A DNA stretch of 64,000 bases from Dulcicalothrix desertica PCC 7102 (lineage in GTDB: Bacteria; Cyanobacteriota; Cyanobacteriia; Cyanobacteriales; Nostocaceae): NCBI RefSeq assembly GCF_003991905.1, contig NZ_RSCL01000033.1:1-64000 (forward strand), written 5' to 3'. This document shows positions 1-64,000 of the stretch, in pieces. A program made the translations under genes and the position numbers. Under the pieces are notes generated by a model. That model saw nothing but the letters and a program-made list of their open reading frames with translations. It searched no databases and was not told the DNA's origin. Position 1 is the first letter of the stretch. The number at the start of each line of letters is the position of its first letter.

Positions 1-2
1 GC

Positions 3-245
3 TCAAAAGTGGATATACCCTATATGGGTAATGAGCATTATACAGGAAAAGCAAGCACACACAATCATCCTTCTGGTAGCGTTGAACCGAGTACTGAAGA
101 TATTGATTTAACTCGTCAATTATTAAAAGGCGCCTTGCTTTTGAACATTCCACTACTAGACCATGTGATTTTAGGTAACGGTAACTTTCAGAGCTTGCGG
201 GAAATCACAACTTTATGGGATGAATACCCACAAGGAGATATATAA
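3..245 (+). CDS. RadC/JAB-domain protein, C-terminal part (partial, possibly a remnant)
   Basis: The frame is open to the left edge of the window, so the gene begins outside it. The visible residues carry the RadC-type JAB metalloprotease signature HNHPSG followed by a [12 protein letters not shown]-like helix and an LLDHVILG strand, which are typical of the C-terminal half of RadC (DUF2466). The residues just before the HNHPSG motif (YTGKAST) do not resemble the hydrophobic strand normally found there, so the gene may have been rearranged. The family is annotated as DNA repair, but its real role is unsettled. Confidence 0.6.
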
Positions 246-248
246 ACC

Positions 249-278
249 AAAAAGGGGACGGATAATAAATCCATCCCC
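249..278 (-). terminator. Rho-independent terminator of the PEP-CTERM gene
   Basis: On the minus strand a 10-bp stem (GGGGATGGAT / ATCCGTCCCC, one mismatch) with a 5-nt loop is followed directly by five T residues. It lies about 80 bases after the stop of the minus-strand PEP-CTERM gene. The plus-strand side lacks a T-run, so it probably terminates only the minus-strand transcript. Confidence 0.7.
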
Positions 279-359
279 AACTTTCCAATGACATTAAATC
301 AACAAATAACAATTAAAGTAGATGCTTATTGTCTTCACAGACCGCCTTTTCTTGGTCAA

Positions 360-1115
360 TTACGTAGTTTTCTGACTTTTGCGCTTTCGTAACAACATAC
401 CACCGACACCAACCAATCCTAAAACTACACCTGGTTCAGGAACACTTGCAATATATCTACCTGTGCCAATACGGAACGTATGGTTATCAGTTTCAAAACC
501 GCCACTGGAGTCAGTTTGTGACAGAACAATTTTGTCGAAGTTATCGTTACTACCTTCTGAGAAAAACTCGAAGAAACCATTTTTTTGACCACCGTGCTGC
601 GTTGCTGTAACTGGGGCAAGTGTAGTCATTAGGTTATAAGTTAGTTCTCTAACTAACTTGTTTCCATCAAAGAATTTCAAGGTATTACCAACACTTAGCG
701 CTCCCAGATTTAAACCAAAGTAGTTAAATTTCTTACCACCCTTAGCTTCGATAATTGCATCATTCCCTGTGAATACCGCTAAATATTTAGAGTTATTTAC
801 TTCACCGGTTACACCAGAAGGCGCCCATGTGTTAGCATAAATACCAGTTTGCCTTGAGCCTGCTGTTGTTGACATGGAACCATTTGAAAACGAATACTGT
901 ACTTTGTCGTTGCCAGGTAACGCACCATTATTAAAGTCTAAAGTTGTATAGCCTTGTTCATTAACATTATTTGAAAAAGCTCCTTGGTTAGTTACGCCTG
1001 GGGTGCGGAACGTACCTGCATTGTAGGTAAATCCAAGAGCATGTGCGGAACCAGCGTAGCTAACAGATGCAACAGCAGATAAAGCAGCGATTGTAAGAGC
1101 TTTTTTGATAAACAT
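360..1115 (-). CDS. PEP-CTERM sorting-domain surface protein
   Basis: This 251-residue protein starts with a signal peptide (MFIKKAL, then a hydrophobic stretch ending in SAHA near residue 26). It ends with a PEP-CTERM signal: VPEPG, a short glycine-rich hydrophobic helix and a basic RKRK tail. Such proteins are exported, then cleaved and sorted by a cyanobacterial exosortase. The body (about 30-220) looks like a beta-rich domain with FNYFGLNLGAL and FFDGN strands, as in the Npun_F0296-type exosortase-dependent surface proteins; that subfamily call is tentative. A GGAG ribosome site precedes the ATG, and a terminator follows at 249-278. It appears to be monocistronic. Confidence 0.85.
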   Translation of the reverse strand: MFIKKALTIAALSAVASVSYAGSAHALGFTYNAGTFRTPGVTNQGAFSNNVNEQGYTTLDFNNGALPGNDKVQYSFSNGSMSTTAGSRQTGIYANTWAPSGVTGEVNNSKYLAVFTGNDAIIEAKGGKKFNYFGLNLGALSVGNTLKFFDGNKLVRELTYNLMTTLAPVTATQHGGQKNGFFEFFSEGSNDNFDKIVLSQTDSSGGFETDNHTFRIGTGRYIASVPEPGVVLGLVGVGGMLLRKRKSQKTT

Positions 1116-1482
1116 GTTTTTAACTCCAGGTATGTTTTGCTATCAATAACCTAATTGTGGAATAGGCTCATAGCTTTACACACCAGAGTGATTACGGCTT
1201 TTTTAAATATTTTTCTCTGTCTGCTAAAAAGTACTTTATTTGACCATAGACTTTTAGGAATCAAGTAATACCACTCATCCTAAAATGAAGAAGCGCACAA
1301 AAATCAAGCTAAGAATATGTAGATAATGTAAATCATATAGTTTACTTATACTAAGTAGTGCAAATAGTTTAATCCTCTAACATCTCCTTAGTCTGATATT
1401 TATATTGCTTGCTAGTTTAGTAAAGGGGAATTAAAGCATTATGAATGCAATACCTAGCGAGCGAGAATCTAACTAAACAAAC
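1116..1482. other. Divergent intergenic region
   Basis: This region separates the minus-strand PEP-CTERM gene from the plus-strand DUF938 gene and must hold both promoters. It is AT-rich with no open frame worth calling. I could not assign confident -35/-10 boxes, and I see no member of the dispersed repeat families here. Confidence 0.5.
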
Positions 1483-2106
1483 ATGACCAACAGCGCAAAA
1501 CAATATGCTCCTGCAACTCAACGGAACCGTGAAGCGATTCTAGAGGTACTTCAGCAAGTGCTACCACCAAGTGGCACAATTTTGGAAGTGGCTTCTGGAA
1601 CAGGAGAACATGCGGTATTTATGGCGCCGCATTTATTAAAGCATAAGTGGTTGCCTTCTGACCCTAACCCCATGTCACGTGCATCCATAGCAGCATGGTT
1701 ACATGAAGTAGAAAGCAATAATATCTATGAACCTTTGGATATTGATGCATCTTTACCAACTTGGAGTGTAGAGACGCATCAAGACTTTTCACCAATAACA
1801 GCCATCGTCAATATAAACATGATTCATATATCACCGTGGGCTGCATGTTTGGGTTTAATGGCAGGCGCCAATAGAATATTACCTCCAGGCGGTATCTTAT
1901 ATATGTATGGCCCCTACAAACAAAACGGCAAACATACGGCGCCAAGTAACGAAGCCTTTGATGAATCGTTAAAAATGCAAAATCCAGAATGGGGTGTACG
2001 TGACCTAGAACAAGTGATACAAGCAGCTAGCGCACAAAATCTATCCTTCCTAAAAACTTTTCAAATGCCAGCAAACAACCTCTCACTAATATTCCAACAT
2101 CTTTAA
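1483..2106 (+). CDS. DUF938 SAM-dependent methyltransferase-like protein
   Basis: The 207-residue length and sequence match the DUF938 family of class I Rossmann methyltransferases. The opening YAPATQRNR is followed by the SAM-binding motif LEVASGTGEH (residues 35-43), then an SDPNP motif (near 60) and an NMIHISPW segment (near 120) characteristic of the family. The substrate is unknown. It precedes mtnD on the same strand with 79 bases between them, including a dispersed repeat, so co-transcription is possible but not shown. Confidence 0.85.
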   Translation: MTNSAKQYAPATQRNREAILEVLQQVLPPSGTILEVASGTGEHAVFMAPHLLKHKWLPSDPNPMSRASIAAWLHEVESNNIYEPLDIDASLPTWSVETHQDFSPITAIVNINMIHISPWAACLGLMAGANRILPPGGILYMYGPYKQNGKHTAPSNEAFDESLKMQNPEWGVRDLEQVIQAASAQNLSFLKTFQMPANNLSLIFQHL

Positions 2107-2112
2107 ATTAAT

Positions 2113-2141
2113 CTTGTGGAACAGGCATCCCTGCCTGTCCC
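2113..2141. repeat. Dispersed CTTGTGG-type palindromic repeat
   Basis: This copy of the CTTGTGG(A/G)-GGCAT repeat family contains the hairpin CAGGCA-tccc-TGCCTG. Related copies lie near 12.05, 22.25, 36.88, 38.05, 46.29, 54.0 and 54.2 kb in both orientations. Confidence 0.7.
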
Positions 2142-2185
2142 AAATATTTGCTACCTTAATAAAGGTGACATCAAAGGAGGTTGAT

Positions 2186-2740
2186 ATGGCAATTTTACAA
2201 ATGGAAGACGGAAGCAAGCTCACAGACCTACAGTCAATCATCCAAGAACTGGCGCCTTTAGGAATTACCCTTAACTACTGGTCAATTGGCGATAACCCTG
2301 AATTACACCACTTACTATCCCAAGACAGCCTAGACGATGCACAAAAAGAAACCGTACTAACTCATCTAGACCATTATTTTAATGAACTTGCAAGCACAGG
2401 CTACACATCACGAGACTTAATCGTTTTACATCCAGAAGTCCCAAATCTCGATACAATGCTATCGAAATTTGATAAAATTCATACCCACGCTGATGATGAA
2501 GTGCGTTATATAGTCGCGGGTGAAGGAATTTTTGGGTTTGTGCGTCCAGATGGTAGTCAAGTAGAACTAACAGTGCAACCGCAAGAATATATTAACGTTC
2601 CAGCAGGTACACAACACTGGTTTATTTTGACACCTGCAAAACGTGTAAAAGCCGTGCGTTATTTCTGCGGCACGGCTGGCTGGGTTCCAAAATATACAGA
2701 TATTCAAATTCGTGTTGGGCGCCAGGTAGCAAGTGTTTAA
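2186..2740 (+). CDS. mtnD: Acireductone dioxygenase (methionine salvage)
   Basis: The protein is 184 residues from the chosen ATG, which follows a perfect AAAGGAGG ribosome site by 5 bases; the frame is open 24 codons further upstream but that part is repeat DNA. It belongs to the ARD cupin family, which oxidises 1,2-dihydroxy-3-keto-5-methylthiopentene to formate and 4-methylthio-2-oxobutyrate in the methionine salvage pathway. Metal ligands are visible as H99, H101 and E105 in HTHADDEVRY plus H144 in GTQHWF, matching the known H-H-E-H set. The FGFVRPDGSQVELTV core is highly typical. No other salvage genes lie beside it. Confidence 0.93.
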   Translation: MAILQMEDGSKLTDLQSIIQELAPLGITLNYWSIGDNPELHHLLSQDSLDDAQKETVLTHLDHYFNELASTGYTSRDLIVLHPEVPNLDTMLSKFDKIHTHADDEVRYIVAGEGIFGFVRPDGSQVELTVQPQEYINVPAGTQHWFILTPAKRVKAVRYFCGTAGWVPKYTDIQIRVGRQVASV

Positions 2741-2747
2741 TCTTTAA

Positions 2748-4739
2748 TTATTTAATTAAAACAACACAAACAATACCGCCAATTGTTAACATGCTGCCAA
2801 ATAAAAGCGACCAAAAGCGGTGGTAGCTGTTAACAACAGTGCCACTTTCACTTTTAAGTTCTATCAAATCCATGTACGAAGCGGCGCCACGACGGAACCA
2901 ACCAGTGGCTCCAACTTCACTACCTATCAAGCTTTCAACCCGTTTCATGCCAAACAAGAAATTACCAAGTGGACCGAAACGTGATGCGTAATGTAAATAT
3001 AGTAATCCACTACGGTCTTGCAGCATCATATCCGAGCCAAACTTATATCCAGAGTCACCGCGTCCAATTAATTCGCCTTGAAGTTTAGCTGGTTTTCCAC
3101 GCAACGGACTCGCGTAAGGGTCTGACATTAAAGTTAAAACATCAGTTGCAGTAGCTTGGCTAAAGTCTGGGTACATAATAAACGCTTTGATAAGTATTCC
3201 CAAACCCAATCCTATTAAAGGTAAGCCAAATACAAAACCAATATGACCATTAGTACCAGCAGCCAAAATGATACCAGCAATGATACCACCGACAAAACCA
3301 ATAGTTTCGGCGCCGTAAAGTACAACATCTAAAGCAAAGCTACCATATAACTTGCTCTTGCTAAGATTTTTACCTTCGGCAACAATTCGACCCATATCAA
3401 ATTCAATATCTAAACCCAATTGTTCTGCATAGGTACTTAATGCACGAACTCGCTTCCCTGTCAATGGGTGAGTAGAATTTAACTCCATCCAGGCGCCCCA
3501 AGGGTTAAACATATCCCACAAGAAAACGCGCCCAACTTTTTGCTTATCGGAGGCAACACGATATGCAGTTCCAGTTGAACTAGCAGCTTTAGCATCATAA
3601 ATACCTAGCGCGCGAGTACCTTCAATTAAGCGACTAGGTTCTTTACTACGCGAACCTTCTTCAACAATACCGTAAGCGATTTTTACCAAAGCGCGCGAAA
3701 GTCCGTTTGGATTACCTGTGCTTTCAGCAGCAAAGTGGTCAGCGAAATATTCTCGCGTCCGCGAAAGATACAGCACCATATATGTGCCGACTATATAAAA
3801 TATGTAAGCGGCGATAGCTGCTGTTTGTAGCCCATCCTTAATTTTGTTATCACCACCACGTCCAAGGTTTCTAAATGTAACATAAATTAGATAGCAAATT
3901 TGCACCAAAGTTGATGCAATAGTCATCACCGCAAAATCCCAGTGGACAATGTGTCCTAATTCATGAGCATAAACAGTAGCAATTTCGTCATCATCCAAGT
4001 ATTTAAACAGTCCTTCACTCACAACTAAACGCGCGCTGTTAGGTAATGAACCGTAAGTAAATGCCGTTGGGTTATTGTCACTAATAATTCCCAAACGCGG
4101 CATTTTGAGATTTTTCTGCTGACAAACTCGACGTAGTACGCGCGCTGTTTCTGGACTGCGAATCTCAATATCCGAAAAATCAACCCAGCGTGTCCGATAA
4201 AGCCACGATTGAGTCAAGTCCATCAAAAACGGCGCCAAGAAGAAAGTTAGAGTATTAAATATCAGGGTTATCGCAACAGCAAATATTAACCCTTGAGTAG
4301 GATTATCACTACCCAAAATTAATACTATCGCCAACCCCAACACAAAAACCATTCCAAATAGCAAGGATATGGTAACTCCCGACGCTAACGCCAAGCTACC
4401 ACCCACACCACCCATTGCGAGTTTGACACCAGCAGTTGCTGCACGTCCTGCTGTATGGGCGCCAGTTTGTTGCGCTTGTGCTTGTGATGAATTTATACTT
4501 TGGTAAGTTTGCTGCGCCCACTCCGAAACCTGCGAATTTTCGCTATGCATCAATTGCTGACACAGGATCATTGCTTGTTCGACTTGACCAACACGTTGAT
4601 AAGCTTTAACCAAACCCATCTGCGCTTTCGCATAGTCAGGGGTTCCAGCACTCTCACCGCGACAAAAATCTTCTAGCAGTTCAATTGCTTCTTGATAATT
4701 TCCACTTTTTAGGGCATCTAACCCAGATTGCAATGACAT
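2748..4739 (-). CDS. M48-family membrane zinc metalloprotease with TPR-like N-terminus
   Basis: This 663-residue protein has a helical TPR-like segment (about 1-80), two hydrophobic segments (about 115-145 and 150-175), a catalytic M48 domain and a C-terminal membrane-anchored region. The zinc site is HELGH (259-263) with the third ligand E330 in REYFADHF, both hallmarks of HtpX/Ste24-type peptidases. M48 membrane proteases degrade or process membrane proteins. Further hydrophobic segments lie near 305-325, 475-515 and 640-660. It is longer than HtpX (about 290 residues), because of the TPR-like and C-terminal additions common in cyanobacterial members. It converges on mtnD with only 7 bases between the stops. 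Confidence 0.88.
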   Translation of the reverse strand: MSLQSGLDALKSGNYQEAIELLEDFCRGESAGTPDYAKAQMGLVKAYQRVGQVEQAMILCQQLMHSENSQVSEWAQQTYQSINSSQAQAQQTGAHTAGRAATAGVKLAMGGVGGSLALASGVTISLLFGMVFVLGLAIVLILGSDNPTQGLIFAVAITLIFNTLTFFLAPFLMDLTQSWLYRTRWVDFSDIEIRSPETARVLRRVCQQKNLKMPRLGIISDNNPTAFTYGSLPNSARLVVSEGLFKYLDDDEIATVYAHELGHIVHWDFAVMTIASTLVQICYLIYVTFRNLGRGGDNKIKDGLQTAAIAAYIFYIVGTYMVLYLSRTREYFADHFAAESTGNPNGLSRALVKIAYGIVEEGSRSKEPSRLIEGTRALGIYDAKAASSTGTAYRVASDKQKVGRVFLWDMFNPWGAWMELNSTHPLTGKRVRALSTYAEQLGLDIEFDMGRIVAEGKNLSKSKLYGSFALDVVLYGAETIGFVGGIIAGIILAAGTNGHIGFVFGLPLIGLGLGILIKAFIMYPDFSQATATDVLTLMSDPYASPLRGKPAKLQGELIGRGDSGYKFGSDMMLQDRSGLLYLHYASRFGPLGNFLFGMKRVESLIGSEVGATGWFRRGAASYMDLIELKSESGTVVNSYHRFWSLLFGSMLTIGGIVCVVLIK

Positions 4740-4864
4740 ATTTCTTCCTTGAGTAGGAGGCGCCTACAATTAATGGATAATATATAAATTCACCGTTCGT
4801 CACTGCAATTTCGGCAAAGTTTACAAAAAATATAAATTATTACTTTTGCTACGTATATTTATCT

Positions 4865-4912
4865 GTCACTCTGAGCGTAGCGTAAACGGAGTTTTCCCGT
4901 AGGGTAGAATCT
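4865..4912. repeat. Nested dispersed repeat
   Basis: The sequence begins as the GTCA-TCTGAGCGTAGCG repeat seen intact at 7.8 kb and ends with its AGAATCT half. Between them sits a 23-bp foreign segment (4883-4905), whose reverse complement recurs near 27.84 kb with one change. The rest of the 4740-4978 spacer holds two GGCGCC sites and no gene. Confidence 0.6.
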
Positions 4913-4978
4913 AGCAGAAATGTACTTGCAGGCGCCTACTTGTTGAGATACTAGTACTCTATGTCATTGATTTTGTTT

Positions 4979-5584
4979 TTATTGTGGGATAAGGTCTTCG
5001 AGCTTAAGCTGCAAGTTTGGGAAAAGGCTAGAGGTAATTGTATCTTTCAAGCGATATTGTTGCTTTTGGTATCTACCATTAACTAGCTGGCAGACTGTAA
5101 AAGTAGGTTGTTTTGGGCTGCCAATGAATTCTAAACCACCTAGACCGCGAAAATCTACAATCCAATACTTTAGAATTTCAAGAAAAGCATATTCTTCTAC
5201 TTTTCTAGCGTAATCGTCTTGCCAGTTAGTGCTGACAACTTCGGCAACAAATTTAATTGTGGCGCCATTACAAATTATAGGTTCTCTTTGCCACAGGGGT
5301 TCTTGACTCAGTTTTGCTCTATCTAAAACAATTACGTCAGGACGTAATGCCGTTGCTTCGGCGTATGGTGGTTTAATTAGACAGGTTCTCGGAATTAGCC
5401 ACTTTAAATTCAAACGATAAATCTCGGTATAAACTCTACCAGCAATATTTCCTGAGACATCTTCATGAGGACCCGTCGGTTCCATGTCACGTAGCTCTCC
5501 ATCAATTAGTTCATAACGGGGGTTATCTGCATATTCAATTATAAACTGCTCAAAAGTTAAGAGTTTGGGTGGCGTATAATTCAT
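4979..5584 (-). CDS. Uma2-family (DUF820) putative endonuclease
   Basis: This 201-residue protein has the Uma2/DUF820 layout found in many copies in filamentous cyanobacteria. The landmarks are RYELIDGEL (23-31), LRPDVIVL (80-87), VAEVVS (113-118), a DDYARKVEEY helix (123-132) and YWIVD (140-144). The fold is a PD-(D/E)XK nuclease, but no biological role is established for the family. It is single-gene with its own promoter region. Confidence 0.88.
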   Translation of the reverse strand: MNYTPPKLLTFEQFIIEYADNPRYELIDGELRDMEPTGPHEDVSGNIAGRVYTEIYRLNLKWLIPRTCLIKPPYAEATALRPDVIVLDRAKLSQEPLWQREPIICNGATIKFVAEVVSTNWQDDYARKVEEYAFLEILKYWIVDFRGLGGLEFIGSPKQPTFTVCQLVNGRYQKQQYRLKDTITSSLFPNLQLKLEDLIPQ

Positions 5585-5727
5585 AGATTAGTATTATACT
5601 AGAACTAGTTTTATCATTTTTTATCAATTAATTAAAATTATTGTAGCTCGAAAGCAACCAAACGCGGGTATAGTTAAGTAAACACAATAAACTTGCTTAC
5701 ACTATTATGCGAAATGGTTAAGTAATT

Positions 5728-5916
5728 ATGTCAAAGGTTAAGCAACAAGAGAATGACCACTATCTTAAAAATTTTTTGACTTTTCTCGCTCAGGATATTG
5801 AAAATAATCCAACTCATATTCATCCAATTAGCTTTGATTTATTTAACCGCGCTCAATCTTTGGTTGCTGGCATTGATGTTGATCTTGATACACCACTATG
5901 TGACGAGGATGAGTAA
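5728..5916 (+). CDS. Orphan C-terminal half of a PrlF-type antitoxin
   Basis: The 62 residues resemble the C-terminal tail of PrlF, the antitoxin of the YhaV toxin: FLTFLAQDIENNP followed by LVAGIDVDLDTPL and an acidic end. The N-terminal AbrB-like DNA-binding domain is missing: the protein starts only 14 residues before the tail. No YhaV toxin gene follows; the next 90 bases are spacer and then a convergent gene. I read it as a remnant or stand-alone neutralising peptide. Homology rests on motif resemblance by eye. Confidence 0.55.
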   Translation: MSKVKQQENDHYLKNFLTFLAQDIENNPTHIHPISFDLFNRAQSLVAGIDVDLDTPLCDEDE

Positions 5917-5962
5917 TTTTGTCTACAAGTTAACCTGAATACTACATAGGTTTTGAATTTTT

Positions 5963-6006
5963 ATCCCCCCAACAAGAACGCGAATTCGCGGGGAATTTAG
6001 GGGGAT
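5963..6006. repeat. Long hairpin between convergent genes
   Basis: Arms ATCCCCC and GGGGGAT close a loop that itself contains the perfect 12-bp palindrome CGCGAATTCGCG (5979-5990). It lies between the antitoxin stop and the adjacent AMP-ligase stop, where a bidirectional transcription barrier would be useful, but there is no T-run on either side. Confidence 0.5.
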
Positions 6007-7584
6007 TTATTCTATTTGAAAGAGTTTTAGTAGTGCGGGATAATCAATTTTGGCGTTATGTCGTTTATCTAAGGGAAATTTTTTGCACACCTTAATCTTT
6101 TGAATATGCATATTTGCTAAAGAATCTCTCAGAGGTTTCCAATCTATTTGGTAACTAGGTTTATTTAGCTCTACTACTAAAGTTCGCTGACCTTGATGGA
6201 GAATTACTGCGCTATAACGGATGTCGGGATGATTTTGCATGATCCCTTCTACAGCTAAAGGATAAAGAGTCCCGTAATTATCCTCAATACAACCTATACA
6301 ACGACCTAATAACCATAAGCGACCTTGATTATCTATATATCCAGTATCACCCGTTCGGTGCCATGAAGTTTTTTCGACTGTAAATTTTGTTTCTTCGTTA
6401 CCATCACCATTAAGATATCTAGATAAAACGTGGTTTCCGCTAACGACGATTTCTCCAGGGATTCCTATTGGTTGGCAAGCAGCAGTAAACTTAGCATTGG
6501 TGTATGGACTAATAGGTTTACCCCAAGACTGAGGCAAAATTCTTAATTGAATGCTGTCTACGGGTTTTCCTACTAGCAACCCTCCTCCTGTTAATGTGGT
6601 TGCTATGTCTTCTGTTTGGTGATGATGGGAGTAAGCTATGGGTTCTGCTTCTGTGGAACCATATACTGTAGCTATTTGACTATTGGGAGCAATTTTTTGT
6701 AATTCTATTAATGAGTTTGGCATGACTGGCGCCCCACCAATAAAAATTTTCTGTAAGCTGGGTAAAGTTAACCTCTGTTGTAAGCAATATTCTGTCAACC
6801 TGGATAAAAAACCAGGTGATGCGACCGTTCGTGAAGGTTGATGAGTTAAAATCTGAGCTATGACTGGAGCGGGATTTATAGCTCCTGGTTTTCGTAAATC
6901 TGCATTTGGAATTAAGCTAGTTAAACCAGATGCTAAATTGGCAAGGACAAAAATTGGCAAAGTTGCTAAATCTAGCTGTTGCGCTTGAAGTTCCAGGGTA
7001 TCAGCTAAAGCTTGGTGTTGAGCTAGTAAAAATCCGTGGGTGCGTAATGCTGCTTTGGGTTTCCCTGTACTTCCACTGGTAAATGTTAGTAAAGCTGGGC
7101 TATCTTTTGTGGCTGTAAAAATTTTACTAGAAATATCATACGGCGCCTGTTGGGTATAATTCAAAGATATGGCGCCTGGTATAGGGCAACCAATGGCAAA
7201 TTTTAAAGGTATACGTTGTAAAGCTTTTGATTGTAAGCGCAGTAAATGGGCTTTAGAACTGGCAATCAATGCTTTTGGAGTGTATAAGTTACAGCAGTCA
7301 TTTATGTGATTTTTACCTACACCAGGGTCAAGGAACATGGCAATTAATCCCAAACGAAAAATAGCAGCAAGAATAATATAAAGTTCTGCCGACATGGGAT
7401 GAAATACTAGTACTGCATCTCCAGGTTGTAACCCTTTTTGTTGTAATAAAGTCGCTATAATGGCAGATGCTTTTTCTAGTTCTGCAAAGGTTGTTGTTCG
7501 AGAGCGTTTTTTATAAGTATCAATTATTGCTGGTAATTCAGCCTGGGTAGTAGCAAATTTTTGTAATATGGTAATAATATTCAT
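6007..7584 (-). CDS. AMP-dependent synthetase/ligase (OleC-like)
   Basis: This 525-residue ANL-superfamily enzyme activates a carboxylate as the acyl-AMP. Motifs are TFTSGSTGKPK (167-177), YGSTEAEP (308-315), HRTGDTGYID (409-418), GRLWLLGR (421-428) and the C-terminal NAKIDYPALL lysine region. The TEAEP and RTGD-GYID variants recall OleC-type ligases of long-chain hydrocarbon synthesis more than acetyl-CoA synthetases, but the substrate is unknown. It is the last gene of a minus-strand run after the DUF3419 and GNAT genes, separated from the GNAT gene by a 297-base repeat array. Confidence 0.83.
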   Translation of the reverse strand: MNIITILQKFATTQAELPAIIDTYKKRSRTTTFAELEKASAIIATLLQQKGLQPGDAVLVFHPMSAELYIILAAIFRLGLIAMFLDPGVGKNHINDCCNLYTPKALIASSKAHLLRLQSKALQRIPLKFAIGCPIPGAISLNYTQQAPYDISSKIFTATKDSPALLTFTSGSTGKPKAALRTHGFLLAQHQALADTLELQAQQLDLATLPIFVLANLASGLTSLIPNADLRKPGAINPAPVIAQILTHQPSRTVASPGFLSRLTEYCLQQRLTLPSLQKIFIGGAPVMPNSLIELQKIAPNSQIATVYGSTEAEPIAYSHHHQTEDIATTLTGGGLLVGKPVDSIQLRILPQSWGKPISPYTNAKFTAACQPIGIPGEIVVSGNHVLSRYLNGDGNEETKFTVEKTSWHRTGDTGYIDNQGRLWLLGRCIGCIEDNYGTLYPLAVEGIMQNHPDIRYSAVILHQGQRTLVVELNKPSYQIDWKPLRDSLANMHIQKIKVCKKFPLDKRHNAKIDYPALLKLFQIE

Positions 7585-7611
7585 TCTTTTATTTAAGAGT
7601 ATGTTTTAAAT

Positions 7612-7878
7612 GTCATGCTGAACGTAGTGAAGCATCTAAATATATATTGTGAGTATATATTATTTGCTACACGCTCAAATGTCATGCTGAACGTAGTGAA
7701 GCATCTAAGTATATCTTGTGAGTATATATTATTTGCTACACGCTCAAATGTCATGCTGAACGTAGTGAAGCATCTGAGTATACATTGAGGCTTATAGATT
7801 CTTCGCTACGCTCAGAATGACAATTTAGGATTTAAGTATACATTGAGACTTATAGATTCTTCGCTACGCTCAGAATGA
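7612..7878. repeat. Tandem array of hairpin repeats
   Basis: A 69-bp unit starts at 7612, 7681 and 7750, each beginning GTCATGCTGAACGTAGTG. The third runs into two copies of a roughly 60-bp unit that ends in a TTCGCTACGCTCAGAATGAC element. The two repeat cores are related: each forms a short stem, ATGCT/AGCAT in one and ATTCT/AGAAT in the other, so both bases of a pair changed together. The array sits inside the putative operon, between the GNAT and AMP-ligase genes. Confidence 0.8.
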
Positions 7879-7881
7879 CAA

Positions 7882-8817
7882 TTAGAGTTTTTTGCTAAAA
7901 AGGATATATCGACGTATTGTCGTTGCATAGCGACTGCTTAAGTTGCGGGAAGGGTTTGCGTCGTGCATTAAAGCATGGATAGCTTGCGAATATCCGAGTT
8001 GGTGAGCTATTTGCTGACATTGAGCTACGAGTAAATTGCCTAATCCAGCGTATATACGTTTTGGTAAAATGGCGACGGTTTTGATAATGATGGTATTTAC
8101 AGGTTCTCCTCGCTGTTTTTGCAACCAATCTGGTATGGCAAATAAAAACCCGACTGGATTTTGCTCATGTTCTGCGATTAATACTAATTCTGGTTGTATG
8201 TATGGTAATAATGACTGATATTGGGCAATAAATTGAGCTTCGTCAATTGGTGTGAACAGAAAATTATTGCGAAAGCTTTGAATTGCCACGGTATAAATAC
8301 GATGTAGTTCTTGCTCTTGGTTTTGCAAATCTAATGCACGAACGTGAATATTTGCTTGTTCACATCGTTGTTTCACGAATTGCAAGCGAGAATCTATTTG
8401 TGTTAAATCAGTATTTAAACTGGAACTATAATTAGCCAAAGGTGTAAAATTTTGCTCGATAAAATGTTGGCGCCAATTATCTGGGTTATCGGGTTCTAAG
8501 AAAAAAGCTGGGTGTACACCTCGTTCTGTTAATAGTCTATAGCGCTGCCATGTATTGCCATCAATTGGTGCAATTGCTAAATTACAACCAAGGGAAGCAA
8601 GTTGGTTACAAGCATGTGCTAATACTTCTGTAGCATTTTCATCAAGTACTTCGTAGTGTCCGATGTAACCAAGTTTACATCCATTGAGTGAGGGTGTGTT
8701 TTTCCACCATAGAGAATATTGCCCTATTACCTGATGGTTGTATATAAGTTGCCAATGAGCATCAGCGTCTGTAACATCTTTCGTTTGCACAAAGTTATGA
8801 GAAATCAATTGTTGCAT
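7882..8817 (-). CDS. GNAT-like acyltransferase
   Basis: This 311-residue protein looks like a two-lobed GNAT protein. The C-terminal lobe (about 180-311) contains an ELVLIAEHEQNPVGFLFAIPD strand region, a TVAILPKRIYAGLGNLLV segment that fits the acyl-CoA-binding loop, and the tail SRYATTIRRYILF. The substrate cannot be told. Its ATG begins 1 base after the stop of the upstream DUF3419 gene, so the two are almost certainly translationally coupled, and it probably acts on the same pathway. Confidence 0.72.
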   Translation of the reverse strand: MQQLISHNFVQTKDVTDADAHWQLIYNHQVIGQYSLWWKNTPSLNGCKLGYIGHYEVLDENATEVLAHACNQLASLGCNLAIAPIDGNTWQRYRLLTERGVHPAFFLEPDNPDNWRQHFIEQNFTPLANYSSSLNTDLTQIDSRLQFVKQRCEQANIHVRALDLQNQEQELHRIYTVAIQSFRNNFLFTPIDEAQFIAQYQSLLPYIQPELVLIAEHEQNPVGFLFAIPDWLQKQRGEPVNTIIIKTVAILPKRIYAGLGNLLVAQCQQIAHQLGYSQAIHALMHDANPSRNLSSRYATTIRRYILFSKKL

Positions 8818-8818
8818 T

Positions 8819-9919
8819 TCAAATAATTTCTTCCAAAATGAAGGAACTGTAAAAAAAAGCTTTATCTTGTTGATACAGCCTAGTAGCCTCCAAAGTGAGA
8901 GAATATAACAAATTCTTCATATCTTCTGGACGAGAACGTTTTACAAGTAAATTCCAGTAAGCTAACCGTGCGCTACTTTTACCTACACGTATAAGCTTTC
9001 TGAGCAAAGTCTCGTAATTTTGATTAGACATGTACTCAAAAATATTACTTAAGTTATATTTATTAATAAAGTCACAATCTAGATTTTTTAGTAAATCTTC
9101 AATTGCAGTGCAGTGCCACTCTAAACGGTCGAGGTTTGCGCGAATTATCTCAAAGTTTTCGGGACGCAAAGCGTATGGTAATGCTGTCAGGTGTTGCCCT
9201 GTGGCAATCCATTGTAGGTAAGGGTTATCACAGGGGTTTATTGTTGTCATTGCGTAGGCAGTACGCTGTAATAAATGCTCTGCCACATTCTTTTGAGCGT
9301 ATTCAAAAAAACTTGGGTGGCGCCCTAAACGACCTAGTATAAACTGAGAAAAGAAGATTTTAAAGAACAACTGCCAACGATTATTATTCCAATGTTGCTG
9401 GTAAAATATATGACGTTCTGCTTCTGTTTTTTCTGTAATAGCTTCGGTGATAATGTCCTGATTGTGAATTAAAGGCAACATTGAGCGAAACAACCTTAAA
9501 TAACGCTCGAATTTACCTGCTGTCCCAATACCTTGTGCAATTGCTGTGCTACGATTATCCCAGAATTGACGAGTTACTGTAGATAGCTGAGGGCGACAAC
9601 GGTGATATAAACTATTTCTATAGGCGCCGTCTCCAGGCAGTGAGCCAATTAATACCAGTAATTCAGGATGACTAAGTTCTCGGTAAGCTGCAACTCGTAA
9701 CTCCAAACAGGCAATTTGTGCAGGATTAATGTCTACTGCAATAACTCTGGCTGGACTTTGGCTTAACATTGCTAGGGTATTATCACCAGCCGAAGCAATA
9801 GATAAGCAAATATCACCAGGCTGAATGTCAAGTGCATTCAACAGTATATCAGCATCCTCCCAACACTGGGCATAGCGAATTTCAGAAAAATCTGCTTTGT
9901 AACTAATTTCACTTGGCAT
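8819..9919 (-). CDS. DUF3419 (BtaA-like) aminocarboxypropyltransferase family protein
   Basis: The 366-residue protein matches DUF3419, the family of BtaA, which transfers the 3-amino-3-carboxypropyl group of SAM to diacylglycerol in betaine-lipid synthesis. Visible landmarks are RYAQCWEDADIL (15-26), the SAM-binding segment SIASAGDNTLAML (40-52) and AVDINPAQ (61-68). No BtaB-like N-methyltransferase is nearby; instead it is coupled to a GNAT and followed by an acyl-AMP ligase. This suggests a different aminocarboxypropylated, possibly acylated product. That product is inference. Confidence 0.82.
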   Translation of the reverse strand: MPSEISYKADFSEIRYAQCWEDADILLNALDIQPGDICLSIASAGDNTLAMLSQSPARVIAVDINPAQIACLELRVAAYRELSHPELLVLIGSLPGDGAYRNSLYHRCRPQLSTVTRQFWDNRSTAIAQGIGTAGKFERYLRLFRSMLPLIHNQDIITEAITEKTEAERHIFYQQHWNNNRWQLFFKIFFSQFILGRLGRHPSFFEYAQKNVAEHLLQRTAYAMTTINPCDNPYLQWIATGQHLTALPYALRPENFEIIRANLDRLEWHCTAIEDLLKNLDCDFINKYNLSNIFEYMSNQNYETLLRKLIRVGKSSARLAYWNLLVKRSRPEDMKNLLYSLTLEATRLYQQDKAFFYSSFILEEII

Positions 9920-10019
9920 TTAAGTAATTAAAAATTTATGTTTTTAATGGCAAATCAATCGGATTTCTATCATCTCCCCATGTAAGTATGATTTAATTTA
10001 ATACATATATGGTGGAAAC

Positions 10020-10268
10020 TTGTTACGTAATAGAAAGTTATTTATTATACACTATATAAAACTATTAGCTGCAATCGCCTTGATCGCAGCAGGAGCGATA
10101 CATACTTTCCCTGTTCTTTGGCTTGCTTGGGATGAACAAATGAGAAAAACCCCAGAATTACATGGGGTAATAGGGGCAATAGCTTTTACGTTGGGTATTG
10201 CTAATTTAGGTTTATTAATGTTTGAATCTAGAAAATTATTGCGGCGCGCGCGTAGTGCTAGAACTTAA
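10020..10268 (+). CDS. Small two-helix membrane protein, unknown function
   Basis: The 82 residues contain two hydrophobic segments (about 11-33 and 48-68) separated by a polar WDEQMRKTPELHG loop, and a basic tail. The start is TTG, preceded by GGTGG at a suitable distance; an ATG nearby is out of frame. It is not recognised. Confidence that it is expressed is moderate, because of the non-ATG start and short length. Confidence 0.45.
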   Translation: MLRNRKLFIIHYIKLLAAIALIAAGAIHTFPVLWLAWDEQMRKTPELHGVIGAIAFTLGIANLGLLMFESRKLLRRARSART

Positions 10269-10341
10269 AAATAATATACAAATTTTTAGCAGAACAGCTA
10301 GAGTAAGAAATAGGCGCCTGAACTTTGGAGTCTGTTTACTA

Positions 10342-11010
10342 TTAACTAGAAAGCAAACTCGGAGAAGTCAATACAAAAACATCTCTGGTTCCTTTTGCTT
10401 CAACTTTAGGCTTGATAGGAGTTGTAAAGTGGAAAAATTCATGGTCATTAACTAATAATAGCTCTCCTGGATTCAGGATTTTGCTAAAAACGGGATTTTC
10501 TTTTTTATTTACATATAAATGGGTTTCTCCACCTTGGACATTTTCTCGGTCAACAGAGAAGATACCGATAAAATTAGTTCCATCTCTATGAATGCCTTCT
10601 GGTGCAGGATTTCCAGAATTGTCCTCAAAACAAGTAATTCTAATTTGATGCACTCCTATTTCTGCTTCAGGATGAAGTTTACAAGAATCACTAAATGCTA
10701 AGACCATATTTTTAAAGATATCAAGCTCTATAAGTGCATCATCTAATTCGGCATACTCTCTTTTGATATTACCTACCAATGGATTGTATTCTGCTGCCTG
10801 AAAGAAATAGCCTTTTGGTAACTTAATTACACTATCTTTAGAAGCGATAAATCGAGATAATCTTCTCAAACGATAATTACCTTTGATATAAGGGTCTACA
10901 GGTAAGTCGTTAAAAAATGGTTTAAATCCTTCTAGTTTAATTGAATTTACTTTTCTTAAAGTAAACAGAAAAGCATATTCCAATTCCGTTAATGCCCCTA
11001 CTTTTTGCAT
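10342..11010 (-). CDS. 2-oxoglutarate/Fe(II) dioxygenase family protein
   Basis: This 222-residue protein fits the 2OG-Fe dioxygenase family that includes free amino-acid hydroxylases. The iron-binding facial triad is readable as H141 and D143 in PEGIHRDG and H194 in VNDHEFFHFTTPI, with the downstream basic residue in GTRDVFVLT expected to bind 2-oxoglutarate. The GIFSVDRENVQGGET strand is also typical. A perfect AAAGGAG ribosome site sets the start. It stands alone in the minus direction. The substrate is unknown; hydroxylation of a free amino acid is a reasonable guess. Confidence 0.8.
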   Translation of the reverse strand: MQKVGALTELEYAFLFTLRKVNSIKLEGFKPFFNDLPVDPYIKGNYRLRRLSRFIASKDSVIKLPKGYFFQAAEYNPLVGNIKREYAELDDALIELDIFKNMVLAFSDSCKLHPEAEIGVHQIRITCFEDNSGNPAPEGIHRDGTNFIGIFSVDRENVQGGETHLYVNKKENPVFSKILNPGELLLVNDHEFFHFTTPIKPKVEAKGTRDVFVLTSPSLLSS

Positions 11011-11191
11011 GGGGTATCTCCTTTTATATTCAAATCTCCCAATAAAAATTTTTCTTTTTGGGAGGCTATAAAATTTATTATAGCTATTTTTTTGGAAAAA
11101 AGTCGTGAGCTACACTACATAAATTACCATTCTATGATATATGATTTTTAATTTACATTTCTTAACAGATACGTCAAGCTGACAGCGCTCA

Positions 11192-11962
11192 TCAGTCCTT
11201 GACTGCTTTCACCAAGGTTTGGCAAGCTCGTAAAAAGATACTAACATCGACACCCAAACCAATGTACTGAATGCCTGCATCTATCCACCGTTTGGCAACT
11301 TCTGGGTTGTCGGCAAAGGTGCCCACAACCTTACCAGCATTGCGAATAGTTGTGATACATTGCTGCATAAGGTTAATTACCCGTTGATCCCCTACCTGAC
11401 CGGGAATTCCTAATGATTGCGATAAATCATAGGGGCCAAGAAAAATCACATCAATATGGGGGACACTAACAATCTCTGTAATATTCTCTACACCGCGTTT
11501 ACCTTCAACGTGAACAACTACCAAAGACTCCTGGTTGAGCTGGTCTGTAATGAGTGTCCCGGCTGCGGTGTACATACCCGCACGTGTACCAAATGAAAGA
11601 CCCCTCGTACCTAAAGGACTGTACTTAGCTGCCTTGACACAAGCACTCGCATCTTGTTGAGTTTCAATTTGGGGTACCTGTACACCAGCACTACCAATAT
11701 CTAACGCGCGTTGAATTTGCGGAGCATCATTTTTACGAACGCGAATTACTGGTGAGATTCCCGCACACTCAGCAGCACGGCAGAGATTTTCAGCAGCCAA
11801 GGTGTGCAGGGGACTGTGTTCCATGTCAATTACTGCAAAATCAAATCCTGCGTATCCACAGATTTCAATAAATGTTGGATCGGAGCAGTTGATAAACGGG
11901 CCAATAACGACCTCACCTCGTTGGAGTTTTTGTTTGAGTTGGTTCTTACGCGGATTAATCAT
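11192..11962 (-). CDS. HpcH/HpaI-family class II aldolase
   Basis: The 256-residue length and the motifs DMEHSP (46-51), PVIRV (71-75), GVQVPQIET (93-101), AKYSPLGTRG (112-121) and GPYDLSQSLG identify the HpaI/GarL family. These are metal-dependent, pyruvate-using aldolases with a TIM-barrel fold that split 4-hydroxy-2-oxo acids or 2-keto-3-deoxy-sugar acids. The metal ligands expected are the glutamate in PQIE and the aspartate in GPYDL. No pathway partner is adjacent, so the natural substrate cannot be inferred. Confidence 0.85.
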   Translation of the reverse strand: MINPRKNQLKQKLQRGEVVIGPFINCSDPTFIEICGYAGFDFAVIDMEHSPLHTLAAENLCRAAECAGISPVIRVRKNDAPQIQRALDIGSAGVQVPQIETQQDASACVKAAKYSPLGTRGLSFGTRAGMYTAAGTLITDQLNQESLVVVHVEGKRGVENITEIVSVPHIDVIFLGPYDLSQSLGIPGQVGDQRVINLMQQCITTIRNAGKVVGTFADNPEVAKRWIDAGIQYIGLGVDVSIFLRACQTLVKAVKD

Positions 11963-12005
11963 CTATAAATAAATATGAATGTGCCCAAAGTTGGAATTGA
12001 TTTTA

Positions 12006-12130
12006 GGGACTTCCAAATAAAAAAATCTCCAATATCTTCTTGTGGAATGGGCAGGAAAGCCCGTTTATTTAAAGAAGGCGGGCAAGGATGCCCACCCCAC
12101 AAGATGGAGAATTAAATTTTTGGAAGTCCC
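12006..12130. mobile_element. MITE-like element with 26-bp imperfect inverted ends
   Basis: The 125-bp element starts GGGACTTCCAAA and ends TTTGGAAGTCCC, with the inverted similarity extending about 26 bp on each side to TCTCCA/TGGAGA. It is flanked by TTA on both sides, a possible 3-bp target duplication. The interior carries two copies of the CTTGTGG/GGGCA palindrome family. Degraded right ends recur at about 22368-22397 and 54019-54050. Confidence 0.6.
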
Positions 12131-12520
12131 TTAGCAAATGATTACAATACCACAAGTGCCGCTTTTATTATCGTGGACATGTAAGTACAGTGGCACGCGC
12201 GGAAGGTGTAGTTTGTGGCGCCATCTACACCCAACGTTCCTGAAATATTTGACGCATTACTACCTGTTACGCGCGTTCATATATTTACTACTCCAGTTCG
12301 CAACAAAAGTTTACAGCATGTCCCCTGAATGCACTTAACTAAGCGGATACCCATTAAGTTGAGGGCAAATGTATAATTTACAATCTGTAATAATTGTCGA
12401 GATAATCACTTAACTTTAGTAAAGTGTTCGTACTTAAATATAAGGGTAATATATTGAATAGTCTAATAGGGAACGGTTACAATTTAAAATTGTTCATAGA
12501 AAAATCTCTTTGTTAGCAAA
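12131..12520. other. Gene-poor spacer with possible decayed coding DNA
   Basis: Between about 12150 and 12325 two plus-strand frames give protein-like text in succession, one ending GAIYTQRS and the next beginning EIFDALLPVTRV and ending SLQHVP, as if a single frameshift broke an old gene. I cannot name the family. A 66-codon open frame at 12138-12338 runs through the same stretch in a third, unconvincing frame. The rest (12340-12520) is AT-rich and probably holds the promoter of the former panE gene. Confidence 0.35.
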
Positions 12521-12770
12521 ATGTCCGAGCGTAATTATGCCATTTTAGGTACTGGTGCATTCGGTGGGTTTTACGGCGCCAAGCTGCAAAAAGCTGGTAA
12601 GGATGTTCACTTTTTGTTTAAGAGCGATTATGAATATGTGAGACATAAAGCACAAGCAGCAGGTGTAGATTTACCACAGATTAACTGTATATATCAGCAG
12701 AAGACAGTTTTTAGATAAGACATTAAGGCAAAGTCAAGCTAACTTTTCTCTATCTAAGGAAACCTCATGA
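12521..12770 (+). pseudogene. panE: Ketopantoate reductase (PanE/ApbA) pseudogene, internally deleted and frameshifted
   Basis: The first 38 or so residues (NYAILGTGAFGGFYGAKLQK...SDYEYV) are the NADP-binding start of a PanE/ApbA reductase. They jump directly to the family C-terminus (AQAAGVDLPQINCIYQQ), so about 250 middle residues are missing. After IYQQ the frame is shifted by +1; the next frame continues sensibly as QFLDKTLRQ and ends at a TGA (12768-12770) that overlaps the following gene's ATG (12767). The intact gene would therefore have been translationally coupled to the reductase gene downstream. Confidence 0.85.
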
Positions 12771-15700
12771 TTTTTCGTAGTACAGAACCGAATATCTCCA
12801 TCCCTGAACAGCCAATCACAGAAATTGTCTTGCAACGAGCGGTAGAATTTGCTGATAAACCAGCGATGATTGACGGGCTAACTGGTCGAACGATAACTTA
12901 TAACTCACTCTTCAACTCAATTAACAAAGTCGCTGCTGGTTTTGCTGCGCGCGGTTTTTGTAAGGGGGATGTAGTTGCTATTTATAGTCCTAACTGTCTA
13001 GAATATCCTATCGCTTTTCAGGCAATCGCTAGTTTAGGCGGAGTTTGCAGCACGGCAAATCCATCTTATACAGCTAGCGAACTTGCATATCAATTAAATG
13101 ATGCTGGTGCTAAATATTTGTTGACAGTACCGTCCCTTTATGAACGCGCATTAGAGGCTGCTAGTCAATCAAAAGTTGAGTCAGTATTTGTGTTTGGTAA
13201 CATTGAGGGTGCAATCCCATTTTCTGTACTTCTAGAAAATTGTGACGACTTACCAAAGGTAGAAATTAATCCTAAAGAGGACGCGGTTGCTTTGCCTTAT
13301 TCTAGTGGTACAACTGGTTTGCCAAAAGGTGTCACACTAACACACCATAATCTAGCAGCTAACGTATACCAACTTACAAGCCGCGAATTGATAAGTTCAG
13401 CAGACACAATAATTGGCATTCTCCCATTCTTTCATAGCTACGGACTGCAAATTTTCTTAAACTATAGCCTTTATTGCGGCGCCACCATAGTTGTGATGCC
13501 ACAATTTGATTTAGAGACTTTTTTAAGACTAGTAGAGAAGTATAAAATTACGCGCGCGCATTTAGTACCTCCGATAGTATTAGCCTTAGCAAAACAACCA
13601 ATAGTAGATAAATACGACCTTTCTAGCTTAAAGATAATTACCTGCGGAGCGGCGCCATTGGGTAATGAATTGACTTTAGAATGCGAACAGCGTTTAAATT
13701 GTGTTATCAAGCAAGCCTACGGTTTGACAGAAACGAGTCCAATAACGCATATCAACCCTGACGAACGTGAAAAAATCAAACCCGGTTCTGTTGGTCGCTG
13801 CATTAGAAATACAGAATGTCAAATTGTAGATATTGAAACAGAAAAACCCTTGGGTTGCCACGAGCAAGGGGAACTATGGATTCGCGGTCCGCAAGTAATG
13901 AAAGGATATTTAAATAACCCCGAAGCAACTGCAAAAGTAATTGATGCCGATGGTTGGTTTCACACTGGTGATATCGCTTATGTAGATGAAGATGGTTATT
14001 TTTACATAGTTGACCGCATTAAAGAGTTAATTAAATACAACGGATATCCAATTGCGCCAGCAGAACTAGAGGCTGTATTATTATCCCATCCAGCAATAGC
14101 CGATGCTGCTGTAATCCCCAGTCCCCATCCAAGTTCGGGTGAAGTTCCCAAGGGTTTTGTTGTCCTTAAAAACGAAGCTACTACCGAAGAAATTATGGAA
14201 TTTGTAGCAGGACTTGTGGCGCCACATAAAAGAATTCGTCGGTTGGAAATTGTCGATAAAATCCCCAAATCAGCTTCTGGTAAAATTTTGCGTCGGCTTT
14301 TAGTGCAACGAGAAATAGCAAATGTAAGAGAAAAACCGCAAGAACCTCAATTGACCCAAAATTTGCAGTTGCTTCAACAATTAGCATCTTCTTCTGACGA
14401 AACAAAACGTCAAGAGCTTCTGGTTAATTACATTAGAGAAAAAGTTGTCAAAGTTTTAGGGTTAGATGAATCCCAACATTTAAATTTACAAAAGCCACTT
14501 CAGGAAATGGGTCTAAATTCTCTAAGTAATATCGACCTTAAAAACCAGATTGATACCGAAATTGGTGTAAACTTACCTATAGAAATTTTGCTGGCAGGGT
14601 CAAATATTCATCAGTTGGTAGATATATTACTTGAACAATTAACAACAAAAACTGTTGCGACTAATAATGTCATAGATTCAGTTATAGATTTAGAAGGTGA
14701 GGTAATTTTAGACTCAGCAATTTACCCAGAACATAATTATAACTCATTTCTTGCCGAACCAACAGCTATTTTTCTCACAGGCGCGACGGGATTTTTAGGA
14801 GCCTTTTTACTGCAAGAACTTCTGCAACAAACTACTGCTGATATTTATTGCTTAGTTCGTGCGTCGGATAAAGATTCTGCTCTAATAAAAGTGCAAAATA
14901 ACTTAGAATATTATGGTATTTTGCAGGATGCTTTTCGTAACAGAATTATTCCGGTTTTAGGCGACTTATCAAAATTTAAGCTAGGTTTGTCGTCCGAATA
15001 TTTTCTTCATATTGCGAATATTATTGATGTAATTTATCATAGTGCAGCTTGGCTCAATTATGTTTATCCTTACGAAGCTTTGAAGCCTAGCAATGTTTTG
15101 GGAACGCAAGAAATTTTACGATTAGCAAGTGTTGGTAAAGTTAAAGCAGTACACCATATTTCTACCGTTGCTGTTTTTGAGTCATCTTTTTATTTGGGAA
15201 AAACAGTTAACGAATCAGACCCACTTGCTCATAGTTCTGGAATGAAACTTTCTTATTCTCAAAGTAAATGGGTTGCAGAAAAACTAGCTACTATTGCGCG
15301 CAATAGAGGTATTCCCGTTTCTATTTACAGACCACCCTTTATTTCTGGTCATAGTCAAACAGGTGCTTGGTATACAGACGATGTTATTTGTCGAATGATT
15401 AAAGGTTGTATCCAAATGGGAAGCATGACGAGTTTAACTGATACATTGGATTTATCTCCTGTTGATTATGTCAGCAAAAGTATTGTCTATTTATCAAGAC
15501 AACACGGAGCTTCTGGTAAATCTTTCCATTTAAACAATCCTCAACCTATTTCTTGGAGGAAGCTCACTGATTTTATTCGTTCTCTAGGTTATTCCATTGA
15601 GTATATTTCTTATCAAGAGTGGCAGTCACAGCTTAGTAACCAAGCTTGTTCGCAATCAAATCCTTTATATCCTCTTTTGCCTTTCTTTCTTAAAAATTCG

Positions 15701-15856
15701 AGTCAGCATCAACAAGCTAAAGAGCCGAAAATTAGCTGTCAAGCAACGCAGACTGCGCTGGCAGAAAGTTCAATTATCTGTCCAGAGGTAGATGCTAAAT
15801 TGCTGAATACCTATTTTGACTATTTTATTCGTAGCGGTTTTTTGGATGCGAAATGA
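12767..15856 (+). CDS. Adenylation-carrier-thioester reductase protein (carboxylic acid reductase-like)
   Basis: This 1029-residue protein has three modules. Residues about 1-515 are a 4CL/luciferase-like adenylation domain (YSSGTTGLPKG 178-188, AYGLTETSP 317-325, WFHTGDIAY 397-405, catalytic K506 in SASGKIL). Residues about 548-625 are a phosphopantetheine carrier with S585 in MGLNSLSN. Residues about 660-1029 are an NAD-dependent thioester reductase (TGATGFLG 671-678, YSQSK 830-834). Such enzymes activate a carboxylic acid, load it on the carrier and release it as an aldehyde or alcohol. The 4CL-like first domain suggests an acyl or aryl acid rather than an amino acid. A phosphopantetheinyl transferase elsewhere would be required. 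Confidence 0.88.
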   Translation: MIFRSTEPNISIPEQPITEIVLQRAVEFADKPAMIDGLTGRTITYNSLFNSINKVAAGFAARGFCKGDVVAIYSPNCLEYPIAFQAIASLGGVCSTANPSYTASELAYQLNDAGAKYLLTVPSLYERALEAASQSKVESVFVFGNIEGAIPFSVLLENCDDLPKVEINPKEDAVALPYSSGTTGLPKGVTLTHHNLAANVYQLTSRELISSADTIIGILPFFHSYGLQIFLNYSLYCGATIVVMPQFDLETFLRLVEKYKITRAHLVPPIVLALAKQPIVDKYDLSSLKIITCGAAPLGNELTLECEQRLNCVIKQAYGLTETSPITHINPDEREKIKPGSVGRCIRNTECQIVDIETEKPLGCHEQGELWIRGPQVMKGYLNNPEATAKVIDADGWFHTGDIAYVDEDGYFYIVDRIKELIKYNGYPIAPAELEAVLLSHPAIADAAVIPSPHPSSGEVPKGFVVLKNEATTEEIMEFVAGLVAPHKRIRRLEIVDKIPKSASGKILRRLLVQREIANVREKPQEPQLTQNLQLLQQLASSSDETKRQELLVNYIREKVVKVLGLDESQHLNLQKPLQEMGLNSLSNIDLKNQIDTEIGVNLPIEILLAGSNIHQLVDILLEQLTTKTVATNNVIDSVIDLEGEVILDSAIYPEHNYNSFLAEPTAIFLTGATGFLGAFLLQELLQQTTADIYCLVRASDKDSALIKVQNNLEYYGILQDAFRNRIIPVLGDLSKFKLGLSSEYFLHIANIIDVIYHSAAWLNYVYPYEALKPSNVLGTQEILRLASVGKVKAVHHISTVAVFESSFYLGKTVNESDPLAHSSGMKLSYSQSKWVAEKLATIARNRGIPVSIYRPPFISGHSQTGAWYTDDVICRMIKGCIQMGSMTSLTDTLDLSPVDYVSKSIVYLSRQHGASGKSFHLNNPQPISWRKLTDFIRSLGYSIEYISYQEWQSQLSNQACSQSNPLYPLLPFFLKNSSQHQQAKEPKISCQATQTALAESSIICPEVDAKLLNTYFDYFIRSGFLDAK

Positions 15857-15885
15857 TAAATTACACGTTGGCTCATGGTGTTCTC

Positions 15886-15930
15886 GCCTGACCTATTGCA
15901 CAGGCGAGACGCCTGTGCCACAAGGCATTG
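15886..15930. repeat. Dispersed GCACAGGCGAGACGCCTGTGC palindrome family
   Basis: The core is the perfect inverted repeat CACAGGCG-AGA-CGCCTGTG followed by CCACAAGG. A second, slightly diverged copy lies at 53228-53276. Here the repeat forms the 3' end of the PEP-synthase-like gene on the minus strand and encodes its last dozen or so residues. Confidence 0.7.
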
Positions 15931-18436
15931 AGATTAATGATATGATTCCAGTACTACCATCCATTTCTACATAGTCACCATCTTTTAACCACTGGGTAAC
16001 GCCAGGTACAGAAGTAATTGCAGGAATACCTAACTCGCGCGAAACAATTGCTGCGTGAGACAATAAACTCCCACATTCTACTAACAACCCAGCAGCGAAA
16101 GGAAAAAGTAAAATCCATCCTGGGTCTGTACGTTCGGCAACAAGAACTGTGTTTGGAGGAAATAAAGTTTTATTTTCAGAACTTAAAACTTGTTTAGGGT
16201 CTGTGATTACTCGCACGCAACCTCTTACTATACCTCCAGAACAGCCAATACCTTGTTTTTGCGATACTAATTCTGATTGTGTTGTTTTTACAGGCATAAC
16301 AAACGAGTTACCTTGATAAATAATGCCACGAGTTTCAAAACGTGAATCAGGAGGCGCCATTTCTTTATATTTAGCAAATTCGACTCGACGCAAACCTACC
16401 AACCCTTTTAAATCTGTGCAGGTAGTCGTACCTTCAATAAATCCTAGTATTTCATTAACTTCCAAATAAAAAATGTCTTGTGGTGATGCCAACAAGTCAA
16501 GAGCGTAAAAACGTCGTCCCAATTCTACAAATACAAGTCTTGCTCTACCAAAAACGCGAGTACGTTCAAACCGCAAATTTTCACGCTCTCGCACTCGAAT
16601 ACGAGTATTTTTCAATACCCAGTTATATACAAACTTTCGTAAAGGATAAGCTTTTAATACCTCACTTACTGTGTGTTCTGCTTTATAACGGTTATTGGGT
16701 GTACTTCGTTGTTCTAACATTGCCAATTGCCCAATAGCTCGTAATAAAGGTAAAGGTTGGTCGTGAAGCGTTGGACTTTCTAATTTCAACTCTTCCAAAC
16801 AGCGGTCGCCAAATTTGCCTAGATATTCTTGATATTGTGCTTGAAATGGTAGTTCTTTCATTGCTTGCAGAATTTCATCCAAGGAACCCTCACACAGAAG
16901 TTTAACGAAGAAAACATTTTCCCTCACGGAACTCGCCATTTTCTGCATTCGTTCAGCAGGTTCGGTACTAATTATCTTACCTTCGCCACTAATTAAATCA
17001 TTTTGCAAACTATTTAACTGACCATCACACCATTTTTCTGTCAGGCGCCTTAGCACTCCGTAAAAAATCATTGCAAAGAAATCATTAATAAGAGGAGCAT
17101 CCCAACGGCTAAGTAATTGCCCTTCAATTTTACGATAATATGCCGCCAATTCATCAGCACGCCAATTTGCTAAATTTGGTTCTGATAAATACAAAGCATT
17201 CTCTAGCCTTAAGTAAAATTTCTGAATTCGTTTGGGCAATAGTATATAATTCGTTACTAAACCCACACAAGTTTTTAATAGGCGCCAACTATCTTGTAAT
17301 TTATCCTGCCAAGTTGCAGCTTGCAATTCACTAACAATATTTTCTGGTAAAGATTCTTTTACACCCATCATCTGCTCCATAAAGCCTCGATTTAATCTAA
17401 ACCCAGGCAACAGAGCTAATACTCGATACCAACTTAACAAATTGTAATAAACACGTCCTCTAATTAACCCAATCATCCGAGCAAACGTATCATGATGACG
17501 CGCGATTGCAGTTTGCGGAACTCCCATGAAATAACAAAACTGACGATATACTTCTTCGTAAGCCTTACGCGCAAAGCTAAATGTTAGAGGTGTAGTAACG
17601 CCATTGTAACTTTCGGCGATATTGCTGTTATCCCATAAATTTAACAATCCATCTGGGTCAGGAATTTGAGCCAAAGTTGTGATAGGACGAGATTGTAGTA
17701 AATATAGCTGTTTATCTTCAATTGCCCACTCAATATCTTGGGGACGACCAAAATGTTTACCAACCTGACGCACCAAGGTAGCTATTTGGGTAATTTGTTC
17801 ATTATTCAGAAGTTGCTCAGTTTGATGCTGGGTAATATTTCCTTTTATATCTATATAATATGTGTCGGCATTACTTTCACCTGATACCAAAGAGGTAGGT
17901 AAACCAGAAACAGCGTTAACCACAGCAATAGAACGTTTACCAGTTACAGGGTCGGCGCCGAAAGCTACACCTGATACACTTGGGTTAACCATACGCTGAA
18001 TTAAAACAGCAGGAACAGAAGCTATTAAAGGTAAATTATGTTGACGACGATAAGCAAAAACCCTTTGACTAAAACCAGAACGCCAAACCTCTATTACCTT
18101 AGCAGCAACATCTTCTGGAGTAACATTCAAAAAACTATCTAATTGCCCAGCAAAAGAATACTGTCCACCATCTTCATCAATAGCAGAAGAACGCACTGCT
18201 AATAATTCGCCATTTGGACAAAGTTCTTTTACAGCTTGCTGAATTTCTTCTTTAACTGTTGGATGTAACTGAATATTAAAATCCTGCTCAGGAGTAAGGC
18301 TATCTGACCAAGCATTGATTGAAACTACAAACCCTTGAGGAATCAAAAAACCATGACGTTGTAAATCGAAAAGAGTTTTAGCTTTGGCGCCTATTAAGTT
18401 ATCTTTTTCTGTAGCTGAATAAATAATATAATTCAT
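15893..18436 (-). CDS. PEP-synthase/rifampicin phosphotransferase-like enzyme
   Basis: This 847-residue protein begins with a pyruvate/PEP-dikinase-type ATP-grasp domain (VRSSAIDEDG 81-90, FAGQLDSFLN 95-104, DIEWAI and LLQSRPI near 240-255). It ends with the swivelling phosphohistidine domain (LLSHAAIVSRELGIPAI, probable catalytic H794). The family transfers phosphate from ATP through a histidine to pyruvate, an antibiotic or another acceptor; the middle region (about 280-700) is unlike classical PpsA, so a small-molecule phosphotransferase is plausible. The last residues (PCGTGVSPVQ) are encoded by a dispersed repeat. It is the last gene of the five-gene minus-strand run starting at 22058. 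Confidence 0.78.
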   Translation of the reverse strand: MNYIIYSATEKDNLIGAKAKTLFDLQRHGFLIPQGFVVSINAWSDSLTPEQDFNIQLHPTVKEEIQQAVKELCPNGELLAVRSSAIDEDGGQYSFAGQLDSFLNVTPEDVAAKVIEVWRSGFSQRVFAYRRQHNLPLIASVPAVLIQRMVNPSVSGVAFGADPVTGKRSIAVVNAVSGLPTSLVSGESNADTYYIDIKGNITQHQTEQLLNNEQITQIATLVRQVGKHFGRPQDIEWAIEDKQLYLLQSRPITTLAQIPDPDGLLNLWDNSNIAESYNGVTTPLTFSFARKAYEEVYRQFCYFMGVPQTAIARHHDTFARMIGLIRGRVYYNLLSWYRVLALLPGFRLNRGFMEQMMGVKESLPENIVSELQAATWQDKLQDSWRLLKTCVGLVTNYILLPKRIQKFYLRLENALYLSEPNLANWRADELAAYYRKIEGQLLSRWDAPLINDFFAMIFYGVLRRLTEKWCDGQLNSLQNDLISGEGKIISTEPAERMQKMASSVRENVFFVKLLCEGSLDEILQAMKELPFQAQYQEYLGKFGDRCLEELKLESPTLHDQPLPLLRAIGQLAMLEQRSTPNNRYKAEHTVSEVLKAYPLRKFVYNWVLKNTRIRVRERENLRFERTRVFGRARLVFVELGRRFYALDLLASPQDIFYLEVNEILGFIEGTTTCTDLKGLVGLRRVEFAKYKEMAPPDSRFETRGIIYQGNSFVMPVKTTQSELVSQKQGIGCSGGIVRGCVRVITDPKQVLSSENKTLFPPNTVLVAERTDPGWILLFPFAAGLLVECGSLLSHAAIVSRELGIPAITSVPGVTQWLKDGDYVEMDGSTGIISLISMPCGTGVSPVQ

Positions 18437-18455
18437 AAATATTTTAGCTTCTATT

Positions 18456-18533
18456 GTAGGTTGGGTGTAGCGACAGCGTAACCCAACAATTTCTACGTTG
18501 ATGTTGGGTTATGCTACGCGTAACCCAACCTAC
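18456..18533. repeat. GTAGGTTGGG inverted repeat
   Basis: This 78-bp element has facing GTAGGTTGGGT and ACCCAACCTAC ends and an internal pair of CCCAAC/GTTGGG arms. Related pieces occur near 27.80, 27.92 and 44.7 kb. Its right end supplies the TAG stop codon (18530-18532) of the UbiA-like gene. Confidence 0.75.
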
Positions 18534-19438
18534 GAAATAAAAGGTATAATACCCAAACAGAGGTAAACAAACAAAGTCCACACTCCAGACATAGTATCAA
18601 TTAAATTCGCCCACTTAGTCACAGGTTGCTGTTGAAACACCCATCCGACTCCCACCGCGCAAAGCAATAATATAACCACCACAAACCCAACCAAAGTTAC
18701 TTCATTAATTTGATAAGCAGCAAACCAAGTAGCAAGCGTCCCTAAACCAAGCGCAAACAGCCAAACCAGCACAGCATTTTTATATCCCCACAAACTACTA
18801 TATGTTTCTACCCCAAATTCCTCACCATTCGGTGCCCTAATCTTCCGTCCAATTTCAATTACCATCCCGTTAAAAAAGCTAGCCACTAAAAACCATAAAC
18901 TGTTCAATGGAAATGTGGCGCCAGAAACCAACCAATCGCAGGCAGTACCATAAAAATTAATTAGAGGCATAATTAGCATATGGCTCAACATATAAATTAC
19001 AGGATTTGCTTTTAGCCACTTCGCTACAAAAAACTCTTGGCTCATTAACCCTATGTATACCCAAACTCCACCCAACACCAATGCTAACCAAGGTGATAAG
19101 TAAAAACTTGCACTCAACTGAATTAAGGCGCCAAAAATACTTACCCAACCCAATTCATCTAAACTTACTAATCCTCTAGGAACGGGACGATAAGAACGGT
19201 AGCGCGCGTCTTCTGAAAAATCTTTAAATTCATCTGCTATCCGCAGTTGGAGAAAGAAAATAAAAATAGTAGTAAAAGCAACTAATAATGAAGATAAATT
19301 TGGTAGGCTGCCATTACCACGCAACAAACCAGAATAACCTACCGCAGAACCACTAAAAACTGCGATTAATAGCCCGTTTTTAAAAACAGGGAAACGTTCT
19401 TTTTGATAAATCCACCATCGATTTTGTTCTAGCAGCAT
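18530..19438 (-). CDS. UbiA-like prenyltransferase-family membrane protein
   Basis: The 302-residue protein is strongly hydrophobic with about eight or nine membrane helices. A loop LRIADEFKDFSEDARYRSYRP (near 66-86) is acidic, in the position of the first Asp-rich prenyl-diphosphate motif of UbiA enzymes. A second polar loop EIGRKIRAPNGEEFGVETYS (near 196-215) takes the second position. The spacing of acids is atypical, so activity is uncertain. Its ATG follows the stop of the preceding small membrane gene directly, so the two are probably coupled. Confidence 0.65.
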   Translation of the reverse strand: MLLEQNRWWIYQKERFPVFKNGLLIAVFSGSAVGYSGLLRGNGSLPNLSSLLVAFTTIFIFFLQLRIADEFKDFSEDARYRSYRPVPRGLVSLDELGWVSIFGALIQLSASFYLSPWLALVLGGVWVYIGLMSQEFFVAKWLKANPVIYMLSHMLIMPLINFYGTACDWLVSGATFPLNSLWFLVASFFNGMVIEIGRKIRAPNGEEFGVETYSSLWGYKNAVLVWLFALGLGTLATWFAAYQINEVTLVGFVVVILLLCAVGVGWVFQQQPVTKWANLIDTMSGVWTLFVYLCLGIIPFIS

Positions 19439-19870
19439 TTATTCACTTCCTTCTGACTTAACTCTCACAGTCAACTGAGCTTCTGCAATTTCTTCATCAT
19501 TCCAACCTTGCGCTCTAAGTCTGCTAGTAATTTGAGTTTCACTCCAACCTTGCTTGATACCTTTTTCGATATAATCAATCAAAGAAATACTTTGAGGAGT
19601 TAGTGAAATATTCTGCTGCCTAAGAGCATCACTTCTTATTTCTGTTGCATTATCTGGTACAAGAGTTCGCCCCAATAGATTTTCAACAACTTCGAGCGTT
19701 ACCGAACCAAGAAGCCAGCAAAGAGGAATCCAAACTACTAAACTAATTCCCAGAGTGCAAAGAAGTGATAACTGAATTATTTGCAATGCAGGTTGAATTC
19801 CACCAGACATTAAAGCCAGGGAACCAAATACAATGGGGATACCTATTAAAATTTTTATAAATCGTCTCAT
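19439..19870 (-). CDS. Small membrane protein with C-terminal helical motif, unknown
   Basis: The 143 residues contain two adjacent hydrophobic segments (about 7-27 and 32-56), then a soluble tail. The tail ends in a motif of the form YIEKGIKQGWSETQI..LRAQGWNDEEI, a short two-helix element also seen at the ends of other bacterial membrane proteins. Function is not recognised. It lies between the duplicated membrane protein (12 bases upstream) and the UbiA-like gene (no gap), so it is presumably part of the same process. Confidence 0.6.
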   Translation of the reverse strand: MRRFIKILIGIPIVFGSLALMSGGIQPALQIIQLSLLCTLGISLVVWIPLCWLLGSVTLEVVENLLGRTLVPDNATEIRSDALRQQNISLTPQSISLIDYIEKGIKQGWSETQITSRLRAQGWNDEEIAEAQLTVRVKSEGSE

Positions 19871-19882
19871 TTCCGATGCTTC

Positions 19883-20911
19883 CTATAAATTATTATCTAG
19901 AATATTTTCCCAATAACGTATAAAGGCAATCATTAATGCCATATAAAAAGGAACGGCAAATGCAATTTCAATAGGTATTTTTAAAACAGGCATAAACACA
20001 CCTGTATAAAAATGTTGAGCGCTTTCACTATATACCCTAAAGCCATTTCTAATAAATGTTGCTTCAATTGGTATAGCTAAAGATGTAGTAATACTCAATG
20101 CAATTAAAAATCTGTAAAGCATGGGAAAATGGCTAAAGAATTTTCCGACTAAAACAGCTGTTATACCGATTACTACAATCCAAATTCCAGGAATAAATAA
20201 GCTGATATCGTGGAAAATATATGACCACTGGGGAAATTTTTGATTTACCGCCATTGGTTCTACCATGACTTCAAATAAAAAGATACCTATGAAAGCAATT
20301 GTAATATCACGCAGCCATTTTCGACGTTTTAAAGGCACTAATGGTACATCATCAATTACAAAACTCCAGTATTTATAGAAGCTAATAATCAAACCTGTAA
20401 ACACGGGTGTGTAGTAGAAAATCTCTATCGGGACTCTGAAAAGAAAAATGCCAGACACAACTTTGTTAACTTCTGGCGAGTAACCCCGTAAATTAATATT
20501 CACAGCCCATATTTCTAACGGTACAATTAGAAATGTCAAGATTCCCAAATAAATAAGAAATCTCTGTGACTCTTTAACATGGGGAAGTAACTTATCAATT
20601 ACTAACACAGTCGTTAAAATCAGAGAAGTCCAACCAATTGTTAAAATCCAGCTAACATCGTGATATAAATAAGCCCACTCACCCATTCTCTGATTTTTCC
20701 ACATGGGCGCCGTAAACATTTCAAATATCAACACCCCCACAGCCATGATACCAAACCGTTGCCAAATTTTATCTTTAACTTTTGGCAAAAAAAACATACT
20801 TACTGCAAACCCCAAAGCAATAAATAATTCAAAAAAAATAATTGGCAAAGTTGGGGTCTTATCAAAATTGCATGTTGCAAGTATTGGGAGCAGAGAAAAA
20901 TCTGAAATCAT
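19883..20911 (-). CDS. Polytopic membrane protein with internal duplication, unknown
   Basis: The chosen ATG (20911) lies 4 bases after the radical SAM stop and is preceded by GGTGGAAAG; a longer frame would overlap that gene. The 342-residue protein has about eight helices in two homologous halves. Each half contains an FE..-PM..NQ...W.Y..HD(V/I)S segment, an RFLI...PIE segment, a GYS or GFRVYS loop and an IPIEI.........YW end. The repeat length is roughly 160 residues. Carotenoid-biosynthesis-type membrane proteins look superficially similar, but I do not claim membership. The context points to a lipid or isoprenoid product. Confidence 0.65.
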   Translation of the reverse strand: MISDFSLLPILATCNFDKTPTLPIIFFELFIALGFAVSMFFLPKVKDKIWQRFGIMAVGVLIFEMFTAPMWKNQRMGEWAYLYHDVSWILTIGWTSLILTTVLVIDKLLPHVKESQRFLIYLGILTFLIVPLEIWAVNINLRGYSPEVNKVVSGIFLFRVPIEIFYYTPVFTGLIISFYKYWSFVIDDVPLVPLKRRKWLRDITIAFIGIFLFEVMVEPMAVNQKFPQWSYIFHDISLFIPGIWIVVIGITAVLVGKFFSHFPMLYRFLIALSITTSLAIPIEATFIRNGFRVYSESAQHFYTGVFMPVLKIPIEIAFAVPFYMALMIAFIRYWENILDNNL

Positions 20912-20915
20912 AGTT

Positions 20916-22058
20916 TTACTTTCCACCAGAGACAACTTCTTTTTGTCGATATTGCGAATCTTTAATTTTGCACCCACCCCATTTAGACTGACAAAATTCA
21001 GGTAAAGTAGTTAACCTATCCCATATTCTCCAAAGTGGTTCTTGCAGAATATTGCCAAACTTAGCATGATTAAAATCGCAGGACATAATATCTCCGTAAG
21101 GAGAAGTATAAAAGTAGCTAGTACCACACGAACAACCAACACTTCGATAGCTGCTAAAATAGGCAAAGAAAACAACTCCAGGATAACTATTGTCTAAATT
21201 ATATTTTTTAGCAGAATTAATCATAGACTCTACCCAATCTTGATTATCTACTAAATCTAAACGTTCCTGATATCTTCCACTAGGTAACGCATCAAAAACC
21301 AAAATTTCATGAATTCCTATTTTTTTTCCTAACTCCACAATTCTATCTAATTCTCCATCTTCATAAGATTCTGGAGTCATGGTAGTAGAAATTCCACAAG
21401 AAAACCCTAACTGTTTTGCTTTGCGTATTCCTTGAATAGCTTTATCAAACAAACCTGGCTTTTGCCGAAATTTATCATGCTTTTCTGCTGTAGCAGCATC
21501 AATACTAATATAAACACTATCCAAACCAGCTTTTTTTAACTCTGTTGCCCGCTCAAATAAATCCCACCCATTAGTAAATAATATAGTCGTAGCAAGACTT
21601 TTATTCACAGAGCTAATAATTTCGGGTAAATCCTCTCGCATTAAAGGTTCACCACCAACAAAATTAATTACAGAAACGCCTAAATCTTGAGCATCTTGAA
21701 TTAATTTCTGTGACTGCTCAAGGGTTAAAACCTTTCTATGTGCTTCTTCCACAGCCGAAAAGAAACTGCAATGCTCACAAGTCGCATTACAAACATCATT
21801 AACGGCAAAACTCATCATGTTTGGTAAGTTTCTATTTTGAATTGTCCGATATAAAGCCCTAGAAATAAAATTTGCTGAAGGTTTACTAAACAAAGCTGGT
21901 GTTGACAAGGAATAAACAGGATAACCTTGCCGAAAATGGATAATTTTATTGTGGTTCAGATAAATTTGATAAAGAATTGTTACGAAATCTGTACTATAAT
22001 TAAGTGCCCTAGTCGCAGTAAACCATTTTAGACGTAGATTCGTTAGCAAAGAGTTCAT
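20916..22058 (-). CDS. Radical SAM protein
   Basis: This 380-residue enzyme has the radical SAM cluster motif C90-x3-C94-x2-C97 in VNDVCNATCEHC, followed by VGGEPLMREDLPEI (GGEP SAM-binding motif) and an SIDAATAEKHDKFR segment. The cysteine-containing C-terminal region (GCSCGT, MSCDF, GGCK) resembles a SPASM-like auxiliary cluster domain. The family includes HpnH-like enzymes and peptide or lipid-modifying enzymes; the exact reaction is unknown. It is the first gene of the minus-strand operon running to 15893. Confidence 0.82.
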   Translation of the reverse strand: MNSLLTNLRLKWFTATRALNYSTDFVTILYQIYLNHNKIIHFRQGYPVYSLSTPALFSKPSANFISRALYRTIQNRNLPNMMSFAVNDVCNATCEHCSFFSAVEEAHRKVLTLEQSQKLIQDAQDLGVSVINFVGGEPLMREDLPEIISSVNKSLATTILFTNGWDLFERATELKKAGLDSVYISIDAATAEKHDKFRQKPGLFDKAIQGIRKAKQLGFSCGISTTMTPESYEDGELDRIVELGKKIGIHEILVFDALPSGRYQERLDLVDNQDWVESMINSAKKYNLDNSYPGVVFFAYFSSYRSVGCSCGTSYFYTSPYGDIMSCDFNHAKFGNILQEPLWRIWDRLTTLPEFCQSKWGGCKIKDSQYRQKEVVSGGK

Positions 22059-22259
22059 ACGTATTCACTGATATTTGAAATTTCAAAAAGAGACGCGATG
22101 TTCTTCGCGCCCCTACAAATGATTACAGGATGCAAATTAATTTTTAATCAGTGTAAGTCTAAAAAAGATACTTTCTAATATCTTAAGAATATTTTTACTT
22201 TCTTTTAGTAAAATGTAACGAAATAAACTTGAAATAATTTTATGGTTGGAACGGGCAAG

Positions 22260-22336
22260 GATGCCCATTCCACAATATATGATGCCCATTCCACAATATA
22301 TGATGCCCATTCCACAATATATGATGCCCATTCCAC
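22260..22336. repeat. 21-bp tandem repeat inside a CTTGTGG-family element
   Basis: The unit GATGCCCATTCCACAATATA (plus T) starts at 22260, 22281, 22302 and 22323, giving about 3.7 copies. It follows an ACGGGCAAGGATGCCC hairpin (from about 22247). The array makes a spurious open reading frame with a GMGIIYC heptad on the minus strand (22137-22400). I see no gene between 22059 and 22393. Confidence 0.85.
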
Positions 22337-22393
22337 TCTTATGTATACACAAGATGTATAAACAAGATGGATAATTCAATTTTTGGAAGTTTT

Positions 22394-22906
22394 TTAGCAA
22401 AATATGGTGTTAATTTTGCTAAGACTTGCCCAGGTTTTATCACCAACGGCGCCATCAGTAGTTAAACCCGCACGTTTTTGTAGAGCTTTTACAGCGGTTT
22501 CAGTACCAGCGCCAAAGTTACCGTCAATAATGCCTTTATAATAACCTTCAAGGGACATGCGTTCTTGAATAAGATTTACTAAATCACCTTGACTACCTTT
22601 TTTGAGAACGGGTAAACCAACAGGCGCCCCTTTGTACAAAGATTTCCAGGTACTATCACCAACTATACCGTCATGTGTGAGAAACATTTGGTTTTGAAAG
22701 AGTTTTACAGCGTCGGTTGTTTTGGCGCCAAATATACCATCAATAACTTCTTCGCCAGGAAATACACAGGCGCCTTTATTATCTAAATGTACAAAGACAT
22801 GATATTGAAATAATAATTTTTGTAACTCTTTGACAGTTTCACCTTTGGCGCCTTGTTTTAGAATAGGTTTATTGAGTGGTGTTAAAGTATTAATTGTAGT
22901 TGTCAT
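22394..22906 (-). CDS. Peptidoglycan-binding repeat protein (two PG_binding_1 domains)
   Basis: The 170-residue protein from the ATG at 22906 consists of two PG_binding_1 repeats (about 15-92 and 97-165), each with the pattern KG..G..V..LQ..L, a (I/V)DG.FG..T..AVK.(F/L)Q and a DG.VGD.TW ending. There is no catalytic domain and no signal peptide that I can see. It has a tandem paralogue upstream at 23035-23544. Such stand-alone repeats probably bind cell-wall glycan or act as scaffolds, but how they would be exported is unclear. Confidence 0.85.
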   Translation of the reverse strand: MTTTINTLTPLNKPILKQGAKGETVKELQKLLFQYHVFVHLDNKGACVFPGEEVIDGIFGAKTTDAVKLFQNQMFLTHDGIVGDSTWKSLYKGAPVGLPVLKKGSQGDLVNLIQERMSLEGYYKGIIDGNFGAGTETAVKALQKRAGLTTDGAVGDKTWASLSKINTIFC

Positions 22907-22986
22907 AATTTTTACTCTGGTGGTGACTATGGTGGGTGAATATATATTTATAATCAAATTCGATTTGATTTATTCCGCAAAATCTT

Positions 22987-23024
22987 AGAAACCGGGTTTC
23001 TACCAAGAAACCCGGTTTCTTTTT
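22987..23024. terminator. GAAACCGGGTTTC hairpin between the two PG-binding genes
   Basis: Perfect 15-bp arms AGAAACCGGGTTTCT and AGAAACCCGGTTTCT enclose the loop ACCA; five T residues follow on the plus strand. On the minus strand, which is the transcribed one, the hairpin stands just after the stop of the 23035 gene. A sister copy with compensatory changes is at 29673-29706, so this is a dispersed hairpin used as an intercistronic element or terminator. Confidence 0.65.
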
Positions 23025-23034
23025 AGGTTTGTTT

Positions 23035-23544
23035 TTATGGTAAACATTCAGCTTCTTTGATTTGACTTAATAATATCCAAGTGCCATTACCTATAATTCC
23101 ATCGACATCTGAACGATTACGTCGCTGTAAAGATTTAACAGCTTCTTCTGTAGCTACACCAAAATCACCATCAATAGCACCTTGATAATCACCGCTAATA
23201 ATTAATCGTATCTGAACGCGCGATACAAGTTCGCCTTTACTACCTCTTCTCAGTACTGGCATATTAATAGGTGCCTTTCTAATCAGTGCTTGCCAAGTAA
23301 TATTACCTACAATACCATCGACCGTGAGAAATACTTGTCGCTGAAACGCTTTGACTGTATCTTCTGTATCGTCACCAAAATCACCGTCAATTAAAGCTTC
23401 AGGAAGTCCAAAGATGCAAGCTAACGCAAAGGCGCCATAATCATATAGAAGTGTTTGTAATTCCCTAACGTTGGTGCCACGGTCGCCTTTTTTCAATACA
23501 GGTCTGTTGGTAGCTACTGGAGGTAAGTTGCTTGCAGAAGTCAT
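23035..23544 (-). CDS. Peptidoglycan-binding repeat protein (two PG_binding_1 domains)
   Basis: The 169 residues form two PG_binding_1 repeats (about 15-93 and 97-165) with the same KGDRGTNVRELQTLL / IDGDFGDDTEDTVKAFQ / DGIVGNITWQ pattern as the neighbour at 22394. The two genes are clearly a tandem duplication that has diverged. No enzymatic domain is present and no signal peptide is obvious. The proA gene diverges from it, with about 165 bases between the starts. Confidence 0.86.
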   Translation of the reverse strand: MTSASNLPPVATNRPVLKKGDRGTNVRELQTLLYDYGAFALACIFGLPEALIDGDFGDDTEDTVKAFQRQVFLTVDGIVGNITWQALIRKAPINMPVLRRGSKGELVSRVQIRLIISGDYQGAIDGDFGVATEEAVKSLQRRNRSDVDGIIGNGTWILLSQIKEAECLP

Positions 23545-23709
23545 TTCTGTGATTCCTTATATATAAATAAATATTTAATTAGAGGTGCTTACAGGTAGTT
23601 GATACAATCAAGGGTCGTAGTATTTCGGATGGCGCCATCTAAAATATATTATCGTGGCTCTAAGACGTTACGATTGGTAAGTAGCAGAGATTATCGCGAT
23701 ATACAAGTT

Positions 23710-25032
23710 ATGACCGCTTCCCAAGTAGCTTACAAATCTTTAATTACAATTGCCCAACAAACCCGTTCGGCAGCACTTTCTTTGGCAGTACTTTCGACTA
23801 AACAACGTAACCAAGCTATAGACACTATTGCTTTAGCCTTAGAATCAGCGCGTGATGAAATAATCAAAGCAAATATTGCTGACTGTGAAGCTGCGGTCGC
23901 TGATGGTATTGCCAAACCGCTTTATAAACGTTTGCAGTTAGATGAACATAAATTAAGAGATGCCATTACAGGTGTACGTGATGTCGGTAAGCTTGCTGAC
24001 CCCATAGGACATGTACAAATTCATCGCGAACTTGATACTGGGTTAATTTTGAAGCGGGTAACTTGTCCGTTAGGAGTTTTGGGAATTATTTTTGAAGCAC
24101 GTCCTGAAGCTGCGATTCAAATTGTCTCACTCGCAATCAAATCAGGAAACGGTGTTATTCTCAAATGCGGTAAAGAAGCAGTACGCTCATGCGAAGCTAT
24201 AGTTAAAGCCATAAAACAAGGTTTGGCACAAACTGCGGTAAACCCCGATGCAGTGCAGCTACTAACAACACGTGAAGAAACCTTAGAGCTACTCAAGTTA
24301 GATAAATATGTAGATTTAATTATTCCACGTGGTTCTAATTCATTTGTACGATTCGTTCAAGAAAATACTCGCATACCTGTACTTGGACACGCAGACGGTG
24401 TTTGTCATCTATATATAGATAAAGCAGCAGATATCGACAAAGCTATTACCATCGCTGTAGACGCAAAAACTCACTATCCTGCCGCATGTAACGCTATTGA
24501 AACAATGCTTGTTCATGCTGAAATGGCGCCAACCTTTTTACCTAAAGTGGCAAAAGCATTGGAAAATATGAATGTTGAGTTACGCGGAGACGAGCGAACT
24601 CGTGAAATATTACCTAATATAACTGCACCTACCGACTGGCAAACCGAATACAGCGATTTGATTTTAGCTATAAAAATTGTAGATAGTCTAGAGGAAGCAA
24701 TTGAGCATATCAACAATTACGGTTCCAAGCACACTGATGCAATTATTACCGAAGACCCCAACGCTGCATCCACTTTCTTAGCTTTAGTAAATGCCGCAGG
24801 TGTATATCATAACTGCTCTACCCGCTTTGCCGATGGTTTCCGCTACGGATTCGGCGCCGAAGTTGGTATCAGCACACAGCAAATGCCTCCCCGTGGACCC
24901 GTTGGTTTAGAAGGTTTAGTAACTTACAAATATCAAATGACTGGTAATGGACACATTGCTGCTAATTATACAGGCGCCAGTGCCAAACCTTTCACACACC
25001 GCGACTTGAATAAAACGCTTGGCAACGGATGA
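23710..25032 (+). CDS. proA: Gamma-glutamyl phosphate reductase (proline biosynthesis)
   Basis: This 440-residue enzyme reduces gamma-glutamyl phosphate to glutamate semialdehyde with NADPH, the second step of proline synthesis. It belongs to the aldehyde dehydrogenase superfamily. Motifs include [13 protein letters not shown] (122-134), LKCGKEA (151-157), [10 protein letters not shown] (204-213) and the catalytic cysteine C260 in [14 protein letters not shown]. The ATG at 23710 gives a normal family length; the frame is open for 37 more codons upstream, which look non-coding. No proB is adjacent. Confidence 0.95.
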
Positions 25033-25103
25033 TAAACGGATGTAACGGATAGGTGTTTGTAGGTTGGTGTCGAGGAACGTTAACGTTTTACACGAATAGT
25101 CAC

Positions 25104-25436
25104 ATGGAAGATGCACCAAAACTGACGTTTAAATATGGTTGGGACGAAAGAGACGAAGCGGAAACTCTTATGAAAGGGTGTAGAAGCGATGGAATTGTCC
25201 AAATTGCCGATGGCAGAACATATTCAGTTTATTTCATTGACCCTATCCGCTTACAGCAAGACTTAGAAGCAGAGGTGGAATGTGGTTATCCTTTTTTGGC
25301 GCCACCAGCATTGATTGTAGTACCTGAGTTAACGCTAAATGCAATGTCCAATGCAATCACACAATTGTGGAAGCAGGGGTATTTTAATGCTTTTACCCCG
25401 TTGATCGAGGTTTCGGAGTCACATCTGGTAGCATAA
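25104..25436 (+). CDS. Conserved hypothetical protein, paralogue of the 51393 gene
   Basis: The 110-residue protein from the ATG at 25104 is a clear paralogue of the one at 51393-51740. They share LTFKYGWDERD, MKG-RSDGIVQ, a YFIDPIRLQQDLEAE block and a C-terminal QLWKQGYF. The function is unknown and no catalytic motif is visible. The two copies diverge most in the middle and at the tail, and they sit in unrelated neighbourhoods. Confidence 0.75.
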   Translation: MEDAPKLTFKYGWDERDEAETLMKGCRSDGIVQIADGRTYSVYFIDPIRLQQDLEAEVECGYPFLAPPALIVVPELTLNAMSNAITQLWKQGYFNAFTPLIEVSESHLVA

Positions 25437-25479
25437 TAACCAAGTCATTTGAACACAAACCTAAATTAATCAGGTACAA

Positions 25480-25505
25480 TCTAATTAGACACACATCTAA
25501 TTAGA
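25480..25505. promoter_or_regulatory. Paired TCTAATTAGA palindromes before the DUF2087 gene
   Basis: Two identical perfect 10-bp palindromes TCTAATTAGA lie at 25480-25489 and 25496-25505, 16 bases centre to centre, and the second ends 4 bases before the ATG at 25510. This geometry suits binding of a dimeric repressor to the initiation region, possibly the DUF2087 protein itself. Function is inferred from position only. Confidence 0.45.
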
Positions 25506-25509
25506 TATT

Positions 25510-25827
25510 ATGCTTAACAAACAATTTGACATATCGCTCGAACAAGTTGAGGATGAAGCTTGGGCGGCGAAAGTTCTTAGTAACTATACAGTGGTTGACA
25601 AAACAAGCGCATTACCCCGTTTGAAGGATATTCCAGCAACTCGTAAAAAGCGCTTAGTAATTTTAAAATGGCTAGTAAGTCATTTTGAGCAGGGTGCAAA
25701 CTATCGAGAAGCTAAGGTCAACGAAATTATTAAGCAATTTCACCCTGATTGTGCTACGCTACGACGCGAAATGATAGGTTACAATTTGATGCAGCGAGAA
25801 TCTGGTATTTACTGGCGCCAAAATTAA
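25510..25827 (+). CDS. DUF2087-domain protein
   Basis: The 105 residues end in a DUF2087-like domain (about 40-105): LPRLKDIPATRKKRLVILKW, a YREAKVNEIIKQFH helix pair and an LRREMIGYNLMQRESG..YWR end. DUF2087 commonly occurs at the C-terminus of ArsR-like regulators and resembles a winged-helix fold, so a DNA-binding role is likely. Two palindromes overlap its start region. The N-terminal 35 residues are acidic and unassigned. Confidence 0.75.
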   Translation: MLNKQFDISLEQVEDEAWAAKVLSNYTVVDKTSALPRLKDIPATRKKRLVILKWLVSHFEQGANYREAKVNEIIKQFHPDCATLRREMIGYNLMQRESGIYWRQN

Positions 25828-25942
25828 GATTAATTCTGTTTGTGGTCTCTAGGTTAAAAACTCTAGATATAATACATGTATATCCATAAAAACATCAGCC
25901 TTATGAAATTAAGGCTTGTTTTTTATCTATGAGGAATGGGGT

Positions 25943-27205
25943 ATGCCGATTAAAAGTATACATGTTTCAAATTTTAAAAGTTTTAGAGATTCTTATATAG
26001 AACTGGGAAAACTTAATATTTTAATTGGCGCCAATGCTTCTGGTAAATCTAATTTTTTACAAATATTGAAATTTTTGAGAGATATCAGAAACTTTGGACT
26101 TGATAATGCAATTTCTTTACAAGGTGGGGTCGAGTATTTAATTAATACTAGGATTAACACATCTCAAGAATTTAAAGTTAATATTGTATTTGATGATAAA
26201 CACGAGAGATTTATAAAAAAAAATAATCAAACGAGTCTTTTAAAAATATTACAAAGCAGTTATGAACTATCTATCCAATTTAGTCCTAATCATGTAGATT
26301 TTGTTATTACAGAAGATAAACTGATACAGAATTGCGAAATATATAATTTTCATGATGAGAGTAGTGAGCAAAAAAATAAAATCGCCAATAGCAAAATAGT
26401 TTTATCCAAAAATCAGAATAAAATTGATATTGATTATCGGTCTGATAATAATTCAAGTACAATCAACAAATTTGATGTTCTGCCAATACATTATTTTGCA
26501 TCGCAAGAATTGAAATCAAATACAGTGCTTTTAGAAAATCCTTTTTTGTCATTATTAATGCCAGAAGATAGCGATACTTTGAAGAATGTATCGATTTACG
26601 ATTTTGATCATAAACTGACAAAAAAAGCAACACCGATTACTGGAAAACTAGAACTTGAAGAAGACGGTACTAATTTACCTATCGTTATTAAAAAGATAAT
26701 TAGAGAGGGTAATAGTAAAAGGAAATTGTTAAACTTGCTCTCAGTAGTACTACCCTTTGTTAAGGATTTGAAAATTGAAGAGTATACAGATAAATCTTTA
26801 ATTTTTCAAATCAAAGAGCAATACTTAAAAAATGATAATAATTATATACCATCATCATTAATATCTGATGGTACAGTCAATATTATAGCTTTGTTAATTG
26901 CATTGTATTTTGAGAATGAACCATTAACGATAATCGAAGAACCAGAAAGAAATATACATCCTTACCTCATCTCTAAAATTATTGAAATGATGAAAGAAGC
27001 ATCGATGAATAAGCAAATTATAGTAACTACTCATAATCCCGAAATGGTTAAATATGCAAATAGAGAAAGTATATTATTAATATCGAGAGATAAACAAGGA
27101 TTCTCTCAAATATCAAGACCTTATGAGCAAGAAGAAATTAAAATATTCTTAGAAAATCAAATTGAGTTTGAGGAATTATATGTAAAAAATTTGCTCAGTA
27201 TTTAG
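25943..27205 (+). CDS. AAA/OLD-type ATPase, putative defence ATPase
   Basis: From the ATG at 25943 the protein is 420 residues. It begins with IKSIHVSNFKSF and the Walker A motif GANASGKSN (29-37), typical of AAA_21/OLD and RecF-like ATPases. It has an ABC-type SDGTVNIIALLIA signature, a Walker B with two acids (TIIEEPERNIHP) and the switch histidine in VTTHNPEMV. It lacks a nuclease domain of its own; the TOPRIM-like protein starting 29 bases downstream could supply it. The gene is conspicuously AT-rich and, apart from one site near its start, free of GGCGCC, which suggests recent acquisition. Confidence 0.82.
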   Translation: MPIKSIHVSNFKSFRDSYIELGKLNILIGANASGKSNFLQILKFLRDIRNFGLDNAISLQGGVEYLINTRINTSQEFKVNIVFDDKHERFIKKNNQTSLLKILQSSYELSIQFSPNHVDFVITEDKLIQNCEIYNFHDESSEQKNKIANSKIVLSKNQNKIDIDYRSDNNSSTINKFDVLPIHYFASQELKSNTVLLENPFLSLLMPEDSDTLKNVSIYDFDHKLTKKATPITGKLELEEDGTNLPIVIKKIIREGNSKRKLLNLLSVVLPFVKDLKIEEYTDKSLIFQIKEQYLKNDNNYIPSSLISDGTVNIIALLIALYFENEPLTIIEEPERNIHPYLISKIIEMMKEASMNKQIIVTTHNPEMVKYANRESILLISRDKQGFSQISRPYEQEEIKIFLENQIEFEELYVKNLLSI

Positions 27206-27234
27206 AAAAAGAGAAGAGCCTATAGAAATAAATT

Positions 27235-27771
27235 ATGTCAACAAAAAACGGTTTATTCATTTGGGTAGAAGGTTCTGATGATGAGAGGTTTTTCCAAAGA
27301 ATCTTTTGCCCGTTGTTTGAACAACAATACGATTATACAAAAATTATTAAATACTCTGGAGAAAATCCAACTTGGCAGAATAAATTTTTAAAAAGCATAG
27401 TCAGTATGAATGCAAATTATATTTTCACAGCAGATATTGATAGAGCGAGATGTATCTCGACTAAAAAGGATTATATAAAAGCTAAGGTTACTAATATTGA
27501 GATAAGTAATATAGTGGTAGTTATACAAGAGATAGAAAGCTGGTATTTAGCAGGCCTTGATGATGATAGCTGTAAGTCACTAGGTATAAAATTAAAAGAG
27601 AGTAGCACAAATTTAATTACTAAAGAAGATTTTAATCGGCTCATACCTAGCAATTTTAAAGCTTCCAGGATTGATTTTATGATTGAGATATTAAATTTAT
27701 TTAAAATTGATATTGCAAAACAAAGAAACTCTTCTTTAAAATATTTTTGTGATAAGTATTTACAGGAATAA
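27235..27771 (+). CDS. TOPRIM-like putative nuclease partner
   Basis: The 178-residue protein has the acidic pattern of a TOPRIM fold: E12 in IWVEGSDDERFF and the DxD pair D67/D69 in FTADIDRARC. A later VVIQEIESWYLAGLDD segment resembles the EFEALLF region of DUF4276-like proteins. It is probably co-transcribed with the ATPase upstream. Together they form an OLD-like or PARIS-like two-part arrangement, though the small size does not match AriB as I know it. AT-rich codon use is like its partner's. Confidence 0.65.
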   Translation: MSTKNGLFIWVEGSDDERFFQRIFCPLFEQQYDYTKIIKYSGENPTWQNKFLKSIVSMNANYIFTADIDRARCISTKKDYIKAKVTNIEISNIVVVIQEIESWYLAGLDDDSCKSLGIKLKESSTNLITKEDFNRLIPSNFKASRIDFMIEILNLFKIDIAKQRNSSLKYFCDKYLQE

Positions 27772-27802
27772 TATAGTCATATATAACATTCTCATGACAA
27801 AA

Positions 27803-27935
27803 GTTGGGTTTCCCTACCATAAGTGGATATCCTACCCTGCGGGAAAACTCCGTTTACGGATAACGAGAAAACATTCGGTTTACGGATAACGGGACAGTAC
27901 GTGAACGCAAAGCCTCCACCCAACCTACAGTTATT
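27803..27935. repeat. Composite of dispersed repeat pieces
   Basis: The spacer joins GTTGGGTTTCCC and CCACCCAACCTACAG ends (GTAGGTTGGG family) around a CCCTGCGGGAAAACTCCGTT piece, found nested at 4883-4905, and two copies of TTTACGGATAACG. No gene is supported; the 66-codon frame at 27823-28023 runs straight through these repeats. Confidence 0.65.
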
Positions 27936-28019
27936 CTATGTGAACTCTCGTGGTCTCTGTGCTAAAGAGATATATTATCAAAATTTGTTTGTAGGTCAGG
28001 TGAGCCGACGTGTGATATA

Positions 28020-28733
28020 TTAACCTTCACCTAGATATGCTTTACGAACTTCTTCGTTGGTTTGTAAGTCACTAGCTCGACCTTCTAGTTCTATTTTGCC
28101 TGTTCGTAGTACGTAACCGCGTACTGCTACATCTAATGCTTGGCGAGCGTTTTGTTCTACTAGTAAAATAGTTGTTTCTCTTTCTTTGTTTATTTGTTTA
28201 ATTAGAGAAAATATTTCTTGCACTAAGTTAGGCGCCAAACCCATACTTGGTTCATCGAGTAGTAGTAAGCGAGGTTTTGCCATCAATGCGCGTCCTATTG
28301 ATAGCATTTGTTGCTCTCCTCCGCTAAGTGTTCCTCCTTTTTGCGCTATTCGCTCTCGCAAACGGGGAAATAAACTTAGGACGTATTCTAAATCTGATTT
28401 TATACCAAGTTTATCTTTTCGAGAAAAGGCGCCCATTTCTAAATTTTCTAGTACTGTCATGCGCGGAAAAATCATTCGTCCTTCGGGACTTTGAGCTATT
28501 CGTAGTTCACGCACAATTTTTTGCGGTGATACGGTTTCGATTGGTTTTCCCTCGAATAATATCGTACCTTGACGGGGACGTATTAACCCTTGGATGGTTC
28601 TTAGGAGAGTGGTTTTTCCGGCGCCGTTGCTGCCGATGAGTGTGCAGATTTCGCCCTGGTTGATTTTTATTGAGATTCCTTTGAGGGCTTGTATATTACC
28701 GTAGTATGTGTGTATATCTTTTACTTCTAGCAT
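28020..28733 (-). CDS. livF: Branched-chain/neutral amino-acid ABC transporter ATPase LivF-type
   Basis: This 237-residue ABC ATPase has Walker A GSNGAGKTT (34-42), the signature LSGGE (136-140), Walker B LLLLDE (156-161) and the LivF-type QSPEGRMIFPRMTVLENLEMGA segment (81-102). It is the last gene of a five-gene HAAT-family uptake system transcribed from 33784. In cyanobacteria such systems (for example Nat) import neutral amino acids. A repeat spacer of about 120 bases separates it from livG. Confidence 0.93.
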   Translation of the reverse strand: MLEVKDIHTYYGNIQALKGISIKINQGEICTLIGSNGAGKTTLLRTIQGLIRPRQGTILFEGKPIETVSPQKIVRELRIAQSPEGRMIFPRMTVLENLEMGAFSRKDKLGIKSDLEYVLSLFPRLRERIAQKGGTLSGGEQQMLSIGRALMAKPRLLLLDEPSMGLAPNLVQEIFSLIKQINKERETTILLVEQNARQALDVAVRGYVLRTGKIELEGRASDLQTNEEVRKAYLGEG

Positions 28734-28740
28734 TACATTA

Positions 28741-28845
28741 AGGGGGGCAGGTTTACAGGTGGGGGGGGGCAGGTTTACAGGTATCCTTAAGGGTGGTGAA
28801 GGTTGTGGGTTAACCTGCCCTTACAGGATAGGTACTAGTATAGGA
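28741..28845. repeat. G-rich tandem repeat between livG and livF
   Basis: GGGCAGGTTTACAGGT occurs twice in tandem, separated by a run of nine G (28761-28769), and is answered by AACCTGCCCTTACAGG on the other side, making a large inverted repeat. A related GGCGGGTT...AACCCGCCC element is at about 47790-47850. It lies within the transporter operon. Confidence 0.65.
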
Positions 28846-28854
28846 TGGGTACTA

Positions 28855-29640
28855 CTACTCTTTGCCTAGGTATGCTTCGATGACTAGGGGGTCTTGACGT
28901 ACATGATTGGGTGTTCCTTCGGAGATTTTTTTACCGTTTGCTAGTACGGTGATGTAGTCGCTGATTCCCATTACTAGTTTCATGTCGTGTTCGATTAGTA
29001 ATATGGTGAGTTGGAGTTCACTACGAATTTGTTGCATGAACGCCGTTAACTCTCCTGTTTCTTTGGGATTCATTCCCGCTGTTGGTTCGTCTAATAGCAG
29101 TAATTGCGGTTCGGATGCTAATGCTCTCGCTATTTCTAGGCGCCTTTGTTCTCCGTAAGATAGGTTTTTTGCTAATTCAAATGTTCTAGATTTCGCTAAT
29201 CCTGCGTATTCTAACCAATATAAGGCTTTTTTTCTGGCGTTTGCTTCTTCTTGTACAACTGCTGGTGGACGTAGTAAGGTTCCAACTAAGTTAGCTTTGA
29301 GTTTGGAGTGCATCCCAACTAGTACGTTATCTAGTACTGTCATGTTGTTAAACAAGCGGATATTTTGGAAAGTTCTAGCTACTCCTAGTTTGGTTAATTC
29401 GTCTGGTTTTAAGCCTGTTATGTCTCTATCATAAAGCCATAATCTACCTGCACTGGGGCTGTAAATTCCGGTCAGCATGTTGAAGAATGTTGTTTTTCCG
29501 GCGCCGTTTGGACCGATAAGACTAGCAATGCTTCCTTTTTCTAGGACAAAATCAACTTGATTTACTGCTGTCAAGCCACCAAATCGCATTGTCAGTTGCT
29601 GTGCTTCTAATATTGCTACTTTGGGTTCTACTGCCATCAT
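28855..29640 (-). CDS. livG: Branched-chain/neutral amino-acid ABC transporter ATPase LivG-type
   Basis: The 261-residue ABC ATPase carries Walker A GPNGAGKTT (43-51), the LivG-specific FNMLTGIY and GVARTFQNIRLFNNMTVL segments, the signature LSYGEQ and Walker B LLLLDEPTAGMNP. It pairs with LivF as the nucleotide-binding heterodimer that drives uptake through the LivH/LivM permeases. It is followed by livF and preceded by livM, with a hairpin of the GAAACCGGG family in the 71-base gap. Confidence 0.93.
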   Translation of the reverse strand: MMAVEPKVAILEAQQLTMRFGGLTAVNQVDFVLEKGSIASLIGPNGAGKTTFFNMLTGIYSPSAGRLWLYDRDITGLKPDELTKLGVARTFQNIRLFNNMTVLDNVLVGMHSKLKANLVGTLLRPPAVVQEEANARKKALYWLEYAGLAKSRTFELAKNLSYGEQRRLEIARALASEPQLLLLDEPTAGMNPKETGELTAFMQQIRSELQLTILLIEHDMKLVMGISDYITVLANGKKISEGTPNHVRQDPLVIEAYLGKE

Positions 29641-29672
29641 ATATACTTTCTTTTTAAGTAAATTTGACTATT

Positions 29673-29706
29673 AGAAACCGGGTTTTTACCAAAAAACCCG
29701 GTTTCT
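29673..29706. terminator. GAAACCGGGTTTTT hairpin between livM and livG
   Basis: Perfect 15-bp arms AGAAACCGGGTTTTT and AAAAACCCGGTTTCT around loop ACCA. It is the sister of the hairpin at 22987-23024: the stem differs by a C-to-T change matched by G-to-A on the other arm. Its place inside the transporter operon suggests an mRNA-stability or partial-termination role rather than full termination. Confidence 0.6.
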
Positions 29707-29711
29707 TTGTT

Positions 29712-31247
29712 TTAACTATCGGTTGTTTCTCCATGTAGTTCTGCTTGATGCAGTCTATCGGGAACTAGTCCTTCTGGACGCACTAACATCATAATTACAA
29801 GAGTTAAACCAAACAGAAATAAACGCATTTGTGTTGGGTCTAAGCTTGTTCTAATAAATTCTTGCCATTGTGGATTGCTAATTAGCGGTAGCAAAGTTGT
29901 CGTGCGAATTCCTTCTAATATTCTGGCGATTTGAGGTAGAAATAGTCGGTCGGCGCCCATTATAATGATGCCACCTAGGATAACTCCTGTCATGTTTCCT
30001 AAACCGCCTAAAATCACCATACACAGTATAATTACAGACACTGAAAAGTCAAATACGCTAGGGAAAATCGCACTGATATAAGCGGCGTAAAATGAACCTG
30101 CAAATCCTGCAAAAGCTGCTCCCATTGCAAATGCCAGTAATTTTGTTCTAACAAGATTTATACCCATAGCACTTGCGGCAAGCTCATCTTCGCGAATTGC
30201 CGTCCAAGCTCTTCCTAAACGCGAATCTCGTAATCGACTAATTGCGAAGTAAGAGAAAATTACGAGAAATAAAATCAAATAATACCAAGGAAAAGGATTG
30301 CTGCTGGTGAAACTACCGATGATTGGTAGGTAGGGTCGGTCGATAGGGTTAATTCCTGGTTCACCACCAGTCAAATTAATCGCGCGGTCACATCCTACAA
30401 GACAAATCGCCATTTCTGGGCGCCCAATTAAGCTACCAATAATTTTAGAAATTGGTTCTTCGATACGAATTTGCGTCAAGTTACGAAAAAGAACAGGGAC
30501 GATTTCTCCGAAACCGAGGGTAACGATAGCAAGGTAATCACCTCTCAACCGCAATGTTGGAGTTCCAAGAATTACGCCAAACATCGCTGCAACTGCTGCT
30601 GCAATGGGAATTACTAGCCAAAAGTTCCAGTGAATATTAAGTTGAGGTGAACACAGTAAACCTGTTGTGTAGGCGCCAATTGCAAAAAAAGCTGCGTAAC
30701 CTAAGTCAAGCAGTCCAGCAAAGCCAACGGTAATATTTAAACCCAGTGCTAACAGAACAAAAATTTGGATTTCAATTACTGTTGATATCCAACGAGTCTG
30801 CGCGACTGCATCCACGAAGGGAAATAAAATTACTGAAAAACCAAGAACGATTAACATTCCTAGTTGTCGCTGTTTGGGATTTAACGCGGTAATTGCTCCA
30901 GTAATAGCAGCAAATAACGGCGCAATCACAAGACCGCTAACCCCGAACAATAAAGCTTGTGGAAAACCAATTGCAGGGCGCCCTGAAATTGGTAGTAATA
31001 ATAAACCTTGAATTAAACTGCCAAGCAGTACACATGTACCTAGTTTTAATCCTGAAAAAGCACCATTAACAGCACCTGTAGTAGGACTATTAATTCTTTT
31101 ACCTTGAGTTTGGGTTATTCCTATTGCCGTACCAAGTAGCCAGCTTATAACTGCACCACTCCAACCACCAAAGGTTAGGACGGTAATGGCGCCAACTATT
31201 CCGAAAACCCCAATTGATTTGATTATTTGGTTTAGTAATTTTTTCAT
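29712..31247 (-). CDS. livM: Branched-chain/neutral amino-acid ABC permease LivM-type, N-terminally extended
   Basis: The 511-residue protein has a LivM-type permease core from about residue 150 (LALGLNITVGFAGLLDLGYAAFFAIGAYT, near 171-200), with the cytoplasmic contact loop SRLGRAWTAIREDELAASAMGIN. The first 140 or so residues form an extra hydrophobic domain with about four helices, rich in glycine and not part of the usual 320-420-residue permease. It is preceded by livH by 23 bases. A polar loop near 255-310 contains two cysteines (CLVGCD). Confidence 0.9.
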   Translation of the reverse strand: MKKLLNQIIKSIGVFGIVGAITVLTFGGWSGAVISWLLGTAIGITQTQGKRINSPTTGAVNGAFSGLKLGTCVLLGSLIQGLLLLPISGRPAIGFPQALLFGVSGLVIAPLFAAITGAITALNPKQRQLGMLIVLGFSVILFPFVDAVAQTRWISTVIEIQIFVLLALGLNITVGFAGLLDLGYAAFFAIGAYTTGLLCSPQLNIHWNFWLVIPIAAAVAAMFGVILGTPTLRLRGDYLAIVTLGFGEIVPVLFRNLTQIRIEEPISKIIGSLIGRPEMAICLVGCDRAINLTGGEPGINPIDRPYLPIIGSFTSSNPFPWYYLILFLVIFSYFAISRLRDSRLGRAWTAIREDELAASAMGINLVRTKLLAFAMGAAFAGFAGSFYAAYISAIFPSVFDFSVSVIILCMVILGGLGNMTGVILGGIIIMGADRLFLPQIARILEGIRTTTLLPLISNPQWQEFIRTSLDPTQMRLFLFGLTLVIMMLVRPEGLVPDRLHQAELHGETTDS

Positions 31248-31270
31248 GGTGATTACTTTTATCTTTCTTG

Positions 31271-32401
31271 TTAAACCTTTTCTTGTGCGCTATCACCAAG
31301 TAGACCACCTGGTCGTAACGCCAAAATTATCACCAAAACCGCAAACACCCAAGCATTTGTCCATCGACTTGAGAAATATTGATCGCTTATAGCTGAGAGT
31401 AATCCAATTAATAATCCCCCTAACATGGCGCCTACAATATTGCCAATTCCTCCTAAAACTGCTGCGGTGAATGCTCGTAACCCAGCAGTAAAACCCATTG
31501 TAAATACAATTGTATTGTTATAAAGTCCGACTAATAACCCTGCTGCTCCTGCTAAACAACCACCAATTAAAAAAGTCAGTATAATAATGCCATCTACATT
31601 AATACCCATCATTTTAGCTGCATCTCGATTTTGGGCAGTTGCGCGCATTGCTTTACCCCAAGATGTAAACTGTACAAATGAATGTAGCCCCACCATTAAA
31701 ACTAGTGCAGTCACCAATACGATTAAGTCTTTAGTTGTGAATTGAATAGTGGTTTCAATTCCTAATGCTTTGAAAATATCTATACGCGGTAATAAGTCTG
31801 GGAAGTTCTTTGGTGCTGCGGCGTTTACACCCATTACAGGGATAAATGACTTTAAGCCACCCCAGAACAGTCCAGTATTTTGAAAAATGAACGAAACTCC
31901 AATTGCCGAAATTAAAGGCGCCAATCGTGGGGCATTTCGTAATGGTCGGTAGGCGTACTTCTCAGTTAATATATTTAAAGAAGCGCATAAAGCACAGCTA
32001 ACAATCAAAGCTATTATTATAGCCCCAATACTAGCTTGAAATGAAGTGCCATCAGTAATTCCAAAAGCACCGATAACAGTTAGTGATGCAAATGCACCTA
32101 ACATGTATAAATCGCCGTGAGCAAAGTTAATCAACTCGATGATGCCGTAAACCATTGTGTAGCCTAATGCAATAATCGCAATAATTGCACCGTTCACAAG
32201 TCCGATTAATAACTGTTGTACTAAAAGAGCAGGGTTACTTTTGATTTCGCCTATAATTCTTGGTAAATCAAACCCTGCTATTGGCGCCAGTAATAAAACT
32301 AAATAAGCTATAACGATATATAAAAGAATTTTTTGCCAACCGCTTAATGATTTTTTACCTAGCGAACTACTTTTAGATGCTTTCTGGAGTGATTTTATCA
32401 T
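31271..32401 (-). CDS. livH: Branched-chain/neutral amino-acid ABC permease LivH-type
   Basis: The 376-residue polytopic protein has the LivH hallmarks ALGYTMVYGIIELINFAHGDLYMLGAF (near 78-104), the coupling loop SWGKAMRATAQNRDAAKMMGIN and a final ALRPGGLLGD. It forms the translocation pore with LivM. An N-terminal stretch of about 55 residues with one extra hydrophobic segment precedes the core. It is the first permease gene after the binding-protein gene, separated from it by a tetraloop hairpin at 32437-32454. Confidence 0.93.
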   Translation of the reverse strand: MIKSLQKASKSSSLGKKSLSGWQKILLYIVIAYLVLLLAPIAGFDLPRIIGEIKSNPALLVQQLLIGLVNGAIIAIIALGYTMVYGIIELINFAHGDLYMLGAFASLTVIGAFGITDGTSFQASIGAIIIALIVSCALCASLNILTEKYAYRPLRNAPRLAPLISAIGVSFIFQNTGLFWGGLKSFIPVMGVNAAAPKNFPDLLPRIDIFKALGIETTIQFTTKDLIVLVTALVLMVGLHSFVQFTSWGKAMRATAQNRDAAKMMGINVDGIIILTFLIGGCLAGAAGLLVGLYNNTIVFTMGFTAGLRAFTAAVLGGIGNIVGAMLGGLLIGLLSAISDQYFSSRWTNAWVFAVLVIILALRPGGLLGDSAQEKV

Positions 32402-32436
32402 AGTTGTTTTATGTGTTGGTCATTATCTATATGTAT

Positions 32437-32454
32437 GGTGGACCGAAGCCCACC
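32437..32454 (-). promoter_or_regulatory. C(UUCG)G stem-loop between binding protein and permease genes
   Basis: On the minus (coding) strand, a 7-bp stem GGTGGGC / GTCCACC closes the exceptionally stable tetraloop TTCG. It sits 13 bases after the binding-protein stop. In many ABC operons a hairpin here protects the upstream message and keeps the binding protein in excess; that role is inferred from position. Confidence 0.6.
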
Positions 32455-32467
32455 TTACTGTTAAAAA

Positions 32468-33784
32468 TTATTTGGCTTTAGCGTCTAGTACAGTAACAAA
32501 TTCCCATTTGCTGTTTTTGACGGTATTACCAGACATTGTGGTTAAAGTTGTATCACCATTCGCGTCAAAACTCCAAGTACCAAGAATACCTTGATAGTCT
32601 TTAGTTCCTAAAACTGCATCGCGAATAGCCGCGCGGTCATTTTTACAAACTTTGCCAATACCATTAATAACTACTTTGGCAGCTTCGTAACCATATGCAG
32701 CATAAGCTTCAGGTTCGGCGTTAAATTTCTTCTTATAGCTGTCATACCAAGCTTTACCGGCGCCTGTTAACTGTTTGGGTGGAATACCACCAAAGGTTGC
32801 TAAAACACCTTCTGCATCTTTACCTGCTGCGTCAATCAAAGCTTGTTCATATGTACCATCAGGACTCATAAATTTGACTTTATCTTGTGTCATCCCAACG
32901 TTACGCATATCTTTGATTAACTGCCCAGCGTTATTTTGGGTAATACCACCAAAATAAATCATATCTGGGTTGACTGCTTTGATTTTATTCATCAATGCTC
33001 TATAGTCTGTTGCTCTGGCGTCAATACCTTCGTGTCCTAAAACTTCGATACCAAGTTTTTTGGCAGTAGCTTCAAATACATCAGCGAGTCCTTTGCCGTA
33101 AACTTCTTGGTCATCGAGGATGTAAACTCTTTTGACTCCGAGTGATTTTGCCCAATTTGCTGCTGCAGAACCTTGTAAATCATCAGCAGGAACTACGCGC
33201 GCATAATTTCGCTTGCCATTGGGGTAGTATTTTTCGGGTTCCCCTGGTTCTCCACCTGGTTTAGTTAAGCCCACAGCGGTATTTGCTGGACTGACCATTA
33301 CTAGGTTGGCTTGGTTGAGGATGGGAATTGAAATTTTGGCGGCGCCGGAGTTAAAAGTACCGATATACGCGACAACATTGGGGTCTGAGACTGCTCTATT
33401 TGCGTTTTCAGCTTCTCTAGCAGCATCCCATTTTCCGCTTGCTGCAGTTGCACCGTCTAAAGACTCATATTCAATTTTGAGCTTACCATCACAAACTGTT
33501 GAGTTAGTCTCGTCGAGTGCTTGTTTGATACTGTTGACGATTGTTTGGGTTTGACCGACAGAACTACCTGTTAGGGGAAAGCTGGACATAATTTTAACGG
33601 TGTTGCCAGAAGCACCTCCTGAAGCATCTTGATTTGTGGCGCCAGTACCACCCGTGTTAGTACCACCACATCCAGTTACAAACAACCCAATACTACAAAG
33701 AGCCATGAAGAGGATATTGCTGCGAATAAACCCTTGTTTTGACTTGATACGATTGTTAAAGCTAGTTTTTTCGATGTTTTGCAT
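32468..33784 (-). CDS. Amino-acid ABC transporter substrate-binding lipoprotein
   Basis: This 438-residue periplasmic binding protein of the LivJ/Nat type is first in the transporter operon. A hydrophobic segment ends in the lipobox FVTGC (lipidated C39), after an unusually long polar N-terminus of about 23 residues. The mature part shows VKIMSSFPLTGSS, IGTFNSGAAKISIPI, the VSPANT substrate loop and an EAYAAYGYEAAKVVI hinge. It captures neutral or branched-chain amino acids for LivHMGF; the ligand cannot be fixed from sequence. Confidence 0.9.
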   Translation of the reverse strand: MQNIEKTSFNNRIKSKQGFIRSNILFMALCSIGLFVTGCGGTNTGGTGATNQDASGGASGNTVKIMSSFPLTGSSVGQTQTIVNSIKQALDETNSTVCDGKLKIEYESLDGATAASGKWDAAREAENANRAVSDPNVVAYIGTFNSGAAKISIPILNQANLVMVSPANTAVGLTKPGGEPGEPEKYYPNGKRNYARVVPADDLQGSAAANWAKSLGVKRVYILDDQEVYGKGLADVFEATAKKLGIEVLGHEGIDARATDYRALMNKIKAVNPDMIYFGGITQNNAGQLIKDMRNVGMTQDKVKFMSPDGTYEQALIDAAGKDAEGVLATFGGIPPKQLTGAGKAWYDSYKKKFNAEPEAYAAYGYEAAKVVINGIGKVCKNDRAAIRDAVLGTKDYQGILGTWSFDANGDTTLTTMSGNTVKNSKWEFVTVLDAKAK

Positions 33785-34046
33785 ACTGATTTTACATTTA
33801 CTGGGTTATGAAGCCTTATTAAACATAAGAATTTTTACGTTATCAAGAATAGTATCCAAAAAATAGACTTTGTAAAGATACAGAAATTAACATTGGCAAG
33901 TTAAATGTCAAATTCAATATCGTCTATGTTGGTATCGATTCTAGTAAAAACCACTTATCATTACATATTATCTTTAGAATAACAAGACTTATTTTTATGC
34001 ATTTTTTGGGAATTATAAAGATTAGTTACGTTATTAGAGCTTATTT

Positions 34047-34244
34047 ATGAGTGTGCTGCGACCCCAGTTGCATGGACTAATAGAACAAATGACCGATGAC
34101 GAACTCCAACTAGTTTGGAGTGTAGTGTATGCGTTGCATTGTGACTACAAAGTTCTCAAAGCGATACAGTCCGTTAAACAATTGCAGCAACCGTGGGATG
34201 CATTAACGCATGAGGAAGCGGTGCGATACCTGACAATGACGTAA
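34047..34244 (+). CDS. Putative antitoxin of a RelE/ParE-type pair
   Basis: The 65-residue protein begins with MSVLRPQLHGLIEQMTDDELQLVWSV-type helices and ends ALTHEEAVRYLTM. Such small helical proteins often precede RelE-family toxins in cyanobacteria. It lies 17 bases before the toxin gene. The assignment as antitoxin rests on that arrangement rather than a recognised DNA-binding motif. Confidence 0.65.
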   Translation: MSVLRPQLHGLIEQMTDDELQLVWSVVYALHCDYKVLKAIQSVKQLQQPWDALTHEEAVRYLTMT

Positions 34245-34261
34245 AAAGGGGAAATGTTTGT

Positions 34262-34537
34262 GTGAATATCGAAGTACGCTATGAGCGGTCTTTCTTAAAC
34301 GATTTACGTCGTTTGGAACCTACTATTTACCAGCAAGTGTATAATTTAGCGTTTGTGGAGTTTCCCCAAAAAGGGCAACTGCACTACTTACCACAGTTAC
34401 GGCAAATTGATGGTGAAGGCATATTTTACCGATTTAGCCTCGATAGATACCTTATTGGTATTGAGCTACGGGGTGAAATTGTTAAGTTCCTGCGAGTTAT
34501 ACCTATGCCAGATGTTAAGGACGAGCAGATGGCATAA
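34262..34537 (+). CDS. RelE/ParE-family toxin-like protein
   Basis: The 91-residue protein begins at a GTG and has the RelE/ParE layout: SFLNDLRRL helix, a LRQIDGEGIFYRFSLDRYLIGIEL beta-meander and a VKFLRVIPMPD end. Members cleave ribosome-bound mRNA or poison gyrase; which one applies cannot be told. With the preceding 65-residue gene it forms a type II toxin-antitoxin pair between the ABC transporter and pgi. Confidence 0.78.
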   Translation: MNIEVRYERSFLNDLRRLEPTIYQQVYNLAFVEFPQKGQLHYLPQLRQIDGEGIFYRFSLDRYLIGIELRGEIVKFLRVIPMPDVKDEQMA

Positions 34538-34621
34538 GACTTAAAACTGTATAAGGTTGAATGGGATAAGCCAGTCCTTACCTTAAACTTGTTGTTGATA
34601 AAACTTACTTGAGATTTCCCT

Positions 34622-36208
34622 ATGGACGCTTCGACACTTTGGCAGCGATACCAGGAATGGTTATATTACCACGAAGGATTGGGGTTTTACCTCGATATTA
34701 GTCGGATGCGCTTTGATAATGCGTTCGTAGAGGCGTTGCAACCAAAGTTCGAGAAGGCTTTCGCTTCGATGGCGGAGCTTGAAAAGGGCGCCATTGCAAA
34801 CCCCGACGAAGACCGCATGGTTGGACACTACTGGCTGCGAAATCCTGATTTGGCGCCGACTCCCGAACTCACACAAGAAATTGTGAGTTCAATCGAACAA
34901 ATCGAAGTTTTCGCCGAAAAAGTTCACACTGGTGGAATTCATCCTCCCAAAGCTGCACGCTTTACTGATATTATCTCTATCGGTATCGGTGGTTCTGCAC
35001 TTGGTCCCGAATTTATCGCTGAAGCCCTTGCCCCCGATTTTCCTCCTTTAGCAATTCATTTTATCGATAATACAGACCCAACTGGCATCGACAAGATTCT
35101 CACGCATCTACGTAATAAACTTTCTAGTACTTTAGTTTTAGTAATCTCTAAATCTGGTGGTACTCCCGAACCGCGTAACGGCATGTTGGAAGTTAAAAAA
35201 GCTTATGCGGGACAAAATTTAGATTTTGCGAATTATGCCGTTGCTATTACCATGCCAGGTAGTAAGCTAGACGACCAAGCCAAAAACGAAAACTGGCTAA
35301 TGCGCTTTCCAATGTATGATTGGGTTGGTGGACGCACTTCGTCCATGTCTACAGTTGGGTTAGTACCTGCTGCACTTCAAGGCATTGATATTAAAGAAAT
35401 GCTCGAAGGCGCCAAAGAAATGGACGATGCTACACGCATTGCCGATATTAAGAAAAATCCTGCTGCAATGCTAGCTTTAGCATGGTATTACGCAGGTAAC
35501 GGTAAGGGTGAGAAGGATATGGTCGTTCTACCCTATAAAGACAGCTTGCTGCTATTTAGTCGTTACTTGCAGCAACTCGTCATGGAATCTTTAGGAAAAG
35601 AAAAAGACCTTGACGGTAATATAGTACATCAGGGTATTGCTGTATATGGTAATAAAGGCTCTACCGACCAACACGCTTACGTTCAACAGTTACGCGAAGG
35701 GGTGCCAAACTTCTTTCTTACCTTTATTGAAGTATTGAAAGACCGTGAGGGAGCATCTCCTGAACTCGAACCAGGTATTACCTCTGGTGACTACCTCTCT
35801 GGTTTCCTCCAAGGTTCGCGTACTGCATTATACGAAAACCATCGTGACTCAATTACAGTAACAATTCCCGAAGTTAACCCTCGTACTGTCGGCGCCTTAA
35901 TTGCATTATATGACCGAACGGTTGGTTATTATGCAAGTTTGGTAAATATAAATGCTTACCATCAACCAGGTGTAGAAGCAGGTAAAAAAGCTGCGGCAGT
36001 CATATTGGACTTACAGACAAAAGTCATCGACGTATTGCAAAGCGAAAAAGCACCTATGACACTAGCGCAAATTGCTGACAAAGCAGGCGCCAGTGACAAC
36101 GTTGAGTCAATATACATTATTTTACGACACATGTCGGCAAATAATCGCGGTGTAGTTATGCAAGGTAACTTAGGCGAACCCAACAGTTTGACTGTATCTA
36201 TGGGTTGA
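34622..36208 (+). CDS. pgi: Glucose-6-phosphate isomerase
   Basis: This 528-residue enzyme interconverts glucose-6-phosphate and fructose-6-phosphate. The length fits cyanobacterial Pgi. Motifs are [13 protein letters not shown] (about 121-133), the [10 protein letters not shown] sugar-phosphate region, [14 protein letters not shown] (about 175-188), [13 protein letters not shown] and the C-terminal [12 protein letters not shown] with the catalytic histidine. The gene is followed by two hairpins ending in T-runs. Confidence 0.96.
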
Positions 36209-36244
36209 ACTTTGTAAAATACATATCACAAAGAGTCAATATTT

Positions 36245-36265
36245 GTTGCTTTTGCAACAATTTTT
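36245..36265 (+). terminator. Small terminator-like hairpin after pgi
   Basis: GTTGC-tttt-GCAAC followed by AATTTTT, about 37 bases after the pgi stop. It is a short stem and probably a secondary terminator ahead of the stronger one at 36270-36324. Confidence 0.5.
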
Positions 36266-36269
36266 CATA

Positions 36270-36324
36270 GCTGAACATCTAAGATAGAAGAAAGCACTCA
36301 GTTCTTAAGATGTTCAGCTTTTTT
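36270..36324 (+). terminator. Strong Rho-independent terminator of pgi
   Basis: The left arm GCTGAACATCTAAGA pairs with TCTTAAGATGTTCAGC (one bulged base), and six T residues follow directly at 36319-36324. It ends the pgi transcript before the cupin gene. Confidence 0.85.
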
Positions 36325-36388
36325 GCTAGCTATAATTTATACAGCTAAATAAAATACACACTCAAAAAATTATTTATAGGTATTTAAC

Positions 36389-36841
36389 ATGAATAAGCCT
36401 AGAGGAATTACAATTCGCCATCTAGAATCAATCAAAGGGGGAATGGCGCAATTCTTCACCCCACAAGCAAGCAACGAAACAATGCTCGTACAAGTCCCCC
36501 CTAATGCAGTAGATGACTTGTTCGTACACAAATCACAAACCGACCAAATATTAGTAGTCAAAGGCGAATTTGTTCTGGTAACACTCATTGACAGAAAATA
36601 TCAGTATATTCCCTTAAGCGAAAAACAACCAGCCGTAGCGATAATTCCACCAGGAGTATTACACGGCGCCATCAACTTTAGTTCCGAAGCATGTGTAGTA
36701 GTGAATGCAGTACTACGTCATCGTCCAGTCCAACCACTAGACTACGTAACACGCGGTAGACCATTTCCTTACGATTTAGAAGCCGCAAAATCTGCACTCG
36801 AAAACTTAAAAACAATCAGCACATCGGCGCCAATACTTTAA
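36389..36841 (+). CDS. Cupin-fold protein, unknown substrate
   Basis: The 150-residue protein has a cupin core: FVHKSQTDQILVVKGEFVLVTL (46-67) for the first half and AVAIIPPGVLHGAINFS (82-98) for the second, with H47 and H92 as possible metal ligands. The overall look is like sugar-epimerase-type or storage cupins (a WxcM-like shape), but too few catalytic residues are present to claim epimerase activity. It stands alone between the pgi terminator and a repeat cluster. Confidence 0.68.
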   Translation: MNKPRGITIRHLESIKGGMAQFFTPQASNETMLVQVPPNAVDDLFVHKSQTDQILVVKGEFVLVTLIDRKYQYIPLSEKQPAVAIIPPGVLHGAINFSSEACVVVNAVLRHRPVQPLDYVTRGRPFPYDLEAAKSALENLKTISTSAPIL

Positions 36842-36873
36842 TTAAAATCTAAAACCCACCTCTTGTAGAATCT

Positions 36874-36902
36874 CTTGTGGAATGGGCATCCCTGCCCGTT
36901 CC
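36874..36902. repeat. Dispersed CTTGTGG-type palindromic repeat
   Basis: CTTGTGGAATGGGCATCCCTG with a GGGCA-tccc-TGCCC hairpin; the same family as at 2113. Confidence 0.7.
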
Positions 36903-36954
36903 TCAATAAATGACATAAAATAAAAACCTAAATCATTCATAAAATCCGCACATT

Positions 36955-36982
36955 GTAGAGACGCGAAATTTCGCGTCTCTAC
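36955..36982. repeat. Perfect 28-bp GTAGAGACGCGA palindrome
   Basis: Arms GTAGAGACGCGAAA and TTTCGCGTCTCTAC are exactly complementary. Related copies are at 51222-51263 (intergenic), 56591-56618 (inside a coding sequence) and, degraded, near 22090-22115. Confidence 0.85.
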
Positions 36983-37017
36983 ATTTGGTTATTTATTACC
37001 AGTAACAAAAACCAGTT

Positions 37018-38037
37018 ATGAATACCTCAGCCAGCCAACTACCCATTCCCTCGCACTTCAAACCACAAACAGTAAGTGAAGTTTACCGTGTTCCCTACCA
37101 ACAAAGAGGCACCGAAGCTAACGAATGGGCGAATAAGCATAACATCAAACCAGCATCGCAAGATAAAAAGCGCATTTGCTTACTATTAATAGATGTACAA
37201 AATACATTTTGCCTTCCAGGATTTGAATTATTCGTAGGAGGACAATCAGGAAAAGGCGCCGTAGAAGACAACATCCGCTTATGTGAATTTATCTATCGTA
37301 ACCTAGGGGCAATAACAACAATTGTACCAACGCTAGATACTCATACAGCAATGCAAATATTTCATCCTATATTTTGGGTGAATGATAGCGGACAAAATCC
37401 AACTCCAGCCGCAACAAATATTACACCCGCAGATATTGACAAAGGTATATGGAAAGTTAACCCAGGTGTTGCCTTTAGCTTAGGCTGGGATTACGAATTA
37501 TTAAAAAAACATGCTTATCATTACGTTAAACAATTAACACAAAACGGCAAATATCCTCTAACCGTTTGGCCTTATCATTCAATGTTAGGTGGTATTGGTC
37601 ATGCATTAGTATCAGCAGTAGAAGAAGCAATATTTTTTCATTCAATCGCGCGTAGCAGTCAAACACAGTTTGAAATAAAGGGAAATAATCCTTTAACCGA
37701 AAATTACTCAGTATTACGTCCAGAAGTTGCCACAAGCTTTGATAATCGTACAATTGCAGAGAAAAATACTCGTCTGATTAAACAGTTGTTGCAGTATGAT
37801 GTTGTCATAATTGGTGGACAAGCAAAGAGTCACTGTGTCGCTTGGACAATCGACGACTTATTAACAGAAATTAAACAAACAGATGCAAATTTAGCTAAGA
37901 AAATATATCTGTTAGAGGATTGTAGTTCTCCTGTAGTTGTTAAGGGTGTGGTTGACTATACTCAAGCTGCGGATGAAGCATACAAAAGGTTTGCAGCAGC
38001 AGGAATGAATGTTGTGAAATCGAGTTATAAGTTTTAA
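37018..38037 (+). CDS. Isochorismatase-family cysteine hydrolase (nicotinamidase-like)
   Basis: This 339-residue protein carries the family's Asp-Lys-Cys triad: D59 in LLLIDVQNTF, probably K221 in IKGNNPLTENYS, and C273 in GGQAKSHCVAWTI. The KGxNPxxExYS and WPYHSMLGGIGH segments resemble nicotinamidase-type members, but the protein is much longer than PncA (about 210 residues) owing to an N-terminal extension of about 50 residues and a long middle insertion. Hydrolysis of an amide is the likely reaction; the substrate is not certain. Confidence 0.82.
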   Translation: MNTSASQLPIPSHFKPQTVSEVYRVPYQQRGTEANEWANKHNIKPASQDKKRICLLLIDVQNTFCLPGFELFVGGQSGKGAVEDNIRLCEFIYRNLGAITTIVPTLDTHTAMQIFHPIFWVNDSGQNPTPAATNITPADIDKGIWKVNPGVAFSLGWDYELLKKHAYHYVKQLTQNGKYPLTVWPYHSMLGGIGHALVSAVEEAIFFHSIARSSQTQFEIKGNNPLTENYSVLRPEVATSFDNRTIAEKNTRLIKQLLQYDVVIIGGQAKSHCVAWTIDDLLTEIKQTDANLAKKIYLLEDCSSPVVVKGVVDYTQAADEAYKRFAAAGMNVVKSSYKF

Positions 38038-38045
38038 TCTTATAG

Positions 38046-38077
38046 AGGGACGGGCAAGGATGCCCATCCCACAAGAG
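38046..38077. repeat. Dispersed CTTGTGG-type palindromic repeat (inverted orientation)
   Basis: GGGACGGGCAAGGATGCCCA followed by TCCCACAAG, right after the hydrolase stop. The GGGCA-agga-TGCCC hairpin could act as a weak 3' end structure. Confidence 0.65.
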
Positions 38078-38649
38078 TTTAATTAATGGTTTGTATGCAT
38101 TGTTAGATGTGTTGTATTTTGTGGTTGCGGCGCGGTTTAGAGGATGTTTTAAAAGCTTTATTAATGTATAAAATATCATTTGGTAAATATTATTACCACA
38201 GAGACACAGAGGGCACCGATACCGATTTTCATAAAATGATTAACCAGGCTTTATTAGGAATTTATCTAGCTGACCAAAAGGTACAAAGACAAAAAGAAGT
38301 GAAAAAAATGGCAAGGCATCTTTTAAATAAAGGAGGGGCGCCAGCTTACTTTTTCTTTTTTAATGGCAGAATCATGGCTAATTTACGCTCTAAAATGGGG
38401 TAAAATATAATACAACATGTGTGCCCTTTGAGAGTTACTTATCAAGCAAGTATACTGACGTGAGGATAATAATTATTCTTGAGATAAGAAAAATCTCCAT
38501 TTTATAGACTAGTTTAGGCATATCGTTAAATCTGTGTTGTTGGATGCTGGGTTTAATGGACGCTTCCTAAAATTAAAAAATTGTTACTAACTAGTAATAT
38601 AAAAATGACTACAATATATATTGAATACAGTACAAAAGGAAAAATTATT
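38078..38649. other. Repeat-rich spacer with a duplicated gene remnant
   Basis: The spacer holds a TTACCACAGAGACACAGAGG motif whose inverse occurs near 44.80 kb, and a 98-codon frame (38107-38403) that crosses it. The middle of that frame (HKMINQALLGIYLADQKV) looks protein-like, but I cannot place it and do not call it a gene. At 38419-38463 there is a decayed copy of the end of the retropepsin-like gene described separately. Confidence 0.4.
38419..38463 (+). pseudogene. 3' remnant of a retropepsin-like gene
   Basis: Fourteen codons read VCPLRVTYQASILT and then stop, matching the end of the protein at 38964-39329 (LPLSVNYQAGILTLGD) with several substitutions. The DNA is also similar (ATCAAGCAAGTATACTGACG against ATCAAGCAGGTATACTGACG). 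It implies that a second copy of the gene once lay upstream. Confidence 0.65.
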
Positions 38650-38967
38650 ATGACCGAATCAGCACAAAAACCGCGCGCTCGACGTGGCAGAATCTTTCCT
38701 GAAAGAACTATTACACCTGAAGAGCTTGCACGGCAAGAAGCTGAAGGCGAAATTTATCACCAGCGCTGTCTAGCCATTTTTGAGCGCGTGCGTCCTGAAT
38801 TGATAGATAAATACTATGGTTGGTATATTGCAGTAGAGCCAGATAGTGGAGAGTATCTTATAGATCAAGATAAAATGCAAACACATAAGAAAGCACTTGA
38901 AAAATATCCAAATAAAGATCACTTTGTGTTTCGCCTGAATGAAACTGGAGCTACAGGCAGAATATGA
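38650..38967 (+). CDS. Hypothetical partner protein of the retropepsin-like gene
   Basis: From the ATG at 38650, preceded by AAAGGA, the protein has 105 residues. It opens with a basic PRARRGRIFPERTITPEELAR segment, then a helix (YHQRCLAIFERVRPELIDKYY) and a WYIAVEPDSGEYLIDQD strand pair. It overlaps the next gene by ATGA (38964-38967), so the two are translationally coupled. The function is unknown. Such small proteins paired with aspartic-protease-like genes recur in cyanobacteria, and an antitoxin-like or adaptor role is only a guess. Confidence 0.7.
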   Translation: MTESAQKPRARRGRIFPERTITPEELARQEAEGEIYHQRCLAIFERVRPELIDKYYGWYIAVEPDSGEYLIDQDKMQTHKKALEKYPNKDHFVFRLNETGATGRI

Positions 38968-39329
38968 TACACGGTACGTTTGATGATGTGGGGCATCTAT
39001 TTTTTGAAATCGAATTAATTATTGCTAATGATTTGAGTCTGCCTGAGCAAGCCATGTTAGATACTGGCTTTACAGGTTTTTTAGCTATTAATAAACAAGA
39101 TATAGATGGTTTTGAGTGGACTTATGTTGGTCAAGAGCGGATGGTAACAGCACAAGGAATTAAAAGGTTTGAACTTTACTCAGGTAAAATAATGTTAGAT
39201 GAACAAGAATATGAGATTCCAGTATTTGTAGGTAATGGTATTCCTGAAGTATTACTTGGTTCCGAATGGTTAAAAATCTTACCATTGTCTGTCAACTATC
39301 AAGCAGGTATACTGACGCTAGGAGATTAG
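38964..39329 (+). CDS. Clan AA retropepsin-like aspartic protease-fold protein
   Basis: The 121-residue protein has the single active-site loop of a clan AA (retropepsin-like) domain, AMLDTGFTGFLAI (near 30-42), and the later GIPEVLLGSEWLKIL flap/hydrophobic region. Active clan AA enzymes dimerise so that each subunit gives one Asp in DTG. It overlaps its partner upstream by 4 bases, and its 3' end overlaps by 12 bases the convergent nuclease gene on the other strand. A decayed duplicate end lies 0.9 kb upstream. Confidence 0.75.
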   Translation: MIHGTFDDVGHLFFEIELIIANDLSLPEQAMLDTGFTGFLAINKQDIDGFEWTYVGQERMVTAQGIKRFELYSGKIMLDEQEYEIPVFVGNGIPEVLLGSEWLKILPLSVNYQAGILTLGD

Positions 39330-40823
39330 TAAATCACGAAGAAAGTAAAACCTGTCATGGCGCCAGTCTTCGCCTTTAATTCGTCCCAAATAACCTACAA
39401 GTGGTGATGCGAGTTCAACTAAGATTTCGTGTAGTTCTCGTGGCTGAATTTTAATTGATGCTCCAGCGACAAAACCATGTAGCCCATCAACACTTGCACA
39501 TTCGTAGCCCGTATTTTCCAGATATTTTTTGACAAGCTGGACTAGCTGCGCTCTCAGTTTAATATCTTGATTGATTATATCTATATATTTATTAACTTTT
39601 TCGTCAGCTATACCAAATGGCGCCTGCTGCAAACACTCTTTAAGTTCTAACAAATTAATTGAGTTTTTATAATTAGCTTGTAATGCAACTAATTTTTGTA
39701 AAGTTTCTGGTGTTATTACATTCATATCATTTTCAGTTGCTGTTCTTTTTGCGAAGGAATTTAGCTCACCTGCTGCCACAATCAATTTAACCGCGCGTTC
39801 ATACTGCGTTTTACCCAAATGGTTTATACCTATTTTAAGAAGTTGTGCAGGAGTACTATCAGGAACTTTTTCTAATTTAGTTGCTTTGCACTCACCTACT
39901 ACTGGGTATGGATATTCACAGTAAAAGTCCATTCCTCCGGCGCCACCACTTCCTTCAGGATTTAGTTTAGAACCTGTGAAACCAAGTTTTAGCAAGCTTT
40001 TACGAACAAGTTTTTCAAAGCTGTGTCCATCGCTTGAGTTACCTACGGAAGCAATTTTATGTATCCAAGTTACATCTGTGTCGTTGGACGCTGGTTGTAA
40101 TGGGCGCCTCCAACCTAAGAATATTTGAATATCTTGCTGTAATTGCTTTGCAGCAGGGTTAGTAATGAGTGTTAAGGCGCCTTCTAATTCCTCTAATTTC
40201 TGATGTAATGGTGGTTGACGCTTTTCGAGTTGCAGTTTACGGATAGCAAAAGTATTATCATTCAACACTGGGTTTACTTCAGAAGCAGTGAGTGAGTTAG
40301 GTAAACCAATGAATTTTCCTAACTTTTCCTTTTGACCAAGATTAGCAGATACATCTTGAGGTTGAGGTAACTGATAGACACGTAGGTACGCCAAGAAAAT
40401 TTGCTGACGCTGTTGAATTATCGCTTGTAATGCTTCTTTTGCCCAGATAGTTAATCTTGATAAAATATCCAGATTTGCTGTGTGGTCAAGAATTTCACAA
40501 AACTCGCAACGTGCCCATACTTTCACCTGTACTGTTTCATCGACTAATAAAGGAAGTTGTAACTGTTCGGTTTGTGCAACTAAGCTAAGTTGTCGAGGTT
40601 GAAGTAAAACACCCTGGTGAGTTACTACATTATTTGCAACATGTAAAAAACTCGCGCGGTAGTAATTATCATAAGCAAGTGTGTCTATTGGATAAAGAGC
40701 AAACGTTTGTCCGGGACGAAGAAACATTCGAGGTAGAGCGGTAATTAGGCGCCCTTGAATTAACGCTTCGATGTCAGGGGTAGGTAGACACAAAGCAGTA
40801 TTAATTATAATGGAACTGCTCAT
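39318..40823 (-). CDS. PD-(D/E)XK nuclease-domain protein, third gene of a putative system
   Basis: The 501-residue protein has an unassigned N-terminal half (1-240) and a restriction-endonuclease-like core. The core is readable as E270 in GHSFEKLVRKSLLKLGF, D299 in GAGGMDFYCEY and E311-x-K313 in VVGECKAT, a good PD-(D/E)XK arrangement. Residues 340-500 are helical with no recognised domain. Its start overlaps the end of the ATPase gene by ATGA (40820-40823), showing translational coupling. It probably cuts or processes DNA under control of the ATPase; the family is not one I can name. Confidence 0.68.
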   Translation of the reverse strand: MSSSIIINTALCLPTPDIEALIQGRLITALPRMFLRPGQTFALYPIDTLAYDNYYRASFLHVANNVVTHQGVLLQPRQLSLVAQTEQLQLPLLVDETVQVKVWARCEFCEILDHTANLDILSRLTIWAKEALQAIIQQRQQIFLAYLRVYQLPQPQDVSANLGQKEKLGKFIGLPNSLTASEVNPVLNDNTFAIRKLQLEKRQPPLHQKLEELEGALTLITNPAAKQLQQDIQIFLGWRRPLQPASNDTDVTWIHKIASVGNSSDGHSFEKLVRKSLLKLGFTGSKLNPEGSGGAGGMDFYCEYPYPVVGECKATKLEKVPDSTPAQLLKIGINHLGKTQYERAVKLIVAAGELNSFAKRTATENDMNVITPETLQKLVALQANYKNSINLLELKECLQQAPFGIADEKVNKYIDIINQDIKLRAQLVQLVKKYLENTGYECASVDGLHGFVAGASIKIQPRELHEILVELASPLVGYLGRIKGEDWRHDRFYFLRDLLIS

Positions 40824-42700
40824 AAGCCGATTTTCGCCAGTAAATTATCAACCATAACCCCTACATCATCGCTTCCAGTTGGATTTTGCGTTGCTTGAAC
40901 TTCAGGGATAACATCTTCATCAACTAAACCAGTGGGGACTTGTCCTGATGGGTCACTTAATATTTCACGAATTAGGTAATTATCAACTGCAATTCTTTTT
41001 TGGCGGATATAATCAATTACTTGCTCCTCGCTTAACTCATAATCTTCGCGAGCTTTCATGACTAAATGCGCTGCTAAAAGAGGTTTAATATCTTCTGATT
41101 TTAATAATACCCATTCTCCACCAAGTGCTGGCGATAAAAGGTCACTTAAATATTGTTGCGCTCTTGCGGCACCTTTATTGATTTCTTTAGAGCGTATTAA
41201 ACAACCACGGGTTAAATCAAAATCTTCATAGCGAATTAAACGCTTCAATGTAGCTTGAACAATCATACCTCCAGAATCTTGGAGTACAGCAATACCAATT
41301 TTTACCTCTTTCCCGTTTTCTTTACCAACAATTTTTAAGTTTATATAACCTTTGTCGGGAGATTTAGCTTGTATATCTATAATGTCTTCAACTTTTACCT
41401 TCTCAACTACTTCTCCTTTGACTGCACAAAATCCTAAGCGAAGCGCTTGAGCAAGTACTGCATTATTTTCAATGTAGTCTTGGATAGTTGTATCTAGAAC
41501 GGTTAACTGTTCTTGGTAAATTGCTTCTACAGGGTTTGTTGCACCTGGTTTAGTTACATTAAAGTTATCTGCACACCATTGTAAAACTTTTCTAACAATT
41601 GGTCTTTCTTTTCCTAATGCCCGAAGTTTATATTCATCAAAGGGATAAACTGAATGAGGAGGTGTTACTCCCTTTTCCTTATAAAATTCTTCTAACCATT
41701 TAGAAACAAGAGCCACTACATCATCAGAATTTAAATGTTTTAAATCAACGACTTGTTGACCAATTCTATCTATTACTGATTCAGCATAGGGCAATCTTTT
41801 AATTTCATGAACCCAGCTATCCGGATAAACAGAAGTTAATACAACACCTTTCTTAATTTTATCGCATAAATCTTTACCAAGAATAGCAGTTACTTGTTGT
41901 CCGGTCAGTCCAGCATCATTTATGTGGGCACTTTCCATTTCATCAAAACAAACAACTACTGGTTTATAGTCGCTAAGTAAATCGAGAATTTGTCTTACTG
42001 TATTAAATGACTCTACTTCTTGGTTTTTTGAGTTGATATTAGCCAATCCCATTACATCTGCTTTCGACTGTGGAATGTTACTTCCAGAAAGCCAGCGTAC
42101 AGCAAATACTTCATAAGCTGGGTCAGGTGAGAGAGTCCAGATAATTGCTGTCAGAATATCCGGGTTTTCAATATCTGGCTTAATACTGAGTACTTTGTCC
42201 CTTAGAACTTCAGCGACTTTAGGGTTTTTTGCAAACGCACCAGGAAATTGATTTATTAATTGCTGTGGCGTATAGTCTTTTTTATATGCTTCGTTAACTA
42301 AAGCTGTAGCTAATTCTTGCCATTGGCTAACACCTTTACTGCCAATTTGCTTTAAACTATTTGCAAAAGTTCTTAATAATTCACTTTTGATATGATTTAA
42401 ATCATCACATTGATTCATGCAGATAAATAAAGCACTGCCATTATCTTGCAAACTATGACGAATGCGACTAACAACATGACTTTTACCTAAACCTCTTTCT
42501 GCGGTCATGGTAATACCTATGACTCGCCGTTCTCCGCTACGAACTTTTTCTAATGCCTCGTAAACAGCGTCTGAAGCATGGGCATTTAATGATGGAACGT
42601 CAGGAAAACCTTGATGCCAAATATTATGATTTGTAACAACAAATTTACCAGCAAACGGATTGTGATTTTTAATGATATCAATGAGTAAATCGTTAGACAT
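40820..42700 (-). CDS. P-loop ATPase, central gene of a putative system
   Basis: This 626-residue protein has a Walker A of the form AERGLGKSH (67-75) and Walker B VVVCFDE (246-252), with an ORC/Cdc6- or STAND-like AAA+ appearance (a GKDLCDKIKKGVVLTS sensor-like strand near 270). The C-terminal third (about 400-626) contains a beta-rich segment (YINLKIVGKENGKEVKIGIAV) and an acidic tail. No GGCGCC lies within it, unlike its neighbours. It sits between a winged-helix-like gene and a PD-(D/E)XK nuclease gene, suggesting it couples recognition to cleavage. Confidence 0.68.
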   Translation of the reverse strand: MSNDLLIDIIKNHNPFAGKFVVTNHNIWHQGFPDVPSLNAHASDAVYEALEKVRSGERRVIGITMTAERGLGKSHVVSRIRHSLQDNGSALFICMNQCDDLNHIKSELLRTFANSLKQIGSKGVSQWQELATALVNEAYKKDYTPQQLINQFPGAFAKNPKVAEVLRDKVLSIKPDIENPDILTAIIWTLSPDPAYEVFAVRWLSGSNIPQSKADVMGLANINSKNQEVESFNTVRQILDLLSDYKPVVVCFDEMESAHINDAGLTGQQVTAILGKDLCDKIKKGVVLTSVYPDSWVHEIKRLPYAESVIDRIGQQVVDLKHLNSDDVVALVSKWLEEFYKEKGVTPPHSVYPFDEYKLRALGKERPIVRKVLQWCADNFNVTKPGATNPVEAIYQEQLTVLDTTIQDYIENNAVLAQALRLGFCAVKGEVVEKVKVEDIIDIQAKSPDKGYINLKIVGKENGKEVKIGIAVLQDSGGMIVQATLKRLIRYEDFDLTRGCLIRSKEINKGAARAQQYLSDLLSPALGGEWVLLKSEDIKPLLAAHLVMKAREDYELSEEQVIDYIRQKRIAVDNYLIREILSDPSGQVPTGLVDEDVIPEVQATQNPTGSDDVGVMVDNLLAKIGL

Positions 42701-42756
42701 GACTTGCTATACAATAGTGGTAAAATGAATTAACGAGTATTTAAAAAGTTAAATTA

Positions 42757-42781
42757 AAGCTTTTGTTTATTTTAAAAGCTT
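42757..42781 (-). promoter_or_regulatory. AAGCTTTT hairpin at the end of the winged-helix-like gene
   Basis: Perfect 8-bp arms AAGCTTTT and AAAAGCTT enclose a 9-base loop that holds the stop codon of the upstream gene. It lies 57 bases before the ATPase start and could attenuate or stabilise the operon message. There is no clean T-run. Confidence 0.4.
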
Positions 42782-43552
42782 GGCATAACACCGCAAACCG
42801 CTAACTTCCGTTGTTATGGAATCTTCTAATTTTGCTGGGTCGTTATCTGGCAAGCTTCCACCCTGTAGTTGCAAAATATCTTCAGCTTGCATGTCTAACA
42901 TCCATTCATTGAACTGTTCGCGCGTAACTTGTTCACCAATTGTTCTGCGAATACGGTAAATAGGCACTAAATTATCTAGGTTATAATCGCGGTTAAGTTG
43001 CTTATATACTTCTAGGGCAACTGTTTTAAACTTATCGTAAGATTTAATTTCGCCCTTTTTCGCATTGCTGCTACTATTTGTTACTGGCACCGAGGCTGTA
43101 GCTACTATACTATTATTTTCACTAATCCATTTTAGCAAGGCATTTGCCGTCCAAGTAGGAACTGTAGTACCTTCAAACTTAAGAGCAGCACTTTTTAATA
43201 CTTCGCTCAATGCTTCCAAACCCTTCGGCGCCACTAATGAATAGCCATTTTTAGAACTTACTAGCACGCCTTCCTTCTCTAACTGGGTAATTACTTCTTG
43301 ATAATCTGCAACTTTTTTACCCTTGGAAACAATTCGTTTGCTCAATTCGCCGCGCTTCACTTCGCGTGTGGCGCCTCCTAAATCCCATAAACTGAGTAAA
43401 AGGCGAGTTTTGACTTGGTTTTCTGTTGTTTTTAAAGCAATTTTAGCTGGCGCCATAACTATATATGTATATCTATCAGCACCAGTATAGTTTTTAATAT
43501 ATTTTTCAACGGTTGGAAAAATACTGAAAAATTCTTCAGATAATTTTTTCAA
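42767..43552 (-). CDS. Winged-helix-like protein, first gene of a putative system
   Basis: The 261-residue protein contains a segment of winged-helix character (about 50-115): TRLLLSLWDLGGATREVKRGELSKRI, then VADYQEVITQLEKEGVLV and KNGYSLVAPKGLEAL, i.e. helix-helix-helix-wing. A second segment (about 180-250) YRIRRTIGEQVTREQFNEWML...DILQLQGG is similar in style. It is the first gene of the three-gene minus-strand module, 66 bases before the ATPase start. A DNA-binding or regulatory function is likely; the family is not recognised. Confidence 0.62.
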   Translation of the reverse strand: MKKLSEEFFSIFPTVEKYIKNYTGADRYTYIVMAPAKIALKTTENQVKTRLLLSLWDLGGATREVKRGELSKRIVSKGKKVADYQEVITQLEKEGVLVSSKNGYSLVAPKGLEALSEVLKSAALKFEGTTVPTWTANALLKWISENNSIVATASVPVTNSSSNAKKGEIKSYDKFKTVALEVYKQLNRDYNLDNLVPIYRIRRTIGEQVTREQFNEWMLDMQAEDILQLQGGSLPDNDPAKLEDSITTEVSGLRCYAKLLK

Positions 43553-43677
43553 TAAACTTTTAATCTAAGTAAATTCACTACCTAAACCAAACCAATGAAT
43601 GGAACGGGCTTTCTCTTGCCCCGTCCCTAAAAATATATAAACTAAAATTACAAACTAACCCAATCAGGAAAAAGCAC

Positions 43678-43872
43678 CTAACTCTCATCTTGCTCAGTAG
43701 AATCTAAATTTTCTAACCACTGCTGAATAACCTCTCTTAGCTTCTCAGGGTAGTTTGGAATAGCTTTGACTTTATCTCTCATGCTAGGAGATACTCGAAT
43801 ATTGAGATTAGCGGTTAATGGTTCATCTCTATTCGTTGTAAATTTACCACTTTCATCTTTATAAAGATTCAT
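43678..43872 (-). CDS. Small hypothetical protein, ribbon-helix-helix-like
   Basis: The chosen ATG gives 64 residues; a GTG 9 codons upstream is also open. The sequence NLNIRVSPSMRDKVKAIPNY followed by PEKLREVIQQWLENL has the strand-helix-helix pattern of small RHH-type regulators or antitoxins. It lies upstream of the three-gene module on the same strand (125 bases away) and diverges from the next gene, so it may regulate one of them. No SD sequence is visible. Confidence 0.5.
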   Translation of the reverse strand: MNLYKDESGKFTTNRDEPLTANLNIRVSPSMRDKVKAIPNYPEKLREVIQQWLENLDSTEQDES

Positions 43873-43994
43873 TTTAACTATTGCAATAAACGTGTTCACA
43901 TGGAAAAGTATAAGCAGGTAGGAAATTAAGCTTGACCGGCACTTTCCTACCCACTATCTCAATTCACACTTTTGAACCAAGACAATCTAATTAT

Positions 43995-44507
43995 ATGCAT
44001 AATGCTGCATTCGGACGTTCGCGGTACCTTGCGGGTAACATGCTAGAGTTACAAACACTTGCGAAGCTCTATGGTATACCTCCAATGGGTAATCCTAAAA
44101 TGATGATTAATTGGGTAGATGCTTTAGTTGAGTATTTGCCAGAAGCAAAAGTAGTCACTTGGGGAGCATTACGCGATAAGCAAGGGTTTATACTTCAGAG
44201 TCTAAAAATGAGTTTACTTGAAACTCTTAAGTTTGTAGATAATGACCATAACCCTAACGCTGCACAGCTAGCAATACTCGCGCGCTTGATAGAGCTACGT
44301 CCTAGATATCATGACCTGGGACACTTATTTGATGAAAAAGGGCTTAAAGCTGAAGAGAGATTATGTACTGAGGTTTTATGGAAGATATACCAAGCTAGGC
44401 AACGGGAGCATCCACTTTTGGAAGAAACACAAATTATATGGCGCCGGAGACCTTACTATATGGTTGGTCTAAAAAAGTCTATCTGCCGAAAGTGGATGCT
44501 CCCCTAG
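43995..44507 (+). CDS. Hypothetical protein, 3' end replaced by a MITE
   Basis: From the ATG at 43995 the protein has 170 residues; a TTG at 43932 would add 21. The body (HNAAFGRSRYLAGNMLELQTLAKLYGIPP, then NWVDALVEYLPEAKVVTWG and a long helical region) is not a family I recognise. The last 34 residues are encoded by a 100-bp inserted element. Removing the element and one copy of its 9-bp duplication restores an uninterrupted frame ending ARQLLTEALELITDL at 44550, just before a terminator. So the natural C-terminus has been lost; whether the altered protein still works is unknown. Confidence 0.6.
   Translation: MHNAAFGRSRYLAGNMLELQTLAKLYGIPPMGNPKMMINWVDALVEYLPEAKVVTWGALRDKQGFILQSLKMSLLETLKFVDNDHNPNAAQLAILARLIELRPRYHDLGHLFDEKGLKAEERLCTEVLWKIYQARQREHPLLEETQIIWRRRPYYMVGLKKSICRKWMLP
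44404..44503. mobile_element. 100-bp MITE with perfect inverted ends and 9-bp target duplication
   Basis: The element begins GGGAGCATCCACTTT and ends AAAGTGGATGCTCCC, exact reverse complements over 15 bp. It is flanked immediately by the direct repeat CTAGGCAAC at 44395-44403 and 44504-44512, a 9-bp target site duplication. It has no coding capacity and contains one GGCGCC. It was presumably moved in trans by a transposase elsewhere; 9-bp duplications are usual in IS4-like and some other families. Confidence 0.9.
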
Positions 44508-44560
44508 GCAACTACTTACTGAAGCTTTAGAACTAATAACTGATTTATAAACAAATTAAG

Positions 44561-44588
44561 GGAAGGGCTAAAAATCCTTCCTTTTTTT
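44561..44588 (+). terminator. Rho-independent terminator of the MITE-interrupted gene
   Basis: GGAAGG and CCTTCC arms around a short A-rich loop, followed by seven T (44582-44588). It lies 11 bases after the ancestral stop codon (44548-44550), which supports the reconstruction of the original gene end. Confidence 0.8.
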
Positions 44589-45083
44589 TACGCTTACATT
44601 AGTGGTCTGTGTCATTTATTTTGGCAGGTTGGTGCCAATAGTTAGATTCTGAGGTATCGGCGCCAATTTCCAATCTCCCTTAGAGTTGATTTATAAAGTA
44701 AATATTAAACTTCCGTTTGTTGGGTTACGCAAAGCCTCCACCCAACCTACGTTTCAGCTATTTAAGATTTACTTTATAAATGATGTCTGACTTTATTCTC
44801 TGTGTTCTCTGTGTCTCTGTGGTAATAATATTTACTCTAAAATTAAACTTTATTGATTATTTTATGTGTAAGTTTGATATATTTTTATCGAATTCAAACT
44901 GTGTACTGAGAATATAATTACGAATCAAATCTAGTTATAATAGAGGTTTGAGTAATTTGTAAAAAGCAATTAAAATGACAAATTTAGAGAAATAATAGTA
45001 AATTTTATACTTGCACAAGGCAGGATAATAACTGGATAAGGGATATATTTTTTATTAAATGCACTAATCGCGGCAATAAATAA
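44589..45083. other. Intergenic region with nested repeats
   Basis: This stretch contains GGTTGGTGCCAATAG and a GGCGCC, the inverted-repeat element at 44689-44781, and a CTCTGTGTTCTCTGTGTCTC run whose inverse is seen near 38.2 kb. It ends in about 200 AT-rich bases which probably hold the promoter of the acyl-CoA dehydrogenase gene. No gene is visible. Confidence 0.5.
44689..44781. repeat. 93-bp element with perfect 15-bp inverted ends
   Basis: ATTTATAAAGTAAAT at the left is the exact reverse complement of ATTTACTTTATAAAT at the right. The interior carries a GTTGGGTTACGCAAAGCCTC piece and a CCACCCAACCTACG piece of the GTAGGTTGGG family. I see no clear target duplication, so mobility is uncertain. 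Confidence 0.6.
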
Positions 45084-46277
45084 ATGATTGATTTAAGCCT
45101 AACACCAGAACAGCAGTTATTGAAGCAAACAGCGCATGACTTCGCTTTGAATGAGGTTCAGCCAATTGTTGAAAAGATTGATTCAAGCGATTCTCATGTC
45201 GAACCTTGGGATTTGTGTAAAAATTTTTTTTCTAAAGGAGTTGATTTAGGATTTACTCTGTTATTACTTCCTGCTGAGTACGGTGGTAAAGGTAAAAAGT
45301 GTGTAGACTTGGTATTGGTTTTAGAAGAACTCGGCGCCGTTGATGTGAGTGTTGCTAGCAGTTACTTTAATCTTACTGCTGCAATGGCGCTTTTTATTAC
45401 CAGGGCTGGAACGAGCGAACAAAAAGAGCGTATATTATCCAAAGTCAGTAACTCTGAGCCTTTTTTGTTTAGTGCCGCAGAGAGTGAGCCAAATGTGGCA
45501 ACTTCAGATATGTTTTGCCCCATGCCAGATGCCAAAATTGGTATGAAGACATTCGCGCAAAGGGAAGGCGATACATATATTCTCAAGGGTGAAAAGTCAT
45601 TATTAGTTACAAACGCTGGTATTGCCGATGGATATTTTATTATCGCGCGTACAGACGAAGATAAACCAATGCGTGATAGTCTTTCGTTGTTCTACGTTGA
45701 AGCTGATACACCCGGTTTGAAATTTGGTGAACGTACATCGCTTATTGGCTGGAAACCCTCACATCATGCAGCTATTCATCTTGATAATGTGCGAGTTCAC
45801 GAAAAAAACCGAATTGGACAAGAGGGACAAGCGGCAGAATTATTAATGTTGCTTCCAGAAGTCGCTATTGGACTTGCTGCTTCTTATGTAGGTTTAGCGC
45901 GCGCTGCATATGAGTACGCTGTTGATTATGCTAAGAAACGAGTCAGCTGGGGTCGTCCTATTATCGAACATCAAGCTGTTGCGTTGAAATTAGCTGATAT
46001 GATGGTGAACACCCAAGCTGCAAGATTGATGGTATGGGATGCAGCTTGCTGTGCAGAGACAAATCCTTTTCTTGCTGCAACAGTAAAGGCGCCTTCAAGT
46101 AAGACTTTTGCTGTAGATGTTGCAATTAAAAACGCGCAATTAGCACTTGAAATTCTTGGTGGGTATGGAACTACTACACAATCAAAAGCTGGTAAGTTTC
46201 TTAATGATGCAATGATTGGCTATTCTTGTGATTTTACGCGCGAGATATTGCGTCTTGGTCTTGTGATGTCTATGTAA
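45084..46277 (+). CDS. Acyl-CoA dehydrogenase family protein
   Basis: This 397-residue flavoprotein has the ACAD three-domain layout. The N-terminal helices (LTPEQQLLKQTAHDFALNEVQPI) are followed by an AEYGGKG loop, a flavin-binding middle strand (LKGEKSLLVTNAGIADGYFIIAR) and a C-terminal helical domain (AKKRVSWGRPIIEHQAVALKLADM, ILGGYGTT). The usual catalytic glutamate region reads MIGYSCDFTREILR, without the familiar YEGT sequence, so the base may lie elsewhere. Such genes are unusual in cyanobacteria, which mostly lack beta-oxidation; a specialised acyl or amino-acid-derived substrate is possible. It is monocistronic. Confidence 0.85.
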   Translation: MIDLSLTPEQQLLKQTAHDFALNEVQPIVEKIDSSDSHVEPWDLCKNFFSKGVDLGFTLLLLPAEYGGKGKKCVDLVLVLEELGAVDVSVASSYFNLTAAMALFITRAGTSEQKERILSKVSNSEPFLFSAAESEPNVATSDMFCPMPDAKIGMKTFAQREGDTYILKGEKSLLVTNAGIADGYFIIARTDEDKPMRDSLSLFYVEADTPGLKFGERTSLIGWKPSHHAAIHLDNVRVHEKNRIGQEGQAAELLMLLPEVAIGLAASYVGLARAAYEYAVDYAKKRVSWGRPIIEHQAVALKLADMMVNTQAARLMVWDAACCAETNPFLAATVKAPSSKTFAVDVAIKNAQLALEILGGYGTTTQSKAGKFLNDAMIGYSCDFTREILRLGLVMSM

Positions 46278-46280
46278 TAC

Positions 46281-46345
46281 AAAGGGACGGGCAAGGATGC
46301 CCATCCCACAAGATTTTATCCCACAAGATTTTATCCCACAAGATT
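46281..46345. repeat. CTTGTGG-type repeat with a tandem tail
   Basis: GGGACGGGCAAGGATGCCCA is followed by three copies of ATCCCACAAGATT(TT) in 15-bp steps. It lies between the convergent acyl-CoA dehydrogenase and sugar porter genes. Confidence 0.75.
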
Positions 46346-46347
46346 AA

Positions 46348-47757
46348 TTACATTTCTTCTAATTCTTTACCTTTGGTTTCCCTAATTAACAAAATTATAA
46401 AGAAGATAGAAATTGCTGAGGCAATGGTATATAAACCATATGCGGAACCCAAGCCAAAGTTTTTCAGCAAAGGAGGAAACGAAGTAGATATAACAAAATT
46501 CGCAAGCCACTGTACTGCAGCAGCTAAAGATAACGCCGCAGCGCGAATTCTATTATTAAACATTTCTCCTAACATTACCCAAACAATTGGACCCCAGGAG
46601 AAACCAAAGAACACTACATATAAATTCGCTGCAATCAAAGCGATAATTCCCGCTGTACCAGAAAGGGTAGGATTACCTGTAACTGCATCTACACTGGCGC
46701 CACCAAAAATGACAGTCAAAGTACCCAGAGTTACCGTCATTCCAATAGAACCAATCACAAGTAAAGGTTTGCGACCAAATTTATCTACATATGCAATTGC
46801 AATCAAGGTAGTCAAAATATTTACAACACCAGTAATAACGGTAATCAGTAAAGAATCCTTTTCTGAGAATCCCACTGCCTGCCAAAGAACGCTGCTGTAA
46901 TAAAAAATCACATTAATACCGACAAACTGTTGCAGAATCGATAATCCCATACCTACCCAAACGATTGGTAGTAATCCACCACTGCGACTCAACAAGTCAG
47001 AAAATTTAGGCTTGCGTTCCGTCATCACAGTTTGGCGAATTTCATCTATCTTGGCTTCAACATCACCACCAAGCACTTTTTTCAGCACTACCCCTGCTTG
47101 CTCGTAACGTTGTTGAGCAATTAAATATCGTGGTGACTCCGGAATCTTCAACGCAGCTAGTCCATACAATACCGCAGGTGGAACTTCCGCCCAAAACATC
47201 CATTGCCATGCTGTCATTCCAAACCAAAACGGCGCCTCTGCCGAACCTGCTGTAGATGCAATAAAGTAATTACATAACAGTGCTATAAATATTCCTACAA
47301 CTATTGCTAACTGTTGTAGTGAACCTAATCTTCCTCGCAAATGAGCAGGCGCCACTTCAGCAATATACGCTGGAGCAATCACGCTTGCCATGCCAACAGC
47401 AACTCCACCTACAGAGCGCCAAAATATAAAATCCCAAATCCCAAAGGGCACTCCAGAACCAATTGCACTCAATGTAAACAAAATTGAAGCAGCCACCATC
47501 GTTTTAACTCGACCTTGCCTGTCAGCGATTGGTCCAGCTATCCAGGCGCCAGCAGCCGAAGCTAACAACGCCGAAGATACTGCAAACCCCGTCATAAAGC
47601 TATCAATATTGAACGCTTTGCTCAAAGCTGAAACGGCGCCATTAATTACAGCAGTATCAAAACCAAATAAAAAACCACCTAGTGCTGCGGCGATTGCAAT
47701 TAAAATTACATAACTTGTATTTTGTTGTTTCGTCAAAACTTGACTGTTAGATGCCAT
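46348..47757 (-). CDS. Sugar porter of the major facilitator superfamily (GlcP-like)
   Basis: From the ATG at 47757 the protein has 469 residues and twelve expected helices. Sugar-porter signatures are GGFLFGFDTAVINGA (helix 1), GPIADRQGRVKTM (loop 2-3), RSVGGVAVGMASVIAPAYIAEVAP, PESPRYLI after helix 6, QQFVGINVIFYYSSVL (helix 7) and YVDKFGRKPLL (loop 8-9). The QQ..GINV-YY set is typical of glucose or hexose transport. The long acidic loop near 350-365 is normal. It probably works as a proton symporter for glucose, fructose or similar sugars. Confidence 0.92.
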   Translation of the reverse strand: MASNSQVLTKQQNTSYVILIAIAAALGGFLFGFDTAVINGAVSALSKAFNIDSFMTGFAVSSALLASAAGAWIAGPIADRQGRVKTMVAASILFTLSAIGSGVPFGIWDFIFWRSVGGVAVGMASVIAPAYIAEVAPAHLRGRLGSLQQLAIVVGIFIALLCNYFIASTAGSAEAPFWFGMTAWQWMFWAEVPPAVLYGLAALKIPESPRYLIAQQRYEQAGVVLKKVLGGDVEAKIDEIRQTVMTERKPKFSDLLSRSGGLLPIVWVGMGLSILQQFVGINVIFYYSSVLWQAVGFSEKDSLLITVITGVVNILTTLIAIAYVDKFGRKPLLVIGSIGMTVTLGTLTVIFGGASVDAVTGNPTLSGTAGIIALIAANLYVVFFGFSWGPIVWVMLGEMFNNRIRAAALSLAAAVQWLANFVISTSFPPLLKNFGLGSAYGLYTIASAISIFFIILLIRETKGKELEEM

Positions 47758-47763
47758 TTCCAA

Positions 47764-48171
47764 TTCCCTAACTTTTTTTGATTACGTTGGGGCGGGTTCA
47801 CAAATACCCTAATGGTAAATTAAAAATATTGATAAACCCGCCCTTACAGTATTGATGCCACAGGTAAACTTGCTCGCATAAGTCTATGCGAGTAACGTCA
47901 GTTGTATTAAATTAATCTCTCCCCTACTAATTCAATTTTTATACTTATGCGTTATTTAGTTCTCTATTAATAGGCAGATAAATTTAGAAATGTCAATAGA
48001 GTCTTACCCCTTAATATAGACTGTATGTAAAGTTTTGTAATGTTTTAACTAAAATTATTAAATAAATATTAAGTATATTGAGCTATGTATAAAAAACAAT
48101 GTAATATCCCAAATCACATTTGTGTTCAATTTGCCTCTTGGTGCATCAAAAGAATCGAAAGAAAGCTGTTT
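47764..48171. other. Divergent spacer with repeat hairpins
   Basis: The region holds a GGGCGGGTTCACA...GATAAACCCGCCC inverted repeat (about 47791-47850) related to the G-rich repeat at 28741, and a CTCGCATA-AGTC-TATGCGAG hairpin (47873-47892). The remainder is AT-rich and must contain the promoters for the sugar porter and the GH31 gene. The frame of the GH31 gene is open from 48085, but its signal peptide starts only at 48172. Confidence 0.5.
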
Positions 48172-51100
48172 ATGAAAAGCATATCCCTATTAATTCTCTC
48201 CTTACTACTATCTACTTTCGCTAGTCCAGCACTCGCAGAAGTTAAGCGAGCTAAATTTAGTAACAGCGGTCAAAACCTAATTGTCGAAATATTAGATAAT
48301 GACTTAATTCATTTTGAATTCTCTACTAAGAAAGATAATGATAATAGTTTTGATATCAATACTCCTTTGTCTACCTCACCGATGATTTATCGGAAAAACT
48401 ACCCAGGCCCATCGGTTTATTCCCAAAATAAAAATATTATCGAGACAAGTGACATTCAAGTTAACGTTAATCAAAGCAGTCTATGTATTTCTCTATTTGA
48501 TAAAGTAAAAAAAGCTGCATTAACTACCGTTTGTCCACAAGATTTACAACAAGATTGGAAAGGTTTAACTCTGGCGCCGGAAAAAATAGAGAATGTTTAT
48601 GGTTTGGGACAGCAGTTTAAAAAATTGGGTACTGCTGATGGTGACTGGTTGAGTCATGGAGTACGCGAAGAACAACCCAAATGGCAAGAACAAGCGCATG
48701 GAAATGGTTTTATGCCATTTGGCTCTGCGGGGATGGTGGGAAATGTCCAGTTTCCAATTATGTATGGTTTGGGGAAAAATAATCTCAACTATGCTCTATT
48801 TCTCGATAACCCTTACAAACAACGCTGGGACTTTACGAACAACCCTTGGAAAGTCCAAATGTGGGGTGAGCAAATTCGTTTTTATATCATGACAGGTAAA
48901 GATTTACCCGACTTACGTCGTGATTATCTTGAATTAGTCGGTAAACCCCTCGTTCCACCAAAAAAAGCTTTTGGAATGTGGGTTTCAGAATTTGGTTACA
49001 AAAACTGGAACCAAGTTAAAACACTTCGCGATGGTTTACGCACAGATAAGTTTCCTGTTGATGGATTTGTTTTGGACTTGCAATGGTTTGGAGGAATTAT
49101 TAAAGACAGTCCTGATAGTCCTATGGGAAAATTGGACTGGGACGAAACCAGTAACGATGGTAATAACTTTGAATTTCCTAACCCTGCTTCATATATATCT
49201 AATTTTCTACAAGATGGTATTGGTTTAGTTGCCATTGAAGAAGCTTACATCAGTAAAAATACCAATACTTTTGCACCAATGCAAGGCGCCAATCTATTGG
49301 CTTATAACAAAACAAACAATCAATGTGATGCCAGCAGCCAATCTGCACCCGTAATTCTCAAAAACTGGTTTGGTGAAGCTGGGATGGTAGATTGGTCGGA
49401 TAAAGCTGCTGGTGAATGGGTACATGAAAATAGACGGTTTCCGAATTTAGTGCAAAAAGGAATTCTTGGTCATTGGACAGATTTAGGAGAACCCGAAAAG
49501 TACGATGGTAATGCTTGTTATGAAGGTGTGGAAGTTGCAGCAGGTCAACGCAAAAATCAGCACCGAGATATCCACAACCTTTACAACTTGTTTTGGAACC
49601 AATCTATATATGATGGTTATTTCCGTCATCGTAACGAAATCAACCGTAGACCTTTTATTGTCACACGCTCCGGCGCCCCAGGTACTCAAAGATATGGCGC
49701 CGCAATGTGGTCGGGGGATATTGGTTCTAACTTAGAATTACTTGCGACTCATATAAATTCGCATATGCATATGTCTTTTTCAGGCATTGATTACTATGGG
49801 TCAGATATTGGTGGTTTCCGGCGTGAAGGTATCCCTTATAACGAAAATCATTCAGGGAATTTACAGTATCAAGCCGAAATGTATACACAGTGGTTTGCAA
49901 ATGGCGCCTGGTTTGATGTACCCGTTCGTCCCCACACAGACAATAGTTTCCAAACAGCAAAACGCTATGAAACATCACCCAATTTAGTTGGTTATAAACA
50001 AATCAATTTAGCAAATACTCGCCAGCGTTATGAATTAACCCCTTACTATTATTCTCTCGCTTACCGGGCACATTTATTCGCTGAACCCTTAATTGCTCCC
50101 CTTGTCTTTTATTTCCAAAATGATCCAGTAGTTAGAAACATGGGAAATCAGAAATTAATCGGTAAAGATATTATGGTAGGTGTCGTTGCTAAACATGGCG
50201 AATACGAACGCGACATTTATTTACCCAAGGGCCAATGGATAAATTACCATACTAATCAATGGTTAAATAGTTCAGGTGAATGGCTAAAATCTTTTCCTAC
50301 TTATATAGATGCTATTCTCCGCTTACCTACTTTTGTTCGCTCCGGCGCCATTATTCCATTAATGCACGTCGATGCTGAAACCAAAAACGTTTTAGGAGCA
50401 GGAAATTCAAAGAATGACCTAATTCTCAAAGTTTACCCAGACGAAAGAAACAGCCAATTTACACTCTACGAAGATGATGGTTCCACTATCAGCTATACTG
50501 AAAACAAAGAGCCAATATATCAAACCAGAACCACAGATATTAAAGCTGTAAAATCAGGAAACATCGCGACAGTTAATATAGAAAAAGCTAAAGGCGCCTA
50601 TAAAGGAGCAATTCAACAGCGAAATAATATAGTACAATTAGTCGCTCTTAACGCCAAAGCTACTGCTGTAACTGTAAATGGTACAAAATTACCTCAACTT
50701 AATAATAAAACTGAATTTGAAGGCGCCGATCGTGGTTGGTACAATGCCGGAGATAACTTAATTATTGCTAAATCGGGAATTATTGGCGCCGAACAAAACA
50801 AAGAATTTAAATTTAATCTAACTAGCATTCCAACTACAACATCTATCAACTTTGTATGTGATAACGCTTGGACAAAACCCGGAGAAAGCATATACGTAGT
50901 AGGAAACCAACCGCAGCTAGGAAACTGGGACACCAATAAAGCAAAAGTATTATCACCAAATGTTTACCACGAATATATTTACAACCCACCACCAAACCAT
51001 AACGGCCCAGGTCCAAAAACACCAAAATGGACAGGTTTAATATCTGGGTTATCACTTAACACATCAATTCAATGGAAATGTGTGAAAAAACTCAGTGACG

Positions 51101-51186
51101 GCAAATGGCAATGGCAAACAGGAGACAATAATCAAATTCAAACTAAAAACATCACCTACTCAGGTTCAATCAAACGAAAACTGTAG
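48172..51186 (+). CDS. Secreted glycoside hydrolase family 31 enzyme with C-terminal CBM20
   Basis: From the ATG at 48172, chosen because it begins a clean signal peptide (MKSISLLILS...SPALA, cut near 22), the protein has 1004 residues. A GH31 domain spans about 25-800 with the nucleophile D437 in HWTDLGEPE and the probable acid/base D516 in MWSGDIGS. The C-terminal 115 residues are a starch-binding CBM20 module (ESIYVVGNQPQLGNWD). This points to extracellular action on alpha-glucans as alpha-glucosidase or alpha-glucosyltransferase. The divergent GlcP-like porter could take up the released sugar. Confidence 0.92.
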   Translation: MKSISLLILSLLLSTFASPALAEVKRAKFSNSGQNLIVEILDNDLIHFEFSTKKDNDNSFDINTPLSTSPMIYRKNYPGPSVYSQNKNIIETSDIQVNVNQSSLCISLFDKVKKAALTTVCPQDLQQDWKGLTLAPEKIENVYGLGQQFKKLGTADGDWLSHGVREEQPKWQEQAHGNGFMPFGSAGMVGNVQFPIMYGLGKNNLNYALFLDNPYKQRWDFTNNPWKVQMWGEQIRFYIMTGKDLPDLRRDYLELVGKPLVPPKKAFGMWVSEFGYKNWNQVKTLRDGLRTDKFPVDGFVLDLQWFGGIIKDSPDSPMGKLDWDETSNDGNNFEFPNPASYISNFLQDGIGLVAIEEAYISKNTNTFAPMQGANLLAYNKTNNQCDASSQSAPVILKNWFGEAGMVDWSDKAAGEWVHENRRFPNLVQKGILGHWTDLGEPEKYDGNACYEGVEVAAGQRKNQHRDIHNLYNLFWNQSIYDGYFRHRNEINRRPFIVTRSGAPGTQRYGAAMWSGDIGSNLELLATHINSHMHMSFSGIDYYGSDIGGFRREGIPYNENHSGNLQYQAEMYTQWFANGAWFDVPVRPHTDNSFQTAKRYETSPNLVGYKQINLANTRQRYELTPYYYSLAYRAHLFAEPLIAPLVFYFQNDPVVRNMGNQKLIGKDIMVGVVAKHGEYERDIYLPKGQWINYHTNQWLNSSGEWLKSFPTYIDAILRLPTFVRSGAIIPLMHVDAETKNVLGAGNSKNDLILKVYPDERNSQFTLYEDDGSTISYTENKEPIYQTRTTDIKAVKSGNIATVNIEKAKGAYKGAIQQRNNIVQLVALNAKATAVTVNGTKLPQLNNKTEFEGADRGWYNAGDNLIIAKSGIIGAEQNKEFKFNLTSIPTTTSINFVCDNAWTKPGESIYVVGNQPQLGNWDTNKAKVLSPNVYHEYIYNPPPNHNGPGPKTPKWTGLISGLSLNTSIQWKCVKKLSDGKWQWQTGDNNQIQTKNITYSGSIKRKL

Positions 51187-51221
51187 GAACCCAACATAAA
51201 ACTTATTTAATTTAATGCCAA

Positions 51222-51263
51222 AACAGATGTAGAGACGTGATATACCACGTCTCTACATCTGTT
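51222..51263. repeat. Long GTAGAGACG palindrome
   Basis: Exact 18-bp arms AACAGATGTAGAGACGTG and CACGTCTCTACATCTGTT around a 6-base loop; the same family as at 36955 and 56591, extended outwards. It could terminate the GH31 message, although the downstream side is A-rich rather than T-rich. Confidence 0.8.
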
Positions 51264-51267
51264 AAAA

Positions 51268-51387
51268 ATGATACAACGAGGACGAGACCCCCAGCATTAT
51301 GAAATTGTTCCCAAAGAAGCAAATTTGTTAACTTTTGAACAGTTTAACGATGAACTAACAAAAATCCAAGCAATTAAGGAGGAATAG
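51268..51387 (+). CDS. Short ORF upstream of the paralogous hypothetical gene
   Basis: A 39-codon frame (MIQRGRDPQHYEIVPKEANL...) ends 5 bases before the next ATG, and its last codons include the GGAGGAA ribosome site of that gene. The composition is protein-like (LTFEQFNDELTKIQA). It may be a small coupled protein or the decayed end of a larger one. I cannot name it. Confidence 0.35.
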   Translation: MIQRGRDPQHYEIVPKEANLLTFEQFNDELTKIQAIKEE

Positions 51388-51392
51388 AGTTA

Positions 51393-51740
51393 ATGGCTAA
51401 TTATCCAAAGTTAAGCTTTAAATATGGATGGGACGATAGAGATGATGAAGAAACCCCAATGAAAGGGTATAGAAGTGACGGTATCGTTCAAAGTCCAGAG
51501 GGAGAAATATATCCCGTTTACTTCATTGATCCTATTCGCTTACAGCAAGACTTAGAAGCAGAAGAGGAAGTAGGGTCTGCTTTCTTAGCTGAACCCGGAT
51601 TAATTATCTTACCCGAAGTGACTCGCGAAGCAATGGAAAATGTGGTTAGACAATTGTGGGAGCAAGGTTACTTCGAGTCTCTTAAACCTTTAAAAATAGA
51701 GGCAGAAGAAACTAAAGAAAAAACCAGAGCAGTTGCCTAA
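51393..51740 (+). CDS. Conserved hypothetical protein, paralogue of the 25104 gene
   Basis: The 115 residues share LSFKYGWDDRD, MKGYRSDGIVQ, VYFIDPIRLQQDLEAEEE and RQLWEQGYFES with the gene at 25104. The start has a good AAGGAGGAA ribosome site. The C-terminal tail (ETKEKTRAVA) is charged. Function unknown; the strictly kept DPIRLQQDLEAE block is the best candidate for a functional surface. Confidence 0.78.
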   Translation: MANYPKLSFKYGWDDRDDEETPMKGYRSDGIVQSPEGEIYPVYFIDPIRLQQDLEAEEEVGSAFLAEPGLIILPEVTREAMENVVRQLWEQGYFESLKPLKIEAEETKEKTRAVA

Positions 51741-51802
51741 ATAAAGCTAAGTACAAAACGAACCAACCATTCGTTACATCCGTGACATCCGTTGCAAGTT
51801 TT

Positions 51803-52351
51803 CTATATATAATTTAATTTATAATTTAACAACAGCACTCCACTATTATAAGCCTTTGAATCAACTAACGATAAATCAACCCCCTTTGTACTTTTCCCAA
51901 AAAGCCTAATACCACCACCAAATATTATAGGATTAAGCTTGATTATTAATTCATCAATCAATTCATTATCAAACAAAAAACCTGCAAAAGTTCCACCTCC
52001 ACACAAATAAATATTGGTTCCCGGCGCCTTTTTCAATTCCTTGACAAATTCGACTTCGTTGCTATCTATAATTACAACCCGCTCATGAGCTTCGGCGCCG
52101 AAACGTAAAGTCTTAGAGAAAATATAGTGCTTCATGTGGGAGTAAACAGGTGAAGGTTGCCCAGGTTGAACACCATACTGGTAGCCAAACTCATACGTTG
52201 CTTTACCCATCAATACCGTATCGTAAGCTTTTAAACTCTCCAAATAATCATCAGCATGTTCTCCCTTTGCTAAAAACCCATCGACAGAACCATCGTCATG
52301 AGAAATATAATTATCAAGTGTAGTGGCAACATGATATATAAGCTTTCTCAT
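51803..52351 (-). CDS. Dihydrofolate reductase/RibD C-terminal family protein
   Basis: This 182-residue protein has the DHFR/RibD-C fold seen in stand-alone reductases. It opens MRKLIYHVATTLDNYISHDDGSVDGF, continues with DTVLMGKATYEFG and MKHYIFSKTL, and includes the cofactor-binding glycine run in IYLCGGGTFAGFL and the INPxx-like end NPIIFGGGIRLFG. Members reduce folate- or pterin-like or flavin-precursor substrates with NADPH; the exact substrate is unknown. It lies 12 bases after a GNAT gene on the same strand. Confidence 0.88.
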   Translation of the reverse strand: MRKLIYHVATTLDNYISHDDGSVDGFLAKGEHADDYLESLKAYDTVLMGKATYEFGYQYGVQPGQPSPVYSHMKHYIFSKTLRFGAEAHERVVIIDSNEVEFVKELKKAPGTNIYLCGGGTFAGFLFDNELIDELIIKLNPIIFGGGIRLFGKSTKGVDLSLVDSKAYNSGVLLLNYKLNYI

Positions 52352-52363
52352 AATACTCCCCCT

Positions 52364-53197
52364 TCAACTAATAAACTTGTACTCACAACAATCAGTTACT
52401 GGTAAATAGCCTATTTTGCGATAAATATGATTTGAAACAGGATTTGCTAAATCAGTAAACAAAAAGCAAAATTTACAACCCATATCTAAAAACTTCTGAC
52501 TTAAATCAGCAACACAAGTAGTGGCATAACCTTTTTTGCGGTATTCTTTTGGCGTATACACAGGCCCAAGTCTTTTACCATTAGGTGTTGAGCCTGCACA
52601 GCAAACGAATGATACACTCACTTCATCCTGCCATATATAAATAGTGTTTTGCTTTATGTGGTTATCTATATATTGTGCATTGGTCATTCGCTCACCAAAT
52701 ACTTCAAGCTCAAAATCTTGGTTCCACTGAAGTAAAAGCGCGCGGTCATCTTCTTTCGCATTGCGTAAATAACCATTAGCTCTAACAATAGGTTGTACAG
52801 CTTGCAGTTCATGAATCCGCATTTGCATACCTAATTGGTAGGTTTGACCAGTAAGATTTTCCCACGTCTTTGCAAAAGCAATAACGGACGATGTTTGACC
52901 GCTAACTCCTGGTACTTGTAAGCTTTGAGTGTATAAGTCTTTAGCAAATATTTCTACGGCGCCTAAATCCAGACAAGACAGTACTAGCTTGTAAGGATGT
53001 GTCATTATTGCTACCGCTACAACTTGTTCTGCAACTTCCACAGATGCCAAGTAGGGGTTTGGTTGATATCTTTCTGGATTATGAACTAATGTATCACTGA
53101 TACCTAAAAGTAAGCAATGTTGCGCTTCCTGGCTGATTAGGTAATCTTTTACTTGGTTATAAAATTGCTTTGCATTATAAAAACGATTTAATTTCAT
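52364..53197 (-). CDS. GNAT-family N-acetyltransferase
   Basis: The 277-residue protein has a C-terminal GNAT domain (about 140-277) with the acetyl-CoA-binding sequence LGPVYTPKEYRKKGYATTCVADL (Q/RxxGxG/A-like loop RKKGYA) and a closing NHIYRKIGYLPVTD. The N-terminal half is a related but degenerate lobe. Substrates of this group are often small molecules or antibiotics. It precedes the DHFR-like gene by 12 bases and is probably co-transcribed with it. Confidence 0.87.
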   Translation of the reverse strand: MKLNRFYNAKQFYNQVKDYLISQEAQHCLLLGISDTLVHNPERYQPNPYLASVEVAEQVVAVAIMTHPYKLVLSCLDLGAVEIFAKDLYTQSLQVPGVSGQTSSVIAFAKTWENLTGQTYQLGMQMRIHELQAVQPIVRANGYLRNAKEDDRALLLQWNQDFELEVFGERMTNAQYIDNHIKQNTIYIWQDEVSVSFVCCAGSTPNGKRLGPVYTPKEYRKKGYATTCVADLSQKFLDMGCKFCFLFTDLANPVSNHIYRKIGYLPVTDCCEYKFIS

Positions 53198-53227
53198 TTT
53201 GCTTACCTTATTTTTATCGCTTAGGTT

Positions 53228-53276
53228 AGGCGTCCCGCCTGACCGACTGCACAGGCGAGACGCCTATGCTACAAGA
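53228..53276. repeat. Dispersed GGCGAGACGCC palindrome
   Basis: GGCGTCCCGCCTGACCGACT followed by GCACAGGCGAGACGCCTATG. This is the second copy of the repeat that forms the 3' end of the gene at 15893. Confidence 0.7.
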
Positions 53277-53281
53277 TTTTA

Positions 53282-53935
53282 TTAAAATTGTGATGCAACA
53301 AGTTTGACATCGGCATGTTTCCAAGTTGTTTCAAATTGTTGTTGTATTTCCTCTGCTTCTTTTGTTTTGCCCTGCATGTTTAGACTTTGTGCAAGTCCAA
53401 ACAGTGACCAACTATTCTCAGGATAATGTTTTAAATCTTTGCGATACACTTTTTCTGCATCTGCTGGACAGTTCGCTGCCAGTAATACGGCGCCTAACAA
53501 ATGTCTGACTGGAGAGTACCAAGTTGCAGGTTCGTCGTAATTTAGTTTGTCTTCTAATGCGACACCTCGGTTCAAGTGGTCAATTGCTTTGATATAATCA
53601 CCTTGTTTCGCAGCAATTTCGCCTGCTAGTGCTTGCGATGCAATTTGCATTAAATTAGCCGCAGAGTTGATATTCCAAATTGTTACTTTTTCTAAGGAAG
53701 GGTACTCTGCTATTTTTCTCAACTCTTCTAATTCTTGGGTTGCTTGTTGAAGTTCTGATTTTGTAGTAATTTGGTGATGGTAGGCGCCGAGATTTCTTAA
53801 TAAAGGTGCCGTTTGTTGTGTCTCAGGACTGGGGCTTGAATTATTTGCTATTGCTATGGGTGTTTTTATGAAGGTTCCATAAAATAATACAATACTGATA
53901 AGTGCAGTCAAAATATATATAATTTTTCTTTTCAT
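53282..53935 (-). CDS. Secreted or membrane-anchored TPR-like protein
   Basis: The 217 residues start with an export signal (MKRKIIYILTALISIVLFYG). TPR-like helix pairs follow from about 95 to 205, the clearest being AAKQGDYIKAIDHLNRGVALE, and ADAEKVYRKDLKHYPENSWSLFGLAQSLNMQGKTKEAEEI. TPR proteins mediate protein contacts; no catalytic motif is present. It is probably periplasmic and anchored by its N-terminus. Confidence 0.75.
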   Translation of the reverse strand: MKRKIIYILTALISIVLFYGTFIKTPIAIANNSSPSPETQQTAPLLRNLGAYHHQITTKSELQQATQELEELRKIAEYPSLEKVTIWNINSAANLMQIASQALAGEIAAKQGDYIKAIDHLNRGVALEDKLNYDEPATWYSPVRHLLGAVLLAANCPADAEKVYRKDLKHYPENSWSLFGLAQSLNMQGKTKEAEEIQQQFETTWKHADVKLVASQF

Positions 53936-53991
53936 TAAATTACACTCTTGATTTTTGAGAAGTTTTGATTTTTGTAATTGTCATACTAAAT

Positions 53992-54024
53992 GGAGGCGGG
54001 CAGGGATGCCCGCTCCACAAGAAG
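53992..54024. repeat. Dispersed CTTGTGG-type repeat (inverted)
   Basis: GGAGGCGGGCAGGGATGCCC followed by GCTCCACAAG; the GGGCA-ggga-TGCCC hairpin is intact. Confidence 0.7.
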
Positions 54025-54034
54025 ATTGAAGAAT

Positions 54035-54178
54035 TCATTTTTGGATTACTAAATTCGCCACTTCTAATATTAAGTTGAAGGGTGTTGCAGCCGCACGACG
54101 ACAATGACTAAAACCTGCTTCAGACATGACTTGAACTAGTCTCTCTTCTCCTGCTTGGTTACCTAGTCCTAATCCAAC
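54035..54178 (-). pseudogene. C-terminal remnant of a SAM-dependent methyltransferase
   Basis: A minus-strand frame of 47 codons reads GLGNQAGEERLVQVMSEAG, then F-SHCRRAAATPFNLILEVAN and stops within a repeat. This is the characteristic end (G.Q.GEERL..V..EAGF...RRAA.TPFN) of a class I methyltransferase found fused to winged-helix domains. There is no start or SAM-binding region; the upstream side is repeat DNA. So only the tail of the gene survives. Confidence 0.7.
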
Positions 54179-54215
54179 TTACATGAGATTAAATAGAATT
54201 GTATGCATCCTATGT

Positions 54216-54283
54216 CTTGTGGAACGGGCATTGCAAGCCCCGTTCTAGATTTAGGGACAGGCGAGGACGCCTATCCCACAAGA
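54216..54283. repeat. Double CTTGTGG-type repeat
   Basis: Two facing copies: CTTGTGGAACGGGCATTGCA-AGCCCCGTTC and GGGACAGGCGAGGACGCC-TATCCCACAAG, so the whole element begins CTTGTGG and ends CCCACAAG. It lies 9 bases beyond the ndhK stop. Confidence 0.7.
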
Positions 54284-54291
54284 GAATATTT

Positions 54292-54978
54292 TCAAACTTT
54301 GCTTTCTTTTGAAAGCTTCAATGGTAAAGGTAAACCAGTTGCCTCTAAAATCTCCTGTACTGGGCAAGAACGTGTTGCACTTCTAAGATACTGCCCATCA
54401 TTAACCGGAGGAACCACCTTCATTTTGTGAGGAATGCTGTAGTAACGGTGAGTTTGTTTAGTTCGCTCTCGTTCTTGAATGCTTTCATTCGCAATTTTCT
54501 TTCGCAGTTTAATAATTGCATCAAGTACAGCTTCTGGTCTGGGTGGGCATCCTGGTATATAAACGTCAACAGGAATTAACTTATCTACTCCACGTACTGC
54601 ACTGGGTGAATCTACACTAAACATCCCACCTGTAATAGTACAGGCGCCCATTGCAATTACATACTTAGGTTCAGGCATTTGTTCGTAAAGTCGCACCAAG
54701 TTAGGTGCATACTTCATAGTTATAGTACCTGCGGTAATAAGTAAATCTGCTTGCCTTGGAGTCGCACGTGGAATCATTCCATACCGTTCCATATCAAAGC
54801 GAGAAGCATAAGCTGCCATAAATTCCATAAAGCAGCAAGCTGTACCGAACATCATTGGATACAAACTAGACATTTTTGCCCAGTTGTAAAGGTCATCTAA
54901 TGTAGTAAGAATGATGTTCTCAGAGAGTTGTTGCGTAACTTCAGGATGTTGAGCAGGATTAATAATTGTATCTGTCAT
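54292..54978 (-). CDS. ndhK: NDH-1 subunit K (orphan paralogue)
   Basis: From the ATG at 54978, preceded by GGGGGA 8 bases upstream, the protein has 228 residues. It is the NdhK/NuoB subunit that holds iron-sulfur cluster N2. Cluster cysteines are C48-C49 in FGTACCF, C113 in MGACTITGG and C144 in IPGCPPRPE. The stretch [18 protein letters not shown] is fully typical of cyanobacterial NdhK. Normally ndhK lies in an ndhC-K-J operon; here it stands alone among repeats, so it is probably a second copy used in a specialised complex, or a spare. Confidence 0.92.
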
Positions 54979-55231
54979 AGCTAGAGTCCCCCGATTCATT
55001 TATATTTTGAATATTGAGTATGTTTTGCAATCAGAAAATGCCTGTTCCGCATTTACTGACTACAGTATGTAATCAAGTAGTTTCGGACGCTAGTAAAGAT
55101 AAAGGTTTTAAGGTGCTAACTTAAGATGGCAGAATTAATTTAAAGTCAACGACCCCAGTCTAGAAAATATATAAAATGTGAAGGAATTCTTGAAGTGGCA
55201 ATCAAAGCTAGTAAAATTAGCTTGAAACACT

Positions 55232-58200
55232 ATGAACGCCTTCTGTCCTATGGAAGCCTCTAAGCAAAGACGTAGACGTGGTGTGATACTTAGCCTCCAG
55301 GGATGGAAAAAACTGACTGAGGCTAAACACCAAGTTGAGATTTTGGATACTGATGGCACCAGGTTGACTTTAGAAGAACTAAGCGTGCGGACTCAACTTG
55401 CTCCTTTTACTGTTTCCAAAGTGATGGCAAGGGAAGAAGGAGTAGATAAGCAAACCTTAGAATGTTTTTTCAGAGCTTTTGGGCTAAATTTAACCCAAAG
55501 CGACTATGCAAAAGTAGGAGAAAGTACTTCTCACCCTCTCACTCTCTCACCCTCCCACCCTCTCACAGACTGGGGTGAAGCAGTAGACGTTGCAATATTT
55601 TTTGGACGCGCACACGAGCTTGCACTTTTAGAGAACTGGATTGGTAATGATAATCGTTTAATTTTGCTGCTGGGAATGGGAGGAATTGGTAAGACCTCTC
55701 TATCTATTAAGTTAGGGCAACATATCCAAGAGGAATTTGAGTTTGTAATTTGGCGCAGTCTTCGCAATAGTCCTAGTTTGGGAGAAATGCTAGCCAGTCT
55801 ACTTTTGTTTTTTGCCAACTCAAAACCCGTTAATTTGTCAGAGAATATCAGCGAGCGTTTAACACAAGTTATGGCACATTTGCGTGAGCATCGCTGCTTG
55901 GTGATTTTAGACAACGTAGAATCTATTTTAGCGGACGGCGCCCGTTCAGGTCATTATCAAGTATCTTATGAGAATTATGGAGAATTTTTCAAGCTGCTAG
56001 GAGAAACGAGCCATAGTAGCTGTGTTGTGTTAACGAGTCGGGAAAAACCCCAGGAAGTTGCAACGCTTGAAGGTGATACTCTACCAGTTAAAACATTACA
56101 ATTAACTGGTTTACAAGAAAATGCAGCCCTTGAATTAGTAAGAAGCAAAAGTGTTTTTTATGGTTCAGATGCCGAATGGCAAGATTTAATACAGCATTAT
56201 GCAGGTAATCCTTTAGCCTTAAAAATTATTGCAACGACTATTCAAGAACTATTTAACGGTGATATAAAAGAATTTCTTGCCCAAGGTACAAAAGTATTTG
56301 GTACTATTTACGACTTACTATCACAGCAATTTCAGCGTCTCTCTGTTCTCGAAAAAGACTTGATGTACTGGATTTGTATTAACCGAGAACCAGTAACTTT
56401 AGCCGAATTGCGCGCGGATTTAGTATTACCTGTATCACCAATGAAGCTTTTAGAAGCTTTAGAGTCTTTAAGTAGAAGAAATTTAATAGAAAAAACATCA
56501 CTTCCCCATACTTCAGTACAATTTACTCTTCAACCTGTAGTAATGGAATTTGTAACAGAACAACTGATAGAACAAATATCTTTGGAACTCGTAGAGACGC
56601 GATATATCGCGTCTCTACACTCAGCACGACTCACTCAGCACTCATCACTTATTAACAGTCATGCTATCATTAAAGCCACAGCAAAAGATTATATTCGTCT
56701 TGCTCAAACAAAATTAATTCTCCAACCTGTAATTGAGCAATTACTTTTAAAACTAAGAACGAAAGAGTCAATAGTAACTCAACTAGTTAGGGTCGGTTCA
56801 GATATATCTGGCAACCCAACTGAGCCAGGTTATGCAATTGGGAATATTATTAACTTGTTGCACAACTTACAAGTAGATTTGACAGGTTATGATTTTTCTT
56901 ATTTAACTATCTGGCAAGCATATTTACAAGATACACCTTTAAAACAAGTTAATTTTACAGGCGCCGACTTATCCAAATCGGTATTTGCCAAAACTTTTTC
57001 AACAGCAATGTCAGCAGTGTTTAGTCCAGATGGTAAAATTTTGGCAACAGGTCATAGTGAGGGTTCTATTTCATTGTGGGATAGTGCTAGCGGTCAACAT
57101 CTAATTAAATTACAAGGGCATTTTGCTCCAATATGGTGTATTAACTTTAGCCCAGATGGTAAAATACTAGCTACTGGCGCCGATGATAAAGTAATTAAAC
57201 TGTGGGATATAAGTACAGGTGATTTAAAAATACTAAAAACTCTGGAAGGGTATAAAAACGGAGTTTTCTCAATCGTATTTAGCCATGATGGCAAAACATT
57301 AATTAGTAGTAGCACAGATAATTCTGTGAGAGTCTGGGATATTGACACTGGGCAATCCACGATAAAAATTTTACAAGAGAATCAAGTCAATCCAGTATCA
57401 ATAACTTTTGCAGCACTAAGTCCAGATGGTTCTATAATTGCCACTTGCGGTAAAAGTAATGATATTACCCTATGGGAACTAAAAACAGGTAATTGTATAA
57501 AAACTTTGCAAGGACATAACGACTGGGTTATGTGGGTAGCATTCAGCACGCATGGGTTACTTGCTAGTAGCAGTTTAGACTCGACTATTAGACTTTGGGA
57601 TATAAACGAAGGTACTTGTATTGGAGTTTTGCAAGGACATACCAATGGAGTATTAAGAGCCATATTTGTTGGTGATGGAAATATCCTCGCTAGTTCGAGT
57701 ATCGACCGCACAATTCGTCTCTGGGATATTACTACCTTTGAATGTATCAAAACTTTGTATGGACATACAAATTCCATTAATACTATCGCTGTTAATTCTC
57801 AAGGAACTTTGCTTGCTAGTGGTGGTGATGATTTCTCGGTAAAGTTATGGAGTATCTTAAATGGAGAATGTGTAAGAAGTTTCAAAGCCAGAATTAACTG
57901 GGTTGGCGCCATTGCTTTTCATCCAAGTAGTACAATTATTGCTAGTGGCAATGAAGATTGTATCGTTAGACTTTGGAATTTAGATGGAAGGCGCCGCGAT
58001 TTAATTGGACATACCGATTTTATTTTTTCAGTAGCGTTTAGTCCAGATGGTCGTAGCTTAGTTAGTGGTAGCGCTGACCAAACTATAAGATTGTGGAATA
58101 TAGAAACAGGTAATTGCACTAAAATATTGCGGGGACATTCAGGGATGGTGACAGGAGTTGCCGTTAGTCCAGATGGTCGAGTTATAGCGAGCAGCAGCTA

Positions 58201-58882
58201 CGACCGTACTGTTAAACTTTGGGATATAGTAACAGGTCAACTTTTGCATACTTTTCCAGAACACATTGCTATGTCTGTAACTTTTAGCCCTGATGGCAAA
58301 ACTTTAGCAGCAGGTAGCTTTGATGATACTGTTAGAATTTGGGATTTAGAAACTTTTCTATGTTGTTTAACTTTAAAAGGACACAGCTATTGGATTTGGC
58401 GCCTTAACTTTAGTCCAGATGGTAGTACTATTGTTACTGGGTGTAGTTCCGACCGCACAATTAGGCTATGGAACGCTAGCACAGGTGAATGTATACATAT
58501 ACTCTCAGCACATCAAGATTGGATATGGGCAACTATTTTTAGTCCCGATGGTAAAACCCTTGCTAGTTGTAGTAGTGATGGCGCCATTAAATTTTGGGAT
58601 GTAACAACAGGTGACTGTATGAAAACTTTGGAAGTAGCAGCAAATACCTGGGTTATGTCTCTAGCTTTCAGTCCGGACGGTCGGATGTTAATTAGTGGAG
58701 ATACAAATGCTGTTATTCAAGTTTGGGACACAAAAACATTTGAACGTATTCAAACTTTAAAAGCAGAGCGACTTTATGAAGGAATGAATATTTTTGGCGC
58801 CACAGGTTTAACAGAAGCGCAAAAACAAACTTTGTTAGCCCTTGGAGCAGTTGAGAAGCCCTTACATAAATTAATCTTATAG
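55232..58882 (+). CDS. NB-ARC ATPase with 14 WD40 repeats (STAND protein)
   Basis: This 1216-residue protein begins with a helix-turn-helix-like region (about 15-98: [35 protein letters not shown]). An NB-ARC domain follows (FFGRAHEL 123-130, Walker [10 protein letters not shown] 148-156, Walker B CLVILDN 222-228, GNPLAL). A short pentapeptide-like stretch ([11 protein letters not shown]) comes next, then fourteen WD40 units counted by their LWD/VWD ends (about 590-1180), enough for two seven-bladed propellers. Such STAND proteins are ligand-triggered oligomerising switches. No separate effector domain is seen, so the HTH part may be the output. A palindromic repeat lies in frame at 56591-56618. 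Confidence 0.9.
55530..55566 (+). repeat. CTCTCACC microsatellite inside the NB-ARC gene
   Basis: Four or five imperfect copies of CTCTCACC encode the linker [15 protein letters not shown] between the HTH-like and NB-ARC domains. The tract lies in frame, so slippage there would shift the downstream frame unless whole triplets change. Confidence 0.7.
56591..56618. repeat. GTAGAGACGCGA palindrome inserted in frame in a coding sequence
   Basis: Arms GTAGAGACGCGATA and TATCGCGTCTCTAC are exactly complementary; the segment encodes [10 protein letters not shown] within the helical region after the NB-ARC domain. Other members of this family lie between genes (36955, 51222). Confidence 0.85.
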
Positions 58883-59149
58883 AAAATTGTTATGCCTATA
58901 GCCAAAGTTCAAAGAAATTACTGATTCAGGTTTATCAAGGCAATTGCTAAAATTTCCCTAAGTGAGGTAGTAGCGCTTTGACATGGTGACGAAAGCGGAG
59001 GGCAGGAGGCGAAAGACAAAAGGAGCTTGCAATTGGTGGTGGTACATATCTACCCTATCTTGCGTCACTTTTGCCCTTTGCTTCGTACTTCTAGCTTCTA
59101 GCTATAATTACGCTGCTTCCTCCTTGAAAGTTAACCACTTAATACACTA

Positions 59150-59764
59150 ATGGAATCTCACAAGACGGCACTTATTCTAATTGGATATCAAAATGATTAT
59201 TTTTCCCCAAATGGAATTCTCTATGGAGTAATCGAAGAATCATCCAAGGTTACAAACGTCATAGCCAACACAGTCCATCTTCTTCAATGTCTTGCTTCTA
59301 CGGCTGCATTGATTATCACAACTCCAATATTCTTTACATCTAACTATGAAGAATTAATCGATCCGATTGGCATTCTTAACACGATTAAAGAAGTAAATGC
59401 TTTTCAGATGGGAACTCCAGGTTCAGAAACAATTGAAGAATTATACCCCTTTAAAGACAGAATTATGGAGGTGCCTGGTAAGCGAGGATTTAATGCGTTC
59501 ATCAACACTAACCTTGATGAAATTCTCAAAGAAAAAAGGATTACAGATGTTGTGCTAGCAGGTGCTGTTACATCCATATGTATTGACTCTACTGGGCGCT
59601 CTGCTCATGAAAAGGGCTACCGCGTAATAATTCTCTCAGATTGTACTTCAGCTCGTACTGTCTTTGAACAAGGTTTTTACTGTAGTAGTATTTTTCCGCT
59701 CTACGCAGAAGTCATGACTCACACAGAATTATTGAGCCATTTAGCTTCTTCAGTTCCTGTGTAA
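59150..59764 (+). CDS. Isochorismatase-like cysteine hydrolase lacking the catalytic Asp
   Basis: The 204-residue protein has the fold and two of the three triad residues of the family: K111 in VPGKRGFNAF and C144 in GAVTSICIDSTGR. At the position of the catalytic aspartate (usually V/I-D-x-Q-N-D) it reads LIGYQNDYF, with G12. It may use another acid or be inactive. It lies 90 bases upstream of the PAS histidine kinase gene on the same strand, so a signalling link is possible. No GGCGCC occurs in this 3.6-kb stretch. Confidence 0.8.
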   Translation: MESHKTALILIGYQNDYFSPNGILYGVIEESSKVTNVIANTVHLLQCLASTAALIITTPIFFTSNYEELIDPIGILNTIKEVNAFQMGTPGSETIEELYPFKDRIMEVPGKRGFNAFINTNLDEILKEKRITDVVLAGAVTSICIDSTGRSAHEKGYRVIILSDCTSARTVFEQGFYCSSIFPLYAEVMTHTELLSHLASSVPV

Positions 59765-59854
59765 CTAATAAATATACTTTAAAACAATTTTTTAATGAAA
59801 ATTATTAGTTTTAATTCAGCATGATAATATATTAAAACAGCTGGCTATATTTTT

Positions 59855-61318
59855 ATGAAATCCGATTTTTTAGCTGATAATGAGCTGCACACGCAGATTC
59901 AATACCGTTTAATAGAACAAATTTCTGAGTCAGAAAAACGTTATCGAGAGTTAGTTGAAAATCTACGTGAAATTGTATTTAAGTGTGATAAGGTAGGAAA
60001 TATTATACTTCTGAATAAAGCTTGGACACTAACTTTAGGGTATAGTACATCCGAATGCTTGAATCACCCAATAGATGACTATCTTCATGCTGAAGATCGG
60101 CAGCTTTGGCTAAACTTTTTAACTCAAATGCATACTAAACAGGATCTTGCCTGTTGGGAATTACGATTTCATCATAAAAGTACAGAAATTATTTGGTTAG
60201 AATTATCAGCTCGTTCTGAAGCTCATGGAGAAATAAGTGGCTCTTTAACAAACATCACCGATCGTAAACGAGCGCAAGGAGCGTTGAAAGAAGCAAACGA
60301 AGCGTTACAAATGCGAATTGAGCAGCTGCGCTTTGAAAACCAGGAACGCAAACAAACAGAAGCAACACTTTTACACTCAAGAGAGCAGTTGAGGCTACAA
60401 ACCCAACAATTAGAAGCAACTTTACAAGAACTTAAACAGACCCAAGCGAAACTGCTACATGCGGAAAAAATGTCAAGTTTAGGGCAGTTAGTTGCTGGCA
60501 TTGCTCATGAAATTAACAACCCTGTCAATTTTATTAACGGCAATATAAGTCATGCGAATGATTATATCGAAAACTTACTGGATTTAATCCGTCTGTATCA
60601 GCAGCACTATCCCAAACCAGTAAAGGATATTCAGGACAAGATACATAAGATAGATATGGATTTTCTGCTGGCTGACCTGCCCAGACTCTTGTCTTCTATG
60701 CAGATGGGGGCAGATCGAATTAGTGCAATCGTGCTATCACTTCGCAATTTCTCTCGTTTAGATGAGGCAGAGGTTAAAGCTGTTGATATCCATGAAGGAA
60801 TTGACAGTACTTTAATGATTTTACAAAGCCGTCTTAAGGTTGAGAAAGACTGCAACCCTATTCAAGTTATTAAAGAGTACAGCGAATTGCCACAAGTAGA
60901 GTGCTATGCAGGGCAATTAAATCAGGTGTTTATGAACTTGCTGACCAATGCCATCGATGCTGTTGTGTCTCGCTGTAAAAGCGAATATAAGGAAAAAATT
61001 CAGCATCAGATAGTTTCACAGGTTCCGGAGGACATAATTTTGTTTGTGCCCATAATTCGGATTCATACGGAAGTTGTTGGCGAACTTTATGTGGCAATTC
61101 GGATTGTTGACAATGGTATTGGTATGGATGAAATAACCAGAAAGCGAATATTTGACCCATTTTTTACTACGAAACCGATTGGTAAAGGGACAGGTTTGGG
61201 TCTTTCCATCAGCTATCAAATAATTGTGGAAAAGCATGGAGGAGTATTGGAGTGTTCATCAGAGTTAGGCAAAGGAACAGAGTTTTTAATTCATCTGCCA
61301 ATTTCGCTTTTACACTAA
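59855..61318 (+). CDS. PAS-domain sensor histidine kinase
   Basis: This 487-residue protein has no membrane segment. A PAS domain (about 28-140: YRELVENLREIVFKCDKVGNIILLN, then WTLTLGYSTSECL) is followed by a coiled coil (140-205), a HisKA-like domain with phosphoacceptor H218 in GIAHEINNPVNFI, and a HATPase domain (N-box NLLTNAIDAV, DNGIGMDE, GKGTGLGLSISYQI). It is thus a soluble sensor that autophosphorylates and passes phosphate to a response regulator not found nearby. The adjacent hydrolase and carbamoyltransferase genes point the same way. Confidence 0.92.
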   Translation: MKSDFLADNELHTQIQYRLIEQISESEKRYRELVENLREIVFKCDKVGNIILLNKAWTLTLGYSTSECLNHPIDDYLHAEDRQLWLNFLTQMHTKQDLACWELRFHHKSTEIIWLELSARSEAHGEISGSLTNITDRKRAQGALKEANEALQMRIEQLRFENQERKQTEATLLHSREQLRLQTQQLEATLQELKQTQAKLLHAEKMSSLGQLVAGIAHEINNPVNFINGNISHANDYIENLLDLIRLYQQHYPKPVKDIQDKIHKIDMDFLLADLPRLLSSMQMGADRISAIVLSLRNFSRLDEAEVKAVDIHEGIDSTLMILQSRLKVEKDCNPIQVIKEYSELPQVECYAGQLNQVFMNLLTNAIDAVVSRCKSEYKEKIQHQIVSQVPEDIILFVPIIRIHTEVVGELYVAIRIVDNGIGMDEITRKRIFDPFFTTKPIGKGTGLGLSISYQIIVEKHGGVLECSSELGKGTEFLIHLPISLLH

Positions 61319-61382
61319 AAACTTATTAGATTTGGCAGAAAGATTTAGTTTAGTAATGGTTATTGAGTGAGGAGATAAAGCA

Positions 61383-64000
61383 ATGACACAATACCATATG
61401 GGAATAAATTTAGGGCATGAGCGCTCAGTCGCAATCGTTAAAGATGGTGAAATAGTAGTTGCCATTGAACAAGAACGGCTAGACCGCCATAAATATAGCC
61501 CTGGTTATATGCTCCATGCGCCTGGTGTAGCAGCACAAATGCAGATTCCGGCAGAAGCCATGCGTTACTGTTTAGACTCCTGCAATATTACCTTAAGCGA
61601 TTTGGCAACAATTACCGCCAATATGCCTGGTCACGATTGTGCGCCTGATATTTTGCGCCGAGTACTACCTGCTGAGATTGTACATAAGGTGATGCGAATT
61701 CCTAGTCATCACTTGGCTCATGCCTATTCTGCATACTGGCCTTCGGGATTTGATAATGCGTTAATCTTGGCAGTAGATGCTACAGGTACTACAACTCCTG
61801 CCCATTACACTGAATCTTATACTCTCTATGAAGGATGGGGGCAGACAATTACTACGCTACATAGTGAAATGGTTGCATCTCACTTAGCGCAACTCTCAAC
61901 CCTCGGTTTTGTTTATGAGTACATCACCCGTAAAGCAGGGTTTGTCACCCAAGTGGGTGAGCGAATTCAGCACGCGGAAGCAGGGAAACTCATGGGTTTA
62001 GCCCCTTTTGGCACAGAGCAACCTAACTGGCATCGTTGGATTCAAACAACAGAAGATTCTTTTAGCCTCAAAATTTCTGCCTACGATATCTTCTTGGAAG
62101 TCGCTGCCCTGTCCAAGTGTTATGATGATGGGGAAGGTAAACCCTACCTACGTCCTTATTTAGTTGACCTAGCCTATAAAGTACAAAAAGAGCTAGAACA
62201 AGCATTGCTACATATTGTCAATTTGGCTATTAAACGTACTGGGCTGAGAAAACTTTGCGTAGCCGGTGGTGTGGGCTTGAACTCTGTTGCTAATTACGAA
62301 TTGTTGCGGCAGCTCAAATTGGACGATATTTTTATTTTCCCAGCAGCAGGCGATAGTGGAATTGCCGCTGGTTGTGCGCTATGGGCATATAATACAGTAG
62401 GCGCCGGACAAAAGCGAGTTGCCTTAACTCAGGCAACTCTGGGTCGTCATTACGATGGAGATCAAGTTAATCAGGCAATTCAACACTTTCAAGACTCCAT
62501 AGTTATTGAGCAGTTGACGACAGATGAAATGATTGCTCGAACTGCTCGAGTTTTAGCACAAGGTAGTATTGTAGCTCGGTTTGAAGGTGGTACGGAGTAT
62601 GGCCCGCGAGCATTGGGACATCGCTCTATCATGGCTGACCCTACTTTTAAACGAATGAAAGATATCTTAAATCTTAGGGTAAAGTTCCGTGAAGCATTTC
62701 GTCCATTCGCGCCAGTCATCCCTCTAGAGGCTGTTTCCCAAGTATTTGAACAGGAAGTGGCGGCGCCTTTTATGCTGCTTGTATCGCCCATCAAAAATGA
62801 ATATCACTCAAAGATTCCTGCTGTTACCCATGTGGATGGTACAGGGCGAGTGCAAACGGTTACAGAACAAGATAATCCATACTTTTACAGATTATGCTAC
62901 AAACTAGTCGAAGAACGACAGGGACCGCCTGTATTGCTAAATACGAGCTTTAATGTAGCAGGACAACCAATTGTAGAGACACCATTGGAAGCGATCGCCA
63001 CTTTCTTAGGAACCGATATTGATTATTTAGCAATTGAGAACGTCTGGATATCTAAGCGTCATGTCCCTGTTCGCAGTTATGAAGAACATTTGACGAAGGT
63101 TGGTGATGTTGTGCTACCACATGGACTTCCCCCAGGTGTGCCTAGTGTCACTGATTTAATGGCAAAGCTAGATCGGGCATTATTCTTTGGCCATACTGTT
63201 GGTTGTCCTTGGTCTAGTGAAGAGTTGCAACTCCTCTCTAATCAAGGCGCTCAATATAAAGAAACAAGTGTACTTTTCCCTAAGACTCCGTTTTATGCGA
63301 ACTTGCAAACAAAGCTTTCTAGAGACGTAATTTTGCTACTAGACCCCCTCAGTAAATCTACTTTAGTAGATATTAAGCAACAAGTACCTCCCTCAACCTA
63401 TTCTTTTGAAGAAGTTAAGCTGTTGTTAGCTGTTCTCAATGCGCCTGAAAGTTGGCTAGAACAAATGCGAATTAATCTTCGCCTGACTCACTTTGAATTT
63501 ACACAACGGATTGAATGGGCAAATCAACAACTTCGCATTTATCGACTAGAGCCTTCTTACTCCTACATCAAACCATTGCCTGAAGATTCAGCATTACCCC
63601 CTACCTCAAACCAAACCTTTGCACCTTTTGAGAATGAAAACTTCTCAGTTCGACGTATTCTCAGAAAGTTCTATCAATTTTTACAGCAAGCAGGTTATAA
63701 TGAAACTAATATCTGCAAGTTGCTAAATATTACTTCACAGCAACAAATTGAGCCGACATATCTCTACTATTACGAGCGCTATCAACTCCCTCAATCCACA
63801 TTGGCAGATTTGATTCGTTTGTTCTTGCTGCGCGGCGCCTTTACAAAAGCCAAATTGCAAGAAATGTTTGGGAATGAATTATTGTCAACCCTATGTAACT
63901 TGGGTCTATTAATTCAGCGTGGTGAAGATTGGGTTTCACGAGTCGATTTATTTGCTGTTGCTGGGTTATATGTGGCTACAGATCATCGCTACATGATTCT
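61383..64000 (+). CDS. NodU/CmcH-type carbamoyltransferase fused to a methyltransferase-like C-terminus (partial)
   Basis: The frame runs uninterrupted from the ATG at 61383 to the window edge, at least 872 residues. Residues about 1-560 are a carbamoyltransferase: LGHERSVAIVKDG and EQERLDRHK at the start, the metal-binding SHHLAHAYSAY (108-118), VDATGT, VAGGVGLNSVANYELL and the hallmark GGTEYGPRALGHRS (near 401-414). Such enzymes transfer carbamoyl from carbamoyl phosphate to a hydroxyl of a sugar or natural product. The remaining 300 residues are unlike the family; the last part (DLIRLFLLRGAF...LGLLIQRGEDWVSRVDLFAVAGLYVATD) resembles the N-terminal part of class I methyltransferases. It may belong to a natural-product cluster continuing to the right. 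Confidence 0.85.
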   Translation, partial: MTQYHMGINLGHERSVAIVKDGEIVVAIEQERLDRHKYSPGYMLHAPGVAAQMQIPAEAMRYCLDSCNITLSDLATITANMPGHDCAPDILRRVLPAEIVHKVMRIPSHHLAHAYSAYWPSGFDNALILAVDATGTTTPAHYTESYTLYEGWGQTITTLHSEMVASHLAQLSTLGFVYEYITRKAGFVTQVGERIQHAEAGKLMGLAPFGTEQPNWHRWIQTTEDSFSLKISAYDIFLEVAALSKCYDDGEGKPYLRPYLVDLAYKVQKELEQALLHIVNLAIKRTGLRKLCVAGGVGLNSVANYELLRQLKLDDIFIFPAAGDSGIAAGCALWAYNTVGAGQKRVALTQATLGRHYDGDQVNQAIQHFQDSIVIEQLTTDEMIARTARVLAQGSIVARFEGGTEYGPRALGHRSIMADPTFKRMKDILNLRVKFREAFRPFAPVIPLEAVSQVFEQEVAAPFMLLVSPIKNEYHSKIPAVTHVDGTGRVQTVTEQDNPYFYRLCYKLVEERQGPPVLLNTSFNVAGQPIVETPLEAIATFLGTDIDYLAIENVWISKRHVPVRSYEEHLTKVGDVVLPHGLPPGVPSVTDLMAKLDRALFFGHTVGCPWSSEELQLLSNQGAQYKETSVLFPKTPFYANLQTKLSRDVILLLDPLSKSTLVDIKQQVPPSTYSFEEVKLLLAVLNAPESWLEQMRINLRLTHFEFTQRIEWANQQLRIYRLEPSYSYIKPLPEDSALPPTSNQTFAPFENENFSVRRILRKFYQFLQQAGYNETNICKLLNITSQQQIEPTYLYYYERYQLPQSTLADLIRLFLLRGAFTKAKLQEMFGNELLSTLCNLGLLIQRGEDWVSRVDLFAVAGLYVATDHRYMI

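Follow-up and report, generated by a model that had tools for sequence, protein, structure and literature searches.

The window analysed here, a 64,000-nucleotide stretch of the Dulcicalothrix desertica PCC 7102 genome, contains three co-directed genes, for a winged-helix-like (WH) protein, an ATPase and a PD-(D/E)XK nuclease, that form a single unit. This unit is probably a restriction-like defence module that resides on the chromosome and depends on ATP, and it probably falls in a predicted class (Orc/Cdc6 + ASCH-REase + wHTH). Two findings on this module are new: the alleles are replaced at the same chromosomal spot, and the catalytic cassette of the nuclease comes in two types that are scattered across the ATPase tree.

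Gene organization and conservation of the module

The module and its parts map as follows:

42767-43456 (likelier extent, 229 aa), reverse strand: WH protein; listed ORF 42767-43552
40820-42700, reverse strand: ATPase, 626 aa; predicted AAA+ protein of the Orc/Cdc6 type with a C-terminal alpha/beta domain
39318-40823, reverse strand: nuclease, 501 aa; DUF1802, PD-(D/E)XK domain and C-terminal helical region
40236-40796, reverse strand: DUF1802 domain (PF08819 match in own genome), putative modified-base reader
39579-40091, reverse strand: catalytic cassette, nuclease residues about 245-415, with E270, D299, E311 and K313
40258-40260, reverse strand: approximate replacement break, at about residue 189, seen in comparison with loci L046 and L047

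The WH ORF as listed starts with TTG at 43552; in locus L032, the orthologous ORF has its first start where the window protein has Met33, so the shorter extent is the more likely one. An earlier note on this DNA, made from the letters and ORFs, had interpreted the three genes as one module of recogniser, motor and nuclease, with an ATGA overlap between the last two. The overlap is confirmed, the ATPase and nuclease ORFs sharing 4 bp, and the three families, far from being independent of each other across genomes, are adjacent in 76 of the 80 cyanobacterial loci that we fetched. The ATPase lacks its partners in two of the 80 loci. Only 55 of 386 cyanobacterial genomes contain a strong match to the nuclease, and in 54 of these the ATPase adjoins it. 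The window genes compared with those of two relatives yield dN/dS of 0.10-0.17, indicative of purifying selection; given these values and the recurrent adjacency, the trio reflects more than chance. Tandem additional modules and relics are present among the loci, and broken copies are seen in L139, L162, L184 and L052. As had also been noticed, the ATPase gene contains none of the 117 GGCGCC sites of the window; the nuclease gene has six and the WH gene three.

Predicted domain architecture

The Walker motifs that the earlier note considered clear are nearly invariant: K73 of Walker A (AERGLGKS) is present in all 64 ATPases, and D253 of Walker B in 63. In a Foldseek search with the AF2 model of the ATPase (pLDDT 89), the top match is Cdc6 (1fnn, E 2.4e-4) and Orc proteins come next, with FtsH, RFC and NLR proteins also in the list, and the model accordingly resembles Orc/Cdc6 AAA+ proteins. 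The model contains alpha/beta elements at about residues 435-532, followed by helices. EcoT38I and MspJI are also among the matches (E 0.012, with the whole ATPase as the query and no aligned range given), and the C-terminal alpha/beta domain may be an inactive restriction endonuclease fold. A search of solved structures by sequence produced nothing meaningful for the ATPase or the nuclease. The NCBIfam assignment as a Sll1717-type ATPase was rejected (score 20.9 bits, cut-off 75).

The WH protein contains two winged-helix-like domains, at about residues 46-128 and 168-260 in the numbering of the listed ORF, and is likely to be the DNA-binding recogniser.

In the nuclease, Pfam identifies DUF1802 (E 6.8e-30) and Mrr_cat (E 6.8e-4, slightly below its cut-off). 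The catalytic core proposed previously holds across the family, with E270, D299, E311 and K313 each retained in 62 of 64 nucleases. Foldseek comparison of the AF2 model (pLDDT 86) weakly ranks MspJI (E 2.7e-3, probability 0.91) first along with many ASCH domains, including the ZmASCH and TRIP4 ASCH structures (probability 0.84-1.00, E 0.011-0.092); AspBHI (E 0.048, probability 0.33) and Fur are also among the matches. None of these is below E 0.001, the query-length TM-scores are at most 0.2, and the rmsd is mostly large. Comparison of 14 DUF1802 proteins with a tiny set of four ASCH proteins by hhalign gave nothing (probability 0.1); the same approach linked the nuclease N-terminus with standalone DUF1802 (probability 99.0). 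Thus, DUF1802 may be ASCH/PUA-like, as suggested by the weak fold matches and not by sequence profiles. Because standalone DUF1802 is a common small protein in cyanobacteria, this domain need not signify defence; a literature search found nothing relevant on it by title.

Relationship to predicted and known systems

The module does not represent a new class because its architecture has already been predicted: a single clause of PMC10853773 (NAR 2024) predicts operons combining Orc/Cdc6, an ASCH-REase fusion and a DndG-like wHTH protein as an unnamed counter-invader system, and the domains stated for the three proteins appear to correspond to those found here. The main text of that paper does not contain 'cyanobacter', and we infer the identity of the present family with the predicted one. 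According to the passages on this class, its ATPase carries an inactive REase fold between the AAA+ core and a C-terminal wHTH and is related to HerA/FtsK-coupled Orc/Cdc6 proteins; Foldseek and hhalign place the window ATPase likewise in the Orc/Cdc6 clade, with the same relationship.

In the same paper, systems of Orc/Cdc6, HerA/FtsK and a 3'-5' exonuclease are described. Their counterparts among our loci (L053-L064) have homologous ATPase and WH genes in the order WH-ATPase-effector, with an exonuclease-FtsK fusion as the third gene. The ATPase aligns with that of the FtsK-type system over 536 columns (hhalign probability 99.8, E 9.6e-29), and the WH profile matches its sister counterpart (probability 97.3, E 2.6e-11) along the last two thirds only, with two domains covered; the wHTH of the predicted class is described as triple (PMC10853773). 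Judging by these profile matches, the ATPase and WH protein of the two systems share common ancestry. The effectors differ: the sister fusion carries a PDDEXK or kinase domain (Pfam; L055, L057, L063), in contrast to DUF1802-Mrr here, and the third protein of L063 matches the PADLOC SspH and mad8 models.

None of the three window proteins matches a PADLOC family at E<=0.001, in agreement with the earlier impression that this is not one of the named defence systems, and no PADLOC model for the predicted class was found. The weak PADLOC matches were taken as chance: CARF-type and PD-Lambda-2 (in one to four homologs of each window protein, best E 1.6e-5), DpdD for the nuclease (E 0.0098) and PDC-S04 for the WH protein (E 0.0064). 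Type IV restriction by McrBC employs an AAA+ motor, the McrB-type GTPase, and a PD-(D/E)XK nuclease, McrC. The present module has a motor and a nuclease in common with it, but the ATPase is Orc/Cdc6-like, and McrB and McrC families are absent from the Pfam matches of the module proteins at E<=1. The modification-dependent endonucleases MspJI and AspBHI are not known to need an ATPase; they combine a reader and a PD-(D/E)XK domain in one protein, as the present nuclease, to which their Foldseek matches are weak, would do with DUF1802 as its putative reader. SspFGH and DndFGH (PMC8092258, PMC10853773) likewise comprise three genes, one of them encoding a P-loop protein and another a nuclease or translocase. 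Their third protein is a HerA/FtsK translocase (SspH/DndH), whereas here it is the DUF1802-nuclease, with no FtsK/HerA in the unit and no match of the module proteins to PADLOC Ssp or Dnd families.

Allele replacement and apparent exchange of the catalytic cassette

Alleles of the module get replaced at one chromosomal spot. Compared with L047, which occupies the same locus, the flanks are 94-98% identical, whereas identity is 55% for WH, 40% for the ATPase and 69% for the nuclease. The break, seen against both L046 and L047, divides a shared nuclease end from the replaced DUF1802-ATPase-WH part; in L046, a truncated nuclease of the window type adjoins the new allele.

The catalytic domain exists in two types (44:32, the window belonging to the 32-member type) that do not track the ATPase: on the ATPase tree, the type changes 23 times, compared to 24.9 in shuffles, whereas DUF1802, in the same protein, does track it (6 against 25.1). 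The cutting part appears to pass from module to module with little regard to the other parts, and the C-terminal part of WH (WH-C), the ATPase and DUF1802 are mostly co-inherited as a recognition unit. This unit is not strict because in L183 DUF1802 is 78% identical to that of the window and the ATPase parts only 43-51%. Within the 32-member type, similarity does follow WH-N (0.59) and DUF1802 (0.50). L175 and L176 are a natural pair differing mainly in the catalytic domain; in the L146/L147 pair, WH-N and the nuclease C-terminus differ as well. Two genomes encode second nucleases that have lost every catalytic residue. Exchange of the cassette is absent from the available passages of PMC10853773 on the predicted class, and our literature search, a limited one and hence a weak negative, found no earlier report.

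Tentatively, these observations could be combined into a two-layer immune locus, in which the recognition unit would be block-replaced at one spot, the two-type nuclease cassette would be exchanged at domain borders, nearly unlinked to the recogniser, and the second nucleases devoid of catalytic residues would be decoys or structural partners. Near-free exchange of the cassette would fit a balance of both types maintained by phage inhibitors that act on the nuclease.

Genomic neighbourhood

Two features on the forward strand lie near the module:

34622-36208, forward strand: glucose-6-phosphate isomerase (Pfam PGI, E 4e-58), the spot marker
38581-39329, forward strand: convergent pair of small genes, for a 128 aa protein of unknown nature and a 121 aa retropepsin-like protein (by eye; weak Pfam match)

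The isomerase is the chief neighbour (34 of the 80 loci), and the small-gene pair accompanies the module in 22, an association only. Among the 14 commonest neighbour families of the 80 loci, no methylase and no transposase was recognised by eye. The most frequent neighbours look like housekeeping genes, and a defence island is not evident. Plasmid processing, the other role proposed, is unsupported, the nuclease having been found neither on plasmids nor in IMG/VR in searches of both. The housekeeping-like neighbours and these two empty searches were counted against defence.

Proposed mechanism and alternatives

We infer DNA binding, loading, reading and cutting in the service of defence, and the module is probably an ATP-dependent, modification-sensing restriction system. 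With ATP, the WH and Orc/Cdc6-type proteins would form a complex on invading DNA, the ASCH-like DUF1802 domain of the nuclease would read base or modification status, and the PD-(D/E)XK domain would cut when the ATPase and the reader agree. WH-C, the ATPase and DUF1802 would then be the recognition unit and the catalytic domain an interchangeable part, with phage inhibitors perhaps maintaining its two types. Because no modification enzyme is seen travelling with the module, the target is most likely foreign DNA that is modified (type IV-like) or bears some other mark; the lack of a recognised methylase among the frequent neighbours is consistent with type IV-like restriction.

A related but rather unlikely reading retains restriction-like defence but has it respond to DNA structure or to the state of replication (forks, plasmids, DNA in transfer) instead of base modification, with DUF1802 as merely a DNA-binding or assembly domain. 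The Orc/Cdc6-type ATPase and WH protein do point to replication-like loading, the sister system employs an FtsK-like protein, and sequence profiles provide no DUF1802-ASCH link; however, the leading, if weak, Foldseek matches of the nuclease are the modification-dependent MspJI and ASCH domains. That the nuclease targets RNA, within an abortive-infection or regulatory system, seems very improbable: an ASCH protein is reported as a ribonuclease (PMC5615036), and DUF1802 is common on its own, but the Mrr-like core and the Orc/Cdc6-type partner fit DNA.

The recurrent chromosomal spot next to the isomerase, the purifying selection and the empty search of plasmids would suit a housekeeping repair or recombination module, which we nevertheless regard as improbable given the patchy occurrence of the nuclease, the divergent alleles between nearly identical flanks, the tandem modules and relics, and catalytic types that do not track the ATPase. 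A transposon remnant or passenger, with a TnsABC-like nuclease and an AAA+ regulator, is barely credible; Tn7 and Mu do have ATPases of the Orc/Cdc6 clade (PMC10853773), but inspection by eye of the 14 commonest neighbour families revealed no transposase.

The predicted defence class gains a well-bounded family in hosts held in strain collections, for example, Fischerella PCC 9431, Chlorogloeopsis PCC 6912 and Scytonema NIES-4073, and this family pairs with an FtsK-based sister that has two of the three parts in common. Natural pairs such as L175/L176 would make it possible to examine directly whether selection by phages or plasmids falls on the cutting domain and not on recognition.

Other defence-related matches in the window

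Accessory genes do lie near the module, as the earlier note had stated, since one ATPase gene matches the HEC-01A and PDC-M07A models:

25916-27205: low-GC gene for an OLD-like ATPase, with HEC-01A, HEC-01B and PDC-M07A model matches; 12 kb from the module

The HEC-01A and PDC-M07A models also match all 14 control genomes, and HEC-01B matches 12. A PADLOC scan of the 46 window ORFs gave 94 families at E<=1e-5 (families named, not genes), some of which were traced, among 10 of the 46 ORFs, to two ABC-transporter-like ORFs and a WD40 protein. PDC-S03 is matched at 4982-5584, one of the model's 36 matches in this genome.

Organization and conservation of the three-gene module

In the window, which belongs to an 11.4-Mb cyanobacterial genome, three consecutive genes encode a winged-helix-like (WH) protein, an Orc/Cdc6-type AAA+ ATPase and a nuclease; the reported overlap of the ATPase and nuclease genes amounts to 4 bp.

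42767-43552, minus strand, WH protein as listed; the start is more likely Met33, at 43456
40820-42700, minus strand, ATPase
39318-40823, minus strand, nuclease

Pfam detects DUF1802 in the nuclease (E 6.8e-30), with a Mrr_cat match slightly below the cut-off, and only weak AAA_16/KAP matches in the ATPase; the WH protein has no firm Pfam match, and none of the three proteins has an NCBIfam match above cut-off or a PADLOC match below E 0.006. The nearest named relatives of the module are those of Calothrix strain HK-06 and a Calothrix MAG (ATPase 89% identical in both), and comparison with two relatives yields a dN/dS of 0.10-0.17.

The proposal that the three genes form a single unit is borne out by their distribution. 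From 41 genomes, wide stretches around the ATPase were obtained for 20 close relatives (at least 38% identity, one per genome), all of which encode the WH protein, the ATPase and the nuclease, with duplications or splits in L038, L039, L042 and L046; another close copy (L052, genome G018) is broken, consisting of WH and two ATPase pieces with no nuclease match within 11 kb. Among the 386 genomes of the phylum, 66 matched the nuclease model at 1e-10, of which 55 with a strong match were retained and 11 with a DUF1802-only or fragment match were left out; the ATPase was found at 1e-30 in 58, of which 57 were retained and one sister-like case was left out (G335, E 8e-39). Both proteins are present in 54 genomes, and the two genes lie on the same contig and strand, at most 1.5 kb apart, in 54 of 55 cases, the exception beginning at base 124 of its contig. 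The ATPase occurs without the nuclease in G162, which retains a nuclease fragment, and in G098 and G325, where the ATPases are, judging by size, probably of the L051 type (see below); split ATPases also occur in this genome set (for example, G133 and G309). When one genome per bacterial or archaeal species was scanned, 209 relatives came up, of which the best 80 were examined, all cyanobacterial by title. The order WH, ATPase, nuclease, on one strand and within 1.5 kb, is found in 76 of these 80 loci; L192 and L199 are interrupted by contig ends, and two Symploca loci (L152, L159) carry the ATPase alone. The nuclease or ATPase is short in six of the 80, partly owing to contig or locus ends.

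Allele replacement at one chromosomal spot

In the congeneric genome G004 (L047), the genes flanking the module are 94-98% identical to those of the window, the WH protein 55%, the ATPase 40% and the nuclease 69%, and a small gene pair between module and flank 76 and 56%. Close DNA similarity ends at window base 40258 (about residue 189 of the nuclease, close to where DUF1802 ends) and restarts at 44695; the interval contains just two matches, of 145 and 549 bases, at 67-71%. The catalytic and C-terminal parts of the nuclease are still 91% identical. G002 (L046) shows the same replacement, with flanks of 91-99% and a truncated nuclease, 88% identical to that of the window, adjoining the new module. 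G005 and G006 differ from this pattern, sharing the module of the window (87-94%) but just one flank, and in L183 (Calothrix NIES-4105), it is the ATPase that differs (43-51%), DUF1802 (78%) staying with the nuclease.

The palindrome GGCGCC occurs 117 times in the window vs 5.1 expected (23-fold over-represented), and HIP1, the usual cyanobacterial octamer GCGATCGC, once. Across the window and five congeneric loci (L031, L032, L038, L046, L047), GGCGCC is present at 1.1-1.8 per kb and HIP1 is nearly absent, the reverse of the pattern in two loci from other genera (L033, L034), which contain HIP1 and no GGCGCC; GGCGCC looks like a lineage-specific replacement of HIP1 as the iterated palindrome. 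In these six congeneric stretches, GGCGCC totals 3 over seven ATPase genes, 34 over seven nuclease genes and 18 over seven WH genes. Such a distribution fits recurrent import of the ATPase part into modules whose ends are resident, although this is a secondary argument only, given that the genes are not independent.

Two types of catalytic domain, apparently exchangeable

The 80 loci contain 80 WH-ATPase-nuclease triples, of which 73 (70 loci) passed length filters and seven were removed; with the window, L046 and L047, the set comprises 76 modules. By catalytic domain, 44 of them belong to one type and 32, including the window, to the other, with identities of 65% within and 43% between types. 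Similarity within vs between types is nearly the same for the ATPase (0.512 vs 0.517), DUF1802 (0.514 vs 0.513) and WH-C (0.694 vs 0.691), and slightly different for the adjoining linker (0.534 vs 0.492) and C-terminal part (0.551 vs 0.505). On the ATPase tree, catalytic type changes 23 times vs a shuffle mean of 24.9 (70 of 300 shuffles at or below). The other segments, grouped as the largest cluster against the rest, change 6 times vs 25.1 (DUF1802), 7 vs 23.2 (WH-C), 11 vs 19.4 (WH-N) and 7 vs 13.9 (linker), each with 0 of 300 shuffles, and 19 vs 24.7 (C-terminal part; 1 of 300). When 32 linked modules are placed on a tree of their glucose-6-phosphate isomerases, the figures are 8 vs 9.8 for catalytic type (80 of 500), 6 vs 10.4 for the ATPase (2 of 500) and 5 vs 10.3 for DUF1802 (0 of 500). 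All trees were built by a quick method with no mixture model.

The case for full independence of the catalytic domain is weakened by correlations within types: in the 32-member type, catalytic similarity correlates with that of WH-N (0.59), DUF1802 (0.50) and linker (0.65); in the 44-member type, correlations are 0.14-0.24, rising to 0.44 for the C-terminal part. In two recent pairs (L146/L147 and L175/L176), 20-residue blocks are 66-100% identical up to residue 240, barring one near-all-gap block, 20-55% identical from 261 to about 420, and then more similar again, marking cassette borders. The tandem modules of L148, L153 and L201, and by eye apparently those of L038, have one catalytic type each, too few cases to weigh. 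Co-variation with parts of the ATPase is 0.70-0.75 for DUF1802 and 0.76-0.78 for WH-C; for the catalytic domain, co-variation with parts of the ATPase and of WH is 0.07-0.12. On these figures, WH-C, ATPase and DUF1802 are the likely recognition unit.

Protein folds and predicted mechanism

The AlphaFold2 model of the nuclease (pLDDT 86, pTM 0.61) has MspJI as the top Foldseek match (E 2.7e-3, probability 0.91), followed mostly by ASCH structures (probability 0.84-1.00, E 0.011-0.092) and further by AspBHI (E 0.048, probability 0.33) and Fur-like winged helices, with no match below 0.001. On the sole basis of these model matches, DUF1802 would adopt an ASCH-like fold, a kinship not recovered by sequence profile comparison. 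For the ATPase model (pLDDT 89, pTM 0.83), Cdc6 is nearest (E 2.4e-4, the sole match below 0.001), with Orc proteins also near and FtsH, RFC and NLR proteins lower; since EcoT38I and MspJI match at E 0.012, the model suggests that the C-terminal part may hold an inactive nuclease-like fold. The nuclease core proposed in the earlier note (E270, D299, E311, K313) is present in 62 of 64 nucleases. The remaining two (L164:10942-12390, L168:9428-10873) have all four catalytic residues replaced; both are full-length second nucleases encoded downstream of an intact one.

The module is best read as a predicted ATP-dependent restriction system, in which the WH protein and the Orc/Cdc6-like ATPase would engage DNA, DUF1802 would sense base status and the PD-(D/E)XK domain of the nuclease would cut DNA.

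Related systems

In the sister loci (L053-L064), the ATPases are 20-25% identical and adjoin a WH protein of about 280 aa; profile comparison links the two ATPase families (probability 99.8, E 9.6e-29, 536 columns) and the two WH families (probability 97.3, E 2.6e-11, 168 columns). In 10 of the 12 loci (not L053 or L061), a large protein is encoded alongside, and these proteins belong to a single BLAST cluster. Pfam on three of them (L055, L057, L063) identified 3'-5' exonuclease, FtsK_alpha and FtsK domains. L057 and L063 also contain PDDEXK_1, whose place is taken in L055 (10508-13873) by a Ser/Thr kinase; PADLOC matches the L055 protein to SspH, PD-T4-6 and mad6. A third ATPase relative (about 30% identical; L051:7330-9973) lacks the nuclease and precedes a von Willebrand factor A protein; by size, G235, like G098 and G325, probably has the same type.

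The module is likely a member of the counter-invader class predicted in PMC10853773, which combines Orc/Cdc6, an ASCH-REase fusion and a DndG-like wHTH. Of four class features, the Orc/Cdc6-type ATPase is clear, and the inactive REase fold in the ATPase, the ASCH-REase fusion and the triple wHTH are putative; the Foldseek reading of the folds preceded knowledge of that paper. On contig G464:C62, a standalone ASCH gene lies about 200 bp or less from a standalone DUF1802 gene (L207 and L222, matches at 1582-1929 and 2138-2650).

Genomic setting

Glucose-6-phosphate isomerase is encoded in 34 of the 80 loci, and the next neighbour families (29, 24 and 22 loci) are, by eye, MutM-like, unknown and malate-dehydrogenase-like, not defence-looking; no methylase was recognised by eye among the 14 most frequent families. 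The nuclease had no match in IMG/VR or on plasmids, and a plasmid search with the ATPase returned one distant relative (23% identity). The earlier note had considered plasmid processing, for which the plasmid searches gave no support, and a defence-island setting; a typical defence island is disfavoured because the neighbours are housekeeping-like and the nuclease had no plasmid or viral hits.

Beyond the nuclease, a convergent pair (38581-39329) encodes one protein of 128 aa and another, retropepsin-like, of 121 aa; it recurs in 22 of the 80 loci, twice in L038, and may be accessory to the module or resemble a toxin-antitoxin pair. By eye, L146 (3723-4703) and L147 (1362-2345) carry an extra gene upstream of the module, encoding a long lysine/alanine-rich, histone-H1-like stretch followed by the N-terminal WH domain. 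Elsewhere in the window, a low-GC (0.27-0.31) ATPase gene (25916-27205) matches HEC-01A (E 1.3e-48) and PDC-M07A (6.6e-33) and is followed by a 178-aa ORF (27235-27771), with which it may form a separate defence pair.
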